A stretch of DNA of 64,000 nucleotides, from positions 1 to 64,000 of the forward strand of contig JAIUOC010000013.1 in NCBI GenBank assembly GCA_020161265.1, read 5' to 3'. The position numbers were made by a program, and so were the translations under genes. Source of the stretch: Chloroflexota bacterium. Its GTDB lineage: Bacteria; Chloroflexota; Chloroflexia; Chloroflexales; Herpetosiphonaceae. Shown one piece after another: positions 1 through 64,000 of this stretch. The notes under the pieces were generated by a model. That model did no database searches. It was not told the DNA's origin and saw only the letters and a list, made by a program, of their open reading frames with translations. Positions within the stretch are counted from its first letter, which is position 1, and each line of letters starts with the position of its first letter.

Positions 1-106
1 CGTGTTCCTCAGCCGTGCGCCACTCATTCCGAAGAATGCGTTCGACTTGCATGCATTAGGCACGCCGCCAGCGTTCGTCCTGAGCCAGGATCAAACTCGC
101 CGACAA
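1..106 (-). rRNA. rrs: 16S rRNA, 5' end (partial)
   Basis: The reverse complement of 91-60 region reads gagtttgatcctggctcag, the universal 16S 5' conserved block (the 27F priming site), followed by acgaacgctggcggcgtgcc and the usual helix 6 region. The gene runs off the left edge of the window on the minus strand. Aligning the conserved GAGTTTGA to E. coli position 9 puts the mature 5' end near 106. Only the first hundred or so nucleotides are present. Confidence 0.97.
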
Positions 107-251
107 ATCGCCGAAGCGATTGCGTGTGCTACTAATTTATTGAGCGGTAGCACGGTCACTCATAATTGGTAGATCAACAAACCAATTGCATTGACGGTGA
201 CAAAGAAACAAATATTGTTATGATGCATGGAATGTGCTGCGGACGCAGCAC
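106..251 (-). promoter_or_regulatory. 16S leader hairpins
   Basis: Three perfect inverted repeats lie in the pre-16S leader. The first, 106-121, is AATCGC-TTCG-GCGATT on the transcribed strand, a UUCG-capped hairpin directly at the mature 5' end. The second pairs 126-132 with 147-153 (gtgctac/gtagcac). The third pairs 234-240 with 245-251 (gtgctgc/gcagcac). They probably belong to RNase processing or folding of the rRNA precursor; this role is inferred. Confidence 0.6.
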
Positions 252-379
252 CCATCAGTTGGAAAGGTGCAGTTTTGGCGATAAAAAATCCGCAGGTTTA
301 TTTTACTAACCAAACGGAAGTTTGTTGCCAGTTGTTTGATGTTTATCTCACATCGTTGCTATCAGTCGATAGCCCGTGA

Positions 380-408
380 AGTCTACCACATTCAATCGTT
401 CTTGTCAA
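380..408 (-). promoter_or_regulatory. rRNA promoter P1 (proximal)
   Basis: On the minus strand there is a consensus -35 TTGACA (403-408), a 17-nt spacer and a -10 TAGACT (380-385). Transcription would start near 373 and give a leader of about 265 nt before 16S. The -10 and downstream sequence (371-387) is repeated exactly at the distal promoter. Confidence 0.8.
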
Positions 409-483
409 ACCCTTGTTTGTGGTTGATTTCATTCGGTTTATCGCGTCGTGACCATCTTTAAGTCATTCGTTGACAGCCCGTGA

Positions 484-512
484 AGTCTACCGCAGATGGC
501 CTTGCTTGTCAA
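484..512 (-). promoter_or_regulatory. rRNA promoter P2 (distal)
   Basis: Second minus-strand promoter of identical design: TTGACA (507-512), 17-nt spacer, TAGACT (484-489). The 17-nt block agcccgtgaagtctacc occurs at 371-387 and again at 475-491, an offset of 104 bp, so the promoters look like a duplicated unit in tandem. Confidence 0.8.
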
Positions 513-517
513 ATTGG

Positions 518-545
518 TTGCAAAGGTAGGGTGATCGCCTATAAT
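518..545 (+). promoter_or_regulatory. promoter of glycan cluster
   Basis: TTGCAA (518-523), 16-nt spacer and a perfect TATAAT (540-545), 51 bp before the first gene of the cluster. It is divergent from, and almost touches, rRNA promoter P2. The 14-mer tcgcctataattgc at 535-548 recurs at 22604-22617 before hsdM. Confidence 0.65.
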
Positions 546-596
546 TGCTCAGCAAAATATGAGATTAAACACCTTTTAGTGATTGAGTGATAACGC

Positions 597-2633
597 ATGC
601 AATTGGTTGGTTCAACCCTTTTTCGAGATCGATCATCGATTTTTGCCGAACCATGGCGGGTTTGGCTCGCTACGGTTGGGGGCTTGGTGCTTTGGGCGGT
701 ATTGCTCTTAACCATTACTTATCAGTGGCAAGCTCAAGCCACGATTACGCTTGGCGATTATTATGATCCGCCCTTTCTCCAAGGCAATTTCTCACCTGGC
801 GAGGTCAGTCAGGGTAATAATCGTTCGTTTCGCTGGACAACCGGCGATGCCACCATTGCCGTTCCTTTAGCTGGTCGCGGCAGTTGGACAACGAAAATCG
901 ATTTGTTAACTCAACATCCTGATGCTAGTCCAGTCAAGGCAACCCTAAATTTCGCCCCGAATGTCGCTGTGGCGCTGCCAGACAGCAATGAGACACGAAT
1001 TATTCATGCCTTTATTCCAGCTGCCGCAACCAGTAATGGCAATCTGGCAATTGGGCTGAATTCAAATCTATATCAGGAGCAAACGGCAAGTGCCCGAACC
1101 TTGGGCGTAGCCTTATTCAATGTCGAGGTTGCTTCAACGACAGGCCGCCCTTGGTTACCACCATTGATTGCAGTGGTTTTGCTCAGCATTATTTTGCTTG
1201 GCATCGCCGCGAGCATTCTACTAACTGGAATCAATTGGCCTTGGGCTATTGGCCTTAGCGCGGCAATTGGCGTTGGTTTGGCGCTGCCAGTGATGCTGGC
1301 ACGTGTGCCGCATACTTTTTGGTTGCCAAATTTGGCGGTGCTGGCGGTTTTGAGCGTTGGCTTAGTTGCTGCGCTACGCAAAATTGTGCCGTGGTTGATG
1401 CATAAGGGTGGCATCGAATTAGAGCCACAAACCTTGACGATTTTGCTTGGCTTGTTTTTATTTGGCTTTTGGGTCAAAGCTGCGGGCCAAGTTTATCCAT
1501 ATATGATCGCGATCGATATTCATTGGCATATGGAGCGAGTACGCTGGATTTTGGATGGCCGTTTGGCTGAAATGTATAAGCCAGGTGCGTTCAACGAGTC
1601 GGTGATGCCCGAAAAGGAATTCGGCAAGGATCGGCCAATTATTCCGTATTCGCCGTTTTTCCATATTTTTGCCACCTCGTTTGCCTTGCTGCCCTTCCAA
1701 ATGGAAACAACTGCCAAGGTATTTAGCTCGATCATCGATTCAAGTTATATCTTTTTGATTTATTTCTTTGCCCGTTCGTTTGATTTCTCGCGGCGGGTCG
1801 GGTTGTTGGCAGCAGCGTTCTATAATGTTGTGCCATTAACCTATTTACTGCATTCATGGGGCAATGTGCCAACCACCTTTGGTATGTGGTGGACATTTAT
1901 GAGCATTGCTTTTGTGATTGGGGCTTGGGGCAAGCTTGATCAACGCAAGGTTTGGTGGAGTTTCGCCGCCTTGTTGACTGTGGCATTTTTGATGTACACG
2001 GTGATGGCGGTATTCTTGGGGTTGCTGCTGTGTATTTGGATGAGCTATATCGCCATCACCAAGCGTAGCGAACGTCACCAAGCCCGTTCAGTAATCACAG
2101 CAATGTTGGTCGGGGTGCTTGGTTCAACGATTGTTTATTATGGATTGTATATTCCAGGCATCATCGAAAAAACGATTCCCTACTTCACCACAACCTTTAC
2201 CGAAGGCCAAGAGGCGGTTGGCGCAATTCAATATCAGCCCACAGCCTACGATAATTTCCTCGCTTATCGCACCCGCTTATGGAACCATGGCTTGATGATT
2301 CCATTCCTGCTACTGCCATTCGCTTTGTGGGTAATCGCCCGCTTGCGCACGCGCCAGCCCGAAACTCGTTTGTGGATGGGATCAATTTGGATGTGTGCCA
2401 TGGTAACCGTTTCGTTACTATTCACCGTGATTGATCGCAATGTGCCGATGGTCGATAAGCATATTATTTTCTTGATTCCAGTGTGGGCGATTTTGATGGC
2501 AATGTTGATGGATATGGCGCTCAAACGCTGGCGTTGGAGTAGCATTCTATTTGGCTTGGCCTACCTTGGGCTATTTGCTATGTCGATTGAATTATGGACA
2601 CGGCGGATCGCAACGGTGACACAAATATGGTAG
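597..2633 (+). CDS. polytopic membrane protein, GT-C-like
   Basis: A 678-residue integral membrane protein. One hydrophobic segment at about residues 24-45 is followed by an extracytoplasmic stretch of about 140 residues, and then roughly a dozen hydrophobic segments from about 188 to the C-terminus. The architecture resembles GT-C-fold lipid-linked sugar transferases, and an 'AIDIHWHMERV' segment near residue 305 offers acidic and His residues in a putative loop. No diagnostic family motif was recognised, so the glycosyltransferase role comes mainly from its place at the head of a glycan cluster. Its last bases overlap the start of the next gene. The ATG at 597 has only a weak Shine-Dalgarno sequence. 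Confidence 0.6.
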   Translation: MQLVGSTLFRDRSSIFAEPWRVWLATVGGLVLWAVLLLTITYQWQAQATITLGDYYDPPFLQGNFSPGEVSQGNNRSFRWTTGDATIAVPLAGRGSWTTKIDLLTQHPDASPVKATLNFAPNVAVALPDSNETRIIHAFIPAAATSNGNLAIGLNSNLYQEQTASARTLGVALFNVEVASTTGRPWLPPLIAVVLLSIILLGIAASILLTGINWPWAIGLSAAIGVGLALPVMLARVPHTFWLPNLAVLAVLSVGLVAALRKIVPWLMHKGGIELEPQTLTILLGLFLFGFWVKAAGQVYPYMIAIDIHWHMERVRWILDGRLAEMYKPGAFNESVMPEKEFGKDRPIIPYSPFFHIFATSFALLPFQMETTAKVFSSIIDSSYIFLIYFFARSFDFSRRVGLLAAAFYNVVPLTYLLHSWGNVPTTFGMWWTFMSIAFVIGAWGKLDQRKVWWSFAALLTVAFLMYTVMAVFLGLLLCIWMSYIAITKRSERHQARSVITAMLVGVLGSTIVYYGLYIPGIIEKTIPYFTTTFTEGQEAVGAIQYQPTAYDNFLAYRTRLWNHGLMIPFLLLPFALWVIARLRTRQPETRLWMGSIWMCAMVTVSLLFTVIDRNVPMVDKHIIFLIPVWAILMAMLMDMALKRWRWSSILFGLAYLGLFAMSIELWTRRIATVTQIW

Positions 2634-3466
2634 TTGATTCAAATGAAATGGCATTGATCGAGCAGATCGATCGTTGGGTTGAGCCGATGAACTGGCGACC
2701 CGATTACGCCACTTGGCGCGAAAAACGGATTTGGCAAGAGCGTTATCAAGCCGAACGCTTAGCATTAATTGAGCGTTTTGGCGGCGAGCTGGCTAACACG
2801 CGCATTCTAGAAATTAGCTGTGGTATGGGCGGCACGCTGGTGGCCTTGGCTCAAGCTGGTGCTCAGCCAGTCGCGACTGAATTCAACCGTGATTATTGCC
2901 AGATTAGCAAGCATCGCGCAGCTCGTTATGATCTCAATGTGCCAATTTTGAATGCGGTTGGCGAGGCTGTGCCGTTTGCCGATAATAGCTTCGATTTGGC
3001 AATTTGCTGGGATATTGTTGAGCATGTGCAAGATCCAGCGGCGATGTTGGCCGAGTTGCGGCGGGTGATTCGGCCTGGTGGTCGGGTATTGCTCACAATT
3101 ATCAACCGCTGGGCATGGCGCGACCCGCATTACCATATTCGTGGGATCAATTGGTTACCGCGCAGTATGGCTGATCGCTTGGTTGCCACACGGCTCAAAA
3201 CCAAACAAGCGATGGGCTTGCAAGATCGCCAGCGTTTGAGCGACATGCATTATTACACGATGAATCAATTTCGTGATTTGGCCCAGCAGTATGGCTTCAA
3301 GGTTGCCGATATGGAAGCTTTGGACATTCAGCATGGCAGCAAACGCCGCGCCCAAGGCCTCAAAGGCAAACTGCGCGATTTGGCCTATCGGCTTGGTTTA
3401 GGCTTGCCTGCTTATTATTTGTACCGCGATTGGGTCAAGGGAACCTACGAATTGGTGCTGTGGTAA
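2627..3466 (+). CDS. class I SAM methyltransferase
   Basis: Methyltransferase of about 279 residues with Rossmann motif I 'ILEISCGMGGT', a post-I acidic residue in 'ATEFNRDY', motif II/III 'SFDLAICWDIVEHV' and 'RPGGRVLLTI'. This is the Methyltransf_11 pattern. The substrate is unknown; it probably methylates a sugar or lipid intermediate of the surrounding cluster. I take the ATG at 2627, which overlaps the stop of the previous gene (ATGGTAG); an ATG at 2594 would add 11 residues. Its stop overlaps the next ATG (TAATG), so translation is probably coupled. Confidence 0.8.
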   Translation: MVVDSNEMALIEQIDRWVEPMNWRPDYATWREKRIWQERYQAERLALIERFGGELANTRILEISCGMGGTLVALAQAGAQPVATEFNRDYCQISKHRAARYDLNVPILNAVGEAVPFADNSFDLAICWDIVEHVQDPAAMLAELRRVIRPGGRVLLTIINRWAWRDPHYHIRGINWLPRSMADRLVATRLKTKQAMGLQDRQRLSDMHYYTMNQFRDLAQQYGFKVADMEALDIQHGSKRRAQGLKGKLRDLAYRLGLGLPAYYLYRDWVKGTYELVLW

Positions 3467-4578
3467 TGCATATTATTCACTACAATCTGACGACCACTAG
3501 CAAAGTCGGCGGAGTTGAAAGTTTTGTTTGGGAATTGGCGCAGCAGCAAGTTCGGCTCGGCCATCGGGTTACGATTGTTGGTGGCCAAGGCCCAATTCAA
3601 CGGCCAAATCAGGGCTTACGAGTGCTAAAATTCCCATTTATTGATCGGGCACGTTTGGCTTGGGGGCCATTACGTCGCGCTTATGCTTGGCGCAAATTGG
3701 CCGAACGCCTGTCGTTGCTGCCACGGGCTTGGCCAATTTTGAAAACTGCCGATTTGGTGCATATTCACAAACCGTATGATTTGGTCGTGGCTCCGTTGCT
3801 CAAACGGCATGGCATTCCCACGGTTTATCACGGCCATGGCGAAGATTTTTTTCGCGGCGATGTCCAGCTCATGCAGTCAGCCGCCGCGCTGCTTTCGTGC
3901 TCTAGCTACAATGCCCAAACCTTGCAGCAACATTATGGGCGCACGGCGAGCGTGGTCTATAACGGCGTTGATATCGAGCATTTTCGACCTTTGGCAGTAG
4001 ATCCAGCATTACGCCAAGCAATTGCTGGCGATGCCCAATGGTTATTGATGCATCCTGGGCGCATGATGCCTTGGAAGGGTCAGCGTGATGCAATTAGTGC
4101 ATTGAGTTTGCTCGATCATACCTATCATTTGGCCTTTTTGGGCGATGGCGAAACCTGCCAAGCCTTGACTGATTATGCCAAAAGTTTGGGTTTAACTGAG
4201 CGCGTGCATTTTCTGGGCACAATTGCTCACAGCGAATTGCCGCGCTATTTGGCCTGCGCCGATTTGGTGCTTGGTACAAGTTACACATCTGAGACGTTTG
4301 GCATGGCCTTAGCTGAGGCTCAAGCTTGTGGCCGCCCCGTTATCGCCTCGTCGTGGCGCGGTTATGATGATGTGGTGCAAGCTGGCAGCACTGGCGAACG
4401 CTTTATCGCCCAAGATTCAGCCGATTTAGCTCGCGTTATTAGCCAACTTTGCAATGATTCAGCCTATCGTGAGCAACTAGCGCGTGCTGGTCGCCAGCGG
4501 GTACAGCAATTGTTTCCATGGTCGGCAGTCGCCGAGCGGGTTGAAGTGGTGTATCAGAACATAGAACATAGAGCATAG
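3466..4578 (+). CDS. GT4 glycosyltransferase
   Basis: GT-B glycosyltransferase of about 370 residues. The N-terminal domain starts 'MHIIHYNLTTTSKVGGVES' with the GG loop after beta-1. The C-terminal nucleotide-sugar domain holds 'HPGRMMPWKGQRDAI' and the EX7E-type segment 'SETFGMALAEAQACGRPVI'. It probably adds a hexose to a lipid-linked or surface glycan. The start at 3466 is set by TAATG overlap with the methyltransferase. Oddly, the last codons (tail NIEHRA, then stop) are written in a gaacatagaacatagagcat repeat array that continues into the spacer, so the native 3' end may have been replaced. Confidence 0.88.
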   Translation: MHIIHYNLTTTSKVGGVESFVWELAQQQVRLGHRVTIVGGQGPIQRPNQGLRVLKFPFIDRARLAWGPLRRAYAWRKLAERLSLLPRAWPILKTADLVHIHKPYDLVVAPLLKRHGIPTVYHGHGEDFFRGDVQLMQSAAALLSCSSYNAQTLQQHYGRTASVVYNGVDIEHFRPLAVDPALRQAIAGDAQWLLMHPGRMMPWKGQRDAISALSLLDHTYHLAFLGDGETCQALTDYAKSLGLTERVHFLGTIAHSELPRYLACADLVLGTSYTSETFGMALAEAQACGRPVIASSWRGYDDVVQAGSTGERFIAQDSADLARVISQLCNDSAYREQLARAGRQRVQQLFPWSAVAERVEVVYQNIEHRA

Positions 4579-4692
4579 AGCATATTATTTTAGGGTTAGG
4601 AATGGCTTTCTGGTCAACAGCAGCAAAATTCGTGCTCTTCGTAGTTTTGGATTTTGTTATCCCAATAACCGATCCCCAACAACCGATCCCTA
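4557..4692 (+). repeat. zeta/alpha repeat spacer, copy A
   Basis: The spacer begins, inside the preceding CDS, with tandem 7-8-mers of the form gaacata/gagcata (4557-4583, 'zeta' family). It ends with accgatccc-type units (4664-4692, 'alpha' family). In between lies a stretch with a short tcgtgctcttcgtag block ('gamma' family). The same zeta-then-alpha order is found at 6149-6295, so two similar spacers flank the DUF2079 gene as direct repeats. Confidence 0.8.
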
Positions 4693-4709
4693 GCTAATAC
4701 GGAACAACA

Positions 4710-6146
4710 ATGCAACGATTTTTTGCAACGATCGATACATATGCCAAGGCGCTGCTCACAACGATGATTGTGGGCTATATCGGGGTTTTCGCCACCTTGT
4801 CGTGCCTAAAATTGGCATGGTTTCGCCAAGGCTTCGATATGGCGGGCAACGAGCAAACGATTTGGAATACTTTGCATGGGCGGCCATTCCAAATTTCGGT
4901 GTTTGCCATGATGCGCTACGATTTTGATGATGGCCCTGTGTTATTGCAATTGCCATTAGCATTATTGTATGGCATATATCAATCGCCCTATACGCTGCTT
5001 GTGTTGCAAACAATCGCCTTGGGGATTGCAGCTTGGCCTTTATATTTGATCGTGCGTGATCTTTTACCAAAGCCATGGCATGCTTTGGTAATTGCTGCCA
5101 TTTATTTATTACATCCCACAACTCAGCATATCAATATGTACGAGTTTCAATTGCGCTCATTTATGATTCCATTTGCCTTGGCAGCGTTATTATATTTGCG
5201 CCGTGAACGTTTAGGATTGTATTGTTTATTTCTGTTTTTGATGATGTGCACCAAAACTGAGGCTGGTTTTACGTTAATTGCCTTTGGTTTATATGCAGCT
5301 TGGCAGCGCAAGCCTTGGAAATTTACTGCATTTCCTTTGGTGCTGGGGCCAGCCTGGGTTGCGATAGCTTTGGGCGTAATCGTGCCAGCCTTCAGCGAGG
5401 GTAATTTTATTGCTGATATTTACAGTTATGGCAGGCTTGGCAAAACTGTTGGCGATGTGATCACAACCATGCTCACCAACCCAGCCCTTGCTTTTAGCGT
5501 CATGACCGAACCACCCAAACTCAAATACTTGTGGCAATTGTTTGGGCTTGGTGGTTTTTTGGCCTTGCTCAGCCCAACCTTGCTGTTGGCTTTACCAGTT
5601 TTGGCGCTTAACCTCATCTCGCCCAATGCAGTCCAATTCAGCCTGAATTATCAATATGGCTCGTTAGTTTATCCATTTTTGCTTGTGGCCTCGGTCGAAG
5701 GTTTGCTGAATCTCACCCGCTGGACAGTGCGCAACCCGCAATCGCATGAACGGGCAGTACATGGCGCGGTGCTGGTTTTATTGCTGATTGGGATTATCGG
5801 GAATTTGACCTTGAATAATGTGGTGAAAACGGCGTTGAGCAACCGCGAAAACCCAACGCGGGTCGCTGATGCCCGATCAATTTTGGCTCAAGTGCCTGCT
5901 GATGCCGCCGTTGCCGCCAGCACCTTTCTGGCACCACACCTCGCCCAGCGCCAAGAAATCTACTTTTTCCCTGGCAACAAATCGTATCCCGCCGAATATA
6001 TTGAGCGAGCCGAGTATTTGGTGTTTGATCGGCGGCCACCAGGCAATAGCGCCGAAACTCGTGCTGCAATCGAGCGCTATTTGAACGACCCTGCGTGGGT
6101 GATTGTGGCCGAGGCTGGCGATTTTGCCTTATTGAAGCATCATTAA
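4710..6146 (+). CDS. DUF2079 family membrane protein
   Basis: A 478-residue polytopic membrane protein. The N-terminal segment 'FDMAGNEQTIWNTLHGRPF' matches the hallmark of DUF2079 (GFDLgnfdQaiWnt..G.PF), as does the later 'LLHPTTQHINMYEFQLRSF'. DUF2079 proteins have about ten membrane helices and are thought to be GT-C-like, though their biochemistry is uncharacterised. The C-terminal 130 residues after the last hydrophobic stretch form a soluble tail. The gene stands alone between two similar repeat-filled spacers (4557-4692 and 6149-6295), as if it were a cassette in the glycan cluster. Confidence 0.85.
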   Translation: MQRFFATIDTYAKALLTTMIVGYIGVFATLSCLKLAWFRQGFDMAGNEQTIWNTLHGRPFQISVFAMMRYDFDDGPVLLQLPLALLYGIYQSPYTLLVLQTIALGIAAWPLYLIVRDLLPKPWHALVIAAIYLLHPTTQHINMYEFQLRSFMIPFALAALLYLRRERLGLYCLFLFLMMCTKTEAGFTLIAFGLYAAWQRKPWKFTAFPLVLGPAWVAIALGVIVPAFSEGNFIADIYSYGRLGKTVGDVITTMLTNPALAFSVMTEPPKLKYLWQLFGLGGFLALLSPTLLLALPVLALNLISPNAVQFSLNYQYGSLVYPFLLVASVEGLLNLTRWTVRNPQSHERAVHGAVLVLLLIGIIGNLTLNNVVKTALSNRENPTRVADARSILAQVPADAAVAASTFLAPHLAQRQEIYFFPGNKSYPAEYIERAEYLVFDRRPPGNSAETRAAIERYLNDPAWVIVAEAGDFALLKHH

Positions 6147-6148
6147 GA

Positions 6149-6295
6149 ACATAGAACATAGAGCATAGAACATAAGAAAACCATGAATCGGGGAAAGCTA
6201 TGGACTGATGGCAGGTGGAAGTTGGTTGTTTGGGACAACTATTTGAGCCAGAACAACTAACCGATCCCTAACCCCTGAACCCCGATCCCTAAAAA
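6149..6295 (+). repeat. zeta/alpha repeat spacer, copy B
   Basis: gaacatagaacatagagcat units start 2 nt after the stop codon (6149-6178). Units of the type accgatccctaacccctga follow at 6259-6295. The roughly 80-nt middle is unlike that of copy A at 4557-4692, but order and orientation of the repeat families are the same. Confidence 0.8.
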
Positions 6296-6310
6296 ATTAA
6301 GGATAGATCG

Positions 6311-7534
6311 ATGAAAATATTGATTGTTGGGCTAGGCGGGGTAACCGCAACCTTCCGCAACTGGCCTGAGCGAATTGTGGCGCTCGGTTTGGCTCAACGC
6401 GGTCATTCCGTTCGCGCGATTGGAACCCACGATCCCAAACGACCTGCCTTAGCTGCCCGCCATGAAATCATCGAGGGCGTAACGGTACAACGAGTGCGTT
6501 CGGGTTACGCGCCAAATCGCGAGTTGCAACAAGCCTTGGAGCACGGCCCAAAGCCAGATTTGATTCATTTTATGCATCCGCGCAATGTGCTGGCCGCCCA
6601 AACCAGTGCCTGGGCCAAACAACACAAGATTCCCACGGTGTACACATGGCTGGGGCCGTATCACGATGCCTATTTGGTTGATGATCGTGAGCGCCCATTT
6701 GAAACAACCATCCACTATCAGCGGCCAATTTGGACCAAACAGCAATTTTGGCAACGCCTCAAATCAGCCCATTCGTGGCGCACAATGCGCGACCATCTAC
6801 GCAATTGGCGCTTGCATCGCCCGTTGTGGGAAGCCGATCAGCTGATTCCATGCTCACAATTCGAGGCCGATGAACTTAAACGTATGGGGTTGCAGCAAGA
6901 ATCAAGCGTGATTCCCTTATGGATTGATGATTCGGCGATTCAGACTACCCCGGTTGTTTTACCTGATTTGAAGGTAAGCCGCCCATGGATTTTATTTGTT
7001 GGGCAATTGACTCCGCGCAAGGGCTACGATTTGGCCTTGCGGGCCATGCCAGCAATGTTGCAGCAATATCCCAATGCCAATTTATTGATGGTATCGGGGA
7101 TTAACCACGCCGAACGGGCCGAAGTCGAGCGAATCGCCCAAGAACTGAATATTCAACAACAGATTCATTTTTTGGGGCGAGTTGATGATGCAACCTTGGT
7201 CAACCTTTTTCGGCATTGCGATGTGTATCTCACGCCAACCCGCTACGAGGGCTTTGGATTGACCTTGCTCGAAGCCATGGCAGCGGGTGCGCCCTTGGTT
7301 GCCAGTGATATTCCGGTAGTCAACGAAATTGTGCGCCATGGCGAAAATGGCTTACTAGCGACCTACAACAACCCCGAAGCCTTGGCCGCAGCCGCCAATT
7401 TGATTCTTGGGCAGCCGCGTTTAGCCGCCAAACTCCGCAGTGGTGGGCAGCAAACATGCGAGGTATGGTATAATCCGGCCCGATGGACGACCGCCTTAGA
7501 GCAGGTCTATACGCGAGTAATCAATGAGCACTAA
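6311..7534 (+). CDS. GT4 glycosyltransferase
   Basis: GT-B protein of 407 residues. It has an N-terminal 'MKILIVGLGGVTATFRNWP', a C-terminal 'WILFVGQLTPRKGYDLAL', and an EX7E-type segment in 'YEGFGLTLLEAMAAGAPLV' followed by 'VVNEIVRHGENGLL'. These are classic GT4 features (retaining transferase using NDP-sugar). ATG at 6311 follows aaggatagatcg, a plausible ribosome site. The stop overlaps the next methyltransferase by 11 nt, which suggests coupled translation. The acceptor is not deducible. Confidence 0.9.
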   Translation: MKILIVGLGGVTATFRNWPERIVALGLAQRGHSVRAIGTHDPKRPALAARHEIIEGVTVQRVRSGYAPNRELQQALEHGPKPDLIHFMHPRNVLAAQTSAWAKQHKIPTVYTWLGPYHDAYLVDDRERPFETTIHYQRPIWTKQQFWQRLKSAHSWRTMRDHLRNWRLHRPLWEADQLIPCSQFEADELKRMGLQQESSVIPLWIDDSAIQTTPVVLPDLKVSRPWILFVGQLTPRKGYDLALRAMPAMLQQYPNANLLMVSGINHAERAEVERIAQELNIQQQIHFLGRVDDATLVNLFRHCDVYLTPTRYEGFGLTLLEAMAAGAPLVASDIPVVNEIVRHGENGLLATYNNPEALAAAANLILGQPRLAAKLRSGGQQTCEVWYNPARWTTALEQVYTRVINEH

Positions 7535-8192
7535 GATCGACGAAACCAGCTATTTTGCGCCGCAGGTCAGCAAATCCGACCGCAAAATTGCTGTGCAATA
7601 CCGCCGGATGTTTGCGTTTGGTGGCTTGGCCAAGCACTTACCCCAAGGGCCAGTGCTCGATGTGGGTTGTGGCGCGGGGCCGGGGTTGCGCTATATTCGC
7701 AGCCGTGGCACAACCGCAATTGGCGTAGACCCTAGCATTTATGCTTTGCGCGAAGCAGCCAAATTGATTGATGTCGATCTGGTGCAGATGGATGCTGCGC
7801 CGCGTTTTCCATTTGCCGACCAAACCTTTGGCATGGTGCTCGCCAACGAGGTGATTGAACATGTACCCAATGGCGTGGAATTTCTGCTTGAATGCGCTCG
7901 GGTGCTACAACCTGGCGGAATGGTCTTTTTAACCACACCCAATCTTTGGGATATTCGACGGGTGCTGGCTCCCTTGGTTGGCAAAGTTTGGTCGGGCGAT
8001 ACCGACCCCACTCATATTAATTTATATACCCCTTGGCGCTTGCGAAACGATCTCAAAGCCGCCGGATTTAAACAACCACGGATCAAAACTGGCTTTAAAC
8101 CCATTCGCTGGTTGCCACCACATCGCAACCCGCTTGCTATTCCCTACCCGCCCTTGATCGGAAATGGGATGGTAGCCACTGGAGTACGTTAA
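7524..8192 (+). CDS. class I SAM methyltransferase
   Basis: A 222-residue methyltransferase with motif I 'VLDVGCGAGPGLRYI', acidic 'IGVDPSI' at the end of beta-2, 'FGMVLANEVIEHV' and 'LQPGGMVFLTTPN' (Methyltransf_11 pattern). It overlaps the upstream GT4 gene by 11 nt. Its TAA is followed at once by the GTG of the flippase gene. The tight packing suggests it modifies the same glycan or lipid-linked precursor, for example by O-methylation of a sugar; that is an inference. Confidence 0.85.
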   Translation: MSTKIDETSYFAPQVSKSDRKIAVQYRRMFAFGGLAKHLPQGPVLDVGCGAGPGLRYIRSRGTTAIGVDPSIYALREAAKLIDVDLVQMDAAPRFPFADQTFGMVLANEVIEHVPNGVEFLLECARVLQPGGMVFLTTPNLWDIRRVLAPLVGKVWSGDTDPTHINLYTPWRLRNDLKAAGFKQPRIKTGFKPIRWLPPHRNPLAIPYPPLIGNGMVATGVR

Positions 8193-9902
8193 GTGCAATC
8201 GAACAAACCGCAGCGGAGCCTCACCAGTGAGGTTTGGAGCGCAACGCTTTGGAATACGCTGCTGTTTCCAGCCCGCTTTTTAGTTGGCATCATCACCAGT
8301 GTGATTTATTACGGGCGGCTTGCACCTGAGCAGGTCGCTTTGATTTTTCTCCTCACCAGTTTGGCTGCTTCAATTGGCACCTACGCCGACCTTGGGATCG
8401 AGCGCAGTTTGCCACGCTTCATCCCTGAAGTCGAGAAACGTCAAGGTCGCCAAGGTGTTTTGCGCTTTCTCTGGCGTATGATCGGGCTTAAACTGGCAAT
8501 TATGGCCGTGCTGGTGCTCGGTTTGAATCTGCTGGCCCAACCCATGGGCAATTATTTGATCGAGCAACAACGAACTGAGGTTGTTGAACTCGAAAGCCAA
8601 ATCCGCAGCCTTGAGCAGCAATCAGCCACGCCCGACCAAATAAGCAAACTCAGCAAATTGCAAAATCAGCGCACTGGTACGCTTACGGTGATTGACCAAA
8701 TTGAGAGCCAAAGCCACTGGTTTATGCTAGTAGTCAGTGCTTTATTAATTTTGGGTGCACTGTTTGATGTCTTTATGCAGTTTCTGACCGCTTACTTCAA
8801 ACAACGCGCTTGGAATCTAATCACTTTAGTCACAACCTTGCTCCAACCAATTTTAGTAACAATCTTTATTTTGCTTGGTTGGGGCATCACGGGGGTATTG
8901 ATTGGCTTGGTGCTCACGCCGTTGGTTAGCGTGTTGATGGCAGCATGGCAAGCATTACGCGCTAGCCGCGAGCTATCCGATATTGGCGAGGGCGAGGCGA
9001 GCGATCCCGAATTACCTAAGCGTTTTGCCAAATTTGCCGCAGTCTCCTATTTAATGCAAATCACCACTTGGGTATATGATATTCAGTTTGTAACGCTGTT
9101 TACGGTGACCCAGCTGAATGCCCGCGATGTGGCGATTTTGGCCTTTGCTTATAAATTTGCCAAAGATTACCTTGGCTATATTTGGATGCCGCTCAACGGC
9201 GTGATGACTCCGCTGCTTTCGCGGATCAAATTACGCCGCGATCCCCAATCGCTGCAAGATGCTCATGGTGGCTTGGCACGCATGATTTGGCTGTTGATTG
9301 TGCCAGCAGGCGTGGGCTTGGCGCTGCTCACTCCGCGCATGGTGGCGGTGCTGTATCCACTCTATACCGATGCCAGCAGTTTAATTATCGTGTTTATTGC
9401 CTTTACCTTTGGCGAATCGTTGCTGAGCGTGCCGCATAATGTATTAATGGTTTATGAGCAATATCGGGCGGTGATTATTTCGCGCTTGTTTGCCTTTATC
9501 AGCGTGCCATTGGTTTTTGTGCTGCTACCACGCTATGGCATGTTGGGCGTGGCGATTGCGGTTGGCGCAGTGCGAGTTGCCACCCGCTTGATCACGCTCT
9601 ATTATGGGTGGCGCAATTTGGGGCTGCAATTGCCATGGCGGTTTTGGCTACGGGTTTGTGCTGCCAGCGCCAGTTTTGCGGTTGCTTTAATTGGATTAAT
9701 GCAACTTTGGCCAATGCCTGAAGCAGCGGCTGGCTGGCAAACTAAATTAATCAATCTGTTGCCATTGATGTTGTTTGCCGCAATTGGCGCTGGCCTCTAT
9801 TTACTCACACTAAAGTTGCTCGGCGGACTTGATCCGGCTGAGCGCGAGCGTTTATTGAGCATGAAACTTCCATTCAAGGGCGTGCTTCGGCGCGTATTAT
9901 AG
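8193..9902 (+). CDS. Wzx-like polysaccharide flippase
   Basis: A 569-residue membrane protein of the MOP/Wzx type (polysaccharide biosynthesis protein with 12-14 helices), opening with 'LTSEVWSATLWNTLLFPARF'. It would flip lipid-linked repeat units across the cytoplasmic membrane. The GTG start abuts the previous stop (TAAGTG). Unusually, residues about 124-173 between two helices are strongly charged and Gln/Glu-rich with heptad-like leucines ('VVELESQIRSLEQQ', 'ISKLSKLQNQ'), which looks like an inserted coiled coil not typical of Wzx loops. Length is about 100 residues above common Wzx proteins. Confidence 0.82.
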   Translation: MQSNKPQRSLTSEVWSATLWNTLLFPARFLVGIITSVIYYGRLAPEQVALIFLLTSLAASIGTYADLGIERSLPRFIPEVEKRQGRQGVLRFLWRMIGLKLAIMAVLVLGLNLLAQPMGNYLIEQQRTEVVELESQIRSLEQQSATPDQISKLSKLQNQRTGTLTVIDQIESQSHWFMLVVSALLILGALFDVFMQFLTAYFKQRAWNLITLVTTLLQPILVTIFILLGWGITGVLIGLVLTPLVSVLMAAWQALRASRELSDIGEGEASDPELPKRFAKFAAVSYLMQITTWVYDIQFVTLFTVTQLNARDVAILAFAYKFAKDYLGYIWMPLNGVMTPLLSRIKLRRDPQSLQDAHGGLARMIWLLIVPAGVGLALLTPRMVAVLYPLYTDASSLIIVFIAFTFGESLLSVPHNVLMVYEQYRAVIISRLFAFISVPLVFVLLPRYGMLGVAIAVGAVRVATRLITLYYGWRNLGLQLPWRFWLRVCAASASFAVALIGLMQLWPMPEAAAGWQTKLINLLPLMLFAAIGAGLYLLTLKLLGGLDPAERERLLSMKLPFKGVLRRVL

Positions 9903-9904
9903 TT

Positions 9905-11566
9905 ATGATCACATCACCAAAAACCATCCGTTGGATCATCGCCTCAATTGTCGGGGCTGGGATTATCATCCGGCTAATCTTCGCCTTGCTGCCGCTGCAA
10001 ACTCATTTGCTGGTGCTCGAAGATGATGCTTGGATGGTCACGGCTATTGCGCGGAATTGGGCCATGGGCCAAGGCATCACCGCCGACGGCATTACGCCAA
10101 CCAATGGCTTTCATCCGTTGTACCCATTGACCTTGGGGGCGATTCCGTATTTGCTTGCGCCCGACAATTTAGCCTTGGGCTTTACCGCCAATTTGCTCAT
10201 ATGTGCTTTGTTGGCGAGTGCGGTGATGTGGCCACTATGGCATTTGCTCAAACATTGGATGAACTGGCAGGCTGGTTTATTTGGCTTGATTTTGTATGGC
10301 TTGAACCCAACGTTGGTACGATTAACCGTCAACGGCATGGAAACCTCGATGGCCTTGTTAATGTGGGTCACCACCTTACTAGTTGCGGTCAAAATCGATC
10401 CCAAAAAATTAAGCCATAATCTAGGCCTTGCCGTCTTAACTGCCGCCATGATTCTGACTCGTTTGGATGGGGCATTGTTGTTTGCTGCGATCGCGGCGGC
10501 GCGGTTGATTTGGGCTTGGCGAGCCAAACGCTTACGCCGTGAATTGCCCATGCTCACCAGCTATATCGTGGTTACCTTTACGCTGTTAGTGCCCTATTTC
10601 TGGCGCAATCTGACGGTATTTGGCTCGTTTTCGCCCAGCAGCGGCAAAGCCTTGACCTACTTGCACAGCTACGTCAACTCGTATGCACTCTCGAATGGGC
10701 TTGATGGTTGGTACGTCAATAGCGCCATTTCGATGGAAGTATTGGGGCGCTCAGTGGTTGGCGCAGCGATTTGTTTGGCCATTTTTGCGGCATTTGTGGG
10801 CTTTTGGATTGGTCGTCAACTTTGGCTCGGATTGCCATTATTGCTCTATCTGCCCATTCCGTTGGTCTACTATGGCTATATGATGCAGCAAGATAATCCA
10901 CGGCACTTTGTACCTTGGTCGTTGGCAGTGATTATTTTGCTGGCTTGGGCCTTGGCTGCGATGCTGCAACGCTTGCCATCAATCAGCTATTTAGCAGTGC
11001 CAGCGATGATTGCCGGCTTGCTGGTTGTGCAAACCCTCGATAGCTCGCGCTTTTGGCAAGAAAAAGAAACCGCGCCCAGCCAATCGCAACCAACGATGTA
11101 TCAAGCGGCCTTGTGGATGCGCGATAATTTGCCCAGTGATGCCTTGATCGGGGCGAAAAATTCGGGCATTTATCAATATTATTCAGGCCATCATGTGCTG
11201 AATATTGATGGCAAATTGAACAACGACATTCTTGAGGTCTATGATCAACGGCGCATGCTCGATTACTTGCGTGAAAAAGGCGTGACCCACTTGATCGATC
11301 AAGAGGGAACCATAGCCGATCATATTCAGTTTTATAGCTCTCAGTTTGGTGAACGGCCCGAGCATCGTGTGCCCACAACCTTCACTCAATTCAAAATCTA
11401 TGGTCAATTATTGCTGAGCAGTTTGGGGCTAGCCGATAAACCAGTGCTTGATCGGCGCGATGGTTTTGAGCCAAATCAGCCATTTAGCAGCATCACCACG
11501 GTGATTCAGCGCTTCCCACGGCCAAACGATAGCAATAATCCGATTGCGATTTTTGAACTTAATTAA
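9905..11566 (+). CDS. GT-C-type membrane glycosyltransferase
   Basis: A 553-residue polytopic protein with an N-terminal helix, then an acidic first-loop motif 'VLEDDAWMVTAIARN' and 'TPTNGFHPLYPLTLG'. This matches the layout of GT-C enzymes (ArnT/PMT superfamily), where acidic residues of the first outer loop bind metal or lipid-phosphate sugar. About ten further helices follow, then a soluble C-terminal domain of about 170 residues. It starts 2 nt after the flippase stop. It likely transfers a sugar from a polyprenyl carrier outside the membrane. Confidence 0.75.
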   Translation: MITSPKTIRWIIASIVGAGIIIRLIFALLPLQTHLLVLEDDAWMVTAIARNWAMGQGITADGITPTNGFHPLYPLTLGAIPYLLAPDNLALGFTANLLICALLASAVMWPLWHLLKHWMNWQAGLFGLILYGLNPTLVRLTVNGMETSMALLMWVTTLLVAVKIDPKKLSHNLGLAVLTAAMILTRLDGALLFAAIAAARLIWAWRAKRLRRELPMLTSYIVVTFTLLVPYFWRNLTVFGSFSPSSGKALTYLHSYVNSYALSNGLDGWYVNSAISMEVLGRSVVGAAICLAIFAAFVGFWIGRQLWLGLPLLLYLPIPLVYYGYMMQQDNPRHFVPWSLAVIILLAWALAAMLQRLPSISYLAVPAMIAGLLVVQTLDSSRFWQEKETAPSQSQPTMYQAALWMRDNLPSDALIGAKNSGIYQYYSGHHVLNIDGKLNNDILEVYDQRRMLDYLREKGVTHLIDQEGTIADHIQFYSSQFGERPEHRVPTTFTQFKIYGQLLLSSLGLADKPVLDRRDGFEPNQPFSSITTVIQRFPRPNDSNNPIAIFELN

Positions 11567-11581
11567 AAAGGATTTGTAGTT

Positions 11582-12520
11582 ATGGCGCGATATTTGGTAA
11601 CTGGTGGCGCAGGCTTTATTGGCTCGCATTTGGTCGATGCGCTCTTGCAACGCGGCGATGCTGTGCGGGTTTTCGATAATTTTTCGACTGGCTATGAGCA
11701 TAATCTGGCGCATTGCATTAATGATATTGAGTTGGTGCGCGGCGATTTGCGCGATGCCGAAGCGGTGAGCCAAGCAGTGGCGGGTTGCGAAGTAATTTTT
11801 CACGAAGGTGCGTTGCCATCAGTGCCGCGCTCGGTCAGCGACCCACTAACCACCGATGCGGTCAACACTGGCGGCTCGTTGCATGTGTTGCAAGCGGCGC
11901 GTCAGCATGGTGCGCGGCGCGTCGTTTTTGCCGCATCATCATCGGTCTATGGCGATACCCCGATCTTGCCCAAGGTCGAAACCATGGCCATGAGCCCCAA
12001 ATCGCCGTATGCAGTCAGCAAAATGGCCGCCGAAAGCTATTTGAAGGTTTTTCATCATGTGTATGGTTTAGAAACGGTTGGCTTGCGCTATTTCAACGTC
12101 TTTGGGCCGCGTCAAGACCCGACTTCGCAATATTCAGGGGTGCTGGCCCGCTTTATGACCTTGGCATTGCAAGGCGAACCGTACACCATGAATGGCACTG
12201 GCAATCAATCGCGCGATTTTACCTATGTGGCGAATGTGGTGCAGGCCAATTTGCTGGCAGCAAGCGTGCCTGCCGCCGCAGGAAACGTGTTTAACATTGC
12301 TTGTGGCGTGCGCGTTAGCCTCAACGATATTGTAGCGCTGCTGAATAAATTAGTTGGCAAAGAGCTACCAGTTATTTACAGCCCAGCCCGGACTGGCGAC
12401 GTTGAGCATTCACTGGCCGATATTAGTGCTGCACGAGCAGTATTGGGTTTTGATCCAAGTGTCGATATTGAAACTGGCATCGCCCACACGCTGGATTGGT
12501 ATCGCACTCAGGGAGCCTAA
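11582..12520 (+). CDS. NAD-dependent nucleotide-sugar epimerase
   Basis: A 312-residue extended short-chain dehydrogenase with N-terminal 'YLVTGGAGFIGSHLVDALL' (GxxGxxG NAD-binding loop), the Ser of 'FAASSSVYGD', the catalytic YxxxK in 'YAVSKMAAE' and 'RYFNVFGPRQDP'. These identify a UDP-glucose 4-epimerase-type or related enzyme (GalE/WbpP-like). It would supply a galactose- or uronic-acid-type precursor for the cluster. An aaaaagg ribosome site precedes the ATG. Exact substrate cannot be told from motifs. Confidence 0.88.
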   Translation: MARYLVTGGAGFIGSHLVDALLQRGDAVRVFDNFSTGYEHNLAHCINDIELVRGDLRDAEAVSQAVAGCEVIFHEGALPSVPRSVSDPLTTDAVNTGGSLHVLQAARQHGARRVVFAASSSVYGDTPILPKVETMAMSPKSPYAVSKMAAESYLKVFHHVYGLETVGLRYFNVFGPRQDPTSQYSGVLARFMTLALQGEPYTMNGTGNQSRDFTYVANVVQANLLAASVPAAAGNVFNIACGVRVSLNDIVALLNKLVGKELPVIYSPARTGDVEHSLADISAARAVLGFDPSVDIETGIAHTLDWYRTQGA

Positions 12521-12525
12521 ATTCA

Positions 12526-13767
12526 ATGCGCATGCTCTACTTCACCACTGCCTACAACGCTGCCTTGCTTGATCGGGTGCATGAAGAATTTTTGTTGCGC
12601 TGGCAAGCCCTTGGCCATGAAACCAGCATTCTTGTGCCCGACCCTAGCCGCGACCGTCAAAGCCGGTGGTTGGTTGAAGATGGCGCGATTCAGGTTTATC
12701 GGCCAGCGGTGAGCATGCAACCCAGCGATCGGCTATTAAATAATTTAGGCCGACGCTTGACTGAATATAGCTATTTTTTCAGTTTGCTGCGCGATTATTT
12801 AAGCTTTTTGCGCCAACACCCCGAAATTGAGATTATCCATGTTGAATCAGTTTACCCATTGGGCGCGATTGCTGCCGTGGCTTCGTTGATTGATCAACGG
12901 CCATTTGTGCCAACCATCCGTGGTGGCGACTTAATTGCTGATGATTCGATTAGCTATGGTTTTGCGCGTTACAAACGAGTCCGCGCTTTGCTCAAATTAA
13001 CCTTTGCACGAGCGGCGGCAATACGCTCGGTTTCACCGAGTGCCAGTGCGATGGCCGAGCAATTTGGCTGCCCAACGCAGAAAATCATCACGATTGGCCG
13101 GAATATTCGCGATGAATATTTCGAACGTGATCAAGCGGCCTTTCGGGCTGAAAGTCGGGATTGGTTACGTCAAGAATACCCAGCGATTGCTGGACGCAAA
13201 GTGATCGTCGCGGCAGGACGCTTATTGCCCGTCAAAGGCTTTGATGATTTGATTCAGGCCTTGGTTGGTTTACCACAGGCTGTAGCACTGATTTGCGGGC
13301 CAAATCGAGTTGATGAAAAGCTTGGCGATTATGGCAAATATTTAGGCCAATTGGCCCATCGCCATGGCGTGGCTGATCGAGTAATCTTTACAGGAGGCAT
13401 TCCCCGTGAGCAAATGCCGCAGTATTTTGCTGGAGCCGACGTGCTAGCCGTGCCTTCGATTATTGAAGGTGGCAACCGCACCGTTTTAGAAGCAGCAAGC
13501 TTGGGAGTGCCCTTCGTGGCGACTCGTAGCGCTGGCACACCCGAATTTTTTAGCGCTGCTGCCGGCATTAACATCGCGCCACATCGGCCTGATCAACTCT
13601 GGGCTGGCTTAGCCACAATTTTAGCTGAAACCTCGGAACAAGCCCAGGCTCGCAGCCAAACCTGTCAACAAGAAGCCCAACAATTTTATTCACCTCAAGT
13701 CGCCCAGCGGCTCGCTCGGCTTTATGCAACAATTTTAGCCAATCAGCCGCTATCAGGGAACTTTTAG
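12526..13767 (+). CDS. GT4 glycosyltransferase
   Basis: GT-B enzyme of about 413 residues: 'MRMLYFTTAYNAALLDRVH' at the start, 'KVIVAAGRLLPVKGFDDL' opening the nucleotide-sugar domain, and 'VPSIIEGGNRTVLEAASLG' as the EX7E-type region. I choose ATG 12526, preceded by ggagcc at the stop of the epimerase gene; an upstream in-frame codon at 12496 would overlap that gene. It is the last gene of the first cotranscribed block before a 140-bp spacer. Confidence 0.88.
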   Translation: MRMLYFTTAYNAALLDRVHEEFLLRWQALGHETSILVPDPSRDRQSRWLVEDGAIQVYRPAVSMQPSDRLLNNLGRRLTEYSYFFSLLRDYLSFLRQHPEIEIIHVESVYPLGAIAAVASLIDQRPFVPTIRGGDLIADDSISYGFARYKRVRALLKLTFARAAAIRSVSPSASAMAEQFGCPTQKIITIGRNIRDEYFERDQAAFRAESRDWLRQEYPAIAGRKVIVAAGRLLPVKGFDDLIQALVGLPQAVALICGPNRVDEKLGDYGKYLGQLAHRHGVADRVIFTGGIPREQMPQYFAGADVLAVPSIIEGGNRTVLEAASLGVPFVATRSAGTPEFFSAAAGINIAPHRPDQLWAGLATILAETSEQAQARSQTCQQEAQQFYSPQVAQRLARLYATILANQPLSGNF

Positions 13768-13797
13768 CTAATCTTCATCTTTTAACCTACTAAGGAC

Positions 13798-13831
13798 GTT
13801 GATTTTACGTTGACAGAATCAACAGCATCGT
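13798..13831 (+). promoter_or_regulatory. promoter within inverted repeat
   Basis: A consensus -35 TTGACA (13810-13815) lies inside a perfect 7-bp inverted repeat gttgatt (13798-13804) / aatcaac (13817-13823). The -10 is poor (TACGCT at 13834-13839, spacer 18). The arrangement suggests a regulated promoter with an operator over the -35 for the lipoprotein gene; not proven. Confidence 0.4.
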
Positions 13832-13907
13832 GCTACGCTCAATAACTGCAATCCACACATGCTGCGGGATTCATTCCAAACTCTCACTAGAACTTAGGAG
13901 GAGTTCA

Positions 13908-14660
13908 ATGCGACGAAATATTATGGGTTCATTGGGTGGGCTAGCGCTCCTAACCATTGTTATCAGTGGTTGTGGTGCGGTAACCAGCGCTCAACAAGAG
14001 CAACAAATTACGATTCCAACTGCACCCCCAGCCCCAACCTATGCCCCAATTGAGGCCGAGGCGATTCCTGAAGCGCCAAGCGTCGAAAACCCCAACAAAG
14101 CGCCTGTTCGGTATAGCAATAGCTTTGATAGCGCGTTGAGCGAATGGCAGGTTTTCGATATCTGGAGCAATTCGACTGAGCTTTCGAGGTGGGAAGTTAA
14201 GCAAGGGGTGGTTGAACAAGTTACTGGCCCCGATGGCTATGGTTCAAGCACCCCAACTGGCTTGGTAACCGGCGATAAAGCTTGGGCCGACTATAGCATC
14301 CGTGCTCAAGCCTATTCGTTTGGCAACAGCATTATGGGTGTGATTGGTCGGGTCAATGATGCTGGCTTCTATGCCTTTGTAGTGCGTCCCGAAGGTGCTG
14401 AAGGTGGCAAAACCGTCAGCTTGCAACGCTATGATGCGGCAACCGATAGCTACACATTGTTGGCCTCAAGCGCCGATAAAGGCTGGAGCAACAAAACCTG
14501 GGCAACGCTAGAACTACGCTTTGAAGGCAAGACAATTATTGCCAGCATTGATGGCATCGAAGTATTGCGAGCCGAGGATGAGAGTTACGCTGCCGGACAA
14601 GCAGGAGTCTATGGCTATGCTGAAGGCAACCTTGCATTCGACAATCTAATCATCCAATAA
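13908..14660 (+). CDS. secreted lipoprotein, LamG/DUF1080-like fold
   Basis: About 250 residues. The signal peptide ends in a lipobox 'VISGCGAV', so the Cys should be lipidated and the protein anchored outside the membrane. A Pro/Thr/Ala-rich linker (about residues 32-60) leads to a beta-rich domain of about 190 residues ('YSNSFDSALSEWQ', 'FEGKTIIASIDGIEVLRA', 'AGVYGYAEGNLAFDN'). This is the pattern of concanavalin-like domains such as 3-keto-disaccharide hydrolase/LamG types, which often bind glycans. ATG 13908 is chosen for its strong aggagg site 6-11 nt upstream and for starting the signal peptide. It probably acts with the next secreted protein. Confidence 0.75.
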   Translation: MRRNIMGSLGGLALLTIVISGCGAVTSAQQEQQITIPTAPPAPTYAPIEAEAIPEAPSVENPNKAPVRYSNSFDSALSEWQVFDIWSNSTELSRWEVKQGVVEQVTGPDGYGSSTPTGLVTGDKAWADYSIRAQAYSFGNSIMGVIGRVNDAGFYAFVVRPEGAEGGKTVSLQRYDAATDSYTLLASSADKGWSNKTWATLELRFEGKTIIASIDGIEVLRAEDESYAAGQAGVYGYAEGNLAFDNLIIQ

Positions 14661-14691
14661 AGCGATTGCCGCATACAAAAGGAACCGATCA

Positions 14692-17004
14692 ATGAATGAG
14701 TCTACATCGATGAAGCGAGCCAGTGTTGTACTGTTCTTGCTGGTTTGTCTCCTAATTCCATTGGCTTTCAAGCAAGGCGGAACTGGGGTTAAGGCGGCAA
14801 TTCAGGCGGTTGGCTGGGGCAGCGTAGAAGTTCGCTACGTTAGTGCCAATACCAATGTTTATCCTGATATTAAATACGATGGTAATGGTAAAAGCCACGT
14901 TGCTTGGGTTGAATATGGAGCAACTGATGCCGATGGCGCACGCTTGCTCTATACCAACAACGTTTCGGGCGCATGGCTGACCCCTTATGAAGTAACTGGC
15001 TCGGTTGCCCGTGGCACTGACCCATTACACTCGATGACCTTGGAAAGCAACCGTGTGCACTTTGTGTATGTTGCTAACTCAGGTTTTGCAGCTCACCGCT
15101 ATCTGACGGTCAACGGCTCGGATATTACCAAAAGTAGTGTTACAACCCTCAGCACCACCAAGGCCTCAACGCCTGAACTCTTGACTGATAGTAGCGGCAA
15201 AATCCATGCCTTCTGGGGCGACCGCCGTGCTAGCAGCTTGCCTCAAGTTGTCCACCGTATTTGGGCCAATGGATCATGGGAAGCCAACACGGGTCGGTTG
15301 ATTCGCAACGATGGCAATAACCAACGCTATATCGGGGCAACCCAAACCAGCGATGGCGTGATTCACGTTGCATTTAGCGGCGATAGCTCGGTGCGCTATG
15401 CGACTTTCAATGGCACGACTTGGACGGCTGGCTCCGATTTGGCCTCAGGCAAAATCAAGCAAGTCTCGTTGACTTCAAAAGGCAACACGGTTGCCGCCTT
15501 GTATAGCATCGACAGCAGTGGCCGCAAAATGTACTATCACATTGGCTATGGCACAAGCTGGTCGAATCGGGTATTGGTCAGTAGCGGCTCATCGTTCGAT
15601 GAATTCCCTGAAATTATCTACAGCCCAACCGCTGATCGGATTTATGCTTTGTGGATGAGCGGGGTTGACGAAAAGAATCTCTATATCGTTAACCGCGAAA
15701 TTATCGTTGGTGGAGCAATTGCTAATTTGCAATACGCCACTTCATCAAAAGCCGAGCGTAAATGGACTCGCGCTGCGGTTCAAGGTACGGCGATTGGGGT
15801 AATTTGGCAGGATAAAGCGATCGGACGCTATGATATTCGCCAAATCACTGGCAATACCAGCGGCGTAGCTCCAGCCACCTCAACGCCAACCTTATCACCA
15901 ACCCCAACTCTGCCACCAGTTGGCTTTACGGTCGCCCGTAGCAGTGCCAGCCCAAGTAGCAACCCTAGCGTTACCTTGGCATTGTCGAACTTAACTGGCA
16001 ACCCCGACCAAATGCGGGTTAGCACCAGCGCCTTCACTGCCCAAGCGGCCTCGCCAGCATGGGAAGGCTTGAATACAAGCAAAACCGTGAATACTGGGGC
16101 TGGGGTAAATTCATGTGCTACCACAGTTTATGTGCAGTTGCGCAATAGTAGCAATGGTGGCATTTCAAGTGTGCAAACGGTTAGTGCTGTGATTGACAGC
16201 TCGCTGCAAAGCACACCCCAAATTTACACCATGGAAACTGCGCCAAGCGCTCGCCCAGCCAGCTTGACCCAAGTACAGGTGCAACCATTCGCGCCTGATC
16301 GGGTTTCTGAAAAATATACCCGTAACATGACCTTCGCCTATACCATCGCTCAAGAAACTAGTGGTTGTTCAGGCGTTACGCGGCATAAAGCTGGGCCATT
16401 CGTGGTCAACGGCTCAAGCTATCCATATAGTGGCTTCTCGGCCTTCGATAGCTTTGTAACCGGCAATGATAGCGCTGGCACGGGCTTTGAAGAACAAACG
16501 GTCAATGCAACCGTGATTCTAACCGACACCTTGGGCAATCAAAGCTTGGTCAGCAAGCAATTTACCTACGACGATGATGCGCCTGTTTTGACTGCTGGCG
16601 GCAGCATCACCTTGCCCAATGGCGCAAGCACCAGCGTCTCAGTAATTCCATTGGATTTCACCGCCGTGGTGACTGATGATGGCTTTATGAATACCGCGCC
16701 AGCCGACAAGCGCTATTGGGGCGTGTGGGTTGTCGCTACTACCAGCAGCAACTTCCCAACTCCGCAAGATTTCTTGCAATATGGCGACGTGATTGGCTTG
16801 GAAGATGGCGCAACTCATGTCGATTATGTGCGTTTGGTCAACGCCTTAACTGGCACTGAATCCGGCACACGCCATGTGCATATGCGCTTCTTGGATGGTG
16901 CAGGCAACTACACCGAAACTGGCTTGACTTCGCCAGCAATTACCTTGCAGCCAAACTATAGTGGTCTACCCAACTACCTTCCATTGATTTACAAATATCA
17001 ATAA
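14692..17004 (+). CDS. large secreted protein, C-terminal LPLIYK tail
   Basis: A 770-residue protein with a signal peptide (residues 1-30), then about 360 residues of repeating 'I/V-H-V-A-F/W' beta segments ('GKSHVAWVEYG', 'GKIHAFWGDRR', 'DGVIHVAFSGDS') like a sialidase-type beta-propeller. A Thr/Pro linker follows ('TPTLSPTPTLPP', about residue 405), then Ig-like beta domains. The C-terminus ends 'YLPLIYKYQ', a tail I have seen in many Chloroflexota exported proteins and which may be a sorting or anchoring signal (inference). Catalytic residues of sialidases were not recognised. Located between glycosyltransferase genes, it may bind or process the exported glycan. Confidence 0.7.
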   Translation: MNESTSMKRASVVLFLLVCLLIPLAFKQGGTGVKAAIQAVGWGSVEVRYVSANTNVYPDIKYDGNGKSHVAWVEYGATDADGARLLYTNNVSGAWLTPYEVTGSVARGTDPLHSMTLESNRVHFVYVANSGFAAHRYLTVNGSDITKSSVTTLSTTKASTPELLTDSSGKIHAFWGDRRASSLPQVVHRIWANGSWEANTGRLIRNDGNNQRYIGATQTSDGVIHVAFSGDSSVRYATFNGTTWTAGSDLASGKIKQVSLTSKGNTVAALYSIDSSGRKMYYHIGYGTSWSNRVLVSSGSSFDEFPEIIYSPTADRIYALWMSGVDEKNLYIVNREIIVGGAIANLQYATSSKAERKWTRAAVQGTAIGVIWQDKAIGRYDIRQITGNTSGVAPATSTPTLSPTPTLPPVGFTVARSSASPSSNPSVTLALSNLTGNPDQMRVSTSAFTAQAASPAWEGLNTSKTVNTGAGVNSCATTVYVQLRNSSNGGISSVQTVSAVIDSSLQSTPQIYTMETAPSARPASLTQVQVQPFAPDRVSEKYTRNMTFAYTIAQETSGCSGVTRHKAGPFVVNGSSYPYSGFSAFDSFVTGNDSAGTGFEEQTVNATVILTDTLGNQSLVSKQFTYDDDAPVLTAGGSITLPNGASTSVSVIPLDFTAVVTDDGFMNTAPADKRYWGVWVVATTSSNFPTPQDFLQYGDVIGLEDGATHVDYVRLVNALTGTESGTRHVHMRFLDGAGNYTETGLTSPAITLQPNYSGLPNYLPLIYKYQ

Positions 17005-17011
17005 GTTCCAA

Positions 17012-17048
17012 CGAACAGGGGCAGCCAATGGCTGTCCCTGTTCGTTTA
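17012..17048 (+). terminator. rho-independent terminator
   Basis: A 15-bp stem (17012-17026 with 17030-17044, one G-T pair) closes a 3-nt loop and is followed by a short T-run. It lies 8 nt after the secreted protein gene and separates it from the next glycosyltransferase. Confidence 0.85.
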
Positions 17049-17219
17049 ACCCTCAAAACTTCATCAAATTTCCAAGTTTCGTGAATAATGCGCTAGTTTT
17101 AGGCAATAGTGGTACTATAAGCCTGCTTATTGGCATGATTTTGTGCTCATTGGAGTTACTACGTCTCTGCCACTATGGCTTTGCTGAACTCAATTTAATC
17201 ATGGCTTTTAAATTAACTT

Positions 17220-18422
17220 ATGCGAATTGCTTATATTGCTTATCCAACCAGTTTGATGCTAGCCTCGGCCAACGCGATTCAAACCTGGACGACCTTACGC
17301 GAATTGCGCCAACAAGCGCCCAATACTTTGATTATTATTCCGCGCTGGTTGCGTGAACCAAGCCGCTTTAAAGAGGTCGGCGCAACCCACCTGCAACGCC
17401 CAGCGATTGGCAAGCTCTCGCGCTTTAAAAAATCGACCTTGTGGTATTACGCTGAGCGTAGCGTTTTCGCCGCCATGAGTGCTGCCGTCGTAGCCAGCCA
17501 ACGTTGGCGCGGCGAGGCTATCGATGTGGTCTATGTGCGCGAGGTGATTGCCGCTGGTTGGTGGGCGACACTCTGGGGGCCGTTGCTCAACATTCCAGTG
17601 ATTTACGAGGCCCATGATCTGGAAAGCTGGAATCCGTCACGCGCCAAAGAAACCTGGGTGCAGCCCGTGCTCAATTTGCTTGATCGCTTGACGCTTGGGC
17701 GGAGCGCTGCTGTAGCTTCGTTGACCGATGATTTTCGCCAACTCTTGGCACGTTTGGGCTGGCGTAAACCCAGCGATGTGGCGGTAATTCCCGATGCTTT
17801 TGATGATTCGCTGTATCAACCCCACGATCGCCAACAGGCGCGGGCACAGCTTGGGATTGATCCAACTGCACCATTAATTGTCTACGCTGGCATGACCTTC
17901 TCGTATCGTGGGCTTGATCGCTTGATCGCTGCTTTTGCCAACTTGCAGCAAACCATGCCAAATGCCCAATTATTATTCATCGGCGGGCGACCAGCCGAAA
18001 TCGCCCAATTTAGCCAACAGGCCAACCATTTGGGGCTTGGCGAGAGCGTGCGTTTTCTGGGAGCCTTGCCGCAAAGCGCCACGCCAGCCTATTTACATGC
18101 CGCCGATGTTTTGGTCATTCCCGATACCGTCACCGACGTAACCGCCTCGCCGCTCAAATTATTCGAATACTTGGCGGTCGAGCGAGCGGTCGTTTTGCCG
18201 AATATCCCAGCCTTGCGCGAAATTTTGCCCGAACAGATCGGCTATTATTTTGAGCGTGGCAGTATCCAAGGCTTAGAGCAAGCGCTCGCCGATGCCTTGA
18301 CCGATCCGCTGCGCCCTGAGCGTGAGCAGGCTGGCCGCCAATGTGTGCAAGATCATACCTATCGCGCCCGCGCTGGTCGGATCAAGGCCTTGTGCCAACA
18401 AATTAGCCAAAAATTTAACTAG
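17220..18422 (+). CDS. GT4 glycosyltransferase
   Basis: A 400-residue GT-B protein: N-terminal 'MRIAYIAYPTSLMLASANA', central 'VIYEAHDLESWNPS', C-terminal domain opening 'PLIVYAGMTFSYRGLDRL', and 'TASPLKLFEYLAVERAVVL', the variant of the EX7E region with conserved K-x-x-E. It begins a second block (methyltransferase and membrane protein follow) downstream of the 17012 terminator. The 215-bp spacer before it shows no clear promoter, and the open frame at 17081-17356 inside it is not supported. Confidence 0.88.
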   Translation: MRIAYIAYPTSLMLASANAIQTWTTLRELRQQAPNTLIIIPRWLREPSRFKEVGATHLQRPAIGKLSRFKKSTLWYYAERSVFAAMSAAVVASQRWRGEAIDVVYVREVIAAGWWATLWGPLLNIPVIYEAHDLESWNPSRAKETWVQPVLNLLDRLTLGRSAAVASLTDDFRQLLARLGWRKPSDVAVIPDAFDDSLYQPHDRQQARAQLGIDPTAPLIVYAGMTFSYRGLDRLIAAFANLQQTMPNAQLLFIGGRPAEIAQFSQQANHLGLGESVRFLGALPQSATPAYLHAADVLVIPDTVTDVTASPLKLFEYLAVERAVVLPNIPALREILPEQIGYYFERGSIQGLEQALADALTDPLRPEREQAGRQCVQDHTYRARAGRIKALCQQISQKFN

Positions 18423-18452
18423 CAAATTGCTACTCAGCATGATAAGGATAGT

Positions 18453-19232
18453 ATGCATCGCTTAGATCAACTTGTTGAAGAATATGGGCGCACGATGCCC
18501 AACGAGGCCAAACCAGCCTATTTTCGCCTGCATCGCTACCGTTTTCGAGCCTTGCTCCGAGCCTTGCCAGCAGCACCAGCTCGCATCCTCGAAATTGGCA
18601 CAACGCCAGGCACTTTCACCGGAATTTTGCGCCAAGCAGGCTACCAAGTTGCTGGCATTGATCTTTTTCCCCAAGACCGGGCTGAACTTTGGCAAAAACT
18701 GAATGTTGAGGTCAAGTTTTGTAATCTCGACGAACAGCCAATTCCCTATGGCGATGGCGAATTCGATGCGGTCGTGTTTTCCGAGGTGATCGAGCATTTA
18801 GCTGGCTCGCCGCTCAAGCCGCTGGCCGAAATGCTGCGGGTGCTCAAGCCAGGTGGCCGCGTGATTATCTCCACACCAAATCAATTTTATTTCAAAAGCC
18901 GCATGAAAACCCTTGGCGATGTAGTGCTGGCACGACCATTCGAGTCGTTCAAGGAATTTACGCGCTCGATGCAGCTTGATGGGCCGCAGCGCTACTACAA
19001 TCATAGCCGCCTCTACACTATGGCCGAATTGCGTTGGATGCTTGAACAAGCCGGATTCAAGGTTGCCAAAGAGTTTTTTGGCGATGCTTGGGAGCGTGTC
19101 GGTATCGAAAAAAGCCGAATTTTGCGCCATCCATTGCGGGTTGCCACCAAAGCTGGTTTATGGGTGCTGACGAGTTTGCGGCCCGAATGGCGTTCGATGC
19201 TGTTGATCGTTGGTACCAAGCCCAGCAAATAA
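18453..19232 (+). CDS. class I SAM methyltransferase
   Basis: A 259-residue methyltransferase with 'RILEIGTTPGTFTGIL' (motif I, with Thr-Pro replacing the usual Gly), 'VAGIDLFPQD', 'FDAVVFSEVIEHL' and 'LKPGGRVIISTPN'. The C-terminal half is a helical cap with a 'YNHSRLYTMAELRWML' segment typical of sugar or lipid methyltransferases near glycan genes. Start ATG 18453 follows aaggatagt. It lies 30 nt after the GT4 gene and 30 nt before the membrane protein, so it is probably cotranscribed with both. Confidence 0.83.
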   Translation: MHRLDQLVEEYGRTMPNEAKPAYFRLHRYRFRALLRALPAAPARILEIGTTPGTFTGILRQAGYQVAGIDLFPQDRAELWQKLNVEVKFCNLDEQPIPYGDGEFDAVVFSEVIEHLAGSPLKPLAEMLRVLKPGGRVIISTPNQFYFKSRMKTLGDVVLARPFESFKEFTRSMQLDGPQRYYNHSRLYTMAELRWMLEQAGFKVAKEFFGDAWERVGIEKSRILRHPLRVATKAGLWVLTSLRPEWRSMLLIVGTKPSK

Positions 19233-19262
19233 GCCATTACACATGAGGAATCTAGGCCCACT

Positions 19263-20678
19263 ATGAAGCGTCTTTTATCTCAAGCCGGGCCGGTGGTGAT
19301 TGTGGCCCTATGGCTGGCGCTGCTGCCAATTAGTTTGTTTCGGCTGTATGCCACCGACGAAGTGCAATATTTTGCCTATTTGCGCTCAGTTTATTTCGAT
19401 GGCGATTTGAATTTTGCCAACGAATATGGCTATTTCGCCGATCTCGGCATGCAAAAAGGCGATCCAGCGGTTTATAACGCGCTGCTCAAAGATCGTTCAA
19501 GTGATCCGCCGCTCAACCCAACCACAGGCTTATATCGCAATGTTGCGCCAGTTGGCTCGGCAATCTTGTGGTCGCCGTGGTATGTGGTTGCCGATGGTTT
19601 GGTTGGCGTGGGCTTATTTGGCGATGTGCCGCGTGATGGATTTAGCCAGCCCTACATTATTGCGGTGTGTTTGGCATCGGCCTGCTATACCCTGTTTGGT
19701 TTGCTGCTTTCCTATCGTTTAGCACGGCGTTGGGTTGGCATGTGGGCGGCCACCTTAGCCACATTAAGCATTTGGCTGGCCTCACCGCTGATCTGGTACA
19801 CCTACATTCAAGTGCCTTGGTCGCATGGCGCGGGCTTTGCAATGGTCGCCTTGTTTATCACGATCTGGATTGGGCCTACCGATCAACCCCTGCTCGCCCA
19901 AGGTTCGCAGCGTTCATGGGTGCGTTGGCTGGCCTTGGCGATCGTCGGCGGCTTGATGACCCTGACGCGTGAGCAACTTGGCTTGTTTTTGCTGTTGCCA
20001 GCAGTTGAGGGTTTAGTCGCCTATGCTAGCTTGATTCGCCAAGGTCAATGGCTGCAAGTACGCCAACTTTTGGCTAAGCATGTGTTTTTTGTACTGATAT
20101 TTGCTTTGAGCCTCGCCCCACAGCTGATCAGCTACAACATTCTGTATGGCCAGCCCAAGCCATCGGGCACAGTTTCGGGCAAATTGAATCTGATCAGCTA
20201 CAAATTTTTCCATACCTTGTTCGATCCACGGCGCGGGGCCTTTATGTGGCATCCGCTACTACTGATTGGCTTGGCGGGCTTGATTTGGCTCTGGCGTAAG
20301 GATCGGTTGCTGACTGGATTGCTCAGTTTAGGTTTATTTGCTCAAATTTACCTGAACGGGGCGTTTGGCTCGACCTGGCATTTGCAAGGCTCATTTGGCT
20401 TTCGGCGCTTGATCGAATGCACGCCGATTTTCATTATTGGTTTGGCGCTGCTGATTGAGCGAATTCGCTGGCCCAAAGCGGCGATTGCTAGCCTAGCCTT
20501 GCTCTTCATTGTGTGGAATGGCGGCTTAATCTTCCAAGCGGCGACTGATCGCGAGATTCGTGGGCCAGGCTTACGCTGGAACACCATGCTTGCTGATCAG
20601 CTTAAAGTGCCCCAATTGGTTTGGCAAAAAGCCGATCAACTGCTATTTAATCGCTGCGAAGTCGTTAAAAATTGCTAA
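19263..20678 (+). CDS. polytopic membrane protein, GT-C-like
   Basis: A 471-residue integral membrane protein with about ten hydrophobic segments. The first outer loop carries 'LYATDEVQYFAYLRSVYFD', an acidic DE motif where GT-C enzymes place their catalytic Asp/Glu, and 'NVAPVGSAILWSPWYV' further on. The overall pattern resembles lipid-linked sugar transferases of the ArnT/PMT group but no family was firmly recognised. It is the last gene of the glycan region; the next gene (heme A synthase) has its own short leader. Confidence 0.6.
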   Translation: MKRLLSQAGPVVIVALWLALLPISLFRLYATDEVQYFAYLRSVYFDGDLNFANEYGYFADLGMQKGDPAVYNALLKDRSSDPPLNPTTGLYRNVAPVGSAILWSPWYVVADGLVGVGLFGDVPRDGFSQPYIIAVCLASACYTLFGLLLSYRLARRWVGMWAATLATLSIWLASPLIWYTYIQVPWSHGAGFAMVALFITIWIGPTDQPLLAQGSQRSWVRWLALAIVGGLMTLTREQLGLFLLLPAVEGLVAYASLIRQGQWLQVRQLLAKHVFFVLIFALSLAPQLISYNILYGQPKPSGTVSGKLNLISYKFFHTLFDPRRGAFMWHPLLLIGLAGLIWLWRKDRLLTGLLSLGLFAQIYLNGAFGSTWHLQGSFGFRRLIECTPIFIIGLALLIERIRWPKAAIASLALLFIVWNGGLIFQAATDREIRGPGLRWNTMLADQLKVPQLVWQKADQLLFNRCEVVKNC

Positions 20679-20769
20679 CATCAGGTCGCGATGCGATGCA
20701 ATCCAGCGATGCTTGGCCTATGATACTATCCCAATACCAGATATTTATTCTCAAGTGGGAGCCATACCG

Positions 20770-21795
20770 ATGGAACAACTGCGTGTTCCGACCGACCAAG
20801 TGCGTTTTTCTTGGCGGCGTTTAGATCGCTTTCAAAAATGGGCGATGATTACCACGATTGCTACTTATTTCTTGATTTTTGTGGGCGGGATTGTTCGCGC
20901 CTCGGGGGCTGGGTTGGGCTGCCCCGACTGGCCCAAATGCTTTGGCTATTGGCTACCACCTGCCAGCGCCGACATGATTGCCCAACATGGCTTCGATGCT
21001 AGCCAATTCAACCCAACCTTGATGTGGATCGAATATATTAACCGTTTGATCGGCATGTTGATTGGCTTTTTCTTGTTGATCACCACCTATCTGATGTTCC
21101 GTCACTATCGCAAATCGAAGCGGGTGTTTTGGTCAGTGCTTGGCGCATTAGCCTTGACTTTATTCCAAGGCTGGCTGGGTGGCAAGGTCGTACACCTCGA
21201 ACTCGAAGGCTGGATCGTGACCTTGCACATGATTTTGGCCTTGGTGATTGTGGGTTTGTTGCTGTATGCCACCGTTTGCGCCTTCTTCCCCAATGGCCGA
21301 CCAATCGCTAATGTTCCAGCTGAACGACGCACGGTAGCCCGCTGGGGGCAGGCGTTGGTTGGCTTTGGCTTAGTGCAATTGACTTTGGGGGCATTAGTCC
21401 GTGGTCATATCGACGATGTTAGCTCGAAAATGAACATTCCGCGCAGCGATTGGGTATCGCAAGTTGGGATCACCGACCCGCTGCATCGCACCGGAGCACT
21501 CATTTTCACGATCTCGATTTTGGCAGCAACCTATGCAATTGTACATAATCGCAGTTTGCACCCATGGATTCATCGCACCGCTTGGATTGCCAGCGGCTTG
21601 GTATTGACCCAAGTTGCGGCTGGGATTGGACTGGCTTATGCAGCCTTGCCACCGCCGTTGCAAGCGATTCACCTGATCGTTGGCTCGTTGCTAATTGGCT
21701 GTTTGATGACCTTGGTATTGCTGGCATATCGCTTGCCTGTTAGCCCAAGCACAAGCAACGAGTCATTCAAACAAGTTGCCGAAGCCAGCCACTAA
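20770..21795 (+). CDS. ctaA: heme A synthase (CtaA/COX15)
   Basis: A 341-residue, eight-helix membrane enzyme that oxidises the C8 methyl of heme O to give heme A for cytochrome oxidase. Seen: 'RASGAGLGCPDWPKCFG' with the loop Cys pair, 'WIEYINRLIGM' in helix 2, 'LHMILAL', 'DPLHRTGALIF' and 'IHLIVGSLL', that is, three of the four haem-ligand His positions. At the first position, where EYxHR is usual, residue 91 is Asn (codon AAC 21040-21042). ATG 20770 is chosen over upstream in-frame codons, which would run back into the previous gene. No CtaB gene is nearby. Confidence 0.9.
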   Translation: MEQLRVPTDQVRFSWRRLDRFQKWAMITTIATYFLIFVGGIVRASGAGLGCPDWPKCFGYWLPPASADMIAQHGFDASQFNPTLMWIEYINRLIGMLIGFFLLITTYLMFRHYRKSKRVFWSVLGALALTLFQGWLGGKVVHLELEGWIVTLHMILALVIVGLLLYATVCAFFPNGRPIANVPAERRTVARWGQALVGFGLVQLTLGALVRGHIDDVSSKMNIPRSDWVSQVGITDPLHRTGALIFTISILAATYAIVHNRSLHPWIHRTAWIASGLVLTQVAAGIGLAYAALPPPLQAIHLIVGSLLIGCLMTLVLLAYRLPVSPSTSNESFKQVAEASH

Positions 21796-21813
21796 GCGTC
21801 AAATCGTCAATTC

Positions 21814-21837
21814 AAAGGCACGCTTCGGCGTGTCTTT
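21814..21837 (+). terminator. terminator after ctaA
   Basis: ggcacgc-ttcg-gcgtgtc hairpin (one G-T pair, UUCG loop) followed by TTT, 19 nt after the ctaA stop. Confidence 0.7.
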
Positions 21838-21857
21838 GTGCATGTTGGAGCAGATGT

Positions 21858-22535
21858 ATGCACGATCTCCAAGCCAAGGCCGAGTTGGTTTATCGCGAGT
21901 TAGTTGCCTTACATGGATTTAACCAACTCGTACCACGCCGCGAACCAATGCACGAACTGATTTCGACCATGCTTTCGCATCAAACCACCGAGGCCAACGA
22001 AGAGCGTGGCTACCAAAATCTCCGGGCAACGTTTCCAACGTGGGAAGCCGTTTTAGCAGCACCAGTCGAAGCCGTGGCCGAAGCGATCAAGCCTGCCAAT
22101 TATGCTCCCGCCAAAGCCAACAATATTCAAGCTGCCTTGGCTAAAATTCTGGCTGAGCGCGGCGAAATTTCGATTGATTTTCTGGCTGAGCTATCGACTG
22201 AAGCAGCAATGGCTTGGCTGACTGGGCTGCGCGGCGTTGGGCCAAAAACCGCCTCGTTGGTACTGTTGTTTTGTTTTAGCAAGCCGATTTTGCCTGTTGA
22301 TACCCATGTGCATCGAGTCAGCCAACGCTTAGGCTTGGTCAAGGCCAAAACACCGACTGAAGCTCACGAAATTCTGTGGCAATTGCTACCGCACGACGCT
22401 GAATGGCTGTTTAACTATCACATTGCGCTATTACGCCACGGCCAACGCATCTGCTTAGCCAAACGACCGCGTTGCAGCCAATGCCCGCTGACTGCACAAT
22501 GTTTGTGGTATCAGGAGCAGCAACCAACAGCATAA
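21858..22535 (+). CDS. endonuclease III-like DNA glycosylase
   Basis: A 225-residue HhH-GPD protein of base excision repair. The helix-hairpin-helix 'LRGVGPKTASLVLLFCF' contains the catalytic Lys of Nth enzymes, and 'LPVDTHVHRVSQRLGLV' the catalytic Asp. The C-terminus has the [4Fe-4S] ligands C-x6-C-x2-C-x5-C ('CLAKRPRCSQCPLTAQC'). It should remove oxidised pyrimidines and cut the abasic site. The sequence diverges from E. coli Nth at the N-terminus, so it could be a paralogue with a different base preference. The spacer to hsdM (22536-22732) contains the promoter below. Confidence 0.9.
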   Translation: MHDLQAKAELVYRELVALHGFNQLVPRREPMHELISTMLSHQTTEANEERGYQNLRATFPTWEAVLAAPVEAVAEAIKPANYAPAKANNIQAALAKILAERGEISIDFLAELSTEAAMAWLTGLRGVGPKTASLVLLFCFSKPILPVDTHVHRVSQRLGLVKAKTPTEAHEILWQLLPHDAEWLFNYHIALLRHGQRICLAKRPRCSQCPLTAQCLWYQEQQPTA

Positions 22536-22585
22536 TCATCCTAAAAATCACCCGTAATTACTAGCCCAAAGGGGTTATTCAGGGC

Positions 22586-22614
22586 TAGGCATCAAGCTAA
22601 GGCTCGCCTATAAT
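22586..22614 (+). promoter_or_regulatory. putative hsdM promoter
   Basis: TATAAT (22609-22614) with a weak -35 TAGGCA 17 nt upstream. The -10 context tcgcctataattgc is the same 14-mer as in the promoter at 540. Downstream is a small hairpin gcccc/ggggc (22616-22632), and around 22692-22713 gtgatcac and gtgattcac resemble half-sites of an operator. Evidence is modest. Confidence 0.4.
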
Positions 22615-22732
22615 TGCCCCAACCCTTGGGGCTACCCTCTTTGATAATTCCCAGAAGCAATGGCATGCGATAAATCCACTTTATTGTGGTGTGATCACGA
22701 TCCGGTGATTCACTTATGAAGATTTGGCAACC

Positions 22733-24802
22733 ATGAACCGTGAACAACTTAAACAATTAGAAAGCCAATTGTGGCAAGCCGCCGATGCCCTACGCTCCAA
22801 CTCGGATCTTAAGGCCAGCGAGTATGCAACTCCGGTTTTGGGGCTTATTTTTCTTAAGTTTGTCGATAATATTTATCAGCGCTATCAACCGCAAATTGAG
22901 CAGGCCTATCGCGAATTGCAAAACTCACGCCGTGAGCCAAAGCCAATCGATAAGATCGCGGTGGCAATCTGTGGTTTTTATTTGCCCGACCACGCTCGTT
23001 ATCACTATTTGCTCAGCTTGCCCGAAGATCAGGATATTGCCCAGGCTGTGATCGCAGCAATGCAAGCAATCGAAACCCATACCACGGCCTTAGCAGGCAT
23101 GTTGCCGCAAGCAGAATATGTGCGGATTATGCGCAGTAACCCGCAGATTTTGAAACGCTTGTTGCTAACGTTTGCCAACATTCCAACCGATAGCACTGGC
23201 GATTTGTTTGGCCAGATTTATGAATATTTCTTGGCCGAGTTTGCCTTGGTCGAGGGGCAAGGCGGCGGTGAGTTCTTTACGCCACGCTCAGTTGTGCGCT
23301 TGATGGTCGAAATTATCGAGCCAACCGAGGGCAAGGTGCTCGACCCTGCATGTGGTTCTGGTGGTATGTTTGTGCAGTCGGCGCATTATATTGCTGAGCA
23401 TTTGCGTGCTCAAGGGCTAGAACCCAACCTTACCAGCCATAATATTGTGTTTCACGGTCAAGAGAAGAACCTCGAAACGGTTAAATTGGCAACCATGAAC
23501 TTGGCGGTTAATCGGGTACGCGGCGAGATTAAGCAGGCGATTAGTTATTATCAAGACCCGTTTGCCAGCGTTGGGCAGTATGATTATGTGCTGGCTAACC
23601 CGCCCTTCAATGTCGATGAAGTTAGTTATGAGCAGATCAAAAGCGATCCGCGTTTTACCAAATTTGGCATTCCACGCAATAAAAGCAAACAGCCAAAGGC
23701 TGAAGAAGGTGGCGAGAAAGTACCAAACGCCAATTATTTGTGGATCAATTTGTTCGCTACTGCGCTCAATCCCAAGGGACGCGCAGCCCTGGTCATGGCC
23801 AATTCGGCTTCCGATGCCCGTAACTCCGAGGCCGAGATTCGTCAGCGTTTGATCGAAGAGAATTTAATTTATGCCATGGTTACCCTGCCTTCGAATATGT
23901 TCTACACCGTAACCTTGCCTGCTACCTTGTGGTTTTTTGATAAAGCGAAAACCAGCGATCAAATATTATTTATCGATGCTCGCAATATTTTCACCCAAAT
24001 TTCGCGTGCTCAGCGTGAATTTAGCGATCAGCAGTTGCAAAATATTGCTATGATCGTTAAATTGCAGCGTGGCCAACGCCAAGCCTTGATCGATCTGGTC
24101 GCCAGTTATTTGCAGCAAAGTGTTGAGCTACTCCAGCAGCAACAGGCTCATTTGCCAGCCGTGACCATGCAATTAGTTCAATTATTAACCAACCCAGCCG
24201 ACCAGCAAACGATTAATTTTTATACTGATCAATGGTATGCTGTGGCTGGCTTAGCCGATTCGTTAGGCGATTATCAGCAACGTCAATCAGCCGAGATTGC
24301 CCACCAAAATCAGGCGCAGCATGGCTTGCGCCAAGAATTCGAACACTTTTTCGAGCGCTTACAAACTGCCCAGCATGCACTTGAACAAACCTTGCGCAAC
24401 ACCGAGCAGCAATGCAACGAGGCCGCCAAAGCCGCTGGCAAACGCAGCCAAGATCGCCAATTCAAGCAGCTTAAACAGGAGCTCGATAGCCTCGCCAGCA
24501 GCATTCAAGCTGCCGAAAGCTTCGTCAAGCATGTGCAGTGGTTGCACGAACGCTTCCCCGAGGCGGAATATTGCGATGTGGTAGGCTTATGCAAGTTGGC
24601 TAGCCCTGCCGAAGTGGCCGAGCAGGATTATTCGCTGAATGCTGGGCGCTATGTTGGCGTGGTGATCGAAGATGATGGCAAAACGCCAGCTGAGTTTTTA
24701 GCCAGCATGCACAGCATTCATCAAGAGCTAGCCCAGCTCAACAGCCAAGCCAAAACCCTTGAAGCGGTAATTGAACATAATTTGCAGCAATTATTTGGAT
24801 GA
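22733..24802 (+). CDS. hsdM: type I RM methyltransferase subunit HsdM
   Basis: A 689-residue N6-adenine methyltransferase. An HsdM_N-type helical domain (about 1-130) is followed by the N6_Mtase core: 'GEFFTPRSVVRLM' (about residue 178), AdoMet motif 'LDPACGSGGMF' (about 203) and the catalytic 'NPPF' (about 288). The C-terminal 250 residues are Gln-rich and coiled-coil-like and end with 'DYSLNAGRYVGV', used to contact HsdS; the protein is longer than the common ~520 residues. I take ATG 22733; a TTG at 22724 is also open. It pairs with HsdS for modification and with HsdS plus HsdR for restriction. Confidence 0.95.
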   Translation: MNREQLKQLESQLWQAADALRSNSDLKASEYATPVLGLIFLKFVDNIYQRYQPQIEQAYRELQNSRREPKPIDKIAVAICGFYLPDHARYHYLLSLPEDQDIAQAVIAAMQAIETHTTALAGMLPQAEYVRIMRSNPQILKRLLLTFANIPTDSTGDLFGQIYEYFLAEFALVEGQGGGEFFTPRSVVRLMVEIIEPTEGKVLDPACGSGGMFVQSAHYIAEHLRAQGLEPNLTSHNIVFHGQEKNLETVKLATMNLAVNRVRGEIKQAISYYQDPFASVGQYDYVLANPPFNVDEVSYEQIKSDPRFTKFGIPRNKSKQPKAEEGGEKVPNANYLWINLFATALNPKGRAALVMANSASDARNSEAEIRQRLIEENLIYAMVTLPSNMFYTVTLPATLWFFDKAKTSDQILFIDARNIFTQISRAQREFSDQQLQNIAMIVKLQRGQRQALIDLVASYLQQSVELLQQQQAHLPAVTMQLVQLLTNPADQQTINFYTDQWYAVAGLADSLGDYQQRQSAEIAHQNQAQHGLRQEFEHFFERLQTAQHALEQTLRNTEQQCNEAAKAAGKRSQDRQFKQLKQELDSLASSIQAAESFVKHVQWLHERFPEAEYCDVVGLCKLASPAEVAEQDYSLNAGRYVGVVIEDDGKTPAEFLASMHSIHQELAQLNSQAKTLEAVIEHNLQQLFG

Positions 24803-24805
24803 AGT

Positions 24806-25966
24806 ATGACTCTATTCAAACAGATGGATTTAGGCGATATAGTTACTTTTCAAAGAGGATTTGATATAACAAAAGCAGAACAATTGCCAGGCACAATACC
24901 TATAATTTCATCCTCTGGAATAACTAGTTTTCATAACGAGTCAAAAGTTATTGCACCTGGTGTTATTATAGGTAGAAAGGGAACGCTTGGAGCAGTTTAC
25001 TACACTAACAATAATTACTGGCCTCATGATACAACATTATGGGTTAAGGATTTTAAAGGGAATTTTCCAAAGTTTATCTATTACTTCCTTAAAACGTTGC
25101 ACCTAGAAAATTTTGATACAGGCTCTTCAAATCCGACCTTGAATCGTAATCATATCCATAAAATTAGAGTTTATTTCCCTGAGTCTATAGAAATTCAACG
25201 CAAGATCGCAGCCATACTATCGGCTTACGACGAGTTGATCGAAGTCAATCGCCAGCGCATCGCCTTGCTTGAGCAAGCTGCCGAAGAACTGTATCGCGAG
25301 TGGTTTGTACGCATGCGCTTCCCGGGCTATGAGCACACGCCAATTGAGCATGGGATTCCTCAGGGCTGGGAAGTTGTGAAGTTAAATAGTGTAGTAAGTG
25401 AAATTCGTAAAGGTATCAAAAAGAAAAACATAGAATCGGACAATACAAAATATATAGGATTAGAACATATTCCTCGAAAATCAATACTTATCTCAAATTC
25501 AGGAAATCTTGAATCTTTTGAAAGCGATAAGCTATTATTTGAATCACGAGATATACTATTTGGGAAAATTAGACCGTATTTACACAAAATATCGCTAGCA
25601 CATTTTTCAGGCATTTGTTCTACCGATACAATTATTCTTCGTGTAAAGCATACTTTCCTCGAAGGTTTTGTGTTTTATACTCTATTTAGTGACGATTTTG
25701 TAGAATTAGCAAATGTGTCATCTAAAGGAACTAAAATGCCTAGAGCAGATTGGGATTTCCTTAAAAATCTAGAAATAAGATTACCTGATAAGGATATTCT
25801 GGTTAAATATCAAGAGGTATTCGAATCAAACTTTGCCTATATTACTGCGCTAGATACAATCAATAAAGAACTTCAAACAGCTCGTGATCAACTGCTGCCA
25901 AAACTGATGGCGGGCACGCTCGATGTGAGCGATTTGGATGTGCATTACCCACCAAGCATGCGCTAA
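24806..25966 (+). CDS. hsdS: type I RM specificity subunit HsdS
   Basis: A 386-residue HsdS with two target-recognition domains and two conserved helical regions. TRD1 spans about residues 1-130, the central coiled coil about 131-190 ('RKIAAILSAYDELIEVNRQR', 'EELYREWFVRMRFPG'), TRD2 about 191-355, and the C-terminal helix 'ELQTARDQLLPKLMAGTLD'. Each TRD reads one half of a bipartite target. Base composition is mosaic: the TRDs (about 24815-25195 and 25378-25865) are AT-rich with A/T-ending codons, whereas the central and C-terminal helices have the GC-richer codon use of HsdM and HsdR. That indicates exchange of TRDs from a foreign source. It starts 3 nt after hsdM. Confidence 0.95.
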   Translation: MTLFKQMDLGDIVTFQRGFDITKAEQLPGTIPIISSSGITSFHNESKVIAPGVIIGRKGTLGAVYYTNNNYWPHDTTLWVKDFKGNFPKFIYYFLKTLHLENFDTGSSNPTLNRNHIHKIRVYFPESIEIQRKIAAILSAYDELIEVNRQRIALLEQAAEELYREWFVRMRFPGYEHTPIEHGIPQGWEVVKLNSVVSEIRKGIKKKNIESDNTKYIGLEHIPRKSILISNSGNLESFESDKLLFESRDILFGKIRPYLHKISLAHFSGICSTDTIILRVKHTFLEGFVFYTLFSDDFVELANVSSKGTKMPRADWDFLKNLEIRLPDKDILVKYQEVFESNFAYITALDTINKELQTARDQLLPKLMAGTLDVSDLDVHYPPSMR

Positions 25967-25989
25967 GCGATTGTTGAGAGGAGCCGACC

Positions 25990-28900
25990 ATGGCCAATCT
26001 GATCAAAGAAGCCCAGATCGAAGCTCAAACTTTAGCGCTCTTAGAACAGATCTATGGCTATCAACTGCTGAATTGTCATACGCCCGATCGCGAAGACCTC
26101 AACGATGGGACAGGTCGCAGTAGCAAACGCCAAGTCGTGCTGCCCGGGCGTTTGCAAACAATGGCGCGGCAACTCAACCCACACATCCCGCCAGCCAGCA
26201 TCGACGAAGCACTTGGGCCGTTGATCAACGACCTGCGCCAAGCCCAAGATTTGCTCAGCGCCAACTACGAACTCTACCAACTCATCCGCGATGGCATTAT
26301 CGTGAGCTACCCCGATGCCAACAACCAAACCGTGCATGATCGGCTCAAACTGATTAATTTTGATCAGCCTGAGGCCAACGAATTTCTCGCGGTTTCGCAA
26401 CTTTGGATTCAAGGCCAACTTGACTATCGCCGCCCCGACATTTTGCTGTATATCAACGGCCTGCCGCTGGTATTTATCGAACTCAAAAACTCCAATATTG
26501 CTTTGCACACCGCCTACCGCGAAAACTTAACCAACTACAAACATGATATCCCGCAACTCTTTCTGACCAACGCCATCTGTATTCTTTCGAACGCGATTGA
26601 AAGCAAGCTTGGTAGCTTCACTGCCGATTGGAGCCATTTTTTCAACTGGCTACGCGTCGAAGACGAAAGCAGCAAAATTGATCGTCAAGCCATCCAAGAG
26701 CAAGCGATCAGCCTAGAGCTAGTGCTGGCGGGGCTATGTGCCAAAGCCAAACTACTCGACTACATCGAAAACTTCATCATCTACCACAACCAACAGCAAA
26801 AGATTATTGCCCAAAACCACCAATTTATCGGGGTCAATCATGCCATCGAGCGTTTTACCAATCGCGCCGAGCTTGGCGGCAAATTAGGCGTTTTTTGGCA
26901 TACCCAAGGCTCGGGCAAAAGCTTTTCGATGGTGTTTTATGTGCGTAAAATCCTGCGCAAACTAGGCGGCAACTTCACTTTTCTAATCATCACCGACCGC
27001 GACGATTTGGATCGCCAGATCTATCGGACGTTTCTCAACACCGAAACGGTTAGTGCCAATGAGGCTGCCCAGCCCACTAATCGAGCCGGGTTACGCACAT
27101 TTTTAGGCCAGCAGAAACGCCTGATTTTCAGCCTGATTCAAAAATTTGGCTACGACAAAGGCAAAGCCTACCCAGTGTTATCAACTCGCGCTGATATTGT
27201 GGTGATTGTGGATGAAGCCCATCGCAGCCAATACCAAGCCTTGGGCGATAACATGCGCCAAGGCCTGCCGAATGCCCAATTTCTGGCCTTTACGGGCACA
27301 CCTTTACTGGGCAAAGAGCGCAAAACCAATGCCTGGTTTGGCAATTACGTTTCCGAATACAATTTTCAACAATCGATCGATGATGGCGCGACGGTGCCAT
27401 TATTCTACGAAAAGCGCGTTCCCGAAGTGCTGATTCACAACGATGCCCTGAACGAAGAATTCTACGCGATTCTCGAAGATGAACACCTGGATGATGCCCA
27501 ACAAGCCCGCTTAGAACGCCAATTTGCCAGCGAAATTCAAATTATCAAGCGCGATGATCGGCTTGAAACCATCGCCCAAGATATTGTCTATCATCTGCCT
27601 CGGCGCGGCTATTTGGGCAAAGCCATGGTAATTTGTGTCGATAAATTTACCGCAGTAACCATGTACAACAAAGTGCAAGCCCACTGGAAAAGCGCCATCA
27701 GAGCATTGCATCGCCAAATCAGCGCAACCAACGATCAAGCACTGAAGGCACAACTTAAACAACAACTTGATTATATGCGCCAGCTTGAAATGGCCGTGGT
27801 TATCAGCGAAGAAGCAGGCGAACTTGAAAAATTCCAGCAAGTAGGCCTGAATATTGCGCCTCATCGTCAACGCCTGCAAAAGCTCGATGAGCATGGCCAT
27901 GATCTTGAGCACAACTTCAAAGATCCGCGCCATGCACTCCAAGTGGTGTTTGTCTGTTCGATGTGGCTGACTGGCTTCGATGCGCCGACGGTCTCGACCC
28001 TCTACCTTGATAAACCGCTGAAAGACCACAGCCTGATGCAAACGATTGCGCGTGCCAATCGGGTTTCGGCCTATACGATCAACAACGTCAGCAAACTCAA
28101 TGGCGAAATCATCGATTACTACAATGTATTTCGCAATATGCAACAAGCCTTGCAGGCCTATGCCCAAGGCACAGCTGGATTGCGTGATATGCCAGTTCGC
28201 GAAAAAAGCGAGCTATTTCGGCTCTTCGATCAAGCGCTTGAAGAAGCCAAACTTTTTTGCCAAACGAACGGGATCACGATTGAAGCACTGCAAGCGAGCT
28301 TAGGAACATTTGAACAACTGAACCTATTGAATGCAGCGGCTGATACTCTTTTAGCCAATGATCAACGGCGCAAAACCTTTTATGTCTATCATAATACTGT
28401 TAGAGCATTATACGAAGCCTGCAAGCCTGAAATTATGCAACAAGCGCGGCGCAAGCCCCTACTCGTTTTCGATTATCTGCGCGAAATGCTTGATGCACGG
28501 TTGTATCAACCTGATAATTCAGCGCTCAACCAACGAATTGGCAACTTGCTTGATGAAAGCATTGCGGTTGACAATCAGGGCGAACATGTACGCGAGCAGC
28601 AAGCAAACTACCAAATTATTCCTACTAGCCAAGCCTGGGATTTGAGCAAACTCGATTTTGCTCAGCTGAACAATACATTTAAACAAACGCCGTTTAAACA
28701 TTTGCACATTAGCGATCTACGCGCCTTTATTGAGCAAAAATTAGCCAGCATGCTCAAAACCAACCACAATCGGGTTGATTTTGTTCAACGGCTGCAAGCA
28801 ATTATCGACAGCTACAATGCAGGTGGTAGCACCACCGATCACTATTTCAAGCAGCTAGTCGAATTTACCAAAGATCTGCAACAAGAAACCGAGCGCCATC

Positions 28901-29220
28901 TACGAGAGGGCTTAACCGAGAGCGAATTAGAAATCTTCGATATTCTGAAACAGCCAAGCATGAGCCAAGCCGACGAGCAGCGGGTCAAACTTGCCGCCAA
29001 AGCGTTGATTGAACGGCTACGCAGCCAGCAACCAAAAGTGTTGATTGCCGATTGGTACAAACATCAACAAAGCCGAATGGTTGTTGAGAATACCCTAGAG
29101 GCTGTGCTAGATGATACACTCCCAAGAAGTTACACTGAAGAAATTTTTCGTGCCAAGAGCAAAGCGATTTATCAACTGTTGATTGATCGGGCGGTGCAAG
29201 GCCAACAATGGGCCGCCTAA
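25990..29220 (+). CDS. hsdR: type I RM restriction subunit HsdR
   Basis: A 1076-residue motor-nuclease. The N-terminal HSDR_N domain has the PD-(D/E)xK nuclease motif 'YRRPDILLYINGLPLVFIE' leading into LK (about residues 138-158). Walker A is 'HTQGSGKSFS' (about 302), the DEAD-box motif 'VIVDEAHRSQ' (about 406) and motif III 'AFTGTPL'. The helicase C-lobe contains 'MWLTGFDAPTVSTLYLDKP' and 'QTIARANRV'. It translocates DNA and cuts away from the unmethylated site in complex with HsdM and HsdS. An aggagcc site precedes the ATG 23 nt after hsdS, so the three genes form one operon. The reading frame is intact. Confidence 0.96.
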   Translation: MANLIKEAQIEAQTLALLEQIYGYQLLNCHTPDREDLNDGTGRSSKRQVVLPGRLQTMARQLNPHIPPASIDEALGPLINDLRQAQDLLSANYELYQLIRDGIIVSYPDANNQTVHDRLKLINFDQPEANEFLAVSQLWIQGQLDYRRPDILLYINGLPLVFIELKNSNIALHTAYRENLTNYKHDIPQLFLTNAICILSNAIESKLGSFTADWSHFFNWLRVEDESSKIDRQAIQEQAISLELVLAGLCAKAKLLDYIENFIIYHNQQQKIIAQNHQFIGVNHAIERFTNRAELGGKLGVFWHTQGSGKSFSMVFYVRKILRKLGGNFTFLIITDRDDLDRQIYRTFLNTETVSANEAAQPTNRAGLRTFLGQQKRLIFSLIQKFGYDKGKAYPVLSTRADIVVIVDEAHRSQYQALGDNMRQGLPNAQFLAFTGTPLLGKERKTNAWFGNYVSEYNFQQSIDDGATVPLFYEKRVPEVLIHNDALNEEFYAILEDEHLDDAQQARLERQFASEIQIIKRDDRLETIAQDIVYHLPRRGYLGKAMVICVDKFTAVTMYNKVQAHWKSAIRALHRQISATNDQALKAQLKQQLDYMRQLEMAVVISEEAGELEKFQQVGLNIAPHRQRLQKLDEHGHDLEHNFKDPRHALQVVFVCSMWLTGFDAPTVSTLYLDKPLKDHSLMQTIARANRVSAYTINNVSKLNGEIIDYYNVFRNMQQALQAYAQGTAGLRDMPVREKSELFRLFDQALEEAKLFCQTNGITIEALQASLGTFEQLNLLNAAADTLLANDQRRKTFYVYHNTVRALYEACKPEIMQQARRKPLLVFDYLREMLDARLYQPDNSALNQRIGNLLDESIAVDNQGEHVREQQANYQIIPTSQAWDLSKLDFAQLNNTFKQTPFKHLHISDLRAFIEQKLASMLKTNHNRVDFVQRLQAIIDSYNAGGSTTDHYFKQLVEFTKDLQQETERHLREGLTESELEIFDILKQPSMSQADEQRVKLAAKALIERLRSQQPKVLIADWYKHQQSRMVVENTLEAVLDDTLPRSYTEEIFRAKSKAIYQLLIDRAVQGQQWAA

Positions 29221-29295
29221 ACCAGCTTGCGCCAACGGGCACTCGGCCCACGCCCAAGCGGTCTTTCGACCATTAAAAATCAATGAGAAGAGGTA

Positions 29296-29343
29296 ATGAA
29301 ATCGCAAATTATAGGTAAAAGTATCAATCTATTACCTATATAA
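29296..29343 (+). CDS. possible 15-codon micro-ORF
   Basis: ATG AAA TCG ... ATA TAA encodes MKSQIIGKSINLLPI, with agaagagg 4-11 nt upstream of the ATG. Its 3' half is written within the ataggtaa inverted repeats. It could be a leader peptide or chance; nothing downstream on the plus strand would be regulated by it. Confidence 0.2.
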   Translation: MKSQIIGKSINLLPI

Positions 29344-29359
29344 GGCTACTTTTACCTAT
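29311..29359 (+). repeat. 13-bp inverted repeat with third half-site
   Basis: ataggtaaaagta (29311-29323) and its exact complement tacttttacctat (29347-29359) flank a further ttacctat copy at 29332-29339. Three 8-bp half-sites in under 50 bp look like a binding site cluster or a hairpin after hsdR. Confidence 0.7.
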
Positions 29360-29413
29360 ATGCTGCTTGCTTGCTGGCGTGGTTTGGGATGCGGAAATGC
29401 ATAAAATTAGCGT

Positions 29414-29461
29414 CGTATCAGCCATTTTTGGCTCAATGGATCGTAAGAGACGGCTGATACG
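29414..29461 (+). terminator. inverted repeat between convergent genes
   Basis: cgtatcagcc (29414-29423) pairs with ggctgatacg (29452-29461), with an inner ccatt/aatgg stem. It lies between convergent hsdR and the hydrolase and may stop transcription from both sides, but neither side has a strong T-run. Confidence 0.45.
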
Positions 29462-29487
29462 CAATAATCAATTAGGTGTACTTCAGT

Positions 29488-30297
29488 TTAGGGAGTAGCA
29501 ACACTAGTTGAATCCAGCTTGCTTAGGTAATTTTTGAAGAACGGTAATAAATCCGCTCCATCAATCATATGGCCTTTTCCAGCTAACTGATCAAAGGTCG
29601 CATTAGGAATTGCTTCGACTAATGCTTGGCCGACCTTGCGAATACCAACTGGGCTTTTTGCGCCAACCATCACATGGATTGGCACACTGCACCGCGCGGC
29701 CCGCTCAATCGGGGGCAAATCGGCAGTTAACTCCAAATCGTAGGCCAACGTCGGAGCAAGTTTAACCATAGTTTTCCAGCCAGGCATGAGTCGCATCAGC
29801 CATGCACCCACTTTTGGCATGCCAATGCCACTTAAAAAGCTGGTGATTGCTTGGACATGCTGGCCGTTGGCGAGCAACGACTCAATCTGTTTTTGCAGCA
29901 GCATATACTCAGTCTGCTCAGTTGAATCGTGAACATAGGCCGGATCATACAACACCACATGATCAACAAACTGGGGAAACTGAAGTGCAGCTTCAAGCGC
30001 CAAGACGGCCCCCGATGAATGCCCGTAGATATGTGCTTTCCCGCCAGCCCGCTCGATCAGCGCCAACAAATCCTCAAGTTCGCGGAGCGGCGTATACGGC
30101 TGGGTATCGCTGCTATCACCACGACCTCGGCGATCGTAGCTATAAACAGTAAAGGCTTGGGCGAGGGCTTTGGCATCTTTGACAATTGGAAAAAACTTAC
30201 GAAAACAGGTTGCCCCGGTAATAGAGATCAGCGGCGGGCCACTGCCATAAACATCATAGGCCAAGGTTGTGCCATCTTGTGAGCGCAATGTCTGCAT
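29488..30297 (-). CDS. alpha/beta-hydrolase
   Basis: A 269-residue alpha/beta-hydrolase fold protein. Seen: oxyanion region 'PPLISITGATCFRKF', 'YSYDRRGRGDSSD', the nucleophile elbow 'IYGHSSGAVLALEAA' (Ser about residue 98) and the C-terminal 'AGKGHMIDG' with the catalytic His. The usual acid site falls in 'VGAKSPVG', which lacks the common Asp, as in related hydrolases with a GxxSP motif. It could be an esterase, lactonase or similar; the substrate is unknown. ATG 30297 has ggagga just upstream and is preferred over the ATG at 30309. It is a single gene, convergent with hsdR. Confidence 0.82.
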   Translation of the reverse strand: MQTLRSQDGTTLAYDVYGSGPPLISITGATCFRKFFPIVKDAKALAQAFTVYSYDRRGRGDSSDTQPYTPLRELEDLLALIERAGGKAHIYGHSSGAVLALEAALQFPQFVDHVVLYDPAYVHDSTEQTEYMLLQKQIESLLANGQHVQAITSFLSGIGMPKVGAWLMRLMPGWKTMVKLAPTLAYDLELTADLPPIERAARCSVPIHVMVGAKSPVGIRKVGQALVEAIPNATFDQLAGKGHMIDGADLLPFFKNYLSKLDSTSVATP

Positions 30298-30378
30298 CCA
30301 TTCCTCCATGGCTAGCTAATCACTCACGAGTATAGCATTAACAGAACATATGATCTATATATAAAAGCGGTGCAACCC

Positions 30379-30411
30379 AAAAAAGCCCGCTCCTGCTAAG
30401 CAAGAGCGGGT
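30379..30411 (-). terminator. terminator after nicotinamidase-like gene
   Basis: On the minus strand cccgctc ... gagcggg forms a hairpin followed by CTTTTTT, 24 nt after the stop of the 30435 gene. It is a clear rho-independent terminator. Confidence 0.9.
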
Positions 30412-30434
30412 GTGGATTGAACTAACCTCAAACC

Positions 30435-31136
30435 TTATTTCAGCGCTTTGACCACTTCCACGCCATTGGCGGCCATGTGGTGCAACGAAAAAACATGATG
30501 GAAATCGCCAGGATGGGCATATAGGCCAAGTTCGCGGGCCACTTCTAGCGGCGTATCGTAGGTATCGACACATTGCGCGGGCAACACGACGCGGCGTTGT
30601 AGATTGCGGGCATTGGCATCAAGCCGCAAGAACATGGCCAATTGATACACACAGAGATCCGAGCAATCGCCAGTGATAATGTAGGTATCAACTTCGGGAT
30701 GCTCAGTCACCCACGCCGGAAAACCCGTGCTCAAAGCAGCGCTCAGCGAGTTCTTTTCAAAAATCGTGAAGCTATCGGCAAAGGACAAAGCCCGTAATTC
30801 TGGCGCAGTATCAGCCTCAGACGTACCACGCACACAGTGGACTGGAAACGCACCAAACTCGACCGCATCAACAGGATGCGAATCTTGAGGCAGGATGAAA
30901 TGGCGCACACCACCAGCATGAGCTGCTTTGAATAATTCGGCAATCGGCGCGACGATGCTTTGCACCCGTGGGCTAGCTAAAGCACCATCGGTGCAAAAAC
31001 CTACAATAATATCAACACAGGTCACCGCCACCCGATCAGCCCCATCGATCAATAAATCGTCGAGTGGCAATTCGGGCAAGTTGGCATACCAATCATCCAA
31101 ATATTCCAAAAATGCTTGGCTATTGTTCGCGAGCAT
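30435..31136 (-). CDS. isochorismatase-fold hydrolase, nicotinamidase-like
   Basis: A 233-residue cysteine hydrolase. The catalytic Asp is in 'TCVDIIVGFCTDGAL', Lys in 'TIFEKNSLSA', and Cys in 'ITGDCSDLCVYQLA'. Metal-type and substrate residues appear in 'LPQDSHPVDAVEFGAFPVHC'. The D-K-C triad and DSH motif match nicotinamidase (PncA), which turns nicotinamide into nicotinate, although the family also contains isochorismatases and other amidases. It is followed upstream (in transcription order) by NAD synthase and an NrtR-type regulator, which favours an NAD-salvage role. It ends in a strong terminator. Spacing to nadE is a repeat-filled 87 bp. Confidence 0.78.
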   Translation of the reverse strand: MLANNSQAFLEYLDDWYANLPELPLDDLLIDGADRVAVTCVDIIVGFCTDGALASPRVQSIVAPIAELFKAAHAGGVRHFILPQDSHPVDAVEFGAFPVHCVRGTSEADTAPELRALSFADSFTIFEKNSLSAALSTGFPAWVTEHPEVDTYIITGDCSDLCVYQLAMFLRLDANARNLQRRVVLPAQCVDTYDTPLEVARELGLYAHPGDFHHVFSLHHMAANGVEVVKALK

Positions 31137-31149
31137 AAAAACTCCTTGA

Positions 31150-31223
31150 AATTATGAAGTATGAGGGATGAATTATGAATGGGGATTTCGTTTTCATCCT
31201 TCATAATTCACCCTTCATAATTT
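31150..31223. repeat. epsilon inverted-repeat element C
   Basis: Left arm 31150-31179 is made of degenerate tandem units (aattatga, agtatga, gggatga). The right arm 31193-31223 is the reverse-complement version (ttcatcc, ttcataatt). The loop is about 13 nt. It fills nearly the whole spacer between nadE and the nicotinamidase-like gene. Confidence 0.85.
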
Positions 31224-33092
31224 CTAATAATCGACTGGCCGCAAGTAGTATTCGCCGATGGCAGTGCTTGAGAGCATGGCAGTGCTAGGCAAATGGCGTT
31301 TCCAGTGAGTCGAATTGACCCGCCGTTGAACAATTGCTACTTCATCGGGATTGAAACCACGCGCCACCAATTGCTCAGGTCGATAACCGCTCAACAAATA
31401 GGCCAACACCCGATCAGCCTTGCGATACGAGATGCCAAAATCATCTTCATCGGTTTGGCCAACCACCAAATCAGCCGAAGCTGGCTTATGCACAATCACA
31501 TCGGGTACGCCGATCGCCGAAGCCAATTCCCAAACTTGGGTCTTGAACAAGTCGCCCAAAGGATTGACTGGTGGAGCATCATCGGCATGCCACGTGTAAT
31601 AGCCAAATAAACGCTCGGTTTTGTTACCAGTGCCAATCGGAATACAACCGAGCTTTTGCGATTGATCAAACAGCACAATCATACGGGTGCGAGCCATCAC
31701 ATTGCCCCGCCGTCGGCCATCAGCATCTGGCTCAAAGCTCAAATAGCCTTCAACTGCGTTAGTAATTTCGATCGTGCGATGCTGAATGCCTAGATCGTCA
31801 ATCACCAACTGGGCATGATCTAGACTATCCGAGGATGAGGTGCGATAGGGCATACGCACGGCGAGCACATTTTCAGCGCCAAAGGCCTTGGCACATAAAT
31901 AGGTGGTTAGAGCCGAATCAACCCCGCCCGAAAGCCCAATCACAACTTGTTTAAAGCCACGCCGAAAGCCAACTTCATCGCGCAAAAACTCGACCAGCCA
32001 ATTAATCGTCAATTCAGGATTGATCCGTAGTGGCTCGTCGCTCTCAGGATCAAAGCGTGGCGCAGCAATAATTGGGAAGCTTTGCTTGCCAACTGTGGCT
32101 TTGGCCCGCTTTTCGCCCTCGCTATCGACGGTGCGTTGATACGAACTGGCATCGCTTAGGCCTTGCGAATCGCTAGAAAGCGCTGAATCCCACGTGCTTG
32201 GGCGATGTTGGCCCTCGCTGGCAGCATGCACATCGCGCAACATAAAGGGCAAACGTTCTTCCAAATCGGCCAACAACGGCAAATCAGCGCGGGCCAAGGT
32301 CAAATCGCTGAGATCAATATCGACCAAGATTACTGCTTCCGACCACAATGGAGCGCGGGCACGTTCATCGGAGCGTGGGCCAACCACAACTGAACCACCA
32401 GCAAAACCCTTGCCACCTTCAAAGCCGACAATTTGGCAAACTGCCAGATAGACCCCATGCTCGCCAGCAATCTCACGAATCCGATCATCCCAACGGGCGA
32501 GGTTGCTCGGACGATCTTCGTTGGCTCCACGGGCAGGCGAAGCACTGACGACGTAGAGCATTTGCGCCCCATCAAGCGCTGCGACCGTGCCGCTCAGCGA
32601 GTGCCATGCATCCTCGCAAATTAAGATTGCCACTCGCCCAAAACGCGTATCGAAGGCCGCAATTTGGCGGCCAGCCTCAACAAAACGCGCTTCATCAAAC
32701 ACGCCGTAGGTTGGCAAAAACATCTTGCGATGCACATGGCGAATGCCCGCCAAGCTGTGATCGCTGCCAAGCGTGGCATACAGAGCGCTATTGTAAAAAC
32801 GTTCGCGCCAACGTTCGTAAAAGCCAATCACAATATCGAGGGCTGGTGCATCGGCTCCGCGTGCCGCCAAATAGGTTTGTTGCAAATCGTGAAACAATTG
32901 GCCTGCGGTGACTGCCTGCTCACGCACACCACCCTCAAGGAAATAGCCAGTTAAGGCGGTTTCAGGCAACATCAGCACATCGGGCTGACGTTCGGCGGTG
33001 CCAAGTTGGGCGAAAATTTCACCAAGCCGCGCCAAATTAACGGCATAATGCCCTTTGCGTGGGCGAAATTGAGCTAAAGCTAAAGTGTACAT
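31224..33092 (-). CDS. nadE: glutamine-dependent NAD+ synthase
   Basis: About 622 residues in two domains. The N-terminal nitrilase-type glutaminase (about 1-290) has Glu in 'LMLPETALTGYF', Lys in 'VHRKMFLPTYG' and Cys in 'VAILICEDAWHS'. The C-terminal NAD synthase (about 350-622) has the ATP-pyrophosphatase loop 'VVIGLSGGVDSALTTY'. It amidates deamido-NAD using ammonia from glutamine, the last step of NAD synthesis. Between the domains is an unusually long polar Ser-rich linker (about 305-350). ATG 33092 is used; a GTG 6 nt upstream is also possible. It sits between the nicotinamidase-like gene and the NrtR-like regulator. Confidence 0.93.
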   Translation of the reverse strand: MYTLALAQFRPRKGHYAVNLARLGEIFAQLGTAERQPDVLMLPETALTGYFLEGGVREQAVTAGQLFHDLQQTYLAARGADAPALDIVIGFYERWRERFYNSALYATLGSDHSLAGIRHVHRKMFLPTYGVFDEARFVEAGRQIAAFDTRFGRVAILICEDAWHSLSGTVAALDGAQMLYVVSASPARGANEDRPSNLARWDDRIREIAGEHGVYLAVCQIVGFEGGKGFAGGSVVVGPRSDERARAPLWSEAVILVDIDLSDLTLARADLPLLADLEERLPFMLRDVHAASEGQHRPSTWDSALSSDSQGLSDASSYQRTVDSEGEKRAKATVGKQSFPIIAAPRFDPESDEPLRINPELTINWLVEFLRDEVGFRRGFKQVVIGLSGGVDSALTTYLCAKAFGAENVLAVRMPYRTSSSDSLDHAQLVIDDLGIQHRTIEITNAVEGYLSFEPDADGRRRGNVMARTRMIVLFDQSQKLGCIPIGTGNKTERLFGYYTWHADDAPPVNPLGDLFKTQVWELASAIGVPDVIVHKPASADLVVGQTDEDDFGISYRKADRVLAYLLSGYRPEQLVARGFNPDEVAIVQRRVNSTHWKRHLPSTAMLSSTAIGEYYLRPVDY

Positions 33093-33110
33093 AAACACCC
33101 CGTAGTATTA

Positions 33111-33342
33111 AGGATGAAGGATGAGGGTTGAAGGATGAATAACTTCTAAAAGAGTTTTTTGTTCATCCTTCTGTCGAGAAAATTAATAATCAATCGAACC
33201 TAACCCTTTTCGTTCATCCTTCGGGTAATCGATTATCTGTTACAAAGATCCAACTATGAACATTTTGGAGCAAGCCTTGATTTAAGGCTTAAGCGTCAAG
33301 CCTGAAAGATTTTTCATCCCTCATCCTTCATAATTTATCCTT
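33111..33342. repeat. epsilon inverted-repeat element D
   Basis: Left arm 33111-33139 (aggatga, aggatgagggttga) and right arm 33311-33342 (ttcatccctcatcc, ttcataattt) are inverted. Extra ttcatcctt units in the same direction as the right arm lie at 33162-33170 and 33212-33220. The rest of the 254-bp nadE-nrtR spacer, about 33225-33310, is AT-rich unique sequence with an inner aagccttgatttaaggctt hairpin (33273-33291). No promoter is obvious. Confidence 0.8.
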
Positions 33343-33346
33343 GTAT

Positions 33347-34069
33347 TTATTGTTCGTCCTTCTTTTTGGCTTCGCGGTAGCGAAACACAAAATCGCCCTC
33401 GATGCGTGAATCGCGGAAGCGGTAGAGGCGAGCTGGTCGGCCTCGGCTATTTAGCAATTTGCCAGTATCTTCAAGCAAATCGGAATCACGCAGTTTGCGA
33501 TAGAAATTGGCCTTATCGAGCTGCTCGCCCAAGATCTCTTCGTAAATCCGCTTGAGTTTGGGCAAGCTAAATTCCTTGGGTAGCAATTGAAAGGCCAAAG
33601 TGGTGTATTCCAGCTTCGAGCGCAAGCGATCAATTGCAAAGCGCAGAATCTTTTCATGATCGAAGGCCAAGTCCTTGGGCAGTTCATCGACTGGAAACCA
33701 ACAAACATCATTCGATTCGTCGGAAACTTGCAAAGCTTGCTCTTCGGTGCGAATTAAGGCAAAATAGGCCACGCTAATCACGCGGGTTCGTGGGTCGCGC
33801 CCAGGATCACCGAAGGTATACAGCTGCTCCATATACACATCGTGAACGCCCGTTTCTTCCTCCAACTCGCGCCGAGCAGCCATTTCCAACGATTCATCCA
33901 TGTTGACAAAGCCACCAGGAATAGCCCAATGTTCGGCGTAGGGCCAATGTTTGCGCTGCACCATCAGCACATGCAAACGGCCACTGCGCAAGCCAAATAT
34001 CACCACATCGACCGTTACAGAAGGCCGTTCATATTTTGTCGCATCGTAGTTTTCAGCAGTTTCTGTCAT
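33347..34069 (-). CDS. nrtR: NrtR-type Nudix/winged-helix regulator
   Basis: About 240 residues. The N-terminal Nudix domain (about 15-145) contains 'GLRSGRLHVLMVQRKHWPY' and the Nudix box between 'WAIPGGFVNMDESLEMAA' and 'RRELEEETGV'. The C-terminal domain has 'FSLPKLKRIYEEILGEQLDK', 'ANFYRKLRDSDLLEDTGK' and 'SRGRPARLYRFR', the signature of the NrtR winged helix. NrtR proteins repress NAD-synthesis genes and sense ADP-ribose or related nucleotides. ATG 34069 with taggagc upstream is chosen over an upstream frame. Adjacent nadE and a nicotinamidase-like gene are fitting targets, and a palindrome covers its own start site. Confidence 0.9.
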   Translation of the reverse strand: MTETAENYDATKYERPSVTVDVVIFGLRSGRLHVLMVQRKHWPYAEHWAIPGGFVNMDESLEMAARRELEEETGVHDVYMEQLYTFGDPGRDPRTRVISVAYFALIRTEEQALQVSDESNDVCWFPVDELPKDLAFDHEKILRFAIDRLRSKLEYTTLAFQLLPKEFSLPKLKRIYEEILGEQLDKANFYRKLRDSDLLEDTGKLLNSRGRPARLYRFRDSRIEGDFVFRYREAKKKDEQ

Positions 34070-34083
34070 AGCTGCTCCTAATA

Positions 34084-34098
34084 GTGTTATTATGACAC
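34084..34098. promoter_or_regulatory. putative NrtR operator
   Basis: GTGTTATTATGACAC is an imperfect palindrome, GTGTYAT-N-ATRACAC, placed just downstream of the -10 box and over the predicted start point of nrtR. This is the position expected for autorepression. I did not find a second copy before nadE or the nicotinamidase-like gene. Confidence 0.6.
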
Positions 34099-34100
34099 AA

Positions 34101-34129
34101 AGTATAAACATGAATTGAGCAGTTGTCAA
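34101..34129 (-). promoter_or_regulatory. nrtR promoter
   Basis: TTGACA (34124-34129), exactly 17-nt spacer, TATACT (34101-34106) on the minus strand: a near-consensus housekeeping promoter 32 nt before the nrtR start codon. Confidence 0.85.
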
Positions 34130-34140
34130 TAGGGAGTATT

Positions 34141-34338
34141 GAGGGCTAGGGGTCAGGATTCAGGGGCTAGGGGTCAGGGAATCAGAATCTCAGCTTATTG
34201 GCTGTAGGTTAGCCCTTCGCTCGCTCTGCGCCTCAGCGTTAACGTTTGATCCACGAAGAACACGAAGAACAAGGGGCTAGATAATTACTTTGTCCAATAA
34301 TGAGGCCTGATCCCTAACCTCTGATCCCTGATCCCTCG
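34141..34338. repeat. alpha inverted-repeat element E
   Basis: Left arm 34141-34192 holds gggctaggggtcagg units. Right arm 34307-34338 holds the inverse, ctgatccctaacc and ctgatccctgatccc. Between them sit a delta module (tctgcgcctcagcgttaa, 34225-34242) and a gamma module (gatccacgaagaacacgaag, 34248-34267). This explains most of the spacer between nrtR and the hpf promoter. Confidence 0.8.
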
Positions 34339-34363
34339 CTTTTACAATCGGATGTTGGTTCTA

Positions 34364-34392
34364 TTGCGTTCACCTCATGGGCATAGTACAAT
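34364..34392 (+). promoter_or_regulatory. hpf promoter
   Basis: TTGCGT (34364-34369), 17-nt spacer, TACAAT (34387-34392). A start near 34399 gives an unusually long 5' leader of about 310 nt before the hpf start codon. Confidence 0.65.
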
Positions 34393-34395
34393 ACT

Positions 34396-34677
34396 GGCAA
34401 CTGCTCCAAGTGAGCTACAGGACCAAGTGATCAACCGCCAAAAGGACGATCATCCAACCGGTAGCTAGCGAACAGATTGGGAACTACGTTTCGGCACCTC
34501 AGCTTGGCAACACTTGGATCGTGAACGTTTGACGGTAAAATCTCCTCGCCCTTTGGTTTGCAATGGGGCTTTGATGCGGGTTGAGGATTTATGCAAGATC
34601 GCAGCATCCAATTGAATAACGTTCCACTAGGAGCAGCCTATTGCCAGCTTCTTACCTTGCTTGGGTAGGAAGCTGGC
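34396..34677 (+). ncRNA. structured hpf leader with terminator-like hairpin
   Basis: Complementary segments suggest a folded RNA. A closing stem pairs 34396-34407 (ggcaactgctcc) with 34630-34645 with a 4-nt bulge. An arm pairs 34413-34418 with 34461-34466 and, inside it, 34428-34432 with 34448-34452. Another arm pairs 34538-34547 with 34583-34590, capped by 34548-34551 with 34566-34569. It ends in a 14-bp hairpin (34643-34656 with 34664-34677) followed by gtgtttt, 17 nt before the hpf ribosome site. The closing stem and this hairpin share 34643-34645, as in attenuators. No known riboswitch class was recognised. Confidence 0.45.
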
Positions 34678-34707
34678 GTGTTTTAGGTTTTTGTAAGGAG
34701 GCGTACC

Positions 34708-35268
34708 GTGGAATGGAACATTAAGAGCCGTAATATTAAGCTACACGATGCGCAAAAAGCATTTATTCAAGAAAAATTAGGCAAATTAGAACGCTACCTC
34801 GACGGAATTAATGATTGGAAAGTGGAATGCCGTTTTGAAACACTCCGTGGTAGCGGCGAAACATATACCGTCCAAGCAACGCTGTTGGCCGATCATGGGA
34901 TCATTCTACGGGCAGAAGAACGCGATCGTGAATTGTATGCTGCGGTTGAAGCAGTTCACGATAATTTGCAACGCCAAATCCGGCGCTTCAAGGAAAAACA
35001 TTATCGCCGTGGCAAATTGCGCCGCACTGCTGGCGAAATTATTGCCGCTCCGCTGCCAGCCTTGCCCGAAGATGCCGAACAAGCCGAAGAACGTCAAATT
35101 ATTCGCGCCAAGGATGTAACGCTGCGGCCTATGTTTAGCGATGAAGCGATCGAACAAATGGAGTTGCTCGGCCACTCGTTCTTTGTGTTCCGCGATGCTG
35201 AAACCGAAAAAATTCAAGTCGTCTATCGCCGTAACGATGGCAATTATGGCTTGATTATGCCACGCTAA
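34708..35268 (+). CDS. hpf: long-form ribosome hibernation promoting factor
   Basis: A 186-residue long HPF. The N-terminal HPF/RaiA domain (about 1-100) has 'RNIKLHDAQKAFIQEKLGKL' and the basic 'NLQRQIRRFKEKHYRRGK'. A short linker leads to the C-terminal dimerisation domain (about 130-186) with 'FSDEAIEQMELLGHSFFVFR' and 'VVYRRNDGNYGLIMP'. Long HPF binds 30S subunits and links 70S ribosomes into inactive 100S dimers in starvation. The GTG start at 34708 has a textbook taaggaggc site 6 nt upstream. The start lies behind a structured leader and hairpin, and a terminator follows the gene, so it is monocistronic. Confidence 0.95.
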   Translation: MEWNIKSRNIKLHDAQKAFIQEKLGKLERYLDGINDWKVECRFETLRGSGETYTVQATLLADHGIILRAEERDRELYAAVEAVHDNLQRQIRRFKEKHYRRGKLRRTAGEIIAAPLPALPEDAEQAEERQIIRAKDVTLRPMFSDEAIEQMELLGHSFFVFRDAETEKIQVVYRRNDGNYGLIMPR

Positions 35269-35283
35269 GCCTCTTTGCTTTCG

Positions 35284-35320
35284 ACAGGGATCACATGGAT
35301 GTGTGATCCCTGTTGTGCTT
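35284..35320 (+). terminator. terminator after hpf
   Basis: Perfect 12-bp stem acagggatcaca / tgtgatccctgt (35284-35295 with 35302-35313) with a 6-nt loop and following tgtgcttt. Confidence 0.85.
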
Positions 35321-35371
35321 TAATCGGGCATAATAACCATATGCTTAATTGGTTGTTTGCGGGAGTGTGCC

Positions 35372-35881
35372 ATGATTCTCTATTTTGTGCGCCATGGAAT
35401 TGCTGAAGATTGGGCCGAAAGTGGCCTTGATCAAGATCGGCGCTTGACTGAGCGTGGGCGTAAGCGGATTCGCCAATGTGCTCAGGCGCTGCGCTTGTTG
35501 GAAATTAAGCCCCAGATTATTTTGAGCAGCCCTTACCCACGCGCTGCCGAAACCGCCTTGATTATCGCTGAAGCGCTTGGCACTGACCCACCAGTGCTCA
35601 AAGCGCAATTACAACCTGACGGAGCTAATAGCCATTTGCTCACCGAATGCCTTAATCCCGATTGGCAAGAGGTGATGATCGTCGGCCACCAGCCCAATCT
35701 CAGTGAGTATGTGGCGCATCTGGCGGGCTATGGCACCAATCTGATTTTCAAAAAAGGTACAGTTTGTCGGGTTGAAGTGCAAGGCGAACATGGCCAAGTC
35801 AGCTGGCTGTTGCCGCCAAAAGTGCTGATTGCGCTCGCCGAGGCACGGCAAGCCAAACCCACCAAACCTGCGAAGCATTAA
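35372..35881 (+). CDS. SixA-like phosphohistidine phosphatase
   Basis: A 169-residue histidine-phosphatase (phosphoglycerate mutase superfamily) protein of the short SixA type. The catalytic His is in 'LYFVRHGIAEDW', the supporting Arg in 'LSSPYPRAAETA', and the second His in 'VMIVGHQPNLSEYV'. SixA enzymes remove phosphate from phosphohistidine in phosphotransfer proteins. The C-terminal 20 residues are Lys/Ala/Pro-rich. ATG 35372, preceded by cgggag, starts directly at the beta-1 strand. Confidence 0.87.
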   Translation: MILYFVRHGIAEDWAESGLDQDRRLTERGRKRIRQCAQALRLLEIKPQIILSSPYPRAAETALIIAEALGTDPPVLKAQLQPDGANSHLLTECLNPDWQEVMIVGHQPNLSEYVAHLAGYGTNLIFKKGTVCRVEVQGEHGQVSWLLPPKVLIALAEARQAKPTKPAKH

Positions 35882-35946
35882 CAGCCGATTTTCAGCTTGA
35901 TTTCAGTTTTTAAGCAAATTACAAGATTTATGCTAGTGACGTTTCA

Positions 35947-35975
35947 TCGTGCTTCCTCAGAGCGATCGCTATACT
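35947..35975 (+). promoter_or_regulatory. conserved promoter, ELW paralogue 1
   Basis: -35-like TCGTGC (35947-35952) inside TTTCATCGTG, 17-nt spacer, TATACT (35970-35975). The same TTTCATCGTG / TATACTC pair at the same spacing precedes paralogues 2 and 3. Confidence 0.65.
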
Positions 35976-36011
35976 CTTGCCTGTAGTCGAATTTATCAAG
36001 GAGTTCTGGCA

Positions 36012-37967
36012 ATGAAACGTTGGATGTTGTTATTTCTTGTCGTCGTAAGTTTGGCGCTCCCTCAGGCAAGTAGCGCCGCCGAGCAGCAATGCTTCGAGCA
36101 AACTGGCTTTTGTATCGAAGGTCGCTTTTTGCAATACTGGCAACAAAATGGCGGTTTGCAGGTGTTTGGCTATCCGCTAGGCATCGCCCAAGATGTCTAT
36201 AATCAGGATAGCCAACAAAGCTTTTTGACTCAGCAATTTGAGCGTGCTCGCTTTGAGCTGCACCCTGAGTTTGCCGCGCCCTACGATGTGCTGCTGGGGC
36301 GGCTTGGTGATGATTTATTGCGTTATCGCAATATCGATAGCCCAATGTTGCCGCGAGAAACCGGTTCCAAAGCAAGTTGTTTGTGGTTTGAAACGACTGG
36401 ACACAATGTTTGTAACCAAGCCAATGGCCTTGGCTTTATGAGCTATTGGCAAAATCATGGCCTCAACGACCCCAAACTTGATAGCTTTGGCAGTTCATTG
36501 CAATTGTTTGGCTATCCGCTAACCGAGCCAACCATGGAAACCAATGCTAATGGTGATACCGTGCTCACTCAACAGTTCGAACGCGCCCGTTTTGAGTGGC
36601 ATCCCAATCAACCTGATCAATTCAAAGTGTTGCTTGGCTTGGTTGGCAAAGAAACTACTGCCCTACGCTATGGCGAAAGCTCAAGCCCCAGTCACTTAAC
36701 CCAACTTGATTCACGGGTATTTTTCACGGCAAATGATGGAGTACATGGGCAAGAGCTGTGGGTCAGCGATGGTAGCAATCAAGGTACCCGCTTGGTCAAA
36801 GATATTAACCCAACTGGCTCGGCCAACCCCTATAAGCTAACCGCCGCTGCTGGTCAACTCTTTTTTGTGGTCAGCGCTGGTAATAACGAGCAATTATGGG
36901 TAACCAACGGCACAGAAGCAGGCACAACCATGGTCTATAGCTTCAGTCGCCCAGCCGCCGAAGAACCGGCAATTGTTGATCTTGCGCCAGTCGCAAGTGG
37001 GGTGATTGTGATGGGCTACACTGCTGAATTTGGCATCGAGCCATGGTTCAGTAATGGCAGCAATGCAGGTACGGCTTTGATTCGCGATATTAATCCTGGC
37101 AAAGCTGGCTCGGAAATCAAAGTCAGCACCTGTTGCAGCTATTCTTTTGCAACTGAATTTACCCCCATGGGCAGTAGCGTTGCCTTTATGGCCAAAACAG
37201 GCAACGCAGGCAACCAAATTTGGCTGAGCGATGGCTCCGCCGAAAATACCCGTCAGATCAGCACCTTCGAGCAAAATAATGAGTTGGTTACTGAACTTGA
37301 ACGCTTAAATAATGATCAGATCATCGCTGCGGTGCAACAACCTGATGTGGTACAAATCGTCAAGATCGAGCTAGCAACAGGCAAGCATAGCCAACTAACC
37401 AGCCATGGTCGTTTTCATGTAGGCACACGCCTGATGGTGACAGCCTATGATTTGACCAATATTGCAGATCAGGTATATTACACAGTTTTTGATACCGATT
37501 ATCATGTAAAGCTCTGGAAACTCGATGCTCAAGCAAACCCAACCCAACTTGATCTGGCAAACTATCAAATTAAACGCATTATCCCAAGCTCATTTCAAAC
37601 CAAATTGCATCTCCAATTGAGCAACAATGATGGCAGTGCTGCTGGGCTAGCAGTTTGGGATGGCAAGCAACTACAACGACTTAGCTTACTCGATTTTCAA
37701 CAAGTTGCCTATAATGGCCAATACCTATTTGGTTTGACTGGTACAAATTCGCCCTATCGATTGTATGCCAACGCTTCAGCTAACCAGAATTTGGGCTATA
37801 TTGGTTCAGGCATGCATTATCTGAGCAACAGCCCAAGCTTTGCCCAAGTCAGCCGTTTCAGCAGCAATCAAGGCATCTTTTTATCGCTGCCTGATATGGC
37901 ACATGGCTTCGAGCTGTGGTATAGCGATGGCAACACCCTACGCATGGTCAAAGATATTCGGCCATAA
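36012..37967 (+). CDS. secreted ELWxxDGT repeat protein, paralogue 1
   Basis: About 651 residues with signal peptide 'MKRWMLLFLVVVSLALPQAS'. Residues about 25-215 hold two copies of a Cys-containing module with 'YWQQNGGLQVFGYP' and 'QQFERARFELHP', then 'VLLGRLG'. The second half has repeats of the ELWxxDGT type ('GQELWVSDGSNQGTRLVKDI', 'EQLWVTNGTEAGT', 'IEPWFSNGSNAGT'), expected to form a beta-propeller. It should be exported and soluble or wall-associated; function unknown. ATG 36012 after caaggag. It has its own promoter and terminator and is followed by two paralogues. Confidence 0.82.
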   Translation: MKRWMLLFLVVVSLALPQASSAAEQQCFEQTGFCIEGRFLQYWQQNGGLQVFGYPLGIAQDVYNQDSQQSFLTQQFERARFELHPEFAAPYDVLLGRLGDDLLRYRNIDSPMLPRETGSKASCLWFETTGHNVCNQANGLGFMSYWQNHGLNDPKLDSFGSSLQLFGYPLTEPTMETNANGDTVLTQQFERARFEWHPNQPDQFKVLLGLVGKETTALRYGESSSPSHLTQLDSRVFFTANDGVHGQELWVSDGSNQGTRLVKDINPTGSANPYKLTAAAGQLFFVVSAGNNEQLWVTNGTEAGTTMVYSFSRPAAEEPAIVDLAPVASGVIVMGYTAEFGIEPWFSNGSNAGTALIRDINPGKAGSEIKVSTCCSYSFATEFTPMGSSVAFMAKTGNAGNQIWLSDGSAENTRQISTFEQNNELVTELERLNNDQIIAAVQQPDVVQIVKIELATGKHSQLTSHGRFHVGTRLMVTAYDLTNIADQVYYTVFDTDYHVKLWKLDAQANPTQLDLANYQIKRIIPSSFQTKLHLQLSNNDGSAAGLAVWDGKQLQRLSLLDFQQVAYNGQYLFGLTGTNSPYRLYANASANQNLGYIGSGMHYLSNSPSFAQVSRFSSNQGIFLSLPDMAHGFELWYSDGNTLRMVKDIRP

Positions 37968-37986
37968 ACGCCCAATATTCACGTTC

Positions 37987-38019
37987 AAAACTCCACCCAA
38001 CATATAGGTGGAGTTTTTT
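37987..38019 (+). terminator. terminator, ELW paralogue 1
   Basis: aaactccacc / ggtggagttt stem followed by TTTTTT, 20 nt after the stop. A related actccac/gtggagt hairpin follows paralogue 2. Confidence 0.88.
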
Positions 38020-38092
38020 ATGCTCATCAGCACTGTCTCAGCTTGAATTCAGGTTGTAAGCAGATTCGCAGTCGCCTGCCAGCCAAGCTTCA

Positions 38093-38121
38093 TCGTGCTC
38101 AGCTCGCGATGTTTCTATACT
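38093..38121 (+). promoter_or_regulatory. conserved promoter, ELW paralogue 2
   Basis: TCGTGC (38093-38098), 17-nt spacer, TATACT (38116-38121), within a duplicated upstream block that also shares gccagccaag and cagcttgaattcag-like sequence with paralogue 3. Confidence 0.65.
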
Positions 38122-38150
38122 CAACGCATCGTTGTAGTGGAGGAATGACC

Positions 38151-40058
38151 ATGAAACGTTGGATACTGTTGGCAATGCTCGTCGTTGGTTTAGGATTACC
38201 GCAAGCCACGCAAGCTACCGAATTGCAATGCTTTGAGCAAACAGGCTTTTGTACCGATGGTCGTTTTTTAGAGTATTGGCGACAAAATGGTGGCTTAGAA
38301 GTCTTCGGTTATCCGTTGAGCACAATTGAAACCGTCTACAATCAGGATAGCCAGATGCATTTCCTGACTCAGCAATTTGAGCGTGCTCGCCTTGAGTTTC
38401 ACCCTGAATTGGCCGCGCCTTACGATATGTTGCTTGGGCGGTTGGGCGATGATCTGTTGCGCTATCGCAATATCGATAGTGCCATGCTGCCGCGTGAGGC
38501 TGGTGCAACATCAGGCTGTTTGTGGTTTGAAACGACTGGACACAATGTCTGCAATCAAGCCAATGGCCTTGGGTTTATGAGCTACTGGCAAAATCATGGA
38601 CTCAACGATCCCAAACTTGATGCTTTTGGCCGTTCGTTGCAATTATTTGGTTACCCGCTGACTGAGCCAGCCATAGAAACTAATGCCAATGGCGATCGCG
38701 TGTTGACCCAACATTTCGAGCGTGCCCGTTTCGAGTGGCATCCCAACCAACCTGATCAATTCAAAGTGTTATTAGGCTTAGTCGGCAAAGAATCGCAAAA
38801 ATTAGTCTATGGCGCTAGTGCCGATCCATCAAAATTGACCTTGGTTGGCGATACGCTCTTTTTTACTGCCGACGATGGCGTGCATGGCCGTGAATTATGG
38901 ACAAGCGATGGGACAGAAGCAGGTACACGCTTAGTCAAAGATCTGAGCGTTGGCACTGAGTGGGGTGGAATTTATGAATTAGCCGCTGTCAATCAGGGGG
39001 TTATTTTTGCCGTCAACAAGCAGGATAAGGACTATCAATTATGGTTCAGTGATGGTAGCGCAGCTGGCACACGCTTAATCAAAAGTTTTGTTTCAAACGC
39101 TAAGATTAACAATCTCAAATCATTGGGCAATGGAATTATCTTTTGGGCAAATGATGCAGTTCATGGGATTGAACCATGGTATAGCAACGGCACCGAAGCT
39201 GGTACATATTTGCTGAGTGATATCAACCCAGGCCTTGCAGATTCAGCAGTTTCCAACAATTATGGATCTTATTGGATTGACTATGCCCCCATCGCGGGAG
39301 GTATGGCCTTTTTTGCCCAAAACAACTACATTGGCAACCAAATCTGGTGGACAGATGGCAGCATTGCCAATACTCGCCAAGTCAGCCATTTAGATAAATT
39401 TGGCGGCATGCTTGAGCTAGAGGCGTTAGATGAGCAACATCTAATTGCAACAGCCTATCAAAATACAACGATGGGAGTTTGGAATATAACGCTGGCGACT
39501 GGCGAACAGCAACTATTAGCCAGCTATCCTGCAATTGCCACAACCCGTAATCCAGCATCAGCTCTACAACTAACCCAAGCTGGCGGCAAAGTCTATTACT
39601 TTAGCAAAACCCAAGCAGGCGAGCTTAGTCTATGGCAAACCAATGGCCAAGCTGATCAAACCGTCCAACCCAATCTGCAAGGCTATAAAGCCGAAAATAT
39701 CGTTGCGGCAAACGATCAATTGTATATGCAACTGCGTAATCCTCAAGGCCTTCAGGCTGGCTGGTGGTATTTCGATTCAAGCCAAGGGTTGGCTCAATTA
39801 ACACCATTGCCGCTGCGTATTTATGCCTCGGCGAAAGGCCTATTGGGCTGGGAATCGATCGCTGGAGGGTTACGATTCTATAGCAGTAATGGGCCAAATC
39901 AAGCCCTACGCTATCGTAGCTCTGTAATGGGCAAGCAGACATACTTCCCTGATATGTCCAATGATCGATTTTTCGCCATCCCTAGTTTTCAGTATGGCAC
40001 TGAGCTATGGTCTAAAGATGGCAGTACCCTGCGGATGGTCAAAGATATTCAGCCATAA
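38151..40058 (+). CDS. secreted ELWxxDGT repeat protein, paralogue 2
   Basis: About 635 residues, same plan as its neighbours. A signal peptide ('MKRWILLAMLVVGLGLPQAT') is followed by two 'YW..NGGL..FGYP / FERARxEFHP' modules (about 25-215) and ELWxxDGT repeats ('GRELWTSDGTEAGTRLVKDL', 'YQLWFSDGSAAGTRLIKSF'). The N-terminal half is close to identical to paralogues 1 and 3, while the repeat half has diverged. ATG 38151 is chosen because ggagg lies 7 nt upstream and it matches the MKRW start of the others; longer frames upstream have no support. Confidence 0.82.
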   Translation: MKRWILLAMLVVGLGLPQATQATELQCFEQTGFCTDGRFLEYWRQNGGLEVFGYPLSTIETVYNQDSQMHFLTQQFERARLEFHPELAAPYDMLLGRLGDDLLRYRNIDSAMLPREAGATSGCLWFETTGHNVCNQANGLGFMSYWQNHGLNDPKLDAFGRSLQLFGYPLTEPAIETNANGDRVLTQHFERARFEWHPNQPDQFKVLLGLVGKESQKLVYGASADPSKLTLVGDTLFFTADDGVHGRELWTSDGTEAGTRLVKDLSVGTEWGGIYELAAVNQGVIFAVNKQDKDYQLWFSDGSAAGTRLIKSFVSNAKINNLKSLGNGIIFWANDAVHGIEPWYSNGTEAGTYLLSDINPGLADSAVSNNYGSYWIDYAPIAGGMAFFAQNNYIGNQIWWTDGSIANTRQVSHLDKFGGMLELEALDEQHLIATAYQNTTMGVWNITLATGEQQLLASYPAIATTRNPASALQLTQAGGKVYYFSKTQAGELSLWQTNGQADQTVQPNLQGYKAENIVAANDQLYMQLRNPQGLQAGWWYFDSSQGLAQLTPLPLRIYASAKGLLGWESIAGGLRFYSSNGPNQALRYRSSVMGKQTYFPDMSNDRFFAIPSFQYGTELWSKDGSTLRMVKDIQP

Positions 40059-40081
40059 ATGCTTCGCCCAATAAACTTCAA

Positions 40082-40116
40082 TACTCCACTTGTAGCTACA
40101 GGTGGAGTTGTTTTAT
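40082..40116 (+). terminator. terminator, ELW paralogue 2
   Basis: actccact ... ggtggagt stem around a tgtagctaca palindrome, followed by tgttttat. Confidence 0.8.
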
Positions 40117-40184
40117 ACTCAGCAACTTTTCAGTTTGAGTTCAGCTTATAAGTAGATTCAAAGTCGTTTACCAGCCAAGTTTCA

Positions 40185-40213
40185 TCGTGATTCGTCAGCC
40201 AGTTCTCTATACT
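40185..40213 (+). promoter_or_regulatory. conserved promoter, ELW paralogue 3
   Basis: TCGTGA (40185-40190) in TTTCATCGTG, 17-nt spacer, TATACT (40208-40213). Confidence 0.65.
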
Positions 40214-40241
40214 CAACCTATATTGATGTGGAGGAATAATG

Positions 40242-42167
40242 ATGAAACGCTGGATGTTATTCGTGTTGATGGTTGTAAGTTTGAGCTTGCCCCAAGCCAG
40301 CAGGGCCGCCGAACAACAATGCTTCGAGCAAACGGGCTTTTGTATCGCAGGCCGTTTCGCCGAATATTGGCAGCAAAATGGCGGCTTGCAGGTGTTTGGC
40401 TATCCGCTGGGTATCGCCCAAGATGTCTATAATCAAGATAGCCAACAAGCCTTTTTGACTCAGCAATTTGAGCGTGCTCGCTTTGAGTTGCACCCTGAGT
40501 TTGCTCCACCCTACGATGTATTGCTTGGTCGTTTGGGCGACGACCTGTTGCGCTATCGCAATATCGATAGCCCAATGCTGCCGCGTGAGGCAGGCGCAAA
40601 ATCAGGCTGTTTGTGGTTTGAAACGACTGGGCACAACGTCTGCAATCAAGCCAATGGCCTTGGTTTTATGAGTTATTGGCAAAACCATGGCCTGAATGAT
40701 CCCAAACTTGATAGCTTTGGTCGTTCGTTGCAATTATTTGGTTACCCGCTGACCGAGCCAGCCATGGAAACTAACGCCAATGGTGATAGCGTGCTGACCC
40801 AACAGTTCGAACGTGCCCGTTTCGAGTGGCATCCAACCCAGCCCGATCAATTTAAAGTGCTGCTAGGTTTAGTCGGCAAAGAATCGCTACAATTGCCCTA
40901 TGGCGCAAGTGCCGAGCCATTAGAATTGACTTTGGTTGGCGATACGCTCTTTTTCAGCGCCGACGATGGCGTGCATGGCCGTGAATTATGGACAAGCGAC
41001 GGCACTGAAACCGGTACGCGATTAGTCAAGGATCTGGAAGTTGGCGCTGAATCAAATTGGCCATATCAACTAGCGGCAGCCAAACATGGTGTCTTTTTCT
41101 TACAATTGAACAAGACAGCCTATGAATTGTGGTTTAGCGATGGCAGCACAAACAATACCCAAATCGTTAAAACGATTCCTTTAAATTCTCAAACCTATAT
41201 GACCAACTTGGTTGCTTTCGGTGACGGTGTGCTCTTTCTCGCCAACGATGGGCTGAGCGGCATTGAGCCATGGTATAGCGATGGCACCGAAGCTGGGACA
41301 CGGCTGCTACGAGACATTAATCCAGGCGCAGGCCACTCGAATGTTGAAACTGGCTATAGTTATTTTTGGACAGAATATACGCCCATGGCAGGCGGAATGG
41401 CCTTCTTGGCCAAAAATGCCCAGGCGGGTGCACAAGTTTGGTGGACTGATGGAACTGAGGCGGGCACACGCCAAATCAGCAATTTTGCTGGTGAAATCCA
41501 TAGTGTTTTTGAGTTAGAGCCGTTGGATGCCCAGCATTTGATCGTGGCAGCTAGCAATGAAGGCACATTCGGCATTTGGAAACTGAACATGACCACTGGC
41601 GAGCAACAAAACTTGGCTACTTACTCGTGGATTACCGGCAGCATTCGTAATCCAATTCCCGCCTCGCAACTCACTCAGGTTAATGGTGAGGTATTTTATA
41701 CGGTGATTACGCAAGGGGTTGGCACAAGCCTCTGGCGCACCAATGGTCAAAAAGCCCAAGTAATTGATTTAGCTGACAAGAGTCCCTATCGCCTGCTAAC
41801 CGCCAATAATACATTCTATCTCCAGCTGTACCAAGGCACTGAACAGGCTGGCTGGTGGATACTGAATGCAGATGCCAGTTTGCGCCAATTCAGCCCACTC
41901 AACCTCATGCTTGTCGATACGGGTCAAGGCTTGATTGGCTGGGAACTGCTCAGCAATCGGGTGCGAGTCTACCGCAGCGCCAGCGATTATCAAACCATGC
42001 ACTATCAAGGTTCAGCATTGAGTCAATCTAGCTTTACCTTCCATCCATCAGATACAGCCAGTAATTCCCAACGCAGCTTTTTTAGCCTGCCTGATCAGCA
42101 GCATGGCACTGAGCTTTGGGTCAGCGATGCCCAAGGCCTGCGCTTAGTCAAGGATATTCGGCCATAA
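40242..42167 (+). CDS. secreted ELWxxDGT repeat protein, paralogue 3
   Basis: About 641 residues. Signal peptide 'MKRWMLFVLMVVSLSLPQAS', then two FGYP/FERARFE modules nearly identical to paralogue 1 (same 'VYNQDSQQ', 'LLRYRNIDSPMLPRE', 'WFETTGHNVCNQANGLGF'). The ELWxxDGT half ('GRELWTSDGTETGTRLVKDL', 'IEPWYSDGTEAGTRLLRDI') is closer to paralogue 2. ATG 40242 has ggagg 7 nt upstream; an ATG directly before it is the alternative. It is exported; role unknown, perhaps adhesion or binding of extracellular polymers. It ends the tandem array. Confidence 0.82.
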   Translation: MKRWMLFVLMVVSLSLPQASRAAEQQCFEQTGFCIAGRFAEYWQQNGGLQVFGYPLGIAQDVYNQDSQQAFLTQQFERARFELHPEFAPPYDVLLGRLGDDLLRYRNIDSPMLPREAGAKSGCLWFETTGHNVCNQANGLGFMSYWQNHGLNDPKLDSFGRSLQLFGYPLTEPAMETNANGDSVLTQQFERARFEWHPTQPDQFKVLLGLVGKESLQLPYGASAEPLELTLVGDTLFFSADDGVHGRELWTSDGTETGTRLVKDLEVGAESNWPYQLAAAKHGVFFLQLNKTAYELWFSDGSTNNTQIVKTIPLNSQTYMTNLVAFGDGVLFLANDGLSGIEPWYSDGTEAGTRLLRDINPGAGHSNVETGYSYFWTEYTPMAGGMAFLAKNAQAGAQVWWTDGTEAGTRQISNFAGEIHSVFELEPLDAQHLIVAASNEGTFGIWKLNMTTGEQQNLATYSWITGSIRNPIPASQLTQVNGEVFYTVITQGVGTSLWRTNGQKAQVIDLADKSPYRLLTANNTFYLQLYQGTEQAGWWILNADASLRQFSPLNLMLVDTGQGLIGWELLSNRVRVYRSASDYQTMHYQGSALSQSSFTFHPSDTASNSQRSFFSLPDQQHGTELWVSDAQGLRLVKDIRP

Positions 42168-42177
42168 CTCAAAGCTA

Positions 42178-42211
42178 TGGCGCAATCTTTCCGATGCGCC
42201 ACGCCTTGTTT
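42178..42211 (+). terminator. terminator, ELW paralogue 3
   Basis: tggcgca / tgcgcca stem (42178-42184 with 42195-42201) followed by cgccttgttt. It differs in sequence from the terminators of the other two paralogues and overlaps the end of the convergent acetyltransferase gene. Confidence 0.65.
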
Positions 42212-42617
42212 ATGCCTTCTGAAGCCATTGACCGATCACTTGCGACATGCCTGTAGTTTCTTCGGCAAAGCCGAGTTGTAGATAGAAGGTTTGCATATCG
42301 TCGGTAAATAAACAGACGTGCTGACCTAGCAAATCAGCCAGAATCTGCTTAACAATCGTGCTAGCAATGCCTTGGCGACGATAATCGCTGTGCGTCCAAA
42401 CATCGACGATATAGCCATTGCACACGCCATCGGATAAAGCGCGGGCTTTGCCGATAATTCGCTGGCCATCAAGCGCAAAGCAAACGCTATAACTTGCAGC
42501 AAACGAACGTTGATATTGCTCAGGCGTGCGGCCATTGTCAAAATCATCGCTAGCAAGCTCAGCTTTTAATTGTGCCCAATCAATACCATCCAAATCGCGC
42601 TTGTATTCAATTGGCAT
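42210..42617 (-). CDS. GNAT N-acetyltransferase
   Basis: A 135-residue GNAT protein with the acetyl-CoA loop 'DYRRQGIASTIVKQILADLL' (R/Q-x-x-G-x-A pattern), beta-4 'GYIVDVWTHSDYRR', and the C-terminal 'FYLQLGFAEETTGM'. The substrate could be an amine of a small molecule or protein. ATG 42617 is chosen because ggag lies 6-9 nt upstream; a longer frame begins inside the repeat-rich spacer. It is convergent with ELW paralogue 3. Confidence 0.82.
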   Translation of the reverse strand: MPIEYKRDLDGIDWAQLKAELASDDFDNGRTPEQYQRSFAASYSVCFALDGQRIIGKARALSDGVCNGYIVDVWTHSDYRRQGIASTIVKQILADLLGQHVCLFTDDMQTFYLQLGFAEETTGMSQVIGQWLQKA

Positions 42618-42633
42618 AACAACTCCGTAATTG

Positions 42634-42825
42634 AGAGCATAGAACAAAGAACATAGAACATAGGCTATGGATTATCGGAACAAGTAAGGCTGTTTCCAAA
42701 ATCCATGTACCAACAAAAACCTATAGCCTATAGCCAAAAGCCTATAGCCACCTTCATATCCTTCGTGATATTGTAATCCTCGCCTTCAGCTTCTATGCTC
42801 TATGCTCTATGCTCTATGTTCTTTA
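42634..42825. repeat. zeta inverted-repeat element F
   Basis: Left arm 42634-42663 (gagcatagaacaaagaacat...) and right arm 42791-42825 (ttctatgctctatgctctat...) are inverted copies of the zeta family. Between them lies an eta module with four or five agcctata/agccaaaa units (42720-42750). The right arm includes the TAA stop of the glycoside hydrolase gene. It occupies the whole spacer. Confidence 0.85.
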
Positions 42826-44811
42826 GGGATATTGCGCCCAACTTTGGTACAGTTGGCGACCAAGCAAGCCCAACTGAATTTCGTAGGAAGTTCCGGCTAG
42901 CTCAGGATGGTGCTCGAAGCGATTACGCTCGAAATATTGCACCAAAAAGCCCTTATTCTGCACTGGGTCGTATTCCCAAAAGGCCTCGCTCAACGGAAAG
43001 CCATAGATCGCGATTCCGCCGTTTTGCTCCCAATATTCTTTGAAGGGATAGCATAAACTATGGCCGGTTTCGACGAAATAGCTACATTCGGCAGGCGGAT
43101 TTTGGGCTGGCGGCAGGCCACGCCAATCAACGCCATTGCGTTCGAGTGAACGTACACCAAGCAGACTAAGTTGGACGCGAAATTCAGGTCGATTATTGGG
43201 AAACAACTCGAAGCGGTTGCGCTCAAAATATTGCACAATCGTGGGAATTCGCCCAGCACCAGGCTCAGTCAATTCGTCGGTCAAGGGCAAGCCAAAGCGA
43301 GCTAAGCCACCATTTTGCTCCCAATAGGTGCGGAAACCGCCGATAATCGAGTGTGGAGTTTCATCGAAAGTACGACCAGTGCGGCTATAACCACCATATT
43401 CAACCCAAATTGGCATACCCCGTTGATCAGGCTGGATTTTGACATTGCCAGTTTCGGTATTGATCACACGCAGTAAGGTTCCATCGTAGGCTCGCACTTG
43501 CACATGGCTACAATCGCAGTTAATTTCAAGGTAGGGCGGTGATTGAGCTTCGTGCAGCCACCACAAAATATCCACCGAGCGATCGCCGTTAGTCCAGTGT
43601 TGCCAGCCAAGCCCGCCATCGTAGGGCAAGGCATAATTGGCTTGCCAACTTAATCCGCCCAAATTATGGGTCAGGTGGTAGTAGGCGCTATAACTTGGCT
43701 TACGAATGCGTTGATCATCAAAATTTAAGGGGTAGGTACGCCGCAACAAACCAAAATGAAATTGATTTTCAGTTGGGTCGTTAATCGGGCGGGTGTAATT
43801 GCTGTTATCGCCAGTATCGTTGCGAAAATCATACCAGAAGATTTTTTCAATCCCAGGATGGGTCATGGCCAGCAGATAGAAGCGTTGGAGCCAAGCCGCC
43901 TGCTCATCTTCGCTGACAATCCCATCGCTTTCGGTAGACCAACCAACCTCGGTATACCAAATCGGCTTGTTGCCAAATTGCGCGAGCAGAGCATCGATTT
44001 CGGCAGCCTGTTCGCGGTAGGTTTGGTTACGATCGCGGCGCAGCACCGGTACTTCGGGTGCATCAGGGCGGTAGGGGTGCAAGCCCAAAATATCAAACAT
44101 CGGCCAAGCATCAAGCGCATACAAACGCTGGAGATAATCGGGAGTATCATAGGCAAATTCAGGAATTTCGCTCCAAATATCGGCCACCCCACCTAGCACA
44201 ATTTTGGCCTCAGGATCAGCCGCTCGAATTGCAGCACTGGCAGTTTGCAGCACTCGTACAAAATCTTCAACGTTGTAGAGGCCGCTTTCATAGCCCGATG
44301 GCACGAGATTCGGCTCGTTCCAAACTTCCCAATATTTGATCTGGCCGCGATCACGGCCATAACGAGCGACGGTGGCATATACATAATCACCCCAATCGCT
44401 GAGCCATTCTTCGGGGTGTGGGTTGCGGCCTTTGAACCAAGCAGGATTATAATCGAGCAAGCCCAAAATACTGATGCCAGCCTCAGCTTGCAACTGAATT
44501 GCCCGATCATAATTATAGAAGCGCGAACTATCGCCATCCCAACGAAAGGGACCATTTGGCTCAAACTGAACCTGATCCCACCAAATTTCTTCGCGGTTCC
44601 ACTGAACACCAGCTTCACGCATCAAGCGAATCATCGTCGGCATTTCATCGGAGCGCACGCGATTGCCCAGCGACACGACCATGCCAAATGGCGTTGATTT
44701 ATCACCCCATGGAATCTCGGCAGCAGCGGCGGGAGTAGCGGGGTTGGCTAGCAAAAACGGTGTGACGACGAGCACCAGCGCCAGCACCAGAGGGAGCAAG
44801 CGTTTGTGCAT
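42823..44811 (-). CDS. secreted glycoside hydrolase with FGYP modules
   Basis: A 662-residue exported protein. A signal peptide (1-31, ending 'PATPAAAA') precedes a TIM-barrel glycosidase domain (about 35-375) of clan GH-A: acid/base Glu in 'IKYWEVWNEPNLVP' (about residue 167) and nucleophile Glu in 'KPIWYTEVGWSTE'. This resembles GH39/GH5-type enzymes. A beta domain follows, then two C-terminal modules 'YWEQNGGLARFGLPLTDE ' and 'YWEQNGGIAIYGFPLSE', each ending 'QYFERNRFE', like those of the ELWxxDGT proteins. It probably cleaves extracellular polysaccharide, with the modules for binding. The stop codon lies in a repeat array. Confidence 0.85.
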   Translation of the reverse strand: MHKRLLPLVLALVLVVTPFLLANPATPAAAAEIPWGDKSTPFGMVVSLGNRVRSDEMPTMIRLMREAGVQWNREEIWWDQVQFEPNGPFRWDGDSSRFYNYDRAIQLQAEAGISILGLLDYNPAWFKGRNPHPEEWLSDWGDYVYATVARYGRDRGQIKYWEVWNEPNLVPSGYESGLYNVEDFVRVLQTASAAIRAADPEAKIVLGGVADIWSEIPEFAYDTPDYLQRLYALDAWPMFDILGLHPYRPDAPEVPVLRRDRNQTYREQAAEIDALLAQFGNKPIWYTEVGWSTESDGIVSEDEQAAWLQRFYLLAMTHPGIEKIFWYDFRNDTGDNSNYTRPINDPTENQFHFGLLRRTYPLNFDDQRIRKPSYSAYYHLTHNLGGLSWQANYALPYDGGLGWQHWTNGDRSVDILWWLHEAQSPPYLEINCDCSHVQVRAYDGTLLRVINTETGNVKIQPDQRGMPIWVEYGGYSRTGRTFDETPHSIIGGFRTYWEQNGGLARFGLPLTDELTEPGAGRIPTIVQYFERNRFELFPNNRPEFRVQLSLLGVRSLERNGVDWRGLPPAQNPPAECSYFVETGHSLCYPFKEYWEQNGGIAIYGFPLSEAFWEYDPVQNKGFLVQYFERNRFEHHPELAGTSYEIQLGLLGRQLYQSWAQYP

Positions 44812-44896
44812 TGCAGTTTATCCCTTGTACAATCCATTGTTCATCTCAACGTTGCGTAGTGTACCATGGTTGCTTCGCTTTGCTGCTGATAAAAAG

Positions 44897-45285
44897 CTGA
44901 AAACTTTAAGGGACTAGGGGCCAGGGATCGGGGATCGGGGAACAGAAAATGCCATGACAAAACAGAACGTAGTTTGGGCGGAGCAGAACAATCAAACAAA
45001 TCTGTGGAATCTGTGGCTAAAAACTTAACCTTCATGCTCTTTGTGGATCGATCGCTTAACGCAGAGGCGCAGAGAATCAAGGGATGAGGGATGAATTATG
45101 AGGGATGAAATTCCAACAGGATGAGCATGTGAGGTGTGTGGAATAGAGCAATAATCAAAATAATCTGTGCAATCTGTGGCTAAAAACTTAACCTTCGTGC
45201 TCTTCGCGTCCTTCGTGGTTTCATTCTTGGTGCGTTTTATAAATCAAAATCCTTTCGCCAAAAGCCCATAGCCTATAGCCATATT
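44897..45285. repeat. composite repeat spacer G (two beta cores)
   Basis: This non-coding stretch reads, in order: alpha units (ggggatcgggg, 44909-44940), a beta core (44942-45030), a gamma unit, a delta unit (cgcttaacgcagaggcgcag, 45053-45072), epsilon units (gggatgagggatgaattatg, 45081-45100), a second shorter beta core (45141-45192) with gamma (45193-45223), and eta units (agcctatagcc, 45270-45280). I see no gene. The 85 bp before it (44812-44896) precede the glycoside hydrolase start and show no clear promoter. Confidence 0.8.
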
Positions 45286-45648
45286 TTACGGCTCGCTATA
45301 GCCCACAACGGCAATTTTGGCTAGCTGAGGATCGCTATTGAAAATCAAAGTAACGGTTTGCTCAGCGTGGCCAGGCAGCAAATCAAGCGTGACATTGCTT
45401 TGCTGATCATCTAGACTGCCAACTATTTCAACCGCCGCTGCTGCCCGATCACCATCGTTACTCACGGTTAGATCGAGGTAAAATTGTTGCTCAACCTGAC
45501 GCACTTGGCCCAGTTCAAGCCTGAATTGGGCAGGCCGATCGCCTTCGGTCACCCAAAGCCAGCCGATCAAGCCAACCAAACAACTCAATAGCCCAATTGA
45601 AATAATCAGCGAAATCCATTCGGCAGTGCTGCGAGTTTCACGGCTCAT
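45286..45648 (-). CDS. TIGR02588-like membrane-anchored protein
   Basis: A 120-residue protein with one N-terminal helix (about 12-33, 'WISLIISIGLLSCLVGLIGW') and an extracytoplasmic beta-sandwich-like domain ('FYLDLTVSNDGDRAAAAVEI', 'AEQTVTLIFNSDP'). The size, single anchor and linkage match the TIGR02588 family, which is known to sit next to TIGR02587/DUF2391 genes. Function is unknown. Its ATG overlaps the stop of the upstream membrane-protein gene (ATGA), so the pair is coupled. Confidence 0.72.
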   Translation of the reverse strand: MSRETRSTAEWISLIISIGLLSCLVGLIGWLWVTEGDRPAQFRLELGQVRQVEQQFYLDLTVSNDGDRAAAAVEIVGSLDDQQSNVTLDLLPGHAEQTVTLIFNSDPQLAKIAVVGYSEP

Positions 45649-46472
45649 ACTGCTAATCTCCCAGCTGCGCCGCCAACTGTGGCAGGCAAGCCTAAAACAA
45701 TTGTGTAATCGATCACTTGATGCAGCGATGTGCCAGTCCCAAGCTGATTAAAAACCCGCAACGTTACTAAGGCAAACACCAGCGAGATAATGTATGAGGC
45801 AATCGTTTCGCTGAGCGGCGATTGAAATAAGCCGCGTTCACGCCTGCGCTGCTGATGATCACCAAACTCAGCTTGAAACACAATTACGTATGAGATCAGC
45901 AACGAAGCTGCCATAATCAGCCATAACCACCATGGCGGCAAGGATGCAGCAATCACGCCAACTTCATCGGTTGGAGCAATCGAAAGCCCCACCACCGTTG
46001 CCCCAAGCATGGTGCCGCCTGCATCAACCAAGGTTGCATGCCAAAAGCTGCGTTGCTCTGCCTCCTGCTCGTCGTTATCTTCACGCCGCAACAAGCCATT
46101 GGCCATGCCAACGCCAATCGCGCAGGGCATAGTTTCTAAAACAATTTTGCCCAGAATCACATCGTAGGCCAGATCAAATGTAATCCGCTGCAAAATAATT
46201 AAGCTGAAACTAGCAACTAACGCGCCCAGTGCCAAGGCTTCGATACTATCAGCCAGCGAGCGACTCCACGTTTCGTCGGAATTGCGCCGAAACCCGGTAG
46301 CACGATTGAGCGCCACCAAAGCAACATAGGTTAAGCCAAGGTACAACAACATATGCAGCGGCGTGAGATCGCTGCCAATATCCCAAACTTCCATGGTGTA
46401 GAGCAATGGAATACCAAACAAAAACGCGCCAGCAATTCCATTCAGCAAATCATCAAATTCACGCCGCCACAT
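45645..46472 (-). CDS. TIGR02587/DUF2391 family membrane protein
   Basis: A 275-residue polytopic membrane protein with about seven hydrophobic segments. It starts 'MWRREFDDLLNGIAGAFLFG' and contains 'PLLYTMEVWDIG', 'LALGALVASFSLIIL', 'MPCAIGVGMANGLL' and 'LVDAGGTMLGATVVG'. This matches the TIGR02587 family as I recall it (acidic N-terminal motif, 'YTMEvW'). Biochemical role unknown. aggaacg precedes the ATG, and it overlaps the TIGR02588-like gene by 4 nt, as is typical of the pair. Confidence 0.75.
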   Translation of the reverse strand: MWRREFDDLLNGIAGAFLFGIPLLYTMEVWDIGSDLTPLHMLLYLGLTYVALVALNRATGFRRNSDETWSRSLADSIEALALGALVASFSLIILQRITFDLAYDVILGKIVLETMPCAIGVGMANGLLRREDNDEQEAEQRSFWHATLVDAGGTMLGATVVGLSIAPTDEVGVIAASLPPWWLWLIMAASLLISYVIVFQAEFGDHQQRRRERGLFQSPLSETIASYIISLVFALVTLRVFNQLGTGTSLHQVIDYTIVLGLPATVGGAAGRLAV

Positions 46473-46481
46473 AGTTCGTTC

Positions 46482-48098
46482 CTATTGTTGACGCTCAGCC
46501 AATTTTTGGTCGAAGCGTTGTTCAGCTGCCAAACGTTCTAAAGCATGCTCGCCCAAATCGACGAATTGCATGCCTTCAATCAAACTTGGGTGGATGTTTT
46601 GTAAGGCCAAATACATTTGCTGAGCGATTGCCCGATAGCTGGGATGGCCCTGTGGTGCCGCACGTAGCTCAATCAAATGGTAGGCTTCGCGTAAATTCAA
46701 GCGAAAACGCCAACGAATGCGGTAGGCAAACGGCACCAAATATTGAGCGGCTGCCGAAAAATCGGCTTCAATAGCTTGAACTGCTGCGGCTGCCTGATCA
46801 AGTGCTGCACAATAAGCAGCGGCAACTCCAGCGGCTTCAAGTTCAGGCGCAAGCGCGTAGCCATGCACCACGCTATAACGCTGGCGCTCTTGGGTCAAAA
46901 TCCGATGACGCTGTAAATCGCGATACGCCCCAATATCGGCCAAGAAATCAAAGGTATAGTAGGTTTCCTCGAAGGCGCGGCCTGGGCGATGGAAGCGCGA
47001 GCCACGTTCGCCGACATAGGCGCGAATAATTGCGCTGCGCTCTTCAGTTGGCAAATTTCGTGCCCAGCCTTGCAAGGTTTCCAACGGTTGGTCGCTATGT
47101 GGATAGAGAATCGCCGCCACGACTTTGGCCTCAGCATCAGGATCATATTCAACCAAGGTTACTGCTTGTAGATCGTTGCTTGTAGGAATTTCGGGCTGGA
47201 AAGCGGATCCTGCTTGGCGCATGGTCGCGAGATAGTGGCTATAGGCTGCGCCGCGCTCAGTTTTGGCCCGTTTCACAAACGAAGGAATTAATTGATCAAG
47301 CTCATGTTGCAAATTAACGCCAACGTTGCGTACCTCGCTATGTTCAGAGCTGGCTAGTTTGGTTAGCAAATATTCAAAAGCCCGCCCATTACCAAACAAA
47401 CCAACGTTGGTTAGCGTCGCCATTGGCAACAAACCACGCAGCAAATCGAGAGCTTTGGCGCGGGTGGCACTAGCATAAGCCCGTTCGCTTGTTGTGGCAT
47501 CGCGTGGTGTGGCGCTTTGCACCCAGCGTTGTACAGGCTCGATCAATGTGCGGTAGGTGTTGAACAACTGATCAAGCGTTTGTTCATAGAGCGTGGCATG
47601 CGGCGATTGCATAAGCTCAGCCACCCGATGATAGCGATATTTGCCCGCCACTTGGCGATCGAACGGCACATAACGGGTCGATTTTTCAAGCGGATCGAGG
47701 CCCAAGCGACTATCTTCGAGCGCTTTGGCGACGATGTTGCTCACGCCTTCGCAGGCAACGTGCGCCCCGCCCAATTCAGCGACCGAATCATCGCCATAAC
47801 CCAGCAACACCCGTTCGTAAAAAGCCTCAGCTTGTTTGGTCGCTACCAGTTGATCGTTGCCATTAGCCGCAGCATGGCCAACAATCGCCTGAAAACCAGC
47901 CTCTGGCGCTTGAATAAACTCATCGAGCAACATGCGGCGCAAGCTTTTGTCGCTACGGCTATAGCGCGAAAACAACGCACCTTTGACAACTTCAGGTAAG
48001 TTGCGCAAGCCAAAAATTGGCTGATCGAGGTTGGTGACAAATGGCGCAAGAATCGCCTGCTCGTCAGCGGTAAATGTATCGCCCCAAGGGTCATGCAT
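46482..48098 (-). CDS. double-length ThyX-like protein
   Basis: A 538-residue protein built from two ThyX-like halves; classical FAD-dependent thymidylate synthase is about 220-250 residues. The N-terminal half has 'GYGDDSVAELGGAHVACEG' and 'LEKSTRYVPFD' where the ThyX motif RHRxxSxNExSxR would lie. The C-terminal half has 'YRDLQRHRILTQERQRYS', which keeps RHR and a partial motif, and 'VPFAYRIRWRFRLNLREAY'. It may methylate dUMP using folate and FADH2, or have another role. ATG 48098 with ggag upstream is chosen over a longer frame. It starts 10 nt before the DUF2391-type gene in transcription order. Confidence 0.8.
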   Translation of the reverse strand: MHDPWGDTFTADEQAILAPFVTNLDQPIFGLRNLPEVVKGALFSRYSRSDKSLRRMLLDEFIQAPEAGFQAIVGHAAANGNDQLVATKQAEAFYERVLLGYGDDSVAELGGAHVACEGVSNIVAKALEDSRLGLDPLEKSTRYVPFDRQVAGKYRYHRVAELMQSPHATLYEQTLDQLFNTYRTLIEPVQRWVQSATPRDATTSERAYASATRAKALDLLRGLLPMATLTNVGLFGNGRAFEYLLTKLASSEHSEVRNVGVNLQHELDQLIPSFVKRAKTERGAAYSHYLATMRQAGSAFQPEIPTSNDLQAVTLVEYDPDAEAKVVAAILYPHSDQPLETLQGWARNLPTEERSAIIRAYVGERGSRFHRPGRAFEETYYTFDFLADIGAYRDLQRHRILTQERQRYSVVHGYALAPELEAAGVAAAYCAALDQAAAAVQAIEADFSAAAQYLVPFAYRIRWRFRLNLREAYHLIELRAAPQGHPSYRAIAQQMYLALQNIHPSLIEGMQFVDLGEHALERLAAEQRFDQKLAERQQ

Positions 48099-48214
48099 TG
48101 AAGTTCTCCAAATCATTAGATGGATCACAAATCCAAAACCCTCTATTTTAAGCCATGGGTGGTTATGGAGCAAAATCTTGGTCTACTACAAGCATTGAAA
48201 GAATAAAGTAGCTG

Positions 48215-48413
48215 CGCGTTTTAACGCAGAGGCGCAGAGGGATGTGAGGAGTCAGGATTCAGGGATCAGGGGACAGAAAATGCAATGGCGAAACAGAAGG
48301 CGGATTGGGTCGAGCAGAATAAATCAAAACGATCTGTGTAATCTGTGGCTACAATAATTATTATTCGTGTAATTCGGGCAATTCGTGGCTAAAAAACTTC
48401 GTGGATCAGAAAC
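48215..48413. repeat. composite repeat spacer H
   Basis: Order: delta (ttaacgcagaggcgcagagg, 48222-48241), alpha (gtcaggattcagggatcagg, 48251-48270), beta core (48270-48351), then gamma-like ttcgtgtaattcgggcaatt and ttcgtggatc units (48364-48410). The arrangement is a reshuffled version of the spacer at 44897. The remaining part of the 315-bp gap (48099-48214) contains the ribosome site of the ThyX-like gene and otherwise nothing I recognise. Confidence 0.8.
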
Positions 48414-49442
48414 CTACCACATAACCAATGCATGAATTTCAGCATCGGTTAATTCTACAAGTTTCTCAGGGAGTTGCTGTTGGATTATTTGTTGAATTGT
48501 TGGTTCAATTAATAGCTGATCGCTAGGCCGTCCGCCTGCATCTTGGAGTGTTTTTGGCAGCTGATCCAAAACGAGTAAACAACCAAAATCACGAATTTGG
48601 GCTGGCTCGATTATTTGGCTGGCAGTAATTTGGCCATGAGCTTGAGCATAGGTTGTTAATCCTGCGGCCAAACCCTTGAGCATCCCACGTCGATAACTTG
48701 GCTCAAACGGCACATGCTTATAACGCAGCAAACATTGCTCGATCCGACTGAAATAGCCAAATCGCAGGCCAAGCTTGATTTGAACATGCTCATTAGCACC
48801 CTCAAACGCTAAATATCGTTGTGGATTCAAATCGTGATAGATTAACTCATCAAGATAATCACGCAAGCCATTGGGGTAAAAAAGCTGGTTGGTTGTCGCT
48901 TGCATAACGTCAACAATTTCGATGCGGCAGCCACGAAATAGCATTGCCAAGCCGCGCAACGAACCCAGAAGTTGATGAATTGAAATAGAACGGTTGTTAA
49001 ATATTGTTCGATCTGGCTCAAAATAGATTCGGTGATAGGCAGCTTGGCTTGAGCCAACTAGCTGTAACGTTGGGACGGTAAGCTCGCCATTGTAGCTTAA
49101 TTGATAATGTTGCCCAGCAGAATGCAGATCGACACTGCACTTTTGGGCAGCACCAAGCAGATGGAATACCTGATCTTCTGGTAAACCACAACCATCAACC
49201 GATGCTATCGTTGACCCAAAATCTTGCACAATAAAGCTGGCTTCGGGCAAGATGGTTATCTGAACGCGCTGAGTATGTTGGTTTTTTAGGAGAAAATCGA
49301 TATATTCAACTAATAATCGTTGAATTGCCTCGCCATCATTGCCACCATAGTACATAGCTCCATTCTCGCGGCGAAACTGAATTGGGCTACGATTCGCTGG
49401 CAGTTGAATGTTGCTAGCACTATACAGAGCATTCTTATCCAT
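48414..49442 (-). CDS. degenerate GyrB/ParE N-terminal-like protein
   Basis: About 342 residues that follow the GyrB 43-kDa fragment: 'RRENGAMYYGGNDGEAIQRL' (GyrB VRKRPGMYIG...), 'FIVQDFGSTI' (GyrB VxDxGRGI), 'YHRIYFEPDRTIFNN' (GTxVRFWPDPTIF), 'GLAMLFRGCRIEIVD' (LAFLNxGVRIxLxD), 'YPNGLRDYLDELI', and transducer-like 'FSRIEQCLLRYKHVPFEPSY' and 'RRGMLKGLAAGLTTYA'. The ATP site looks broken: the Mg-binding Asn is Phe in 'VEYIDFLLKN', and the whole lid (GGLHGVG region) is missing. There is no Toprim or DNA-cleavage part. It may bind gyrase or DNA without ATP turnover. ATG 49442 with tggag upstream. It lies alone between repeat spacers. Confidence 0.75.
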   Translation of the reverse strand: MDKNALYSASNIQLPANRSPIQFRRENGAMYYGGNDGEAIQRLLVEYIDFLLKNQHTQRVQITILPEASFIVQDFGSTIASVDGCGLPEDQVFHLLGAAQKCSVDLHSAGQHYQLSYNGELTVPTLQLVGSSQAAYHRIYFEPDRTIFNNRSISIHQLLGSLRGLAMLFRGCRIEIVDVMQATTNQLFYPNGLRDYLDELIYHDLNPQRYLAFEGANEHVQIKLGLRFGYFSRIEQCLLRYKHVPFEPSYRRGMLKGLAAGLTTYAQAHGQITASQIIEPAQIRDFGCLLVLDQLPKTLQDAGGRPSDQLLIEPTIQQIIQQQLPEKLVELTDAEIHALVMW

Positions 49443-49494
49443 TGATCGCTCCACGCTAAACGTTGACTCTCATCAGCAAACTTCTCGATGCGCC

Positions 49495-49640
49495 AATCGC
49501 TTAACGCAGAGGCGCAGAGAATAAAAGTGGCTATGGGCTATGGGCAATCGGTGATGCTTGGGAAAGATCAACCCTTGTTCCGATAGCCAACAGCCTATAG
49601 CCTTGTTCTTCGTGTAGCTTCGTGCCCTTCGTGGATCACA
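49495..49640. repeat. composite repeat spacer I
   Basis: Order: delta (cgcttaacgcagaggcgcag, 49498-49517), eta (ctatgggctatgggc, then gatagccaacagcctatagc, 49529-49602), gamma (cttcgtgtagcttcgtgccc, 49609-49628, and ttcgtggatca). It fills the spacer between the GyrB-like gene and the end of the FtsJ-type methyltransferase gene. Confidence 0.75.
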
Positions 49641-49641
49641 G

Positions 49642-50706
49642 TTAATCTCTTGGTAATTGCTCAGGTTTGGGGCGTTTTTCATGTTTTTTACGTAGCACAG
49701 CAGTCACTTCCGAGCGATTATGGAACAGTTGACGTGCCCCAATCACCCAATAGGCCGTGCGCAAAATACTCAGCGAGTGATAGGCGATTTGGGCGCTATG
49801 CTCATGCGGCAATTTAAGCGTCACCACGGCCAAACCATCATTAGTCAACGCATTGGCAGCATCAACCATCAACCACGCCGAATCACGGGCATCAATTCGC
49901 ATATCATTAACAATTACAGTAAAACGCTCTTGGGTGGGCAAAAAGCGCTGAGCCAAGATTTGTAAATGGCGCACGCCTTGATCGTACCGCAGGCTGGGGT
50001 GCAAATCGGCTGGGTCAATCGCAACTACTGGTAAGCCTGCTCGCCGCAAAATGCGCGTCCAACCGCCAGGTGCAGCCCCTAAATCCAAGGCTTGGCCATG
50101 ATCAGGCCATTCGATGTTGAATAAGGCTTGGGCTTCGAGCAATTTAAATTCGGCACGGCTTAATTGGCCTTGTTCGCGGGCAAAGCGATGTGCGCCACCC
50201 GCCCAAGCCGAGCGATTAAACTCCACGGTCGAAACACCCAAATAAGCCCGATCCATGCTCAAGGCAACCGAAAGCACGCCCTGCGGATTGCGCACATCCA
50301 ACGGTAGTCCGCTGACTTGCGAAACTGCTTCGGCCAAAGCTTGGTTAATTTCAAATCGGGTTAATTTGACATGTTCATCGAGCAAGCGGGTTTGTACTGC
50401 AAATGGTTTACGCGCTGGCAAATGTGGCGCAAGATTCAAGGCCACTTGGGTTAGGCGTTCTAAATCATCAGGCGTACCTTCGAGCACGACTTCACGATGA
50501 ACTGGCGCGATATGGCGCACAAAAATGGCTGGCCGTTTGAGCAAGAAGGCATGCCATTCAGCGAGTGGTTGCTCTAACTCAACCAAGGCCACTTCTGGCG
50601 CGAGCCGTTGAACGGCAACCCCATATTTGCCATAACGAATTTCATCTATCGCTGCCTCAAGCATCTCGGGCGCAGCACTAATTAAAACACGATAGGTATC
50701 AAGCAC
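49642..50706 (-). CDS. FtsJ/RlmM-type RNA 2'-O-methyltransferase
   Basis: About 354 residues. An N-terminal THUMP-like region (about 1-170) precedes an FtsJ-type Rossmann domain with 'ALDLGAAPGGWTRILRRAG' and 'VVAIDPADLHPSL'. The catalytic K-D-K-E tetrad is visible: Lys in 'SRAEFKLLEAQ', Asp in 'VIVNDMRIDA', Lys in 'VVTLKLPHEH', Glu in 'RSEVTAVLRK'. This resembles RlmM, which methylates C2498 of 23S rRNA. The C-terminus is basic. GTG 50706, with aaagggga upstream, is chosen; the longer frame would start inside the epsilon repeat arm. RlmN, another 23S methyltransferase, lies immediately upstream in transcription order. Confidence 0.82.
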   Translation of the reverse strand: MLDTYRVLISAAPEMLEAAIDEIRYGKYGVAVQRLAPEVALVELEQPLAEWHAFLLKRPAIFVRHIAPVHREVVLEGTPDDLERLTQVALNLAPHLPARKPFAVQTRLLDEHVKLTRFEINQALAEAVSQVSGLPLDVRNPQGVLSVALSMDRAYLGVSTVEFNRSAWAGGAHRFAREQGQLSRAEFKLLEAQALFNIEWPDHGQALDLGAAPGGWTRILRRAGLPVVAIDPADLHPSLRYDQGVRHLQILAQRFLPTQERFTVIVNDMRIDARDSAWLMVDAANALTNDGLAVVTLKLPHEHSAQIAYHSLSILRTAYWVIGARQLFHNRSEVTAVLRKKHEKRPKPEQLPRD

Positions 50707-50722
50707 AAAAAAGTCCCCTTTG

Positions 50723-50854
50723 GAAGGATGAAGGATGAGGGATGAAGTATGAACGTTCAGCCTATCCCCCATTCAGGTATGGTTTATTGCAATGATCAAT
50801 TTACGAATTGGATAATTTCAGCCTTTCATCCCTCATAATTTATCCTTCATCCTT
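50723..50854. repeat. epsilon inverted-repeat element J
   Basis: Left arm 50723-50752 (gaaggatgaaggatgagggatgaa-type units) and right arm 50825-50854 (ttcatccctcataatttatc ...) are inverted and enclose about 72 nt of unique sequence. The right arm runs directly into the rlmN stop codon and the left arm ends next to the ribosome site of the methyltransferase gene. Confidence 0.85.
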
Positions 50855-51946
50855 CTAATACAGGTTTATCGGGCTGGTTGGCGATGGAATCGCGGCAAGT
50901 TGACCACAGGCGGCGGCGATTTCTACCCCGCGCTCCACTCGCACGGTGCACGAAATGCCTGCTGCTTGCACAACTCGTTGAAAAGCCGTAACCCGCTCAC
51001 GATGCGAACGCGTCAAGGGCGTTCCAGGGATAGGATTCCACGGAATTAAATTGACATGGCAGAGCATGCCCTTAACCAAATTGGCAAGTTGGGCTGCAAG
51101 TTCAGGCGTATCGTTTTTATCGTCGAGTAGCACATATTCAAATGAAACTCGCCGATGGGTTTTATCGGTGTAATAACGAATCGAATCCATCAAATCGCTG
51201 ATATCAAAGCGATCGTTGACGGGCATAAGTTCGCTGCGCAATTGATCGTTGGGAGCATGCAACGAAACCGCCAAATTGACCTGCAAGGCTTCATCGGCCA
51301 ATTGGCGAATGCCTTTGACCAAGCCCACGGTCGAAACGGTCATGTTGCGAGCGCCAAGATTAAAGCCCTGTTTATCGTTGAGCCGTTCGACCGCCGCCCA
51401 CCAACGCTCGTAGTTGGCAAATGGTTCGCCCATGCCCATAAACACCAAGTTGGTGATATGGTCGGGCACTGGCCCGCCATGGCGTTTGGCAATCGCAGCG
51501 CCTTCATTGCGCAGATAGCGCTCGAAATATAGCACCTGCTCCATAATCTCGCCGCTGGAGATATTGCGCAACAAGCCTAATTTGCCAGTTGCACAAAAGA
51601 CGCAGCCCATGGCACAACCCGCTTGGGTCGAAACACAAATCGTCGCCCGATCTGGCGGGTAGATCATCAGCACGGTTTCAATCACCGCATTGCCTGGACA
51701 ACGCCAAAGCACTTTGCGGGTTAAGCCATCATCGGTGGTTTGTTCGCGCACCAACTCAAGGTTGCCAATTTGCAAATTTGCTGCCAATTGCTCACGTAGC
51801 GCGGCGGGCAAATCGGTCATGGCGGCAAAATCGTTAGCTAATTTTTTATATAAATGGGCATAAATTTGCCGCGCCCGAAAGGCTGGTTGGCCTAATTCGG
51901 TTAATTGCGCGGTCAAGCCCTTCAAATCAAGATCGTAAATATTCAT
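50855..51946 (-). CDS. rlmN: 23S rRNA (A2503-C2)-methyltransferase RlmN
   Basis: About 363 residues of the radical-SAM RlmN/Cfr family. It has the cluster motif '[14 protein letters not shown]' (CxxxCxxC), '[13 protein letters not shown]', '[14 protein letters not shown]' and '[18 protein letters not shown]'. The methyl-carrying Cys lies in '[20 protein letters not shown]', with the second of the family Cys pair at its end. It methylates A2503 in 23S rRNA and some tRNAs, helping translational accuracy. ATG 51946 with gaggaactc upstream is preferred to a longer frame. It is the first gene before the repeat spacer, probably cotranscribed with the FtsJ-type gene. Confidence 0.96.
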
Positions 51947-52515
51947 GAGTTCCTCGTTTGTTACGCCCCATGATACCATCTTTCTTTATCGTGGGGATCG
52001 TCGTTGATCCACGGCACGAAGAACGAAACCACGAAGGACGCGAAGGCACGAAGGGTAAGTTTTTAGCCACAGATTCCACAGATTGTTTTGATTATGCTGC
52101 TCAACCTAATCCGCTTTCTGTTTTCCCATTGCATTTTCTGCCCCCTGAACCCTAGCCCCTAATTGTAATGGTTCATTGAGTTAACAACCAGTAGTCGTTC
52201 CCTCACCCCTAGCCCCCTCTCCCACTGCGGCGGGCGAGGGGAGCACGCCCAGAAGGGGGTTAGGGCATATTGGCCTTTGTTAATCCAATAAACCCTAACC
52301 TCTATGTTCTTTGCTCTTTGCTCTATGTTCTTATTTTCATCCCTCATCCCTCATCCTTCATCCTTTCCCCCGCTATATCGTATAATAGCGCTACGCCTAA
52401 TTTAACAATATTTCCCCATCTTGAAGCCTACGGCAGCCTGCTGGATGGAGCTTTCTTGGGCATGGCCAGCATTTGCCGGGCGTGCATTGTTGGCTTGATT
52501 CAAAGGAGTTGACCT
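51947..52515. repeat. composite repeat spacer K (inverted beta core)
   Basis: A 569-bp gene-free region. In reverse orientation it holds gamma (51990-52055), a full beta core (about 52056-52141) and alpha (ccctgaaccctagcccc, 52143-52159). Then come a theta unit (ctcacccctagccccctctc, 52203-52222), a zeta unit (tctatgttctttgctctttg, 52301-52320) and epsilon units (ttcatccctcatccctcatc, 52337-52356). The last 130 bp (52385-52515) include the ribosome site of the permease. A TATAAT at 52381-52386 is a possible -10, but no good -35 accompanies it. Confidence 0.75.
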
Positions 52516-53913
52516 GTGGCACGCAGCAATTCGCGGCTTGACGCTGGCTTGGCAGGCTATTTTCGCTTTGCCGAACGTGGAACTAACCTTCGGACTGAAA
52601 TTCTGGCGGGCGTAACCACCTTTTTCGTGATGGCCTACATTATTTTTGTTAATCCCTCGATTTTATCAAGTGGGCCGTTGGCTGAGGCTGGACCACCCTT
52701 CAACGCAACGCTCACCGCTACTTGTTTGGTTTCGGCCTTGATGTGTATCGCGATGGGCTTATTTACCAATTATCCTTTTGCCTTGGCTCCAGGCTTGGGC
52801 TTGAATGCAGTCGTCGCCTTTCAATTAATTCTGACCATGGGGTTGCCATGGCAGGCAGCGATGGGCGTGATCGTGCTCGAAGGGGTTTTGATCACACTCT
52901 TGGTGCTAACGGGCTTTCGCCAAGCGGTGATGCATGCGATTCCGCTTTCGCAAAAACGGGCGATTAGCGTGGGCATTGGCTTGTTCATTCTGTTCATTGG
53001 GTTGAATAACGCTGGGATTGTGCAACGCGGCACGGGCACGCCTATGGCCTTGGGCAATTTCACCACCTTTTCAATCTTGCTAACCGTGGTTGGCTTATTT
53101 TTGACCTTGATTTTGATGGCGCGTAAGGTCAAAGCCGCCTTGCTGATTGGCATTCTGGCCACAACCGTGATTGGGGTGGTAAGCCATTACGCCTTTGGTG
53201 CAGATGCCAGTGCTCAGACAGGCGTGCAAGGCGCATTCCCCACCGAACTAGCTAGCCCAAGCTTCGAAACCATTGGCCAAGGCCTTAATTTCGATGTGTT
53301 TAAATTAGCTGGGGTGCTTTCAGCAGTCTTGGTGATTTTCTCGCTGATGCTCTCGGATTTCTTCGACACAATGGGCACGATTATCGGCGTGGGCGAACAG
53401 GCAGGTTTTGTCAAAGCCGATGGCGATTTGCCCAATTCCAATCGGGTGTTGATGGTCGATTCAGTTGCGGCGATTGCTGGCGGCGTATTCGGCACATCAT
53501 CGGTCACCACCTACATCGAAAGTGCGGCGGGCGTTGGCGAAGGCGGGCGCACAGGCCTAACCGCCGTGGTTACTGGAATTTTGTTCCTGCTAAGCATTCT
53601 GATCGCGCCATTTGCTGGGGTTGTGCCAAGCGAAGCGACCGCGCCAGCCTTGATTATCGTGGGCTTTTTGATGTCCGGCGGCATTCGCGAAATTGATTTT
53701 GGCGAGCTTGAAGAGGGATTTCCCGCCTTGCTGACCATGACGATTATGCCATTCAGCTATAGCATTACCAATGGCATTGGCGCTGGCTTTATCAGCTATG
53801 TGGTACTGAAATTGGCCTTGGGCAAGGCCAAGCAAGTGCATCCGTTATTGTGGTTCGTTGCCGTAGCCTTCTTGGTTTACTTTCTATTGCCGTTGATCGA
53901 GGCGAAGATTTAG
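52516..53913 (+). CDS. NCS2/AzgA-like purine permease
   Basis: A 465-residue membrane transporter with about 12 hydrophobic segments. It has 'FAERGTNLRTEILAGVTTFF', 'VMAYIIFVNPSILS', 'ALAPGLGLNAVVAFQLI', 'SDFFDTMGTIIGVGEQAG' and 'GTSSVTTYIESAAGVGEGGR'. These are hallmarks of the AzgA group (adenine/guanine/hypoxanthine:H+ symport). The GTG start has aaaggag 8-14 nt upstream. It is a single gene, facing a convergent AT-rich gene across a hairpin. Confidence 0.92.
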   Translation: MARSNSRLDAGLAGYFRFAERGTNLRTEILAGVTTFFVMAYIIFVNPSILSSGPLAEAGPPFNATLTATCLVSALMCIAMGLFTNYPFALAPGLGLNAVVAFQLILTMGLPWQAAMGVIVLEGVLITLLVLTGFRQAVMHAIPLSQKRAISVGIGLFILFIGLNNAGIVQRGTGTPMALGNFTTFSILLTVVGLFLTLILMARKVKAALLIGILATTVIGVVSHYAFGADASAQTGVQGAFPTELASPSFETIGQGLNFDVFKLAGVLSAVLVIFSLMLSDFFDTMGTIIGVGEQAGFVKADGDLPNSNRVLMVDSVAAIAGGVFGTSSVTTYIESAAGVGEGGRTGLTAVVTGILFLLSILIAPFAGVVPSEATAPALIIVGFLMSGGIREIDFGELEEGFPALLTMTIMPFSYSITNGIGAGFISYVVLKLALGKAKQVHPLLWFVAVAFLVYFLLPLIEAKI

Positions 53914-53952
53914 CCTTACCTCACCCCTAAATTTCGCTAAGACAGATAAGTT

Positions 53953-53989
53953 GAAAGCCTCGGCTTTATATTTCAAAATCGAGGCTTTC
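53953..53989. terminator. hairpin between convergent genes
   Basis: gaaagcctcg (53953-53962) and cgaggctttc (53980-53989) form a perfect 10-bp stem with a 17-nt AT-rich loop, between the permease and the HEPN-like gene. T-runs are weak on both sides, so it may be a bidirectional terminator or a boundary element. Confidence 0.55.
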
Positions 53990-53995
53990 GGTAAA

Positions 53996-54682
53996 TTATT
54001 TAGTTAATATATATGTTTTTACTCTTCTAATTTCATACATCAATATATTCACATTTTTTGTAAAAACAATAAAATCATTTTCTTCATAAATAAATTTATC
54101 TAGATTTATTCCTTTATTTTTAATTGTTGTATGAAAATGCATTATGCTATTTCTAAAATTCCTTAATATATCTTTATTAGTAATTCTCATTTTTATCTTA
54201 TCATTTTTTGAGATTTCATCAATTAATTCTCCTATACGATGCTTCTCAAAATCCATACCTCTTAAGTCTTTGATATTGTTTATTCTAAGTATTTTCCTCA
54301 GAGATGTCTCATATAAAAGAATTATCGAATAAATATAAACCTTAATTTTATCATTATTGTAATCAGAGAAATGAATAATACCGCAAAATTCACCATAGTT
54401 ATAAACAAATAGAACTTTATTCTGTTTGAACTTACTAAGAGCTTGCTCACTAAACGCGTCTAAATTTACATCGATTTTTAAGGAATCATCAAGGGTTATT
54501 TCTTCAAAGAAGCCTTTTTCACTCCTACAATACGCCTTATTATTAGGATCTTCAAGAGAAGGTAAATATTCAATATTTCGGTTTTTACAAAATTTTACAC
54601 ATTCATCTTCCATCGCTGGATCATAGAAAATTACTTCGTCGGCGGGAGTCATAATGTCGGCGATACGAACGCGCTCAATCAT
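53996..54682 (-). CDS. AT-rich CBS/HEPN-like protein
   Basis: A 228-residue protein of unknown function. The N-terminal part looks like a CBS-type sensory domain ('RIADIMTPADEVIFYDPAME', later 'EFCGIIHFSDYNNDK' at 98-112). The C-terminal helical part carries 'ILRNFRNSIMHFH' at 172-184, which fits the R-x4-6-H motif of HEPN RNases (R177, H182). Base composition is far more AT-rich than its neighbours, except for the first 25-30 codons, which look native; the gene may be a chimera. gtggaggttct gives a strong ribosome site. Possibly a toxin or phage-defence RNase acquired by transfer; this is a hypothesis. Confidence 0.6.
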   Translation of the reverse strand: MIERVRIADIMTPADEVIFYDPAMEDECVKFCKNRNIEYLPSLEDPNNKAYCRSEKGFFEEITLDDSLKIDVNLDAFSEQALSKFKQNKVLFVYNYGEFCGIIHFSDYNNDKIKVYIYSIILLYETSLRKILRINNIKDLRGMDFEKHRIGELIDEISKNDKIKMRITNKDILRNFRNSIMHFHTTIKNKGINLDKFIYEENDFIVFTKNVNILMYEIRRVKTYILTK

Positions 54683-54773
54683 AGAACCTCCACATTGTTA
54701 ATCATCACAGCTAGTATAAGCTTCATCCTTAATCATTTATATCGGTCGCAAGCCCTATTTAGCTCAAATAACA

Positions 54774-54808
54774 TAAAAAAGCCCCTCTCCCAACAATTGG
54801 GAGAGGGG
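54774..54808 (-). terminator. terminator, theta-type hairpin
   Basis: A 12-bp perfect stem cccctctcccaa / ttgggagagggg (54782-54793 with 54797-54808), followed on the minus strand by CTTTTTT. It ends the signalling operon. The hairpin with its ggggtgaggg flank belongs to the 'ccctcacccc...cccctctccc' family also present at 52200. Confidence 0.85.
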
Positions 54809-54823
54809 TTGGGGTGAGGGATC

Positions 54824-56482
54824 TTAGCCTGCTGCGTTGACCGTGGCTTTGTCGCCAGTTTCAATCAGATAGACGCTGCCTTTGTGGGCTTTGGCCCGCT
54901 TTTTCACATCGGCGGCCAAATCGCCAAATTCGGCAAAGTGGGTAATCTGGTGGTTGAGGCTCGAAACCACGCCAATCGAGATGCTGACAAACGGAAATTG
55001 CTTGGGATTGCCCTCGCGGTCGTTTTGGCGAATAAAACCGCGTTGGCGCGATTCGATGTCGTAATACAAAGGCGCAAGCTGATCAAACTCACGAATAATC
55101 GATTCGCAGATTGCTGCAACGTTGTCGGGATGGGCTAGAAACACAAAATCGTCGCCGCCGATGTGGCCGACAAAATCGCCAGCCGCTCCCGAACGCTCCA
55201 CCGCACCAGTGATAATTCGCGCAGTTTGGTGGATAATCGCATCGCCTTTGAGAAAGCCATATTGATCATTGTAGGCTTTGAAGTGGTCGAGGTCGCAGTA
55301 GCCCACCACAAACGGCTGTTTGCGATCTAAGCGAGCGGCAATCGCCCGTTCAATCGCCCGATTGCCTGGCAGCATCGTCGATGGGTTGGCGTTGCCTTCG
55401 ACTTCGCGGCGGCGCAACGAGGCACTGATTCGCGCTAGCAATTCGTTCCAATCAAAGGGCTTGGTAATATAATCGTCTGCGCCAAGTTGAAAGCCGCGTA
55501 CTTTTTCTTCGGGCTTGCCCAGCGCCGAAACCAGCATCAACGGCGTGGTCGCGGTTTGGGTGCGTTCGCGCAACTGGCGCAACACCGTCCAGCCATCAAT
55601 ATCGGGCAACATCAAATCGAGCATAATCAAATCGAAGGGCTGGCGCATAGCTAAGCGCAAGCCTTCCTCGCCGCTGGTCGTGACCGTGATCGAATAACCA
55701 GCGTTCGATAAGCCTTGACTGACCACTTGCTGAATCTCTTGATCATCTTCGATTACCAAAAGCTCGGCGATGGTTTTTTTGCGGCTTTTGATCACCAACT
55801 CGCTAACCATGATTGGCAAACGATCCAAGGCCTCGTCTTTGCGAATAATTTGCAGGCGTGGGTCAAGCTCTAGTTTTTCGGTTTGCTTGGCCTCTAAACC
55901 AGTGTAAATAATAATTGGAATATGCTTGGTTTCAGGGTCTTCGCCCAGCACAAAAGCCACTTGCTCGCCATTCAGGTGGGGCAACATCAGGTCGAGAATA
56001 ATCGCCACTGGTTGATAAGCCCGCGCCAAATCCAAGCCAGCCATGCCATCGGGAGCGGTTACCACGTTATAGCCCGATTGAGTTAAACGTGCGGAAACCA
56101 CTGCGCGATAGGTTTGCGAATCTTCGATCAGCAAGACACATGGTTTGCTGGTGTCGATATCAGGTGGATATTTGGGCAAAGCCAAATTGGGCTGTTCGGT
56201 GGGCGTTTGGGTTGGCTGCTGTGGGCGCTGCGCCAGCACCTCATCGGGAATAATCACCTGAATGCCAGTTGGATGATCAAACATATATTCTTGCAGCACA
56301 TCAATCGCACTACCCAAGCGGGTTGCCGAGCGATTGAGCAAGCCCATTACCTCAGCAATTTGGGCCGAGTTGGCATTACTTTCAGCTAAATAACGCTCAA
56401 GCAACGCCAACCCCGCGTTTAACGTGGTCAGGGGTGTTGCAAAGCGGTGAACAAAACGAGAACGGCGTTCGTAGCTATCCAT
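54824..56482 (-). CDS. DHp-REC-REC-GGDEF signalling protein
   Basis: About 552 residues. At the N-terminus is a histidine-kinase-like H-box 'RFVHRFATPLTTLNAGLALL' (His about 12) with no ATPase domain. Two receiver domains follow: REC1 about 114-230 with 'VLLIEDSQ' and phospho-Asp 'AIILDLMLPHLNG', REC2 about 240-360 with 'LLVIEDDQ', 'LIMLDLMLPDIDG' and Lys in 'YITKPFDW'. The C-terminal diguanylate-cyclase-like domain (about 375-540) has 'GGDDF' in place of GGDEF and lacks the inhibitory RxxD. It could make c-di-GMP in response to phosphorylation. ATG 56482 has tctggag upstream; the ATG 56527 overlaps the sensor gene. Confidence 0.87.
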   Translation of the reverse strand: MDSYERRSRFVHRFATPLTTLNAGLALLERYLAESNANSAQIAEVMGLLNRSATRLGSAIDVLQEYMFDHPTGIQVIIPDEVLAQRPQQPTQTPTEQPNLALPKYPPDIDTSKPCVLLIEDSQTYRAVVSARLTQSGYNVVTAPDGMAGLDLARAYQPVAIILDLMLPHLNGEQVAFVLGEDPETKHIPIIIYTGLEAKQTEKLELDPRLQIIRKDEALDRLPIMVSELVIKSRKKTIAELLVIEDDQEIQQVVSQGLSNAGYSITVTTSGEEGLRLAMRQPFDLIMLDLMLPDIDGWTVLRQLRERTQTATTPLMLVSALGKPEEKVRGFQLGADDYITKPFDWNELLARISASLRRREVEGNANPSTMLPGNRAIERAIAARLDRKQPFVVGYCDLDHFKAYNDQYGFLKGDAIIHQTARIITGAVERSGAAGDFVGHIGGDDFVFLAHPDNVAAICESIIREFDQLAPLYYDIESRQRGFIRQNDREGNPKQFPFVSISIGVVSSLNHQITHFAEFGDLAADVKKRAKAHKGSVYLIETGDKATVNAAG

Positions 56483-56507
56483 ACAGGTATCTCCAGATGC
56501 CTCGCGC

Positions 56508-58445
56508 TTAGGGACGTTGTCGCTCAACCGAGCCGGAAGGGCGATCGCCTTGGTCTTCCATCAGCGCCAACTGACGGGCCACTTCTTCCACCGCCACCCG
56601 TTGTTTTCGATAAAAATCCGATTCGCTCATCGCGAGCTTATCTATAATCTCACGTATCCGTAAGCCTTTGAGAAAGCGTAATTCTAAAATATTGTAAATC
56701 ATCCATTCGGGAGCCGTTGGATCAAGTTGATCTTCAGGCCGAATGTTTTCGATTGCTTGGCGTAACACGCCTTGCAAAGCCCGCGTTGGGCTGCCACCCT
56801 GGGTATCAAGCAATTGGCGCACTGTGCGCAAATCGAGCAAAGGGCTATCGCTCAGTTTTGGACCGCCCCAATAATGTGAAAGTGCATCCTTGACCAACTG
56901 TGGAAACTCAGGATGCAAGGCCACATCAGCCAGCGCATCGGCCATTTCGGTGGCGGGCGTTTCAATTTCACTGGTTAATTGTAACAGCGAAGCGCTTTGG
57001 GGGGCTAGCCCACGCAACGAGCTAAATAGATTTTGCTGCAATTGCATATGGGTCAGCGCCAATTCCATCTGATGCGCCAAGGTTGCAATTAACTGGCGAG
57101 TGGGGACGGTCAGTTGTTCTGGCCGACAACCAATCCCAATTGCACCCAATAATTCCTGCTGGCTATTGTACAGTGGTAGCAAACAAAAGCCATCGCGAAT
57201 GCTAAAATCCTCAACTTCGGGAATGCGATCGTTACTGAAGGCCATGTGCGGCAGATTTTGCAATAGCTCGTTGATATCATGAACATTCAAAAATTGCTTG
57301 ATGGTGCGGCGCGGGCCACACGATGCTTGAACGGTAAAATGCTCTTCATTAGGAGCCAGCACAAAGCCTGATTCAACCCGCAACGAGCCACAAACTGCCA
57401 CCAAGGTATTTTCGAGCAATTGGCGTAAATCTTGGCGGGTGAAAGCTCGCTCCTCGAAGCGGCGCATCCAACGCACTTCGTCACTATCTTGGCGATAAAT
57501 CAAGGTATCAACGGTTGGTCGAATTCGCCCAATAAAAATTGGCATCATCACCGTCATCAACATTACCCCAAAAATCGTGATCGTTGCGCGGGGCAAGCCG
57601 GTGGCGGCACTGATTGGTTCAACCAATTGCAAACAAATAATCAAGGCTACGCCAACGAATGGCCCATATAATACATAACGTAAGAAATTATACTTAACCA
57701 AACGATCTGGCACAATCACCCCATGGAAAGCCACGCTATAGGTCATGAGGGTCATCATCACTCCCACGCCGGTGGTGCTTGCGCCTAGTAGCATCAACGA
57801 AAGCCAGGATGGCACGCCCTTAGTATTGGCGGCGATAATCAAATAGGGAAATACACCCAGAAACGGAGCTAAAAAAGAAGTACTTAAATACCATAAGCGT
57901 CGCCGATTGGCCGGAGTAATCGAGCGCCGATGGGCTTGGCGAATGCACCAAACCCCAAGCAAACACACGGTGACGAAATAGCTAATAAAGAACCAAAACA
58001 ATGGTCCTTTGCCAAAGCCAACATAGGGCTGACTTGGCACATCAATCACCAAAATATTACTCGTCAGCGCGACTAGCCAAAAGCCAACGCTAAATGTATA
58101 GAATAAGGGCAAGAGCACGCGCGTCCACATACGTGGATCACCTGTGCTGCGCAGCAGAGATTCGGCAAAATGGTAATAGGCCGCAGGCACAAGGCTAATA
58201 CCTGCCCATTGAATGCGCCAAAGCACATGGCGAGTAGCTTCGGTTTGCGCCTGACGTTGGAGAATTGCGCCCCCAAGCACAATCATCAACCCCACAATCA
58301 ACAAACAAAACGAACGCGCTACCCCATTGCGCCAATTGTGCAGCGCAATATAGGCAAATAACGAAAACCCCACGACCACAATTGCTGCCAGCGTTAGGTC
58401 ATTGGCTGCAAGCAAAAAATTAGTCCACGAAAACGCCGCCACCAT
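56508..58445 (-). CDS. 7TM-GAF sensor with C-terminal HTH
   Basis: A 645-residue membrane sensor. Residues 1-300 hold about eight hydrophobic helices in the style of histidine-kinase 7TM sensor regions. A GAF-like domain follows (about 345-465, 'LLENTLVAVCGSLRVESGFV', 'FCLLPLYNSQQELLGAIGIG'). The C-terminal third is helical and ends with 'LRIREIIDKLAMSESDFYRK', which looks like a sigma-region-4-type helix-turn-helix. No histidine-kinase core or catalytic output domain is present. It is the first gene of an operon with the DHp-REC-REC-GGDEF protein, whose gene starts about 25 nt after it or overlaps it. It may regulate transcription from the membrane or signal by contact. Confidence 0.78.
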   Translation of the reverse strand: MVAAFSWTNFLLAANDLTLAAIVVVGFSLFAYIALHNWRNGVARSFCLLIVGLMIVLGGAILQRQAQTEATRHVLWRIQWAGISLVPAAYYHFAESLLRSTGDPRMWTRVLLPLFYTFSVGFWLVALTSNILVIDVPSQPYVGFGKGPLFWFFISYFVTVCLLGVWCIRQAHRRSITPANRRRLWYLSTSFLAPFLGVFPYLIIAANTKGVPSWLSLMLLGASTTGVGVMMTLMTYSVAFHGVIVPDRLVKYNFLRYVLYGPFVGVALIICLQLVEPISAATGLPRATITIFGVMLMTVMMPIFIGRIRPTVDTLIYRQDSDEVRWMRRFEERAFTRQDLRQLLENTLVAVCGSLRVESGFVLAPNEEHFTVQASCGPRRTIKQFLNVHDINELLQNLPHMAFSNDRIPEVEDFSIRDGFCLLPLYNSQQELLGAIGIGCRPEQLTVPTRQLIATLAHQMELALTHMQLQQNLFSSLRGLAPQSASLLQLTSEIETPATEMADALADVALHPEFPQLVKDALSHYWGGPKLSDSPLLDLRTVRQLLDTQGGSPTRALQGVLRQAIENIRPEDQLDPTAPEWMIYNILELRFLKGLRIREIIDKLAMSESDFYRKQRVAVEEVARQLALMEDQGDRPSGSVERQRP

Positions 58446-58537
58446 ACCTAAAGTTCCTAGCGATTGAGAATGTAGTTTGCGAATGTGGCCGCAGCAGTGC
58501 CGCCACCTGAATTATAGCATGGCGCGTCTAGGCGATT

Positions 58538-58825
58538 CTAAAGGGCTAATTTGAGCGCCGCCAACCATGCTACAATCCCCGCCACCAAACCTACGCCTAA
58601 AAGGATGTTTCGGTTGCGGGTTGAGGTGGGCGCATTTGATTGCATTACGCTAAAACAGCCAAAGCTCATGCCGCCGCCCAGTAGCATCAAACCTGCCCAT
58701 AGATCGCCAAAAATCGTTAATAACAGCCCAGCCAAACCCAAAATTGCCGCCAAAATTAACAATACTTTCGAGCCAACCAATTGGCCTGGTACGCCGTTGG
58801 GGTTATCATAGGGTGTGAGTGGCAT
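58538..58825 (-). CDS. small membrane protein
   Basis: A 95-residue protein with three hydrophobic segments ('VLLILAAILGLAGLLLTIFG', 'WAGLMLLGGGMSFGCFSV', 'LLGVGLVAGIVAWLAAL') and a Pro/Asn-rich N-terminus. No family is recognised. ATG 58825 is preceded by taggagc and preferred over an ATG 24 nt upstream. It lies alone between the sensor gene and the Nudix gene. Confidence 0.6.
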   Translation of the reverse strand: MPLTPYDNPNGVPGQLVGSKVLLILAAILGLAGLLLTIFGDLWAGLMLLGGGMSFGCFSVMQSNAPTSTRNRNILLGVGLVAGIVAWLAALKLAL

Positions 58826-58898
58826 AATCTTGCTCCTACCATGCAACAAGCACGGGGTAAGCCGTGCCTGCTGCGCGATTAATTAAGTTGATTCTGCA

Positions 58899-59420
58899 TT
58901 AAGCTTGCCAAGCAATCCGCAGTTGATTGTGTTCGTCGTAAGAATAATGAGCGAAAAATGGCGGATCATGCGGTTGCATGCTCAGCACTTTGGGCAACAG
59001 AATCGCCAAATCATCAACGAGATCGCTGGTTGGTAATTGCACAGCTGAGTGCCATTCTAATGCTCCTTCGACGCTTGACACGATGTTTTGGTTGCTGGCC
59101 TCGGCAGTCCACACCGCCATCACAATCCCAACTTCAGCGCCGCTATCAATATGCACAATTCCAGCCAAACGCGGTTGTGCCACCGTCAAGCCCGTTTCTT
59201 CGTGGACTTCACGCAGGGTTGCGCTGAGAAAATCCTCGTGGCGTTCGATATGGCCGCCCACACCATTTAAGCGGTTGGGCCAAACACGTTTGGTCGGCGC
59301 ACCACGTAACAGCAACACTTGGCGTTCGGCTCCGCTGCCAAAGGTCACAAAACAGAGCGTTCGTGGAATCGTCTGCCAACGATGCAGATTGTTATTAATG
59401 CCTTGATCTTCGCGCCCCAT
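58899..59420 (-). CDS. Nudix hydrolase
   Basis: A 173-residue Nudix protein with 'RQVLLLRGAPTKRVWPNRLN' in the N-terminal half. The Nudix box begins 'GGHIERHEDFL' and ends 'REVHEETGL', giving the full Gx5Ex7REUxEExGU pattern. 'RLAGIVHIDS' follows. It hydrolyses a nucleoside diphosphate linked to some group X; the exact substrate is unknown. Its ribosome site (gaggtagg) overlaps the stop of the kinase gene, 9 nt upstream, so it is the third gene of a Nudix-kinase-Nudix operon. Confidence 0.87.
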   Translation of the reverse strand: MGREDQGINNNLHRWQTIPRTLCFVTFGSGAERQVLLLRGAPTKRVWPNRLNGVGGHIERHEDFLSATLREVHEETGLTVAQPRLAGIVHIDSGAEVGIVMAVWTAEASNQNIVSSVEGALEWHSAVQLPTSDLVDDLAILLPKVLSMQPHDPPFFAHYSYDEHNQLRIAWQA

Positions 59421-59429
59421 AGTGTTTGC

Positions 59430-61094
59430 CTACCTCGGTAATGCCCCAGTGCCACGCACTTTGGCCAAGCCCATCACGGCTTCTGCTAAATTCGCATCGA
59501 GTTTATAGGCTTTTTCGTAGGCTTGCAAGGCATCGTTGTTTTTCTTGAGATCAAGGAAGGCTTGGCCTTTGCCGCACCACGATTGGGCATCGCGTGGGTT
59601 GACCTTCAAGGCTTGATCGAAATAATACAAGGCCTGCTTGGCTTGGTTTAATTCGAGCGAGGCATAGCCCATGCTGCGCCAGGTAATCGGATCGTTCGGG
59701 TCGAGCTTGGAAGCGTATTCGTAGGCTTGAAAGGCCTCTTTAGGCAAGGCCAAAGCGCTATAGACCCGACCACGGCCCAGCCAAGCCCGCCGCTCTTTTT
59801 TATCCAAATTTAAGGCTGCATCATAATCTTCCAAGGCTTCGCGCAATTGATACAGATATTCGTGCGATTCACCTGCAAGCCAGTGCAAACGAACTTCTTC
59901 ATCGCGGCTTGGGTTCAAGGTCAAGGCATGTTCATAGCTTTTGAGCGCATCGTTATAGGCCAACAAAGCCACTTGGCTCATACCCAAATTGAGCCAATAG
60001 GTTGCACGGCTGCTTTCAAGCTCGGTGGCTTGGCGAAAACACTTGACCGCCGCACTGTATTCGTGCAACGACATATGCACAATCCCCTTGGCATTCAAAT
60101 CGGCGGCTTGGGTTTCAAGGCTAATTGAAACGGTTGGCCGGGCCAATTCTTCGCCAAGGTGATATTTGCGCAGCCATTGCAAATCGTGTTCTAGCTCATC
60201 GAACGATTGATAGCGATCGTTGGCTTTTTTGGCCAAACAGCGCAAAATCACATGATCACAGCCGCGCCGAAGGTCTGGCCGTACTTCTGAAGGCGTTGGC
60301 GGTGGTACGTTACAATGCAGATGCGTTAATTCAGCAACGGTTGGGGCTTTGAACGGCAAATCACCGATCATCATCTCATACAGCATTACGCCCATTGCAT
60401 AAATATCGCTGGTTGTGCCCAACGGTGTGCCTGGTGCCCGTTGTTCTGGCGACATGTAGGGCTGCGAACCGCCAAACAAATCGCTGGCGTGGGTCACAAT
60501 TTTCGATTCGTTGTGCTGCGAATCGTGGCCCCAACGGACTTTGGTGGAAACACTTGCTCCTTGCGCCAAGCCAAAATCGGTGACTTTAGCGATGCCTTCG
60601 GGTGTAACCATTACATTATCGGGCTTGAGATCGCGGTGAATCAAATTACAGCGATCGTAGGCATATTGCATGCCCCAACAAATTTGGATGGCAAAATCGA
60701 CAATGTGCTTGAAACGCAAGCGACCGCGGCGCATCATCTCGCGCAGCGAAACCCCTGGCACAAACTCCATGACGATATGCGGACGGCCAGCGATGGTCAC
60801 AATTCTGGTTGCTTCAACAATATTTGGGTGCGAACCAAGCCGCATCCAAACTTCGGCCTCACGGGTAAAATTAGCAATTGCGCTATCGACCCATGTGAAT
60901 TTGGCTTGAAACGTTTTCATCGCCACGGTTTGCTCCGAACGCAAATCGCGGGCGATGTAGACTAAGCCCATAAATCCTTTGCGCACATTGCGCACCAAAT
61001 AGCGTTGGTCGATAATATCGCCAACTTTAAACTCAACGCCCTTTAAATTATCGGCATCATCAGAGCGCGAGAGGAGCTTATCGAGAATGGCCAC
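59430..61094 (-). CDS. Ser/Thr protein kinase with TPR repeats
   Basis: A 554-residue cytoplasmic kinase without membrane helix. The kinase domain (about 27-315) has a weak glycine loop 'VRKGFMGLVYIA', Lys in 'TVAMKTFQAK', the catalytic loop 'LIHRDLKPDNVMV', 'KVTDFGLAQG' and 'SDIYAMGVMLYEMMIG'. From about residue 335 to the end are six TPR units ('ATYWLNLGMSQVALLAYNDA', 'RAWLGRGRVYSALALPKEAF', 'ITWRSMGYASLELNQAKQAL'), likely a partner-binding solenoid. GTG at 61094 follows gaggtga, which overlaps the stop of the upstream Nudix gene. It phosphorylates unknown targets. Confidence 0.93.
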   Translation of the reverse strand: MAILDKLLSRSDDADNLKGVEFKVGDIIDQRYLVRNVRKGFMGLVYIARDLRSEQTVAMKTFQAKFTWVDSAIANFTREAEVWMRLGSHPNIVEATRIVTIAGRPHIVMEFVPGVSLREMMRRGRLRFKHIVDFAIQICWGMQYAYDRCNLIHRDLKPDNVMVTPEGIAKVTDFGLAQGASVSTKVRWGHDSQHNESKIVTHASDLFGGSQPYMSPEQRAPGTPLGTTSDIYAMGVMLYEMMIGDLPFKAPTVAELTHLHCNVPPPTPSEVRPDLRRGCDHVILRCLAKKANDRYQSFDELEHDLQWLRKYHLGEELARPTVSISLETQAADLNAKGIVHMSLHEYSAAVKCFRQATELESSRATYWLNLGMSQVALLAYNDALKSYEHALTLNPSRDEEVRLHWLAGESHEYLYQLREALEDYDAALNLDKKERRAWLGRGRVYSALALPKEAFQAYEYASKLDPNDPITWRSMGYASLELNQAKQALYYFDQALKVNPRDAQSWCGKGQAFLDLKKNNDALQAYEKAYKLDANLAEAVMGLAKVRGTGALPR

Positions 61095-61102
61095 TGCTCA
61101 CC

Positions 61103-61564
61103 TCATTGATTGTGATTGGATTGATGGTCGCCGACTGAGGGTGAACGTTGATCACGGAGAATCGCTGCTGGCTGATTGCTCAAGGCATCAAGCACGCGCT
61201 CACGATGTTTTGGCAGAAAATGCTCGGTTGGTAGTTGTTCGGGCGCAAACCACTGATGTTCCGATGATTCCTCAGTTATTTGCAACTCGCCGCCAAGCAC
61301 ATGACATTCGAAGGTTAGCACTACCTCATGCTTTTGGGGCTTGGAATAGACCCCAACCAGCCGAGTTACCGCAACTTCTAGGCCTGTTTCTTCGCGCACC
61401 TCACGAATAATGCCTTCGCTGACACTTTCGTGGGCTTCAACACCGCCACCTGGCAAATTCCACCAGCCGCTCTCAGCCCGTCGTGAAAGCAACACTGCGC
61501 CATTGGAACTAAAAATAATGGCAAATGCCGCAACCCGATGGCTCGGTGGATGGATCTTGGTCAT
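61103..61564 (-). CDS. Nudix hydrolase
   Basis: A 153-residue Nudix protein: 'RRAESGWWNLPGGGVEAHES' leads into the box, which ends 'REVREETGLEV', and 'GVYSKPQKHEVVLTFECHVL' follows. The consensus Gx5Ex7REUxEExGU is intact. MutT/ADP-ribose pyrophosphatase-type activity is possible; substrate unknown. ATG 61564 with taggagcg upstream is chosen; the longer frame begins in a hydrophobic stretch with no support. It is the first gene of the operon with the TPR kinase 8 nt downstream. Confidence 0.87.
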   Translation of the reverse strand: MTKIHPPSHRVAAFAIIFSSNGAVLLSRRAESGWWNLPGGGVEAHESVSEGIIREVREETGLEVAVTRLVGVYSKPQKHEVVLTFECHVLGGELQITEESSEHQWFAPEQLPTEHFLPKHRERVLDALSNQPAAILRDQRSPSVGDHQSNHNQ

Positions 61565-61683
61565 CGTTGACGCTCCTAAAAACGAATAATGAATAATAGT
61601 CGTCGCAGACCAAAGCAATATAAAACCCAATGTTATAAACATTGGCTTAACACTATCATAACGTGGTGATCAAGAGGGGCAAT

Positions 61684-62889
61684 TTAGGCCTTTGGTTGTT
61701 GATCCAAACTTTTGGCTAATAACATGCCTTGTAGTAGGATGGTTGCATCGGCGGCACGGCGTTGGCGGCTCAATGCTTGAATCGATTCTAACAAGGCGGC
61801 GTTAGCATCATTTTGTGCTTGTACGATCGGCACAACAAAATCACGGGTGGCCAAGCGTAGCAGGCCATTGCGAATCGCCCCTAACCAACGTTGCCGTGCT
61901 GGAATCGGCGCTGGTTCGACCTTCACTTTAGCACGAAGTTGGCGTTCAATCCATTGTAATTCGGTTTCGCCACCATCAGCAGTCTCATCGGGAAAAATAT
62001 CCAGTTCGCTGATGACTGGCTGGGATTCATGGTTTAAAAAGGCTGATTGATAGGCCAAGTAGGCAATTTTCAGGGCTTGAATCTCGTCGTCGCTGGCACA
62101 AGCCCGAATATGACCCATCTCGGCAGGCAGCCATGTACGCATCAGCCAGGTATTGTTGAAGTATTTAAAAAGGTAGCGTAGCCGATTAAAATGGTACAGT
62201 TGCAAATAAACGGCGCTACGATGGCCCACGCTAGAGCCTTCGATATGGGTTGCGACTGCGCGGGGCGTGTATAGCACATCAAGGCTGGCACGCCGTAGGC
62301 GAGTGCAAAAATCAACTTCTTCGTAATAGGCCGGGTAAAATTGCTCATCAAGGCCATCGAGCACATCCCAAGTGCTCCGCCGACAAGCAAAGGCCGCCCC
62401 AGTCACATAGTCGACTGTTTCAAGTGCGTTGTATTGGCCATGATCATGCTCGCCAACCCCACGATGATGGCCCAAACCCCATGGCAAGCGCAAAACTCCG
62501 CCGGCATGTTGAATGGTCGTGCCATCGCGATATAGCAATTTGCCGCCAACCGCACCAACGCTCGGCCAACGCTCCAACGGCGCGACCAGCTGCTCAAGCC
62601 AATCGGGCTGCACAATCAAATCGGGGTTGGCCAACACAATATATTCAGCGGAGGTTAATCGAGCGCCTTGATTGCAACCACCTGCAAAGCCCAAATTGGC
62701 TCCGGTTTGCACAAAGCGCACTTGAGGAAATTGATTTTTGACGATTTTGGCCGTTGCATCACGCGAGGCATTGTCAACTACCACCAATTCGCTGGGCGCA
62801 GGATCAAGCGCCAACAACGAGCTGAGACAATCGCCAATATAGCGAGCGTGGTTGTAGGTTACAACAATAATTGCAGCATCAATCGTCAC
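61684..62889 (-). CDS. GT2 glycosyltransferase
   Basis: A 401-residue GT-A family-2 transferase (rhamnosyl- or WcaA-like). It has 'AAIIVVTYNHARYIGDCLSS' and 'ELVVVDNASRDATAKIV', with 'NLGFAGGCNQGARLTSAEYI', the metal/sugar motif 'VLANPDLIVQPDWLE', and 'DEQFYPAYYEEVDFCTRLRR' containing the catalytic-base region. The C-terminal 130 residues are helical with no recognised domain. GTG start at 62889 after gaggttg. It lies 10 nt after the mevalonate kinase gene in the same direction, so both may be cotranscribed. Confidence 0.9.
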   Translation of the reverse strand: MTIDAAIIVVTYNHARYIGDCLSSLLALDPAPSELVVVDNASRDATAKIVKNQFPQVRFVQTGANLGFAGGCNQGARLTSAEYIVLANPDLIVQPDWLEQLVAPLERWPSVGAVGGKLLYRDGTTIQHAGGVLRLPWGLGHHRGVGEHDHGQYNALETVDYVTGAAFACRRSTWDVLDGLDEQFYPAYYEEVDFCTRLRRASLDVLYTPRAVATHIEGSSVGHRSAVYLQLYHFNRLRYLFKYFNNTWLMRTWLPAEMGHIRACASDDEIQALKIAYLAYQSAFLNHESQPVISELDIFPDETADGGETELQWIERQLRAKVKVEPAPIPARQRWLGAIRNGLLRLATRDFVVPIVQAQNDANAALLESIQALSRQRRAADATILLQGMLLAKSLDQQPKA

Positions 62890-62899
62890 AGAAGCAACC

Positions 62900-63841
62900 T
62901 CATCGCTTTGAATCCGTTGGTAGCAAACTGGTTTGCCAGGTTTGCACAGCGCCAGCCGCTCGCAGTTGTTGTTGAATATGGCTAGCGCGTTCAGCCGGAA
63001 CCAGTGCTAGCATAATTCCGCCCCAGCCAGCCCCCGACATTTTGGCTCCCCACGCCCCAGCCGCCAAGGCTGTTTGCACCAAATAATCAAGTTTTTCGGC
63101 GGAAACGCCCAGGGTTTGCAATAATTGATGATTTTGGCTCAGCAATTGGCCAAATAGTTCGGCATCATTGCCAGCCAAAGCCGTTTGAATCTGGCGTACC
63201 AAGTTGCCAACTGCCACAAATTGGCGATTATAAAGCTCTGGCTCGGCCAACCAGCGCTGGCGTAAGTCGCCGACAACGGCTTTGGTTTCGCTAGCAATGC
63301 CGCTATCGGCCACCACAAAATGCCATTGATTGCCAACTGCTAACGGCGCAATCAGTGGTTCACCTTGCGTTTGGCGTTGAAACAAAATTGGTTGTTCGTA
63401 AGCTACAACGGTGTTATCAATGCCTGAGGGAGTGCCATGAAAAGCTTTTTCGCTCTGATAAACCAGATCTGAAATAACTTGGGCCGAAAGTTGTTGGCCT
63501 GCCTGTTCAGCCAATGCACGGACTAAAGCTGCGCCAACCGCTGCCCCGCTGCCCATCCCGCTCGCAATCGGAATACTAGAACTAATGGTCAAGCGCAAAT
63601 CTGGTTCTGGCAATTGCAAATAATCTAAGGTACGCTGAGCCAAATCGCTCAACGGTGCAGTGGCCCGCAAACGCCAAACCAAGCCTAAATCTGGCGCATG
63701 CACGGTCATACCCGCGCCGCGTGGGGCTGGTTCGGCGGCGACGCTAGCACGTAAGGCGGCAATCGGCATCGCCAAAGCTGGTTGGCCATAGACCACGGCA
63801 TGTTCGCCAGCTAAAATAAGTTTTCCAGGCGCACTATTCAT
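62900..63841 (-). CDS. mvk: mevalonate kinase
   Basis: A 313-residue GHMP kinase: 'APGKLILAGEHAVVYGQPAL' (motif 1), 'SSIPIASGMGSGAAVGAAL' (ATP-binding motif 2), 'GTPSGIDNTVVAYEQP' with catalytic Asp, and 'GAWGAKMSGAGWGGIMLAL' (motif 3). It phosphorylates mevalonate in isoprenoid synthesis, so this organism uses a mevalonate route, which is uncommon in bacteria but known in some Chloroflexota. No ribosome site is seen before the ATG and a TATAAT lies just upstream, so the mRNA is probably leaderless. Confidence 0.94.
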   Translation of the reverse strand: MNSAPGKLILAGEHAVVYGQPALAMPIAALRASVAAEPAPRGAGMTVHAPDLGLVWRLRATAPLSDLAQRTLDYLQLPEPDLRLTISSSIPIASGMGSGAAVGAALVRALAEQAGQQLSAQVISDLVYQSEKAFHGTPSGIDNTVVAYEQPILFQRQTQGEPLIAPLAVGNQWHFVVADSGIASETKAVVGDLRQRWLAEPELYNRQFVAVGNLVRQIQTALAGNDAELFGQLLSQNHQLLQTLGVSAEKLDYLVQTALAAGAWGAKMSGAGWGGIMLALVPAERASHIQQQLRAAGAVQTWQTSLLPTDSKR

Positions 63842-63848
63842 TGCATGT

Positions 63849-63854
63849 ATTATA
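63849..63854 (-). promoter_or_regulatory. -10 box for leaderless mvk
   Basis: TATAAT on the minus strand at 63849-63854, 7 nt before the mvk ATG. A start point about 7 nt downstream would fall on or next to the A of the ATG. The -35 position (63872-63877, ACAGCA) is weak and overlaps a hairpin. Confidence 0.5.
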
Positions 63855-63871
63855 GATCGAATATCTTAATA

Positions 63872-63908
63872 TGCTGTGTGGCCTGACCAAAATGATCAGA
63901 CCACAGCA
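63872..63908 (-). terminator. hairpin after upstream membrane gene
   Basis: On the minus strand tgctgtggtctga pairs with tcaggccacacagca, with a 2-nt bulge and one G-T pair. It lies between the stop of the partial gene and the mvk promoter, so it may terminate the former. There is no strong T-run. Confidence 0.45.
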
Positions 63909-63921
63909 AACTACAACCGCT

Positions 63922-64000
63922 TTAATCCCAGAGCAAATAACGCCCAGTTTGATAGATCATGCCCACTGCGGTCAACACAACTGCTGCATACCACGGAATA
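63922..64000 (-). CDS. membrane protein C-terminus (partial)
   Basis: The minus strand holds an open frame of 25 codons ending in TAA at 63922-63924; it begins 'IPWYAAVVLTAVGMIY' and ends 'GRYLLWD'. One hydrophobic helix and a basic/aromatic end suggest the last membrane segment of a polytopic protein. The rest lies beyond the window edge, so the family cannot be named. It probably shares direction with mvk but is separated from it by a hairpin and a new promoter. Confidence 0.55.
   Translation of the reverse strand, partial: IPWYAAVVLTAVGMIYQTGRYLLWD

Follow-up and report, generated by a model that had tools for sequence, protein, structure and literature searches.

Heptameric repeats between bacterial genes have been described before. 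Rehm et al. 2015 (PMC4692102) reported GGGAATC repeats in Xanthomonas and GGGGA(T/C)T repeats in Nostoc, and the Xanthomonas repeats form 70 to 75 convergent inverted pairs per genome. MacGregor 2015 (PMC4679880) described TAACTGA repeats in marine Beggiatoaceae, cyanobacteria, and Bacteroidetes. STRR and long simple sequence repeats, as relayed in these two papers, include the heptanucleotides of Calothrix and the repeats treated in Mrazek 2007. An excess of heptamers among the simple repeats of bacteria was noted in 2007 and has had no known mechanism.

We analyzed a window of 64 kb, which is the first part of contig 13 (182 kb) in the 6.04-Mb genome of a Chloroflexota bacterium (G000, the source genome). 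Five relatives from the same genus (G001 to G005, with G001 as the sister) completed the comparison set. Arrays were surveyed in 2.18 Mb of the 6.04 Mb (36%). Five heptad families were set by hand as degenerate units, and the thresholds were likewise set by hand. The families were epsilon (KKATGAR, as in GGATGAA), zeta (AGARCAW, as in AGAACAT, with AGAGCAT units also), alpha (GGGRYYA, as in GGGATCA, with GGGGTCA and GGGGCTA units also), eta (GGCTNTN, as in GGCTATA on the purine-rich strand and CTATAGC on the other), and theta (ARAAGKC, as in AAAAGGC). Gene borders came from simple ORF-based calling, and a second, still simpler ORF caller was used for replication. Orthologous sites were picked via pairs in the source genome; spacers were compared at 27 loci in G001 and G003, and the window spacers were compared in all five relatives. 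A cross-phylum set was selected by a perfect 29-base GGATGAA (epsilon) array.

The arrays resemble the Xanthomonas and Nostoc repeats in being intergenic, genome-wide, and close to stop codons, with a preference for four units (PMC4692102). However, those repeats represent one G-quadruplex-capable family, whereas we found at least five families, and one of these (AGAACAT) has no G-tracts. Polarity across families, family switching at orthologous sites, and stop-codon capture occur here and were not found in PMC4692102. Like TAACTGA, our heptads are common to distant phyla, intergenic, near gene starts, and without a known mechanism, but the TAACTGA repeats are nearly all direct sets, with one inverted case, and were proposed to be translational signals (PMC4679880). 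As with the STRR and long simple sequence repeats, for which a seven-base unit is said to be favoured in large genomes, we found a period-7 excess, about four units per array, and an intergenic location. However, the summaries of that class describe direct repeats explained by slippage, and border polarity is not reported in them. REPINs and BIMEs with RAYT are also dispersed, inverted short modules with a fixed orientation that form intergenic hairpins. Here, in contrast, there are several degenerate heptad families and no REP-like palindrome. REPIN/RAYT activity was rejected because Y1_Tnp gave 0 matches in G002 and G005, the genomes with the most epsilon arrays. Bacterial MITEs are likewise intergenic and have inverted arms around an interior, but in our arrays there is no target duplication, neither the interior nor the ends are conserved, and the arms are independent.

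Convergent pairs, the four-unit preference, and a gene-end location are already known for one G-rich Xanthomonas heptad (PMC4692102), and cross-phylum sharing is known for TAACTGA (PMC4679880). In the open-access full-text literature, we found no description of cross-family polarity, of a family switch that preserves the site, or of the capture of stop codons and protein tails. A literature search with the epsilon sequence and similar long strings returned nothing relevant.

The arrays of the window are listed in Table 1. A sequence-only reading of this DNA had proposed facing epsilon arms near 31150/31193, 33111/33311, and 50723/50825, a zeta pair at 42634/42791, and an alpha pair at 34141/34307, the last two with other modules inside. 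All five pairs are present, and the interior modules are an eta array in the zeta pair and, in the alpha pair, CACGAAGAA units. The reading was also right about contacts with genes. At 31224, 42823, and 50855, stop codons are touched or overlapped by a right arm. Left arms start a few bases beyond ribosome-binding sites.

Table 1. Heptad arrays in the 64-kb window
Array	Position	Strand	Context
Zeta, solo	4554..4587	+	Holds stop codon of glycosyltransferase gene 3430-4578; protein end ...NIEHRA*
Zeta, solo	6142..6177	+	At stop codon of DUF2079 gene 4710-6146
Epsilon, left arm (GGATGAA/TTATGAA units)	31148..31185	+	Just upstream of ribosome site, isochorismatase-like gene 30435-31136(-)
Epsilon, right arm	31192..31223	-	Adjoins NAD synthase stop codon 31224-31226
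Epsilon, left arm	33102..33142	+	Upstream of NAD synthase gene
Epsilon, right arm	33309..33343	-	3 nt from stop of NUDIX/NrtR gene 33347-34069(-)
Alpha, left arm (GGGGTCA/GGGGCTA units)	34143..34180	+	Divergent spacer
Alpha, right arm	34305..34339	-	Pairs with 34143..34180
Zeta, left arm (AGAACAT/AGAGCAT units)	42632..42665	+	Upstream of GNAT gene
Eta (CTATAGC; purine-rich GGCTATA on minus)	42714..42750	-	Within zeta pair 42632-42826
Zeta, right arm	42788..42826	-	Overlaps stop codon 42823-42825 of glycosyl-hydrolase gene
Alpha	44907..44949	+	Composite spacer 44812-45285
Epsilon	45077..45112	+	Composite spacer 44812-45285
Eta	45255..45283	-	Right border of composite spacer 44812-45285
Eta, left arm	49528..49551	+	
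Eta, right arm	49579..49605	-	
Epsilon, left arm	50719..50757	+	Upstream of THUMP/FtsJ methyltransferase gene
Epsilon, right arm	50823..50856	-	Reaches stop codon 50855-50857 of RlmN-like gene
Zeta	52293..52337	-	Right side of divergent spacer 51980-52515
Epsilon	52333..52371	-	Next to zeta array 52293..52337

The longer spacers also contain other repeats. Dispersed modules of period 8 to 9 (CACGAAGAA, AATCTGTGG, and GCAGAGGC) occupy window positions 34252-34271, 44990-45215, and 49590-49640, and one of the modules inside 44916-45250 has numerous matches in each of the six genus genomes. Distinct from all of these is an inverted element, CCCTCACCCCC...CCCCTCTCCC / GGGAGAGGGG...GGGGGTGAGGG, with its C-rich arm first, which is the polarity opposite to that of the heptad arrays. 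It was seen in orthologues of window 21796-21857, 42620-42822, and 34070-34707 (G001/G002/G003) and at window 52200 and 54782-54820. At the same spacer, some species have a copy and others are without it. This element is a better MITE candidate than the heptad arrays. In the G005 orthologue of window 31137-31223, the epsilon cassette plus 14 nt (tctaataatcgact), stop codon included, is tandemly duplicated. An Rfam scan of window 30000-53000 at gathering thresholds gave no matches.

The arrays are abundant and nonrandom. GGATGAA doublets with at most one mismatch occurred 168 + 190 times in the 6.04-Mb genome, against 0 for a reversed-pattern control. Scans with all five families found 295 arrays in the 2.18 Mb, 265 of them outside called genes. 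A reversed-sequence control gave almost no matches for four families, the exception being the loose alpha pattern at lax thresholds. Tandem periods were dominated by 7 and its multiple 14. There were 171 period-7 arrays in the 2.18 Mb, compared with at most 7 for each of periods 4, 5, 8, 10, 11, and 13, and 140 of the 171 had four or five units. Arrays have anywhere between 3 and more than 10 units, so tandem slippage is clearly also at work. The density of period-7 arrays in G000 was very uneven: C1 had 24 in 800 kb, C13 had 25 in 182 kb, and C6 had 57 in 400 kb. By sequence inspection, alpha appears capable of forming a G-quadruplex, zeta has no G-tract, and the remaining families have GG only. 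Because of zeta, G-quadruplex formation seems unlikely as the common cause and was rejected as such.

Whatever their family, purine-rich heptads point away from the gene borders and into the spacer. Opposite-strand arrays at most 300 bp apart in the 2.18 Mb were convergent in 59 cases and divergent in 1 when all families were counted, whereas 1000 strand shuffles gave a mean of 32.7 divergent pairs and a minimum of 18. Same-family neighbours within the same distance were convergent 42 times, divergent 0 times, and direct 14 times. These counts match the convergent pairs of the Xanthomonas type. The inverted pairing that the sequence-only reading had noticed is thus far in excess of chance, and its view that the layout is more than simple decay holds. 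The inverted orientation is not bound to a family and is obeyed equally between families. Among neighbours of different families in the source genome, the strand orders were ++ 25, -- 33, +- 24, and -+ 1, and some families are interleaved, for example zeta+ eps+ zeta- eps-. A family-free test, in which period-7 arrays were assigned a strand by their excess of G over C, gave convergent-to-divergent ratios of 21:1, 7:1, and 79:4. The polarity was replicated in G001 (25:0), in G002 to G005 (23:1), and in the 119 contigs of the cross-phylum set (45:1).

What governs the layout is a polarity with respect to gene borders, a rule that the sequence-only reading missed. On the stop-codon side in the source genome, the purine-rich strand was sense in 70 arrays and antisense in 1. 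Upstream of starts it was antisense in 34 of 38 (34:4). With the second ORF caller, the stop-side ratios were 63:1 (source genome), 24:0, and 17:0, and 63:3 across phyla. Solo arrays, too, pointed away from the nearer gene border (32:12). Therefore, inverted pairs are what this rule most often produces.

Many arrays supply the stop codon of the gene that they border. The stop codon lay inside the stop-side array in 34 of 71 cases in the source genome and in 48 of 66 in the cross-phylum set. Since 7 leaves a remainder of 1 on division by 3, epsilon and zeta arrays offer a TGA or TAG codon in every reading frame. Therefore, unrelated proteins share the ends ...NIEHRA*/T* (zeta) and ...KDEG* (epsilon). 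On the cross-phylum contigs, ORFs that run into a GGATGAA array give about 20 unrelated proteins, drawn from several phyla, a KDEG* end. The C-terminus of one protein also differs between the sister species (...EESVLEV* in the source genome and ...EESLVEEQRA* in G001). Selection for stops in three frames was considered as a general cause of the polarity and was rejected, because alpha arrays and arrays after intact stops also conform. The sense strand of alpha is mostly without stop codons, yet alpha arrays at stop codons were sense 14:0. Therefore, stop selection is not the general cause.

The same sites are occupied by different families in different species. At the positions of 18 source-genome epsilon pairs with intact synteny, G001 had theta/theta at 15, theta/zeta at 1, and epsilon at 2. 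About 3% of spacers would be expected to hold a theta pair by chance (460 kb of G001 contained 9 such pairs, and the number of spacers was extrapolated). At the switched loci, G003 was like the source genome at 11 and like G001 at 4 to 5. Therefore, switches occurred on both branches, each towards the prevailing family of the genome. Whole-genome epsilon/theta matches were 334/99 in G000 and 76/246 in G001; mismatch limits differ between the two patterns, so only the ratios between genomes are to be compared. The loops of same-family orthologues matched across species, but those of different families at one site did not. Rewriting of the arms around a retained loop was rejected, as epsilon and theta loops at a shared site were not significantly alike (P = 0.18 for the source genome versus G001; G003 versus G001 gave a weak P = 0.018). 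The flanking genes fall into two clean clades, and markers within about 35 bp still track the species tree. No clean empty site was present among the aligned spacers, which came from few species. Synteny between G000 and G001 breaks at array-bearing spacers at 5 of 27 elements, plus C8:47252, in an uncontrolled count (G000 positions C6:25675, 30644, 232941, and 265668; C2:338877; and C8:47252-47405).

The epsilon array is not confined to this genus. The perfect 29-base GGATGAA array was found in at least 119 stretches from many phyla, many of them MAGs. The phyla include Chloroflexota, Cyanobacteria, Acidobacteriota, Planctomycetota, Verrucomicrobiota, Pseudomonadota, Bacteroidota, Armatimonadota, Hydrogenedentes, Nitrospirae, Elusimicrobia, Zixibacteria, Ignavibacteriae, and others. 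Isolates carrying it include Belliella kenyensis, Hyella patelloides, Limnofasciculus baicalensis, Viridilinea mediisalina, and Thioalkalivibrio denitrificans. The usual form across phyla is two four-unit arms with 10 to 20 bases between them, placed against gene ends.

We tentatively prefer a reading to which we give slightly less than an even chance, in which arrays are laid from the gene borders towards the middle of the spacer by 3'-end extension at breaks and are not transposons. From the geometry of the arrays we infer the breaks, the extension, an enzyme, and the order of events. A break would occur in a spacer, and spacers that form hairpins would be prone to breakage. Each of the two 3' ends would then gain about four purine-rich heptads. 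Extension might proceed by annealing to a dispersed array elsewhere and copying it, in a synthesis-dependent and microhomology-primed manner, or a repeat-adding polymerase might do it. The donor could be other arrays of the genome, with copying primed by a shared AAGG, and copying from other arrays would also explain the drift of a lineage towards its own commonest family. Both ends would then be joined with filler. Such a process would be expected to yield a convergent layout whatever the family, arms of the prevailing family that are similar in length without matching in detail, no target duplication, unrelated fillers, and replacement of whole spacers by the dominant family of the lineage. 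Sometimes the native stop codon would be lost and a new one captured from the array. However, a reverse transcriptase, the obvious repeat-adding enzyme, is absent from several carriers, and identical heptads across phyla still need horizontal seeding or a common cause. Slippage also operates, and the cassettes at one locus (see below) look exchanged between lineages and not built anew each time. Arm-templated copying (quasi-palindrome correction) was rejected, as the arms are no more alike than random.

A broader form of this idea is that purine-rich heptads, added to 3' ends at intergenic breaks, cap gene borders in many phyla with arrays of fixed polarity, as a widespread and undescribed bacterial form of end rebuilding, with lineages changing their prevailing heptad and rewriting spacers and C-termini. 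We regard this as doubtful at present.

The finished pair would probably be transcribed as an intercistronic hairpin, and an mRNA hairpin function is possible in addition to growth at ends. Such a hairpin might also be the whole explanation, if repeats grew by slippage under selection for transcript protection, polarity control, or a terminator-like role. The sequence-only reading had proposed long hairpins, and predicted folds are indeed strong at three loci (z = -5.3, -4.0, and -5.1). The outer arms are of the same family in 32 of 57 clusters, against 17.3 expected, copy number varies, and in operon spacers arms fill the distance from stop codon to ribosome site. However, polarity is equally strict between different families that pair poorly, and there is no fine covariation between arms. 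Elements had no preferred gene orientation beyond the spacer background (28 co-directional, 7 divergent, and 6 convergent, versus 545/207/126). Also, slippage cannot carry identical heptads to hundreds of sites. We consider it unlikely that selection for hairpins accounts for the arrays.

A family switch might instead be the exchange of old spacer alleles by homologous recombination through the flanking genes, with no rebuilding. The locus at 50.7 argues for this, because epsilon and theta loops are each common to two clades there while the flanking genes are strictly clade specific. This suggests that short recombination events, too, can swap cassettes. It is also consistent with G003 resembling the source genome or G001 depending on the locus. 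However, allele exchange does not explain the polarity or why two families independently came to occupy the same sites. Within each lineage the switch goes one way (nearly all theta in G001 and nearly all epsilon in the source genome), and markers close to the arrays keep the species tree. Allele exchange seems distinctly improbable to us.

The sequence-only reading had favoured MITE-like elements, that is, nested and decayed nonautonomous elements with terminal inverted repeats. Such elements would fit same-family inverted arms around a variable interior, hundreds of dispersed intergenic copies, and the coincidence of some synteny breaks with elements. However, the target duplications to be expected are absent: flank matching in 41 elements gave P = 0.23, and 6 of the 41 share at least 5 nt, versus 6.5 expected. 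Within an element, the order of units in the two epsilon arms agrees no better than it does with permuted partners (P = 0.64), some pairs are of mixed family, and copies share no interior. Interleaved families are not simply produced by nesting, the site in the sister species holds a different family with no remnant, and Y1 transposase is absent from the two richest genomes. The MITE-like claim did not survive these results, and we would be surprised if it were correct.

It is very improbable that a telomerase-like reverse transcriptase adds the heptads. Bacterial enzymes of this kind exist (compare DRT10 [PMC12632851]), and a UG37 reverse transcriptase of 786 amino acids is kept in all six genus genomes. 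However, G007 and G016 have UG37 too and are almost without epsilon arrays, G014 (224 epsilon matches) and carriers in other phyla are without UG37, and RVT_1 had no match in 6 of 10 carriers tested, a comparison limited by draft genomes. The UG37 gene lies at G000:C2:191985-194321 (RT_UG37 match in PADLOC, 1223 bits).

The evidence points away from an ordinary mobile element and towards a process by which gene borders are rebuilt. Array-bearing spacers are a possible source of synteny breaks, and through stop-codon capture unrelated proteins of many phyla can come to share one short C-terminal tail (KDEG or IEHRA/T). Near-absolute polarity across families and phyla, together with the replacement of whole spacers by another family at conserved sites, gives a vague class of repeats a direction and makes its origin testable.
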